Of a stretch of DNA of 16,921 bases, positions 1 through 16,921 are shown one piece after another. The stretch is from a bacterium (GTDB lineage Bacteria; RBG-13-66-14). The notes beneath the pieces are model-generated. The model saw only the letters and a program-made list of their open reading frames with translations. It was not told where the DNA came from and did no database searches. The position numbers and the translations under genes are program-made. The stretch is from positions 1 through 16,921 of the forward strand of contig DATKYS010000001.1 of assembly GCA_035528375.1 (NCBI GenBank), given 5' to 3'. Position 1 is the stretch's first letter. Every line of letters starts with the position of its first letter.

Positions 1-372
1 CTGGAAAACGCCGCCCGCGGTGAACATCAGGGTCTCATACCCCAGGTCGGTGCCCGGGTAGCCGCCCAGGTCCGAGAAGGTGTGCATGGTGGCGCCCTGG
101 AAGGGGGTGTCCGGCCAACCAGGATAGGTCACGGCGCCGTAAGCGTTTACCAGGCCAGGAAATCCGCCGGTCTTGACCTCGTCGAACTGCACGCCCCAGT
201 AGTTGCCGCCGGTGAACCAGATCCAACCGCTGGACATGATCCCGTCATCCCAGTAGAACTCAGGATCAGCCGGGGGCTGAGGATGAGTGTTGAACGGGAT
301 GCCGCCGGTCATTACGCTGTTGGCGGCGAAGGCGCAGACAACGACCAAGAGCAAAAGAAGCGTTTTCTTCAC
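1..372 (-). CDS. Secreted protein, N-terminal part only (cut by left window edge)
   Basis: The frame is open from the window edge to a GTG at 370-372, giving 124 codons of the N-terminal part. The start is set by a strong Shine-Dalgarno (AAGGAGG, four bases before the GTG) and a promoter at 433-460. Residues 1-19 (MKKTLLLLLVVVCAFAANS) are a Sec signal peptide without a lipobox Cys, so the product is exported. The mature part is rich in Gly, Tyr and Trp (YWDDGIMSSGWIWFTGG, GNYWGVQFDEVKTGG), which suggests a beta-sheet extracellular domain. I do not recognise a named family and infer only a secreted surface or extracellular protein. Codon use and GC match the high-GC genes of the window. The C-terminus lies outside, so an anchor or sorting domain cannot be judged. 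Confidence 0.8.
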   Translation of the reverse strand, partial: MKKTLLLLLVVVCAFAANSVMTGGIPFNTHPQPPADPEFYWDDGIMSSGWIWFTGGNYWGVQFDEVKTGGFPGLVNAYGAVTYPGWPDTPFQGATMHTFSDLGGYPGTDLGYETLMFTAGGVFQ

Positions 373-432
373 CTTTCCTCCTTCATGAGGGGTTTTCGTC
401 CCGACCGGGGCGGATACCCCAATTACACCACC

Positions 433-460
433 ATTATAGCACTTTTTTCCGGCGGCACAA
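433..460 (-). promoter_or_regulatory. Sigma70-type promoter of the partial secreted protein gene
   Basis: On the minus strand a perfect -10 TATAAT lies at 433-438, with TTGTGC at 455-460 (16-base spacer) or TTTGTG at 456-461 (17-base spacer) as -35. The start codon follows about 60 bases downstream. It supports the GTG start at 372. Confidence 0.7.
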
Positions 461-482
461 AGGGCGGCCGCGCGGGCCGCCC
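459..482 (-). terminator. Possible terminator after the 60-residue gene
   Basis: An 8-bp GC-only stem (462-469 with 475-482, loop of five) is followed on the minus strand by TTTGTG. It lies 27 bases past the stop of the gene at 509-691. The U-tract is short, so termination may be weak. The hairpin abuts the -35 of the next gene's promoter. Confidence 0.4.
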
Positions 483-508
483 GACATCGCTCAACAGTTG
501 TGGGTCGG

Positions 509-691
509 TTATCTCTTCTTGAAACCTCTCCCTTCGGTCTGTCGGTAACCGCCGATGGATCTGCCGTGTCTGGCGGTTCTCATGTCCCTGCCGTGCGCTT
601 TCGCCTGCTCGTTGATCTGGTGGTCCACGCTGCGGCGTATGTGCTTGTCGTGGAGATCGTCGCGCTTCTTCTCCTTCTTTGAGCCGGACAT
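509..691 (-). CDS. Small, very basic protein of unknown function (60 aa)
   Basis: A 60-residue ORF with ATG at 689-691 and a clear ribosome binding site (GAAGGAG, about five bases before the ATG), which makes it the likely real frame among several overlapping ones here. The protein is dominated by Lys, Arg, His, Asp and Gln (start MSGSKKEKKRDDLHDKHIRR, end GRGFKKR), has almost no hydrophobic core, and has no signal peptide or membrane segment. The composition suggests an unstructured or helical cytoplasmic protein that may bind nucleic acid or ribosomes; that is inference from composition only. It lies upstream of, and on the same strand as, the secreted protein gene, but that gene has its own promoter. 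No family recognised. Confidence 0.6.
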   Translation of the reverse strand: MSGSKKEKKRDDLHDKHIRRSVDHQINEQAKAHGRDMRTARHGRSIGGYRQTEGRGFKKR

Positions 692-964
692 ACACTCTCC
701 TTCGTTACCCTCTCGTTGCGGGGACGCCGTGGGCGGATCGGCGGGTCGGGTGAGGGGATGGTCTTGTGAGCGATTTACCGTGGGCTGCGGGAACTAAGGC
801 GGTATTAGGAACCTCGAGGCGGCGTGTCTCAAGGGCTTGCCTCCATGCTGCGCACACGCATCACCCTATATATAGCCCCATTTCGCGCGGAAAACAAGAC
901 AAGCAAAAGTCGGGCCAGGACGTTTTTTCGACCTCCCGGTCACCGGGCCGCCCCACCGTCCGCG
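692..964. other. Divergent intergenic region, no gene seen
   Basis: This stretch separates the minus-strand small gene from the plus-strand TIM-barrel gene. Frames run through it, but none has a ribosome binding site or plausible protein composition. It holds an AT-rich palindromic patch (TATATATA around 867-875) in otherwise GC-rich DNA, which could be part of a promoter. I could not define a convincing -35/-10 pair for the minus-strand gene. Confidence 0.5.
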
Positions 965-993
965 TTGACTGGCCCCGGGCGCCGTGCTAGCAT
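965..993 (+). promoter_or_regulatory. Sigma70-type promoter of the TIM-barrel protein gene
   Basis: TTGACT at 965-970 and TAGCAT at 988-993 are separated by exactly 17 bases. Transcription would begin near 1000, about 20 bases before a TTG codon at 1022 that opens a signal peptide. This argues against the longer frame that starts at 824. Confidence 0.65.
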
Positions 994-1021
994 CGTGGCG
1001 CGCAGAAAGGGGGCCCCGCCT

Positions 1022-2956
1022 TTGAAGACGAAGTTATCCGCCGCGATTGCGCTCACCGCCGCCCTCGTCTTCCTCGGCCTGGCCGCCGTGACGGCGGAGC
1101 CGGTCGTGTTCACCGCCGCCGCCACGCAGCCCGCTTACTGGCGTTACGAGGTGGTGGTCGTCACCGCCGAGGGCTCACCCCCCGGGACCGAGCGTGTGGT
1201 CGGCGTCCCCGAGCGCAACGGCGAGACGGTCACCGGCGTCTCGGGGCGAAAAGAGGTCGAGTTCCGCCTGGAGGACGGCCGCTGGGTGGGGCGCTGGGCC
1301 ATGCCCTGGGACCCGGACCTGGGCGACTACGCGATGACCGTGCGCGCCCTGGACTCGGCCGGCGAGGAGCTGGGCTCGACCACGGCCGGATTCCGCATCC
1401 GGGGAAAATCCCCCAACGGCAGGGTCCCCCTGCCGCACTTCGCCGTCACCCTGGAGACCGACGCCGATTACTACGCCGCGCGTCTGGGCGGGCCGCGGAT
1501 GCGCGTCCCCGGCTGGAAGAACGTGGTCGCCTGGCCCGAGTACGCCGGGGCCGACTCGGTCTGGTTCTGCGCCGGGATGACCAAGGCCGCGCACCACCCC
1601 ACAGCCGAGCACCCCTGGCTCCAGCGCGACCTGGACCTGGTGCCGGTGCTGGCGCGGGAGTGCCACCGGGCCGGGATGGCATTCGGCGCCTGGATCGCCT
1701 GCTTCTTCCCCTACGGCGAGGTGCGTCCCGACATCCCCTACGAGTTCTCGCGCAACTACGTAATCCCCGAGGACCCCACCGCCAAGCCCGGTTTCTGGAC
1801 GACGCTCAACGCCAGCCTCGACTGCGAATTGCGCAAGCGGCAGATCGTCGAGCTGGCGAAAAACCTGCAGGCCGAGCCCCAGGTGGACTACGTCGGCCTG
1901 GACTACATCCGCTCGGGCCCCGGCGGCTTCGAGCTGGTGACCGACATGGTGACCGAGCTGGGCCTGGAGCCCTACGACGGCTTCACGAGTGAGCCCATCG
2001 AGGTGCAGATGGCGTGGCTGGTGGGGGCGACGCGCTCCAATGAAAGCATGAAGCGGCTGTGGCAGTGGTGGCGTGCGAGTAAGGCGGCGCGGACGCTGGC
2101 CGAAATCAAAGGGCGCGCCGGCATCACCAAGCCCCTGTGGTGCTTCGTCCTCGGCTGGTGCCACCAGCACGGGCAGGACCCGCTGATGATGACCGACGCC
2201 GGGGCGGATTTCGTCGCCCTCATGCTCTACGACGCCACGCGCAACGAGTTCGACGGCCTGATGCGCGAGTGGCCCAAGGAGTACCGCGACGGGCGGACGA
2301 ACCTCGTGGCCGGGGTCATCGCCGACCCGGTCCAACTGGTCAACCCGTACAACCCCGCCGCGCCCTTCCCCCTCGAAATGGGGAACCGGGCGGAGCAGGC
2401 CACCGACGGCCTGGCCGGTTCCGCCGGGCCCTGGGACGACCTCCTCGCCGAGGATCCGAACTATTTGGATAAGTTCGGCCCCCTGCGCGCCGACGGGCTC
2501 GTCGAGGGCCTCTTCCTCCACGACCTCGAGCGGATGGCCTACCGTACCGGCGGCTGGACCATAGACGACTACATCGTGGCCGGGGCGTCGGCCATGAGCC
2601 GCCTGCGCGCCCTCACCGGCGACATCCCCGTCGAGATAAAGGTCGGGCGCCCCGCGGGGGTGGGCGCCTTCCTCTTCGACGTGCCGGTCGAGGTGACGAA
2701 CCTGGGCTCGAAAACCCTGAAAAATATCCGCGTCCGCACAGAGCCCACGCGCAACGCGAGCATCGCCAAGGACGGGGCGGTTTACATCGCGGAGCTGGCC
2801 CCCGGCGAGACGGTGACGGTCACGCCGAAGCTCTACGCCTACGAGTATACCGATGAGCACGTAATCGCGGCCAGCGCGTGGTGGGGCGGTCCCCGGCCCG
2901 CCGATGTGGCCTTCGCCTGCCGCTACCAACTCCCGTGGGCGAAAAAGGAAGAATAA
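1022..2956 (+). CDS. Secreted TIM-barrel glycosidase-like protein with flanking Ig-like domains
   Basis: I place the start at TTG 1022-1024, giving 644 residues. It opens a signal peptide (KTKLSAAIALTAALVFLGLA, cleaved near AVTA/EP), an AAAGGGGG ribosome binding site precedes it, and the promoter ends at 993. The same frame opens at GTG 824, but those 66 residues are unlike a protein start. Domains: residues about 35-125 look like an Ig/filamin-type beta-sandwich; about 137-530 look like a TIM barrel of the glycosyl-hydrolase-like (GHL10/DUF187, alpha-amylase-like) kind, with the strand motif YVGLDYIRSGPG (Asp294, Arg297), where such families read D-x-x-x-L-D-Y-I-R; about 537-640 look like a CARDB-like Ig domain (VPVEVTNLGSKTLKNIRVRT). 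It would act outside the inner membrane on a carbohydrate, but substrate and activity are not shown. It is monocistronic. The next gene is convergent. Confidence 0.75.
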   Translation: MKTKLSAAIALTAALVFLGLAAVTAEPVVFTAAATQPAYWRYEVVVVTAEGSPPGTERVVGVPERNGETVTGVSGRKEVEFRLEDGRWVGRWAMPWDPDLGDYAMTVRALDSAGEELGSTTAGFRIRGKSPNGRVPLPHFAVTLETDADYYAARLGGPRMRVPGWKNVVAWPEYAGADSVWFCAGMTKAAHHPTAEHPWLQRDLDLVPVLARECHRAGMAFGAWIACFFPYGEVRPDIPYEFSRNYVIPEDPTAKPGFWTTLNASLDCELRKRQIVELAKNLQAEPQVDYVGLDYIRSGPGGFELVTDMVTELGLEPYDGFTSEPIEVQMAWLVGATRSNESMKRLWQWWRASKAARTLAEIKGRAGITKPLWCFVLGWCHQHGQDPLMMTDAGADFVALMLYDATRNEFDGLMREWPKEYRDGRTNLVAGVIADPVQLVNPYNPAAPFPLEMGNRAEQATDGLAGSAGPWDDLLAEDPNYLDKFGPLRADGLVEGLFLHDLERMAYRTGGWTIDDYIVAGASAMSRLRALTGDIPVEIKVGRPAGVGAFLFDVPVEVTNLGSKTLKNIRVRTEPTRNASIAKDGAVYIAELAPGETVTVTPKLYAYEYTDEHVIAASAWWGGPRPADVAFACRYQLPWAKKEE

Positions 2957-3013
2957 AATCGGCCCGCAGGGAGGTTTATCCCACGGTCCGCTCTACGTCG
3001 GAGTAGCCTCGCT

Positions 3014-4744
3014 TTATCGTTGATTTTCGTTGGCTTTATTAATTTCCTTTGCTTCTTTTAAATCTATCCTAGCTTTATAGCCATGCTTGTTTAGGAGGTG
3101 AAGCAGGTGATTTCCGCTAAGAAGGGTTAGAGGTTTATCCTTGGCAAACTGATAAGAATCAGTACCGTAATCCGAGGTGGAGATAAGAATACCCCTGGAG
3201 GCACCTTCGTTGATCAATGTTCCATATAAATCTCGAACTGCCGATACAGGCACTGTATTTGTGTATCGCTTCGCCTGAATCACGATCTTCCCCCCCCGAA
3301 GGGGATCTGGATCAAAGGCTACAGCATCAACACCACCATCTCGACTTGCTTGTGTAATTTTTACTTCGCCGCCGGACTCTGTAAATTCTTTTTCGAATAG
3401 CTCACGAACAAGGTGTTCGAAATCCTCCCAACTAATACACGCAATATTCATCCCTTCAGATAGCTTTTCTGCAACAGCGTATGATGCGACAAACCGAGAA
3501 TCCTGTTTGTCCATTTGGAGGATTGGATTTACAGGTGTCATGCCGTAGAGTTGAGCACTACCAATCCCTTTGAGCTTTTTAAAGCAGCTTTTTACATCAA
3601 CAGCAGATAAATTTATATCCAAGAAATCCTTTTTAGTTGTCAGTAGTGAAACGATACAACTTGTTTCTTCTTTACCTGTTGATTTATCTATGTAATTTAC
3701 TATACCATTCAATGCCACAGCATCTAAAACGTCGGTTGTGTCAGCGTCAAATAGTTCATGTATCGTTCGCAACAGCATTTGATAGACGACACTATCATAT
3801 AATTTGTTAATATCCTGTTCCTTTAATAATACTTCTTGAATTTCGTCTTTGGTCTTTATATATTTAACCTCTTTTAAACTCGGTATATCAGAAGGGGAGG
3901 GTAATTGCATATCCACAATTAACTGACGATTTTCAGCATTGTATAGAAGCTCGTGATCAATTGAAATCCAATTGGGATAATTTGACTTAGATATAATAAT
4001 ACTAAAGTATTGTTCTATCGCTTCACGTTCATTATTTTCGTAACTTTTTCTTAGTTGATCTATCTCATTATGTTGTAGTTGTTGTTCTTCTTCATATTTT
4101 CTCTTTTCGTTTTCCCAATCTTCCGTTTTCTTTTTATATCGTTCTGTTGCTTGTTTGTTAGTTTCTGAAACTTTTTGACTTTCTTGTTGCCAGGTATTAA
4201 GTGCAACATCGTATTTTTGCTTTGATTGGTCAAGACGTTTCTTTTTAATTCCGGAGAAGATACGCCCTATAATTCCCAGTTTAGCTTTGTATATGGGGTC
4301 TTTGATATCAGGTTGTACCGGCAGAACTTTAAGTTTAGGCTCGCTTGGTTTTGTTGTCGGAAAGGGTGTAAAATCTTTTAATGAATCCCAATCTATGGAA
4401 TGAGAAGTTTGTAAACTAGTAAGCAGTAGTGTTGTTGCCTTGTTAATTTCTTCTTTAGCAGATTCCGTTTTTTGCCTGACAATTTCAATCTTTTGTTCAA
4501 GACGCATTTTAGCTTCTTGTTTTCTCTGGATTTCTTCCCATTTGGCATTCCACTTGTCCATTAACGCGTTTGCCTTTTCTTCTAGAGCATGTTTATCGTA
4601 ACCTGTCATGAACTTGTACTCATGTAATCCATCATGTTTAACTTCGACGGAGTACTTAATCCTTCCGCTGGTTGAATAAGAACGTCTGCTACTTGTTGTA
4701 GCAAGTTTTGCGAGTGATCTAAGTAATCCGCTACTACGAGTCAT
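3014..4744 (-). CDS. Mrr-type restriction endonuclease-like protein with coiled-coil N-terminal half
   Basis: 576 residues; ATG at 4742-4744 with AAAGGA eight bases upstream and a promoter at 4783-4812. The C-terminal part (about 440-560) is an Mrr-like PD-(D/E)xK nuclease: ISWEDFEHLVRELFEKEF opens the domain, Asp473 lies in RDGGVDAV, and Gln490-Ala-Lys492 is the QAK motif of this fold. Such enzymes cut DNA, often modified foreign DNA (type IV restriction). The front half holds two Lys/Glu/Gln-rich stretches (about 50-100 and 165-245) predicted as coiled coil. A middle domain (about 255-430, containing LYDSVVYQMLLRTIHELFDA) resembles what I remember of stand-alone restriction-endonuclease proteins of this size. 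No methylase or partner is adjacent, as expected for a type IV or solitary defence nuclease. The gene is strikingly AT-rich against GC-rich neighbours on both sides, so it was probably acquired by transfer. Confidence 0.8.
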   Translation of the reverse strand: MTRSSGLLRSLAKLATTSSRRSYSTSGRIKYSVEVKHDGLHEYKFMTGYDKHALEEKANALMDKWNAKWEEIQRKQEAKMRLEQKIEIVRQKTESAKEEINKATTLLLTSLQTSHSIDWDSLKDFTPFPTTKPSEPKLKVLPVQPDIKDPIYKAKLGIIGRIFSGIKKKRLDQSKQKYDVALNTWQQESQKVSETNKQATERYKKKTEDWENEKRKYEEEQQLQHNEIDQLRKSYENNEREAIEQYFSIIISKSNYPNWISIDHELLYNAENRQLIVDMQLPSPSDIPSLKEVKYIKTKDEIQEVLLKEQDINKLYDSVVYQMLLRTIHELFDADTTDVLDAVALNGIVNYIDKSTGKEETSCIVSLLTTKKDFLDINLSAVDVKSCFKKLKGIGSAQLYGMTPVNPILQMDKQDSRFVASYAVAEKLSEGMNIACISWEDFEHLVRELFEKEFTESGGEVKITQASRDGGVDAVAFDPDPLRGGKIVIQAKRYTNTVPVSAVRDLYGTLINEGASRGILISTSDYGTDSYQFAKDKPLTLLSGNHLLHLLNKHGYKARIDLKEAKEINKANENQR

Positions 4745-4782
4745 CTTCTACATCCTTTCATGTAGCCTTCCATTTCAAGGTC

Positions 4783-4812
4783 ATAGTAGGATAGTCAACA
4801 AAAACTTGTCAA
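4783..4812 (-). promoter_or_regulatory. Promoter of the Mrr-type nuclease gene
   Basis: On the minus strand, consensus TTGACA (4807-4812), an 18-base spacer and TACTAT (4783-4788) lie about 40 bases before the ATG. The AT-rich composition reaches to about 4815, so the promoter seems to have come in with the gene. Confidence 0.55.
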
Positions 4813-4862
4813 GCTAGTTGGATACACTCAGGTTCTAGCGCCCTCGAAAAAGAGGAGCTGAG

Positions 4863-7124
4863 ATGACCGAGCAACCGAACCTCCTGGCGCGGAAAATTTG
4901 CGCCTACTTCGACGAGAAGGCCGCGAAGCCCCTCTCGCCGGATACTATATCCGAGGCCCTCCACGCCAACAACGAGGCCGTCCTCGACGCCCTCGAGGAG
5001 CTGGAACAGGAGGGCCGCCTCTTCGCCAATAAAGCCGGGCGCTACGGCCTGCCGCGCATGATGGGCCTCGTCGTCGGCCGCCTGAAGGGCAACGAGCGCG
5101 GCTTCGGCTTCATCATCCCCGACGAGGAGGGCCAGACGGACGCCTTCGTGGGGCGGGGCAACTTCGGCACGGCCATCCACGGCGACCGCGTGGTTGGGCG
5201 CGTCCTGGGCGACACCCGCGGCCAGGGCATCGAGGCGAAAATCATCCGCGTCCTGGCCCGGGCCCGGGAGACCATCGTGGGCACCTTCCGCATCCGGGGC
5301 GACGTGGCCTTCGTGGCCCCGCTCGATAGGCGCATCCACGTGGCGGTCATCGTCGCGCACAAGGACTGGTTCGGCGCGCAGCACGGCGAGGTCGTGGTGG
5401 CCCAGGTGCTGGACTGGGAGGCCCCCCGCGAGATCCCCGTGGGCAAGGTAATCGAGGTCCTGGGCGATCCCGACGATCCCGGCGTGGACATCCTGGCCAT
5501 CGTCCGCAAGTTCGAGCTCCCCGACGAGTTCCCCCCCGAGGTCGAGGCCGAGGCCGAGAAGTGCGACCCGGCCATCGCCGACGAGGAATGGACCTGGCGG
5601 AAAAACCTCTCCGACGAGTACATCATCACCATAGACCCGGTGGACGCCAAGGACTTCGACGACGCGATAAGCCTGGAGGAGAAAGACGGCGGCTGGCGGC
5701 TGGGGGTCCACATCGCCGACGTGTCGAATTACGTGGTCCCCGGCACGGAGCTGGACGAGGAGGCCTTCCTGCGCGGCAACAGCGTGTACCTCCCCGACCG
5801 GGTGCTGCCCATGCTCCCCGAGAGGCTCTCCAATTTCGTCTGCTCCCTGCGGCCCGGCGAGCTCAAGCGCACGGTGAGCGTCATCGCCGACCTCGACGCC
5901 AGGGGGGAGGTCACGGCGGTGGAGGCGACCCCCTCCGCGATAAACTCCCGGTACCGGCTGTGGTACGAGCTGGCCCAGGATTTGATTGACGGCAAAAAGA
6001 GCCCCGACGTGCAGGAGCTCGGCCACGGCAGGAGTCAGGCGGAGCTGGACGAGCTGGCCGACCGATTGCGGCGGATGGACGCCCTGGCGAAGGTTCTGTA
6101 CAAAAGGCGCCTGGACCGCGGGGCCATAGACCTGGACCAGCCCGAGGCGAAGATAATACTGGACGAGGCCTCCGGCAAGCCGCTGGAGATTCGGGTCAAG
6201 GAGCGCCTGCGCACCCATCAGCTCATCGAGGAGTTCATGCTGTTGGCCAACGAGGCGGTGGCCAAGCTGCTGACCGACGCCAAGGGGCCGGCACTCTACC
6301 GCATCCACGACAAGCCGGACCCCCGCTCGCTCCAGCACCTCTCCAAGTCGCTCAAGTTCCTGCAGATGGACTTCTCCGGCGACGAGCTCGCCGATCCCCG
6401 GGCGATGCAAAGGCTCATCAAGGCCGCCGAGGGCAAGCCGCTCGAGCGGCTCATCAAGTTCATGCTGCTGCGGAGCCTCCAGCGGGCGGTGTACTCGCCG
6501 AAGAACGTCGGGCACTTCGGGCTGGCCTCGGGCTGCTACACGCACTTCACCAGCCCCATCCGGCGCTACCCGGACCTGGTGGTGCACCGGCTGCTCAAGG
6601 CGCTCCACGCCGGCGACGGGTCGCCCTACGACCGGACCGAGCTCTCGGGAATCGCCAAGCACACCTCGGCCACGGAGGAGCTGGCCGAGGAGGCCGAGCG
6701 CGAGGCGGACGAGTTCAAGAAGCTGGAGTACCTCACCGGGCATTTAGGCGAGGTTTTCGCCGGGACCATCACCGGGGTGATTGCCAAGGGCGTCTTCGTC
6801 GAGCTGAACGACCTGTTGATCGAGGGGCTGGTCCACGTGGCGAAGCTGGGCGACGACTACTACAGCTTCCAGGAGTCGCCGGACCAGCTCGTGGGACGGA
6901 ACACCGGCAACACATACCGTCTGGGGGACAAGCTCCAGGTGCAGGTGGTGAAGGTGGACCTGGCGGCGCTGCGGCTGGACCTGGACCCGGCGGGTAAAAT
7001 ACCCGAGAAGAAGGCGGACCGCGGTCGGAGGCGGCCCCCCGCGGAAGGCGAGCCCCACTGGCTCAAGTACCTGCCGCCCAAGCAGCGCAGCCGCGCGAGC
7101 CGGAGGAAAAAGTATAAGAAGTAA
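4863..7124 (+). CDS. rnr: Ribonuclease R (3'-5' exoribonuclease)
   Basis: 753 residues, normal for RNase R/VacB. ATG at 4863 has GAGGAG five bases upstream. It degrades structured RNA processively from the 3' end in the cytoplasm. Domain order is complete: an N-terminal winged helix (about 1-65), cold-shock OB folds (RGFGFIIPDEE near 75-85, and a second up to about 225), the RNB catalytic domain (about 250-590) and an S1 domain (about 626-710, GEVFAGTITGVIAKGVFVEL), then a basic tail ending RRKKYKK. In DPVDAKDFDDA the metal-binding acids are Asp258, Asp264, Asp266 and Asp267, equivalent to the known Asp cluster of E. coli RNase R. HFTSPIRRYPDL (from His561) is the family signature. It stands alone, between an AT-rich nuclease gene and a repeat region. 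I chose RNase R over RNase II because of the N-terminal helix domain, length and basic tail. Confidence 0.96.
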   Translation: MTEQPNLLARKICAYFDEKAAKPLSPDTISEALHANNEAVLDALEELEQEGRLFANKAGRYGLPRMMGLVVGRLKGNERGFGFIIPDEEGQTDAFVGRGNFGTAIHGDRVVGRVLGDTRGQGIEAKIIRVLARARETIVGTFRIRGDVAFVAPLDRRIHVAVIVAHKDWFGAQHGEVVVAQVLDWEAPREIPVGKVIEVLGDPDDPGVDILAIVRKFELPDEFPPEVEAEAEKCDPAIADEEWTWRKNLSDEYIITIDPVDAKDFDDAISLEEKDGGWRLGVHIADVSNYVVPGTELDEEAFLRGNSVYLPDRVLPMLPERLSNFVCSLRPGELKRTVSVIADLDARGEVTAVEATPSAINSRYRLWYELAQDLIDGKKSPDVQELGHGRSQAELDELADRLRRMDALAKVLYKRRLDRGAIDLDQPEAKIILDEASGKPLEIRVKERLRTHQLIEEFMLLANEAVAKLLTDAKGPALYRIHDKPDPRSLQHLSKSLKFLQMDFSGDELADPRAMQRLIKAAEGKPLERLIKFMLLRSLQRAVYSPKNVGHFGLASGCYTHFTSPIRRYPDLVVHRLLKALHAGDGSPYDRTELSGIAKHTSATEELAEEAEREADEFKKLEYLTGHLGEVFAGTITGVIAKGVFVELNDLLIEGLVHVAKLGDDYYSFQESPDQLVGRNTGNTYRLGDKLQVQVVKVDLAALRLDLDPAGKIPEKKADRGRRRPPAEGEPHWLKYLPPKQRSRASRRKKYKK

Positions 7125-7130
7125 ACCGAA

Positions 7131-7176
7131 TCCCCTCCCCCCTCTGGGGGGCGGCGTGCCGACGGGTTAGGGTGAG
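7131..7176. repeat. G/C hairpin plus GGGTTAGGGTGAGGG module
   Basis: Six Cs at 7137-7142 pair with six Gs at 7146-7151 across TCT, followed by GGGTTAGGGTGAGGG at 7164-7178. It resembles the CCCTCTCCC...GGGTGAGGG modules found between genes in many bacteria. It starts just past the RNase R stop but has no U-tract. Confidence 0.45.
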
Positions 7177-7210
7177 GGTCGAGGTTGGAAACGTGAAAGC
7201 GGCGGCCCGC

Positions 7211-7290
7211 GGTCTCCCTCTCCCCGTGGGAGAGGGTAGGGGTGAGGGCTTCCTTAGAAAAAACGGGCGGACCTAAAGGTCCGCCCCTAC
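7211..7290. repeat. Composite palindromic intergenic repeat, copy A
   Basis: Three blocks in order: a 9-bp hairpin CCCTCTCCC/GGGAGAGGG (7216-7236, loop CGT), then GGGGTGAGGGCTTCC (7240-7254), then a 9-bp palindrome GGGCGGACC/GGTCCGCCC (7265-7286, loop TAAA) ending CCTAC. The same blocks in the same order occur inverted at 16784-16876. It lies between convergent genes, so it could also serve as a two-way terminator. Confidence 0.65.
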
Positions 7291-7306
7291 GAGTTCACGT
7301 AAGATG

Positions 7307-7861
7307 TCACCTTGTGATAACCACCCGGCGGGTGATGGCGCCGGCGTCGGTGGCGAGGCGCACGAGGTACACGCCGGGTGGAAGCGTCGAGGTGTCGTAG
7401 GCGAATTCGTGGCGGCCGGGGGCGGTGGGGACGGTCACGGAGGATTCCACGAGCCGGCCCGAGAGGTCGTAGAGCGAGAGCTCTACGTTTTTCGTACCCT
7501 CCGGGAGGAAGTAGCTCAAGGTCACCTGGTCCGTCGCCGGGCATGGGTAGGGAGCGCAGAAGGTTAGCTTGGCGGCGTCTGGTCCCGGCCAGGCGGCTTC
7601 CACGGGGCCGAAGCGACGGACGGAGCCGCCGGGGAGCACGGCTTCGAGGGTGTAGAGGTGGGTTACGTTCGGCTCGGCATCGCGGTCGAGGTAGCGGTAG
7701 AGAGCGTCGCCGGAGAGGTTGACCAGGCGCTCCCCGTCACGCTCCAGGCGCCAATTTGAGCCGACCAAGTCGCCTTCCTCACGCCAGGAGAGGAGGATGC
7801 CATTGACATCGGTGTTGGCCTTTAAACCAGGCTCATCGGCGGCGAAGCCGTCAAGGGTGTA
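7307..7861 (-). pseudogene. 3' remnant of a secreted protein gene with C-terminal sorting domain
   Basis: The frame is open from a TAG stop at 7862-7864 to the stop at 7307, about 184 codons. No signal peptide or proper start exists; a TTG at 7766-7768 would give 153 residues and has no convincing ribosome binding site. Residues about 1-85 look like a fibronectin-III-like domain (LKANTDVNGILLSWREEGD to HLYTLEAVLPGG). The last 80 residues (APYPCPATDQVTLSYFLPEG, VELSLYDLSGRLV, LPPGVYLVRLATDAG) form the beta-sandwich used as a T9SS type A or FlgD-like C-terminal sorting domain, normally the tail of a much longer secreted protein. GC content drops sharply right where the frame breaks, so the 5' part was replaced by or lost to the AT-rich island. 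No 5' half is seen elsewhere in the window. Confidence 0.75.
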
Positions 7862-7868
7862 CTACTGG

Positions 7869-8770
7869 TCACAGAGATCGGGGTCTGTGGCCCAAACAAA
7901 TGGCACATGTGCAACTAAGTGTAGTGAAATGCCTGACACCTACTACTACACCGTCTTTTCGGTCAGCTCTAGAAAAGATGAAATTAAATAAAAAGGATTC
8001 CCCATTTTCAAGATAACGACGGAGAGCATATCCGCATAGATCGGCTACCTGCACCATGCTTGTAAGTTGGCTATCAACAAATAACGGAGTTTCAATAATA
8101 TGACTTAAGGCTGTCCACCTTGTGCCTGTTTTGTAGAATTTCTTCATAAGCTCTGTATGCTTTTTAGCAACAGTCTCATTATTATCATGGATTAATAAAC
8201 CATAACTGGCAACTCCAAAACTCTTGGAAATTATGGATAAATACTGTTCAAAACGTGAAACGATCTGATCGAATGCCTGTTCATCAATAGAATAGGCGGA
8301 TTTGGAAGGGTCGAAATGGACTTTATCTATACATTCAGCAAATAGGCGGGCAAATTCCCATTTGGAAATACATTCAGCTAACTCAGTTATGAGATTCCGG
8401 CGTTCAGTATATGATAAATGAATATATGGTTCGGTTTTTTTGTTATTCTTTTTCGTCTGCCTGTATAGTTTTGGATTATTTGCCCGTTGAAGTCTCAGTA
8501 ATTCTGTTGTTCGTTTAGATTCAACAGCTCTTCTGCGTTCATCATAAGTAAGCTGTTCAAAATCTGGTATATGAGTTTGCTCAAAGTATGGACGGAGAAT
8601 CCACGCAACATGAATCTCTTGTTCTACATAATATTTTTTCTTTATTATTCCTATTTCACGTTCACAATCCCGCCAATACCAGATAGGAATTGATAATCCG
8701 GCGAGAATAAAATGGAAGTATTCCCTGGAGTTTGAGGTGTGCCTGATTCGTCAATGTAGCAAAGATACAT
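7869..8770 (-). pseudogene. DUF3800 family gene with a single-base frameshift
   Basis: ATG at 8768-8770 follows AGGTGG by five bases and starts MYLCYIDESGTPQTPGNTS, the hallmark DESG start of DUF3800 proteins. The frame then slips near 8714-8717 (one base missing in ACTTCCATTTT, where the family has Ser-His) and resumes as HFILAGLSIPIWYWRDCERE. It stays open without a stop for about 280 codons through RLFAECIDKVHFDPSKSAYS, YGLLIHDNNETVAKKHTELM, FVDSQLTSMVQVADLCGYAL and VGVRHFTTLSCTCAICLGH to TGA at 7869-7871, the normal family end. Total is about 300 residues, full length. The family is predicted to be nuclease-like (I recall an RNase H-type fold); its biochemistry is poorly known. Composition is AT-rich, and a structured RNA leader with its own promoter lies upstream. 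Everything but one base is intact, so an assembly or sequencing indel is possible; otherwise it is a recent pseudogene. Confidence 0.85.
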
Positions 8771-8787
8771 ACAACCACCTAAAAAAA

Positions 8788-8848
8788 GCGACTGGCTTCA
8801 GGGCTTTAAGCCCTTTTAAGAGACGCTTAGCGACTCTTGCCAGACACA
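8788..8848 (-). ncRNA. Three-stem structured RNA leader upstream of the DUF3800 gene
   Basis: Read on the minus strand, the RNA would begin near 8848, right after the promoter, and fold into a compact three-way junction. P1 pairs 8847-8845 with 8790-8788 and CTGGC (8843-8839) with GCCAG (8796-8792), with a T-T mismatch between. P2 is AAGAG-T-CGC (8838-8830), loop TAA, GCG-T-CTCTT (8826-8818), again with one T-T mismatch. P3 is AGGGCT (8814-8809), loop TAA, AGCCCT (8805-8800). Linkers are AAA and GAA. Seven Ts follow at 8787-8781, so P1 plus the U-run also resembles an intrinsic terminator. Then come AGGTGG (8780-8775) and the ATG at 8770. The leader is thus almost all structure. RNA motifs named DUF3800-I to -XI have been reported upstream of such genes; I cannot say which class, if any, this is. 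Confidence 0.7.
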
Positions 8849-8854
8849 GTTAAT

Positions 8855-8883
8855 ATTATAGAGCCTAGATGAAAGAAAATCAA
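8855..8883 (-). promoter_or_regulatory. Promoter of the DUF3800 RNA leader and gene
   Basis: On the minus strand TTGATT (8878-8883), a 17-base spacer and a perfect TATAAT (8855-8860). The expected start, near 8848, coincides with the first paired base of the structured RNA. Confidence 0.7.
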
Positions 8884-8951
8884 GGAAAAACGAAAATATC
8901 TCACAATTATCATAATATCAATGCGTTAGATTTATCAGCCTTGCTTTGTCT

Positions 8952-9092
8952 TCAGGGTTTATTAAGATGTCTGTATGATCCGATATACAGCGCATCGCCC
9001 AAGCTTCGCACTCCATTGCCTCCAAGATTCAATACATGTGTGTAGATCGTTGTCTTGTTTGCGTCATTGTGTCCTGGGTGATCCTGGATCAT
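8952..9092 (-). pseudogene. C-terminal remnant of an integron-type tyrosine recombinase (IntI-like)
   Basis: In one minus-strand frame from 9092, MIQDHPGHNDANKTTIYTH can be read; after a shift at about 9019-9023 (extra AT in CACATGTATTG) it continues VLNLGGNGVRSLGDAL and ends at TGA 8952-8954. Integron integrases end in VQ(D/E)LLGH-x-D-x(3)-T-x-IYTHVL-x-x-GG-x-GVRSPLDAL, so the match covers the last catalytic His and Tyr region and the family-specific tail. The usual LLGH reads HPGH, the frame is broken, and nothing upstream of the motif survives before the neighbouring gene's stop at 9117. It is inactive. It marks the right edge of the AT-rich island and suggests how that DNA arrived. Confidence 0.75.
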
Positions 9093-9116
9093 TAGTCTGC
9101 TGATAGAATCGGCCGC

Positions 9117-9731
9117 TCACGCCCGTTCCAACGACGACAAAAACCGCAGCACCAGCCCGCCCAGGGTGGTCAGCGCGTAGCCCTCGGTGGACCGGGTGAC
9201 GAGGTTCTGCTGGCGCAGCTTGGCCAGCCTCTTCTTCAGCCGGTTGGGGGTCTCGTCGAGCTCGTGGATGAGCTCGTTGGAGCTGATGCCGACGCGGCTG
9301 CCGAGGACTTCGAGGTATCCCATGGTCCAGCCGCCGGTGCGGGCGCGGCGGTCGATATCCTCCAGGCGCTTGGAGACGGCCATTACGAGGCCCATTGTGG
9401 GCGGCTTGGGAGCTTTTTGCGCCCCGCCGACGTACTGGAAGCGGACGCGGAAAACCTGGGCATCGTCGAGGTTGCAGTCGGGATTGTGGTTGCGGAAGCG
9501 CTCGAAGAAATCGAAGAGTGTGTCGGCGCCGGCGGCTCGGGCGTCGGAGGCGCTCACCCGCCGCAGTCGGACCGACGAGACGTCCAGAACCTTGATGAGC
9601 CCCAGCTCGGGATCCTCGTACACCTGTCCGGGATCAACCTTGGGCTCGTTCCACTGGCGGAAGGCGACGGTTATCCGGCCCGTGCGCACGCCTTCCAATT
9701 CCTTCTCCGCGAAGAGCATCGGATGACTCAC
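9117..9731 (-). CDS. ASCH-like domain protein with C-terminal winged helix
   Basis: About 204 residues if it starts at GTG 9729-9731, which has AGGGGG nine bases upstream. An ATG at 9738-9740 sits directly on that ribosome binding site, and the frame extends to ATG 9803 through an unlikely Pro/Arg-rich stretch, so the start is uncertain. Residues about 5-100 look like an ASCH/PUA-type fold: MLFAEKELEGVRTGRITVAF matches the G-x-K-T-x-x-x-R signature, with KVDPGQVYED and LGLIKVLDVSSVRL following. ASCH domains are thought to bind RNA or nucleotides. Residues about 127-204 look like a winged helix (VGISSNELIHELDETPNRLK, LRQQNLVTRSTEGYALTTLG), a DNA-binding form. A sensor-regulator is a reasonable inference, but its targets are unknown. 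GC-rich, native codon use; it ends exactly where the AT-rich island begins. Confidence 0.7.
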   Translation of the reverse strand: MSHPMLFAEKELEGVRTGRITVAFRQWNEPKVDPGQVYEDPELGLIKVLDVSSVRLRRVSASDARAAGADTLFDFFERFRNHNPDCNLDDAQVFRVRFQYVGGAQKAPKPPTMGLVMAVSKRLEDIDRRARTGGWTMGYLEVLGSRVGISSNELIHELDETPNRLKKRLAKLRQQNLVTRSTEGYALTTLGGLVLRFLSSLERA

Positions 9732-9791
9732 TGGTGCCATCCCCCTGGGCTGGAGGTAAGTTTTTGCGGTTGGAGGGGGGCAAAAAAAGGT

Positions 9792-9810
9792 ATAGCGCCT
9801 CATACGCTAT
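9792..9810. promoter_or_regulatory. Inverted repeat upstream of the ASCH/winged-helix gene
   Basis: ATAGCG (9792-9797) and CGCTAT (9805-9810) form a perfect 6-bp inverted repeat with a 7-base gap, about 60-80 bases before the GTG start. It could be an operator, perhaps for the gene's own winged helix. The rest of 9732-9959 shows no convincing gene. Confidence 0.3.
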
Positions 9811-9959
9811 TTTACTCGGTGGCGCCGACGTAGTCAAGGCGGGGCGGGGAGGGCGGAAGGAAGCGGGTTTCGGCGGATTGTTCGGGATGGGCGCGGCGAC
9901 CTTTGTTGAGATTGATTTGCGATTAGGTGGAGAGGAACACCGGCCTCCGGGCTGGTCGG

Positions 9960-9989
9960 TTGCCGGGGGCCGGGCGCCGGGTATATAAT
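9960..9989 (+). promoter_or_regulatory. Promoter of the four-gene glgC-like/rarA operon
   Basis: TTGCCG (9960-9965), an 18-base spacer and a perfect TATAAT (9984-9989) in strongly GC-rich DNA. The start codon follows 41 bases later, with GGAGGG as ribosome binding site. Confidence 0.7.
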
Positions 9990-10030
9990 CGTCCCGAGAG
10001 TCGAAAACCCCGACCTCGGAGGGTCCGGTC

Positions 10031-10957
10031 TTGAAACACTACGCCCCGCTTCTGGCCGCCGTCATCGCGGCTCTTTTACTCGCCGGCTGCGAGCCGAGCG
10101 GATTCGGCAAGCCGCCGAAGCTCGTCCTCTACGAGCTTTTCCTCAACGGCAATCCCGATAAGCCTTTCAAGGAAAACCTCCTCGACGTGTGGCTGGGCAA
10201 CGGCGAGGGCTGGGCGGTCGGCCCGGCCGGCGAGGACGAGCTTCAGGCCACCGTCCTCTTCTACGACGGGACCGACTGGTCCATCGTCGAGGGGCCGGAG
10301 GGCGACCTGTCGGCGGTGCTGGGCGACGGCGACGGAGGCTGCATCGCCGTGGGACCGGAGGGGTTGATGGTTCGCTGCGACGGCGTAGAGTGGACGCGCT
10401 ACTTCAACCTGACCTACGAGGACCTGACCGCCGTGGACGGGACGGCGGAGGACTTCTGGGTGGTGGGCGTGAACGGCGCGGTCCTCCACTACGCGGACGG
10501 AGGTTGGACCCAGACGGTCGTAGAGGGCCACAACTTCACCGACGTGGCCGCGACCCCGGGCGGGTTCGTCGCCGTGACCACCGACGGCTCCGTCGTGTTC
10601 GGGGACGACGGCGGGGCGGAGGTTTACGACCTGGGCGTCGGCGGTCCGCTGAACGGAATCGCCGATACGGACGACGGCTACCTCGTCGTGGGCGATGGGG
10701 GGGTCATCCTCCTCGGCGACACCGACGACTGGACGTCCCTGGACAGCCCGACGACGGATTTACTGAAGGACGTCGGCGCCGCTTCGTCGGAGCACTTCCT
10801 GGCCGTGGGAGCCCGGGGGACGGTCGTCCTCGACGACGGCGGCAGCCTGAGTCTCCTCGATTCCCCGACCGACGAGGACCTGACGGCGGTCGAGATGCTC
10901 TCCCTCAGCGAGGGGTGGATCGTCGGTCAGGGCGGCGTCATACTCCACTACTATTGA
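10031..10957 (+). CDS. Lipoprotein with beta-propeller-like repeats
   Basis: 308 residues from a TTG start at 10031-10033, seven bases after GGAGGG. The signal MKHYAPLLAAVIAALLLAGC has a lipobox (LAGC), so Cys20 is lipidated and the protein sits on a membrane outside the cytoplasm. The rest is a run of about 40-residue repeats with the pattern L-x-A-V-x(8)-W-x-V-G-x-x-G-x-V-L-H-Y: DLTAVDGTAEDFWVVGVNGA, then similar units near VTTDGSVVFGDD, VVGDGGVILLGD, VGARGTVVLDDG and the final DLTAVEMLSLSEGWIVGQGG. This fits a BNR/Ycf48-like propeller of about six blades. It may bind a protein or glycan partner, which the sequence does not reveal. It is the first gene of an operon; the next starts six bases past its stop. 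Confidence 0.8.
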   Translation: MKHYAPLLAAVIAALLLAGCEPSGFGKPPKLVLYELFLNGNPDKPFKENLLDVWLGNGEGWAVGPAGEDELQATVLFYDGTDWSIVEGPEGDLSAVLGDGDGGCIAVGPEGLMVRCDGVEWTRYFNLTYEDLTAVDGTAEDFWVVGVNGAVLHYADGGWTQTVVEGHNFTDVAATPGGFVAVTTDGSVVFGDDGGAEVYDLGVGGPLNGIADTDDGYLVVGDGGVILLGDTDDWTSLDSPTTDLLKDVGAASSEHFLAVGARGTVVLDDGGSLSLLDSPTDEDLTAVEMLSLSEGWIVGQGGVILHYY

Positions 10958-10963
10958 GGTCAC

Positions 10964-12226
10964 GTGGGCTTTCTGGGCGACGAACGGGTGAAGGTGATGA
11001 TCCTCGCCGGGGGCAAAGGCGAGGGTCTGTCCGTTCTGGCCTCGCACCGGGCGGTCTCGTCCATGCCCTTCGGCGGGCGGTACCGCCTCGTTGACTTCCC
11101 CCTCTCCAACTGCGTCAACTCCGGGCTCTTCGACATCGGCATCCTGGCCCAGTACAACCCCATCAGCCTGATGGACCACCTGGGTACGGGCCAGGCGTGG
11201 GACCTGGACCGCAAGCGGACCGGGGTCTCGCTCCTGCAACCGATTCAGACCGAGGCGGGGTCGTCCTGGTACCGGGGCACCGCCGACGCGCTGCGGCAGA
11301 ACCGCCGCGAGTTCGAGGGGTACGACTTCGTGCTGGTCCTGCCCGGGGACCTGGTGTTCAAGATGGACTTCCGGGGGCTCATCCGCCAGCACCACCGCCG
11401 CCGGGCCGCCGTCACCGTCGCCACCGCCCCGGCGGATTTCAAGGACCTCCGCCGTTTCGGCATCGTGGAGGTCGCCGACGACGACCGGATAACCGCCTTT
11501 CTGGAGAAGCCGGACCGGCCCGCGGGAACCCTGGCCAGCATGGCCATCTACCTCTTCGACGCGGCCTACCTTACCCACAAGCTGGAACCGCTGAGAAAGG
11601 GCCAGTACGACCTGGTACAGGACGTGGTCGTACCCGCCGTGTCCGAAAAGGTGGTTCACCAGTTCCCCTTCAACGGTTACTGGGAGGACGTGGGCGAGCT
11701 GACGCCCTATTACCAGGCCAACATGGAGCTCCTGCGGGATACCCCGCGCCTGGAAATGGTGGACCCCTCCTGGCCCATCATGACTCCCACCGACGAGATG
11801 CCGCCGGCCAAGTTCGGCCCCGGGAGCCACGCCGTCCGCAGCCTGGTGGCCAACGGCTCCATCGTCAACGGCAAGGTCATCAACTCGATCCTGAGCCGCG
11901 GGGTCTACGTGGAGGAGGGGGCCCTGGTGCGGGACTCCATCCTCTTCGGCGACACGGCGGTGCACCGCGGGGCGGTGGTGGACCGGGTGGTCATGGACCG
12001 TTTCTGCGATGTCGGTGAGAAGGCCAAGGTCGGCGTCGGCGAGGTGTACGACGGGAACGAGCGTTTCGGCGGGCTCTTCTCCGGCGGCGTCACGGTCGTC
12101 GGCAAGAGCGTCGCGCTGCCCGCCGGGATAACCGTGGGGCGGCACGTCTGCCTGGCGCCCGACACGCCGGGGGAATTTTTAGGAAAAAACGTCCCCGCGG
12201 GCGCGGCGGTGGGGGAGTTTCCGTGA
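10964..12226 (+). CDS. GlgC-like glucose-1-phosphate adenylyltransferase homologue, atypical active site
   Basis: 420 residues from GTG 10964-10966 (GAGG four bases upstream); length is normal for GlgC. The N-terminal nucleotidyltransferase fold has VMILAGGKGEGLSVL, FGGRYRLVDFPLSNCVNSG, SWYRGTADA, PGDLVFKMD (Asp129, matching E. coli Asp142), FLEKP (Lys182, matching Lys195 that binds glucose-1-phosphate) and GYWEDVG. The C-terminus (about 290-400) has hexapeptide beta-helix repeats (SIVNGKVINSILSRGVYVEE). GlgC makes ADP-glucose for glycogen. Two conserved residues are missing: the Arg of G-x-G-x-R-L (E. coli Arg32) is Gly21, and the Lys of RAKP (E. coli Lys42) is Val31. These positions are altered in the plant regulatory subunit, so this may be a regulatory or repurposed homologue, and I withhold the symbol. 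No other glycogen gene is nearby. Confidence 0.85.
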   Translation: MGFLGDERVKVMILAGGKGEGLSVLASHRAVSSMPFGGRYRLVDFPLSNCVNSGLFDIGILAQYNPISLMDHLGTGQAWDLDRKRTGVSLLQPIQTEAGSSWYRGTADALRQNRREFEGYDFVLVLPGDLVFKMDFRGLIRQHHRRRAAVTVATAPADFKDLRRFGIVEVADDDRITAFLEKPDRPAGTLASMAIYLFDAAYLTHKLEPLRKGQYDLVQDVVVPAVSEKVVHQFPFNGYWEDVGELTPYYQANMELLRDTPRLEMVDPSWPIMTPTDEMPPAKFGPGSHAVRSLVANGSIVNGKVINSILSRGVYVEEGALVRDSILFGDTAVHRGAVVDRVVMDRFCDVGEKAKVGVGEVYDGNERFGGLFSGGVTVVGKSVALPAGITVGRHVCLAPDTPGEFLGKNVPAGAAVGEFP

Positions 12227-12981
12227 GAATCCTTGCCGTTACCGGTGTTATCATCTCCCTTACCGCGGCGGCCGGTTCCGCCGACGTGCGGCTTCTATTC
12301 ACCGGGGCCGACGGGGAAGAGCTTTCCGCGCTGACCGAGGCCTGGCCCGAGGCCGAGCTACTCCCCGCGGGCGTCCCCTGGGACGCGCCCTACCCCGAGC
12401 TGCTGCCCCTCCTCGTCGGAGATGTCCCCACCCTGTTAATCGCCGTAAACTCAGGCCCCGCCGGCCTGGCGGTCTCGGCGAGGCTCCTCGGCCGGGGCGG
12501 CTACGACGAGCGCCTGGGCACCGTCCACATCGCTGCGGTGCAGTCCAGCCTCCTCGAGGCCGTGCGCCAGTTCCTCGCCCGGGTCGGAACGAGCGCGGGC
12601 TCGGCGTTCACCTCCATCCACGGTGAGGCTCTCACTCTCGGGGCCGGTGTGATAGCCGGAAAATTGGAGAAAATCTCCGGCTGGGGCGTCGCCCCGGTGG
12701 GGGGAGTCGCCGACGACGAGGGTCGCCGCCGCACCCGTCTGCGGGCCTACGACGCGGCGGAGGACGATTTTCTCGATCGGCTCGAGGAGGCGCTCTACCC
12801 GAAGGCCCTCCTGGACGTCGCCTCCTACAGGCAGGTGGTCGCGCTGGTCCGCGGCTACCTCTTCGTTTCCCGGGAGGAGCGGCGGACCGGAGACGAGACC
12901 TACGGCATCGAGCTGCGCCTGACCCCCGAGGGGGTCCGCCGCCTGACCGGCCTCCTCTTCAACAGGCTCGGCGCCCCCTAG
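12223..12981 (+). CDS. Secreted protein of unknown function (252 aa)
   Basis: GTG at 12223 overlaps the previous stop by four bases (GTGA), the classic sign of translational coupling. Residues 1-20 (MRILAVTGVIISLTAAAGSA) form a Sec signal peptide with AGSA as cleavage site and no lipobox Cys, so the product is periplasmic or secreted. The mature part alternates hydrophobic strands and Gly-rich turns (TLLIAVNSGPAGLAVSARLL, GVIAGKLEKISGWGVAPVGG), compatible with an alpha/beta fold, and ends in a charged helical stretch before LTPEGVRRLTGLLFNRLG. I recognise no family, motif or catalytic residues. Its tight position between the GlgC-like gene and rarA suggests co-expression only. Confidence 0.75.
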   Translation: MRILAVTGVIISLTAAAGSADVRLLFTGADGEELSALTEAWPEAELLPAGVPWDAPYPELLPLLVGDVPTLLIAVNSGPAGLAVSARLLGRGGYDERLGTVHIAAVQSSLLEAVRQFLARVGTSAGSAFTSIHGEALTLGAGVIAGKLEKISGWGVAPVGGVADDEGRRRTRLRAYDAAEDDFLDRLEEALYPKALLDVASYRQVVALVRGYLFVSREERRTGDETYGIELRLTPEGVRRLTGLLFNRLGAP

Positions 12982-12983
12982 CC

Positions 12984-14390
12984 GTGGAAGAGCTCTTCGA
13001 CAGCCTTCCCGAACCCGACGCGCCGCTGGCCTACCGGATGCGGCCGGTTAAACTGGCCGAGGTGGTGGGCCAGGATAAAATCATCGGCCCCGGCACCCCG
13101 CTGCGCACGGCGGTGGAGCGGGGCCGTCTCCCGAGCCTGATTCTGTACGGCCCGCCGGGGTCGGGGAAGACGACCATCGCCCTGGCGGCGGCGGCGCAGG
13201 TCGGCGGTCGCGTGGCCCGCCTCAACGCCGTCACGGCCAAGGTGGACGACGTGCGCCGGGTGGTCGCCGAGGCGAAGCGCGCCCGGCAGGCCCGCCTCTC
13301 CAAGCCCGTCGTCCTCTTCATAGACGAGATTCACCGCTTCAACCGCGCCCAGCAGGACGCCCTTCTACCCGCGGTGGAGGCCGGGGTGGTGATCTTCATC
13401 GGCGCCACCGTCCACAACCCCTACACCAGCGTCATCGGCGCCCTCCTCTCCCGCTCGGTCGTCCTGGAGCTCGCCCCCCTGGAGCCGGGGCACATCCGGG
13501 CGCTCCTGGAGCGGGCCCTCGCCGACGGGGAGCGGGGCCTGGGCGGGATGAAAATTTCCGCCGCCGGCGGCTTTCTGGATCGCCTGGCCGGCTACGCCGG
13601 GGGCGACGCCCGCCGGGCGCTGGCCGCTCTGGAGCTGGCCGCCGTGACCGCCACGGCCGACGGGGACGGTCACATTAACCTGGTCGTAGAGGATGCGGAG
13701 CGCGTCGCCGTCGAGCAGAGCCCCCTCCACGACCGCGCCGGCGATTACCACTACGACCGCATCTCGGCCTTCATCAAGAGCATGCGGGGCGGGGACCCCG
13801 ACGCCGCGGTGTACTGGATGGTGCTGGCCCTGGAGGGCGGCGAGGACCCGCGCTTCATCGCCCGCCGCATCGTCATCTGCGCCTCGGAGGACGTGGGGAA
13901 CGCCGACCCACATGCACTCGTCGTAGCGGTGGCGGCGGCCCAGGCCCTGGAGCTAATCGGCATACCCGAGGCGGCCTACAACCTGATCCAGGCGGCCGTC
14001 TACGTCGCCTGCGCCCCCAAGTCCAACGCCTGCGGCACGGCGCTGACCCTCGCCCGGGAGTACGTCAAGGAGCGGCCGGCGATCCCCGTCCCCGGCCACC
14101 TGCGCGGCACGGGTTACCGCGGGGCGGACAAGCTGGGCCGCGGTGAGGGCTACCTGTACCCCCACGACCACCCCGGCGGCTTCGTCCACCAGGAGTATCT
14201 GGGAACGGAGCACCCGCGGTTTTACTTCCCCAAGCGGATCGGTGTCGAGGGAGAGCTTTCGCGTCTGTTGGCGGAACGCTGGCCGGAGCGGAATTTCCTG
14301 AAAAACGGGGCAGATCGGGGGCGGGAGGGTGAGTCGGATGGGCCGGAGGATAGGCCCGCAACGGATACCGAATCTCCAGAAATCCCTTGA
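12984..14390 (+). CDS. rarA: Replication-associated recombination protein A (RarA/MgsA AAA+ ATPase)
   Basis: 468 residues; GTG at 12984 is two bases after the previous stop with no clear ribosome binding site, so translation is probably coupled. RarA (MgsA, Mgs1/WRNIP1 family) is a clamp-loader-like ATPase acting at stalled replication forks. Walker A is GPPGSGKTT (56-64), Walker B VVLFIDEIHRF (Asp114, Glu115), sensor 1 lies in GATVHNPYTS (the family usually reads GATTENPSF, so His replaces Glu), a conserved Arg is in LLSRSV, and sensor 2 is in GGDARRALAALE. The MgsA C-terminal region has FIKSMRGGDPDAAVYWM, RRIVICASEDVGNADPHAL and GYLYPHDHPGGFV. About 30 extra residues rich in Gly, Glu, Asp and Pro end the protein. 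The last gene of the operon; its stop overlaps the next promoter. Confidence 0.95.
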   Translation: MEELFDSLPEPDAPLAYRMRPVKLAEVVGQDKIIGPGTPLRTAVERGRLPSLILYGPPGSGKTTIALAAAAQVGGRVARLNAVTAKVDDVRRVVAEAKRARQARLSKPVVLFIDEIHRFNRAQQDALLPAVEAGVVIFIGATVHNPYTSVIGALLSRSVVLELAPLEPGHIRALLERALADGERGLGGMKISAAGGFLDRLAGYAGGDARRALAALELAAVTATADGDGHINLVVEDAERVAVEQSPLHDRAGDYHYDRISAFIKSMRGGDPDAAVYWMVLALEGGEDPRFIARRIVICASEDVGNADPHALVVAVAAAQALELIGIPEAAYNLIQAAVYVACAPKSNACGTALTLAREYVKERPAIPVPGHLRGTGYRGADKLGRGEGYLYPHDHPGGFVHQEYLGTEHPRFYFPKRIGVEGELSRLLAERWPERNFLKNGADRGREGESDGPEDRPATDTESPEIP

Positions 14391-14415
14391 CTTTTCCACC
14401 GGAATTTACTAAGCT
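14387..14415 (+). promoter_or_regulatory. Promoter of the first tandem lipoprotein gene
   Basis: TTGACT (14387-14392), a 17-base spacer and TAAGCT (14410-14415; three of six -10 bases match). The -35 overlaps the rarA stop. It leaves a leader of about 120 bases before the ATG. Confidence 0.45.
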
Positions 14416-14500
14416 ACTCTAACGAAGAGTCGGAAAAAAACTGCTGGCGAATGGGCTTCGCGTTCCTGAGGGAGCTTCGTGCCGGCTTAGTTTTAAGGAC

Positions 14501-14519
14501 GTCCGGCAAGTTGCCGGAC
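14501..14519 (+). promoter_or_regulatory. Hairpin in the leader of the first lipoprotein gene
   Basis: GTCCGGC / GCCGGAC forms a perfect 7-bp stem around AAGTT (up to nine pairs if the loop closes). It lies 25 bases before the ATG and 12 before the ribosome binding site. There is no U-tract, so it is more likely an mRNA stability or leader element than a terminator. Confidence 0.35.
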
Positions 14520-14544
14520 AAGTGGATAAAACCGAGGAGGATAC

Positions 14545-15258
14545 ATGCGTCGCTATTTCCTGTTCGCCCTGGTCGCCGCCCTGGCTATCGTCTTTGCCGG
14601 GTGTGGCGAGGCGGTAAAGTACGAGAAACCCGAGGCGCTCGTTGACGCCTTTGTCGCGGCTCTGGCGGCCGAAAAGCCCGTCGAGGCGCTCGCGCCTCTG
14701 TTCACGGACGCTAAAATGGCCGACGAGGTCGTCGCGCTCCTGGATAAAGGCCTGACGATCGAGGGCGCCTACACCATCACCGACGGCGTTGTGACGTGGG
14801 AGAAGGCCGTCTACATGGAGGCTGAGGCGGAATTTACTTTCACCCTGAACGTCGCCGCGACTGAAGACGGCGGCTGGCTCTGCACCGGCTACGAGGCCGT
14901 CGAGACGGTCGTACCCGTGGACGAGGAAGCCGTTCTCAATGAGCTGATGGCTTCCTACACCGTTCAGGTCAAAGCCTTGGGCGAGAAGTTCAAGGTCACC
15001 GGCAACATCCAGCCCTACATCGCCTTCCTGGACGGCGCCGTCACCGGCATCAACTCCTGGGCGCAGTCCGGCGAGGACACCAAGGCCTGGGAGAACGAGG
15101 CCTTCAGGGCCGATTTGGAGAAGCTCATCCTGACCTTCCAGATCGCCGAGATGGGCGAGGTTGACGTTCTGTGGTCTATGGACTTCCCGATGGCCGACTA
15201 CGTCGCCCCGGCGGTCGAGCCCGTCGTCGAGCCCGCTCCCGAGCCCGTTGTCGAGTAG
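14545..15258 (+). CDS. Lipoprotein, tandem family member A (two domains)
   Basis: 237 residues; ATG at 14545 with GAGGAGG five bases upstream. The signal MRRYFLFALVAALAIVFAGC has Cys20 as lipidation site, with Gly at +2, so outer-membrane sorting is likely. Domain 1 (about 28-118) begins KPEALVDAFVAALAAEKPVE and contains KGLTIEGAYTI; such small domains resemble DUF4878/NTF2-like folds, but I am not certain. Domain 2 (about 130-215) contains IQPYIAFLDGAVTGINSWA, ENEAFRADLEKL and GEVDVLWSMDFPM. The tail is a Pro/Val/Glu repeat (AVEPVVEPAPEPVVE), probably an unfolded spacer. Both domains recur in the gene at 16037, the first also at 15355. Function unknown. Confidence 0.8.
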   Translation: MRRYFLFALVAALAIVFAGCGEAVKYEKPEALVDAFVAALAAEKPVEALAPLFTDAKMADEVVALLDKGLTIEGAYTITDGVVTWEKAVYMEAEAEFTFTLNVAATEDGGWLCTGYEAVETVVPVDEEAVLNELMASYTVQVKALGEKFKVTGNIQPYIAFLDGAVTGINSWAQSGEDTKAWENEAFRADLEKLILTFQIAEMGEVDVLWSMDFPMADYVAPAVEPVVEPAPEPVVE

Positions 15259-15296
15259 AGCCTCGCATAAAGTCGCGACCGATCTCTAGAACCTTG

Positions 15297-15320
15297 ATGG
15301 GTCGCCTTCGGGCGGCCCAT
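15297..15320 (+). terminator. Terminator hairpin with TTCG loop after lipoprotein A
   Basis: ATGGGTCGCC (15297-15306) pairs with GGCGGCCCAT (15311-15320), 10 bp with one G-T pair, closed by a stable C(TTCG)G tetraloop. TTCC follows, so the U-tract is poor. It lies 39 bases past the stop and 35 before the next start. Confidence 0.55.
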
Positions 15321-15354
15321 TTCCGTGACGAGTCCGATTCCCAAAGGAGGGGAT

Positions 15355-15855
15355 GTGCAACGCTTCACGATCTTTCTGGTCCTGGCCGGTCTGGCCCTCG
15401 CCTTCTCAGGCTGCGGGGGCGAAGGGGAGGAAGGGAACGGCGACGGGACCGAGGCGGACGGGCCGAAGGTCTATCCGACGGCGGAGACCCTGGTGGACGC
15501 CTTCATCAAGGCGGCCAATTCCCAAAACAAGGAGGTCTTCGACAGCCTCTTCTACGAAAAGAGCTCGGCCGACGCCATCTGGGAGCGCATCACCGAGAGC
15601 GGCCTGACCTTCTCGCAGGGGTATCACATCGAGGACAGCTCCTTCGGCAAGCACGTCATCTTCGACAGCGCCCACTGGGAGGGTTACGGAGCCTACGAGC
15701 AGCAGCTCTACATCAGCGATGATCCCGCCATGAGCAAGGGCTGGATCATCAACGGCCAGGACTACGCCTTCGTAACCGAGGAGGAGACCGGGACCGAGCC
15801 GGCCGAGGATACCGCGGACGGGACCGGAGAGGTGGCCGCGGAGCCCGGGACGTAG
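15355..15855 (+). CDS. Lipoprotein, tandem family member B (single domain)
   Basis: 166 residues from GTG 15355-15357, which has AAAGGAGG four bases upstream; the frame opens at GTG 15325 but that lacks a ribosome binding site and would bury the signal. MQRFTIFLVLAGLALAFSGC places the lipidated Cys at 20 with Gly at +2. A Gly/Glu/Asp linker (21-35) follows, then one domain (about 38-140) with TAETLVDAFIKAANSQNKEV, SGLTFSQGYHIEDSSFG and WIINGQDYAF, colinear with domain 1 of its two neighbours. The second domain of the neighbours is absent; instead there is a short acidic tail (TEEETGTEPAEDTADGTGEV). It looks like a duplicate that lost, or never had, the C-terminal half. Function unknown. Confidence 0.75.
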   Translation: MQRFTIFLVLAGLALAFSGCGGEGEEGNGDGTEADGPKVYPTAETLVDAFIKAANSQNKEVFDSLFYEKSSADAIWERITESGLTFSQGYHIEDSSFGKHVIFDSAHWEGYGAYEQQLYISDDPAMSKGWIINGQDYAFVTEEETGTEPAEDTADGTGEVAAEPGT

Positions 15856-15950
15856 CCGCTTTTCGACACACCCGAACGAACGCATTTTGGAATTCCTCCA
15901 TACACGCGGGAGCGGCGGATCGGGCACACGCCTGAAACGCAGTCACGCAC

Positions 15951-16036
15951 CCGGCGTAAATGCGACGGCGCAGCCGTAAAACGGGGTAACGCCTCCGGCG
16001 TAAGTGCGACGGCCAAGCCGTAAACGAGGAGGTATC
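15951..16036. repeat. Two copies of a 44-base tandem unit before lipoprotein C
   Basis: CCGGCGTAARTGCGACGGC recurs at 15951 and 15995, each time followed by a short spacer and AGCCGTAAA. Both copies contain the small hairpin ACGGC-NNN-GCCGT with different loop bases (GCA and CAA) but intact stems. The second copy runs into the ribosome binding site of the next gene. Confidence 0.6.
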
Positions 16037-16756
16037 ATGCGCGGATTGCTGATTGCGGCGCTTCTGGCCGCACTGGTGCTCGGCATCGCCGGCTGCGGCG
16101 AGGAGGCCGAGGAGGAAAAAGTCGATCTATCCAAACCCGAAGGCACGGTGGAGGCATTCCTCAAAGTGGTGCAGGACAAGGATCAGGAAAGCCTGAAAGG
16201 GCTCGTCATAGACCCGCAGTACGTGGACGTGCTCTGGCCGCTCATAGACGAGAAGGGCCTGACCATATCCGGCGGCTACGTGCTCGAGGAGGGTCTCTTC
16301 GGCACGACGGTCACCTTCGAGAACGCCCGCTACACCGAGAACAACATGTCGTACGACCTGGAGCTCACCCTCTCCGAGGACAGGGGCAAATGGCTCATAT
16401 CCGGTTACATGACCGTTCTCGCCGGTGACGAGACGACCGACACGGGCAGGATCGAGGAGCCGGAGGAGGACCTCGGGGCCGCGGCGCTCGAGTACCTCAA
16501 GGCCAACTACTCCGACGAGGTCAAGGCGATATCCGATAAATACGCCGGTGACGACTTCGGCGGCGACGTCCAGTACTACATCCGTTTCGTGGACGGGAAG
16601 TTCGACCGGATCAACTCCGTGGCCACCGGTCACGGCGACGACCGGGCCTACAACAACGAGGCCTTCCGCGCCGAGCTGGACAAGCTGGTGGAGACCTTCG
16701 AGGTTGACTCACCCGGCGAGGTGGACGTGTTCTGGGTGGTGGAATTCCCCATGTAA
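16037..16756 (+). CDS. Lipoprotein, tandem family member C (two domains)
   Basis: 239 residues from ATG 16037-16039, four bases after GAGGAGG; a GTG at 16004 in frame lies inside the tandem repeat and has no ribosome binding site. MRGLLIAALLAALVLGIAGC sets Cys20, with Gly at +2. Domain 1 (about 33-125) has KPEGTVEAFLKVVQDKDQES, KGLTISGGYVLEEGLFG and KWLISGYMTV. Domain 2 (about 148-239) has VQYYIRFVDGKFDRINSVA, NNEAFRAELDKLVETFEV and GEVDVFWVVEFPM, clearly the same domain as residues 130-215 of member A, including the terminal FPM. It ends right after that motif, without A's Pro/Glu tail. Domain 1 is closer to B in places (EGLFGTTVTFENA against SSFGKHVIFDSA). Function unknown. Confidence 0.8.
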   Translation: MRGLLIAALLAALVLGIAGCGEEAEEEKVDLSKPEGTVEAFLKVVQDKDQESLKGLVIDPQYVDVLWPLIDEKGLTISGGYVLEEGLFGTTVTFENARYTENNMSYDLELTLSEDRGKWLISGYMTVLAGDETTDTGRIEEPEEDLGAAALEYLKANYSDEVKAISDKYAGDDFGGDVQYYIRFVDGKFDRINSVATGHGDDRAYNNEAFRAELDKLVETFEVDSPGEVDVFWVVEFPM

Positions 16757-16773
16757 GGGGAGGGCATTCCCCT
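16756..16773 (+). terminator. Short hairpin directly after lipoprotein C
   Basis: AGGGGA (16756-16761) pairs with TCCCCT (16768-16773) around GGGCAT. It begins at the last base of the stop codon and has no U-tract. The stronger palindrome at 16788-16809 may do the terminating. Confidence 0.3.
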
Positions 16774-16783
16774 CATCGGAAAT

Positions 16784-16876
16784 GTAGGGCGGGGACTTTA
16801 GTCCCCGCCGATTTATCAAAGGCAGCCCTCACCCTTGGCCCGTGCCTCGCAGGTCTCCCGCGGGGAGAGGGAGAGA
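16784..16876. repeat. Composite palindromic intergenic repeat, copy B (inverted)
   Basis: A GTAGGG start (16784) leads into a 9-bp palindrome GGCGGGGAC/GTCCCCGCC (16788-16809, loop TTTA), then CCCTCACCC (16826-16834), then TCTCCCGCGGGGAGAGGGAG (from 16854). Read in reverse complement this has the same blocks and order as 7211-7290, with 20 of 21 bases equal in the TCTCCC block. The middle spacer is about 10 bases longer here. Confidence 0.65.
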
Positions 16877-16878
16877 AT

Positions 16879-16904
16879 GGCGGCACACGGAGTTGCCGCC
16901 CTAC
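16879..16904. repeat. Third GTAGGG-type palindrome
   Basis: GGCGGCA (16879-16885) pairs with TGCCGCC (16894-16900) and is followed by CTAC, so on the minus strand it reads GTAGGGCGGCA... like the palindromes at 7265-7290 and 16784-16809. The window ends 17 bases later; nothing else is seen there. Confidence 0.5.
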
Positions 16905-16921
16905 GTCGTTCAATGGTCTTA

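Follow-up and report, generated by a model that had tools for sequence, protein, structure and literature searches.

A conserved three-way-junction RNA preceding DUF3800 genes, a candidate partner of an RNase HII-like protein

A compact RNA with a three-way junction occupies the leader of a DUF3800 gene on the minus strand of the window, the 16,921-nucleotide stretch of bacterial DNA analysed here. Sequence comparison gives strong support both to the RNA as a family and to its transcript unit, and the presence of the RNA beside genes, together with solitary copies in phages, suggests that the RNA is the partner, and perhaps the antidote, of a nuclease used in phage-host conflict. The order on the minus strand is promoter, 7 bases, three-way-junction RNA, T7, AGGTGG and the ATG of the DUF3800 gene, confirming the arrangement of fold, U7 run, ribosome binding site and gene described in the original prediction. 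The features of the locus are:

8855-8883, minus strand: sigma-70 promoter TTGATT-17-TATAAT (-35 at 8883-8878, -10 at 8860-8855), in a position conserved among homologous loci
8788-8847, minus strand: three-way-junction RNA (P1, P2, P3), recognized by its fold, by covariance model R1 (70.9 bits) and by covariation
8781-8787, minus strand: T7 run, predicted termination site, kept in 40 of 42 loci (at least 5 T within the first 7 bases)
8775-8780, minus strand: ribosome binding site AGGTGG, from the sequence, not part of the RNA fold
7869-8770, minus strand: DUF3800 gene (PF12686), frameshifted, ATG at 8770-8768, with homologues up to 67% identical
7860-9100 (ends approximate), no strand: AT-rich island with the entire cassette inside, 37-47% GC against about 66%

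Stem P1 consists of 3 bp, a T.T mismatch and 5 bp, with its outer end at 8847/8788; P2 of AAGAG/CTCTT (5 bp), a T.T mismatch and CGC/GCG (3 bp), with a TAA loop; and P3 of AGGGCT/AGCCCT (6 bp), also with a TAA loop. The fold as first drawn was reproduced. The minimum free energy of the RNA (8788-8847, minus strand) was -29.2 kcal/mol (z -4.3) and none of 200 shuffled sequences folded equally well; the opposite strand folded worse (-22.4, z -2.6). Sense copies scored 58-82 bits with the covariance model, against at most about 21 bits for antisense. The conserved core is GCGUCUGG...GAGUCGC..GCGUCUC...CCAGUCGC, and the genome from which the window comes contains a single copy of the RNA. P1 and P2 contain the same duplex module (GCGUCU/AGUCGC), oriented away from the junction, and both were changed together in locus L058; the repetition of the module suggests a binding site with two-fold symmetry, suited to a dimer.

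No Rfam model matched the RNA at the gathering threshold, and up to E 10 only a spurious nematode snoRNA was retrieved. The proposed Rfam check for DUF3800 motifs was thus run, and the RNA belongs to none of the Rfam DUF3800 families. Because no Rfam DUF3800 model matches, the RNA is, by sequence, a DUF3800-associated family separate from those of the Rfam 15 models, the comparison being with Rfam. It shares with the Rfam motifs (DUF3800-I, -VI, -VII, -IX and others) the character of a structured RNA adjoining a DUF3800 gene, but differs in its conserved core and in its pairing with a DUF3800 subclade of its own.

A profile built from DUF3800 proteins, blind to the leader, recovered 42 loci from one-genome-per-species contigs and 6 from viral contigs. 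The RNA was present in 46 of these 48 loci, which cover at least 10 phyla (with loci in Chloroflexota, Coprothermobacterota, Pseudomonadota, Planctomycetota, Riflebacteria, Bacteroidota, Elusimicrobiota, Spirochaetota, Desulfobacterota, Acidobacteriota and Omnitrophota), in support of the RNA-protein unit put forward in the original prediction and of horizontal spread. The exceptions were L046, in which a transposase gene has replaced the 5' part and the RNA is missing, and L047 (48% identical), whose three-way junction (z -5.8) has diverged and keeps every stem fully paired. All 38 gene-bearing genomes held exactly one RNA copy, always at the gene. The closest named relative, 58% identical, was the DUF3800 gene of a Leptospira weilii plasmid; its leader carries the same RNA with bases changed yet paired and with the U-run absent. 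Single-sequence protein scans of the genome and viral collections found nothing, the alignment-based scan being the one that succeeded, and blastn of the leader against plasmids returned the Leptospira record only. Weak RNA-model matches in relatives (L065-L067, E 0.03-0.04) were inspected and found unrelated, and L012 and L221 were chance matches. Carriage on mobile DNA, also proposed earlier, was supported indirectly by the AT-rich island, the patchy distribution and the occurrence on plasmids and in prophages; no recurring mobility gene was adjacent, and the 107 ORFs beside homologous loci contained no recurrent family, mobility and defence neighbours included.

In the 42 leaders, 94.5% of helix cells pair, changes on both sides were found in 12 of 20 pairs, and all three stems were supported. 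Double-changed cells numbered 57, whereas shuffles gave 13.8 ± 4.4 (0/500), and the signal collapsed in slid controls. The stems therefore covary; leaders that are unrelated among homologues or fail to covary, the contrary outcome named beforehand, were looked for and did not turn up. Among other changes, two loci have A-U for G-C at the outermost P1 pair, five Bacteroidota show this exchange at the seventh base, and in L058 C-G replaces U-A in P1 and P2 alike. Covariation held after realignment with 12 new bacterial and several viral copies. The U.U mismatches were constant within the main clade and were U-G, C-G or U-A in the divergent L150, L208, L039 and L047; because they become pairs in these copies, these positions seem to call for a pair-like geometry and not a gap. 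Mean identity was 71% for the RNA versus 33% for the 60 nt upstream, and RNA distances were correlated with protein distances (Mantel rho 0.48, 0/2000 permutations).

In 76% of the 42 loci (9% in shuffles), the best sigma-70 promoter has a -10 element that begins 10-15 nt ahead of the RNA, which places the transcription start approximately at the first base of P1. At the other end, at least 5 T occur in the 7 bases after the RNA in 40 of the 42 loci, over a background of 5-8%; both exceptions are from Leptospira, and the viral L098 copy is also devoid of a U-run. The distance from RNA to ATG is free, from 14 to 130 nt (112-130 nt in L033 and L050), and in L033 the RNA is accompanied by an additional terminator. 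Since the ends are fixed and the spacer free, a small RNA released by termination fits these data and a leader masking the ribosome binding site does not. A transcript of about 68 nt bounded by promoter and T-run is predicted, and the discrete small RNA, termination at the U-run and read-through into the gene suggested originally are supported by the fixed position of promoter and T-run at the RNA ends. A U-run behind a branched, U.U-containing stem may terminate poorly.

The window protein matched PF12686 with 38.4 bits (Pfam gathering cut-off 21) and is a member of this family; DUF3800 was its only Pfam match, with none of ToxN, AbiQ, TenpN or CptN type. The frame is broken, which the original prediction had missed: the MYLCYIDESGTPQTPGNTS frame runs to about 8714, one base is missing after codon 18 (near 8714-8717) and before HFILAGLS..., and the open frame resumes at 8714. 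This frameshift may be a real mutation or an assembly error, both being possible. The structure was predicted for the intact homologue L016 (AF2, pLDDT 92.7). VIA, applied to this model, gave an RNase HII/H2 match with Z 11.1 over 164 residues (rmsd 3.6), its top matches all being RNase HII/H2/H3 (Z 8-11), and Foldseek ranked RNase H2 first with modest E-values. D7 and E8 (YIDESG motif), D196 and D244 are conserved at 97-100%, a C-terminal H/C cluster is also kept, and the four acids were assigned to the RNase HII site from their order and the secondary structure around them. The DUF3800 protein is thus predicted to have an RNase HII-like fold with a D-E-D-D acidic set. It has in common with RNase HII and RNase H2 the predicted fold and an N-terminal D-E-x-G followed by two conserved Asp, and differs from them by additional helices inserted at residues ~46-136 and by a C-terminal tail rich in H and C. 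DUF3800 was noted previously as RNase H-like and ncRNA-linked, and a Cas12a2 branch was linked to it (PMC10910872). The window protein had no match in the PADLOC defence library; a related plasmid DUF3800 protein gave a weak match to the candidate PDC-M04A in defence libraries.

An RNA-led search of 1,239 genomes from four phyla added 12 loci, seven with a full-length gene, four with a broken gene and one, the chromosomal L204, with no gene but with promoter and U-run retained. In the viral L099 and L101 the RNA is followed by only the first ~28 codons of the gene. Some breakage of genes next to intact RNAs is to be expected, because the gene offers a 15-fold larger target, and some of the breaks may be assembly errors. 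Viral contigs contained two distinct solitary RNAs, L143 and L150/L171. The former adjoins a tRNA-like sequence and phage replication genes (UvsX-like, DnaB-like); the latter has TTGACG-17-TATTAT upstream and T6 downstream, in a phage that also carries genes for an endolysin and a tail. No DUF3800 was found in the entire records of either, records that may be fragments. P1 of L150 is preserved through a compensating change, and phage copies with compensated stems are, at the sequence level, a stronger point than copies with broken genes.

The P2 hairpin pattern was found in 106 stretches of viral contigs, most single matches being roughly as many as expected by chance for a pattern with 15 fixed bases. 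Tandem P2-type hairpins (GAGUCGC NNA GCGUCU, with a U.U mismatch), the second one terminator-like, were observed in L100 (4024-4100, plus strand) and L102 (reverse complement, 3900-3990), phage contigs with no DUF3800 found nearby; possible explanations are a related decoy or a terminator tip of a common kind. A 38-nt viral sequence (L161, 5772-5809, minus strand; 38 bits) has P1 and P2 with both U.U and is missing P3, possibly a minimal mimic or a chance match.

To our knowledge, no function has been established for the DUF3800 RNA motifs since their discovery. The 2.6-Mb genome of the window (G000) has six DUF3800 genes with at least three different RNA families. One of these loci (L006) matched Rfam DUF3800-VI with 66.5 bits and shows a three-way junction followed by T6, a Shine-Dalgarno sequence and ATG, although model R1 gave no match there; in the Pseudomonas phage Marin, DUF3800-VI is followed by a GC-rich terminator hairpin and then the gene. 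DUF3800-VI is thus similar to the present RNA in having a three-way junction before a T-run or a terminator hairpin. In the same genome, a DUF3800-VII RNA (L226, 1031-1120, minus strand; 74 bits) is convergent with its DUF3800 gene, in a non-leader position. Rfam types DUF3800-VII as 'Gene; sRNA' and DUF3800-VI as Cis-reg. Small enterobacterial plasmids (L008, L015, L217, L218, L219) have a three-way junction, without a match in Rfam, then a strong terminator hairpin and a 230-aa DUF3800 gene, and are a convenient laboratory model. To judge from these sequences, the order RNA, terminator, gene is a theme reached by different means across DUF3800 loci.

A similar order is known from type III toxin-antitoxin (TA) loci, with one promoter, the RNA first, a Rho-independent terminator and the nuclease gene expressed by read-through (PMC5086642), and phages evade ToxIN by expressing pseudo-ToxI (PMC3475682). 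The present cassette shares with type III systems (ToxIN, AbiQ, TenpIN, CptIN), here at the sequence level, the upstream RNA, the single promoter and the terminator between, as well as RNA look-alikes in phages. On the other hand, the type III antitoxin is a tandem repeat and the toxin ToxN-like, whereas the DUF3800 RNA is one unit per locus and genome and its protein RNase HII-like. The cassette falls outside the type III definition by its lack of tandem repeats and its different protein, and may by analogy work likewise. In AbiF/RCd22, a short terminated RNA that contains Rfam motif RF03085 acts by binding the protein made by read-through, which it neutralises (PMC12373285). That motif, too, was a structured RNA first found beside a gene, and was later shown to be a functional ncRNA in AbiF; AbiF differs in its HEPN/Cas13-related protein, the present one being RNase HII-like, and in two abiF motifs per RNA, where a single three-way junction is found here. 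Racrs are phage RNA anti-CRISPRs, solitary units that mimic CRISPR repeats (PMC10651486); the phage copies found here are likewise solitary RNAs that may mimic the partner RNA of a host system, and resemble the DUF3800 RNA instead of CRISPR repeats. The idea of a guide, one of the roles offered originally, was not borne out, as the RNA begins at the transcription start, ends at the U-run and, the P3 stem apart, has no segment that varies from locus to locus. An RNA-guided nuclease of OMEGA/IscB/TnpB type was rejected, since no such single-stranded segment lies between promoter start and U-run.

In the mechanism that we favour, the promoter would fire at the first base of P1, most transcripts would stop at the U-run and release the ~68-nt RNA, and a minority would read through to give the DUF3800 protein. 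The released RNA, in excess over the protein, would bind it and restrain the nuclease, and the gene-less phage copies would be RNA decoys that neutralise the protein of the host, a role like that of pseudo-ToxI towards ToxIN. The mode of action would be like that of type III TA and AbiF antitoxins, the differences being the fold of the toxin and an RNA of one unit without repeats. This model is favoured because the layout matches that of type III TA and AbiF and because phages use pseudo-ToxI and Racrs. An RNA-restrained defence nuclease is preferred to a metabolite switch because intact genes come with the RNA and the RNA is sometimes gene-less, also in phages. Binding of the RNA to the DUF3800 protein is likely, and inhibition rather than activation is a matter of judgement. 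Taken together, that the released RNA binds and restrains a nuclease itself made by read-through, an antitoxin role reached by analogy, has in our estimate about an even chance of being correct; against it are the Leptospira loci and L098 without U-run, the lack of tandem repeats and the lack of recurrent defence neighbours. With somewhat less confidence, the cassette may represent a new RNA-antitoxin/nuclease class, with an RNase HII-like toxin, a single three-way-junction antitoxin, mostly self-terminating, and phage copies as counter-defence.

A cis-regulatory leader would be an attenuator without function once released, the fraction of read-through being set in response to the DUF3800 protein (autoregulation) or to a small ligand. 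It would explain why the RNA is directly upstream wherever the gene is intact, its terminator-like end and its highly conserved, riboswitch-like core, and the related DUF3800-VI is typed Cis-reg by Rfam. However, the RNA starts at the transcription start and therefore leaves no upstream antiterminator strand, and no conserved antiterminator giving a riboswitch-type alternative structure was found in the leaders. The sole built-in alternative, two hairpins formed by re-pairing of the near-identical P1 and P2 strands (GCGUCU/AGUCGC), was not favoured, being on average 9.3 kcal/mol worse and still ending at the U-run. Gene-less copies retain promoter and U-run, and DUF3800-VII, an sRNA gene in Rfam, is convergent to its gene in this same genome. 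A cis-regulatory leader is considered rather unlikely, but in its autoregulated form it is one of two serious rivals of the favoured model. The other, quite unlikely too, is an RNP effector, with an RNA that serves the nuclease as a structural cofactor or scaffold and activates rather than restrains it. The one-to-one pairing of RNA and gene, the correlation of their distances, the two near-identical duplex modules, which suit a two-site protein, and the link of DUF3800 to the Cas12a2 branch (PMC10910872) are all in its favour, but gene-less RNAs would be useless, a cofactor needs no terminator before its gene, and a variable guide segment is absent. The twice-repeated palindromic strands and the horizontal spread would also suit a DNA-level element (operator, cruciform or transposon end) that merely resembles an RNA. 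This is very improbable in view of G-U pairs in more than 20 helix cells, the difference between sense and antisense scores (58-82 against at most 21 bits), the one-sided T-run and a promoter oriented to transcribe the RNA. A chance fold without function is practically negligible, as the fold is conserved and covaries across 42 distinct leaders, and the alignments refute it.

The family offers a function for DUF3800 RNAs with a clean architecture of fixed start, fixed end, one nuclease-fold partner and gene-less phage copies. If the restraining role is true and other DUF3800 motifs act in the same way, this would account at one stroke for a large set of orphan RNA families.

Beside the cassette, positions 7307-7860 (minus strand) contain an apparent truncated host gene with a C-terminal sorting-type domain that abuts it; the N-terminal part of this gene is absent across the other side of the island. 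A second AT-rich island of the window (3014-4744, minus strand) carries an Mrr-type restriction endonuclease gene (PF04471, E 5e-29), another likely defence or mobile gene, adjoining a housekeeping RNase R-like gene.
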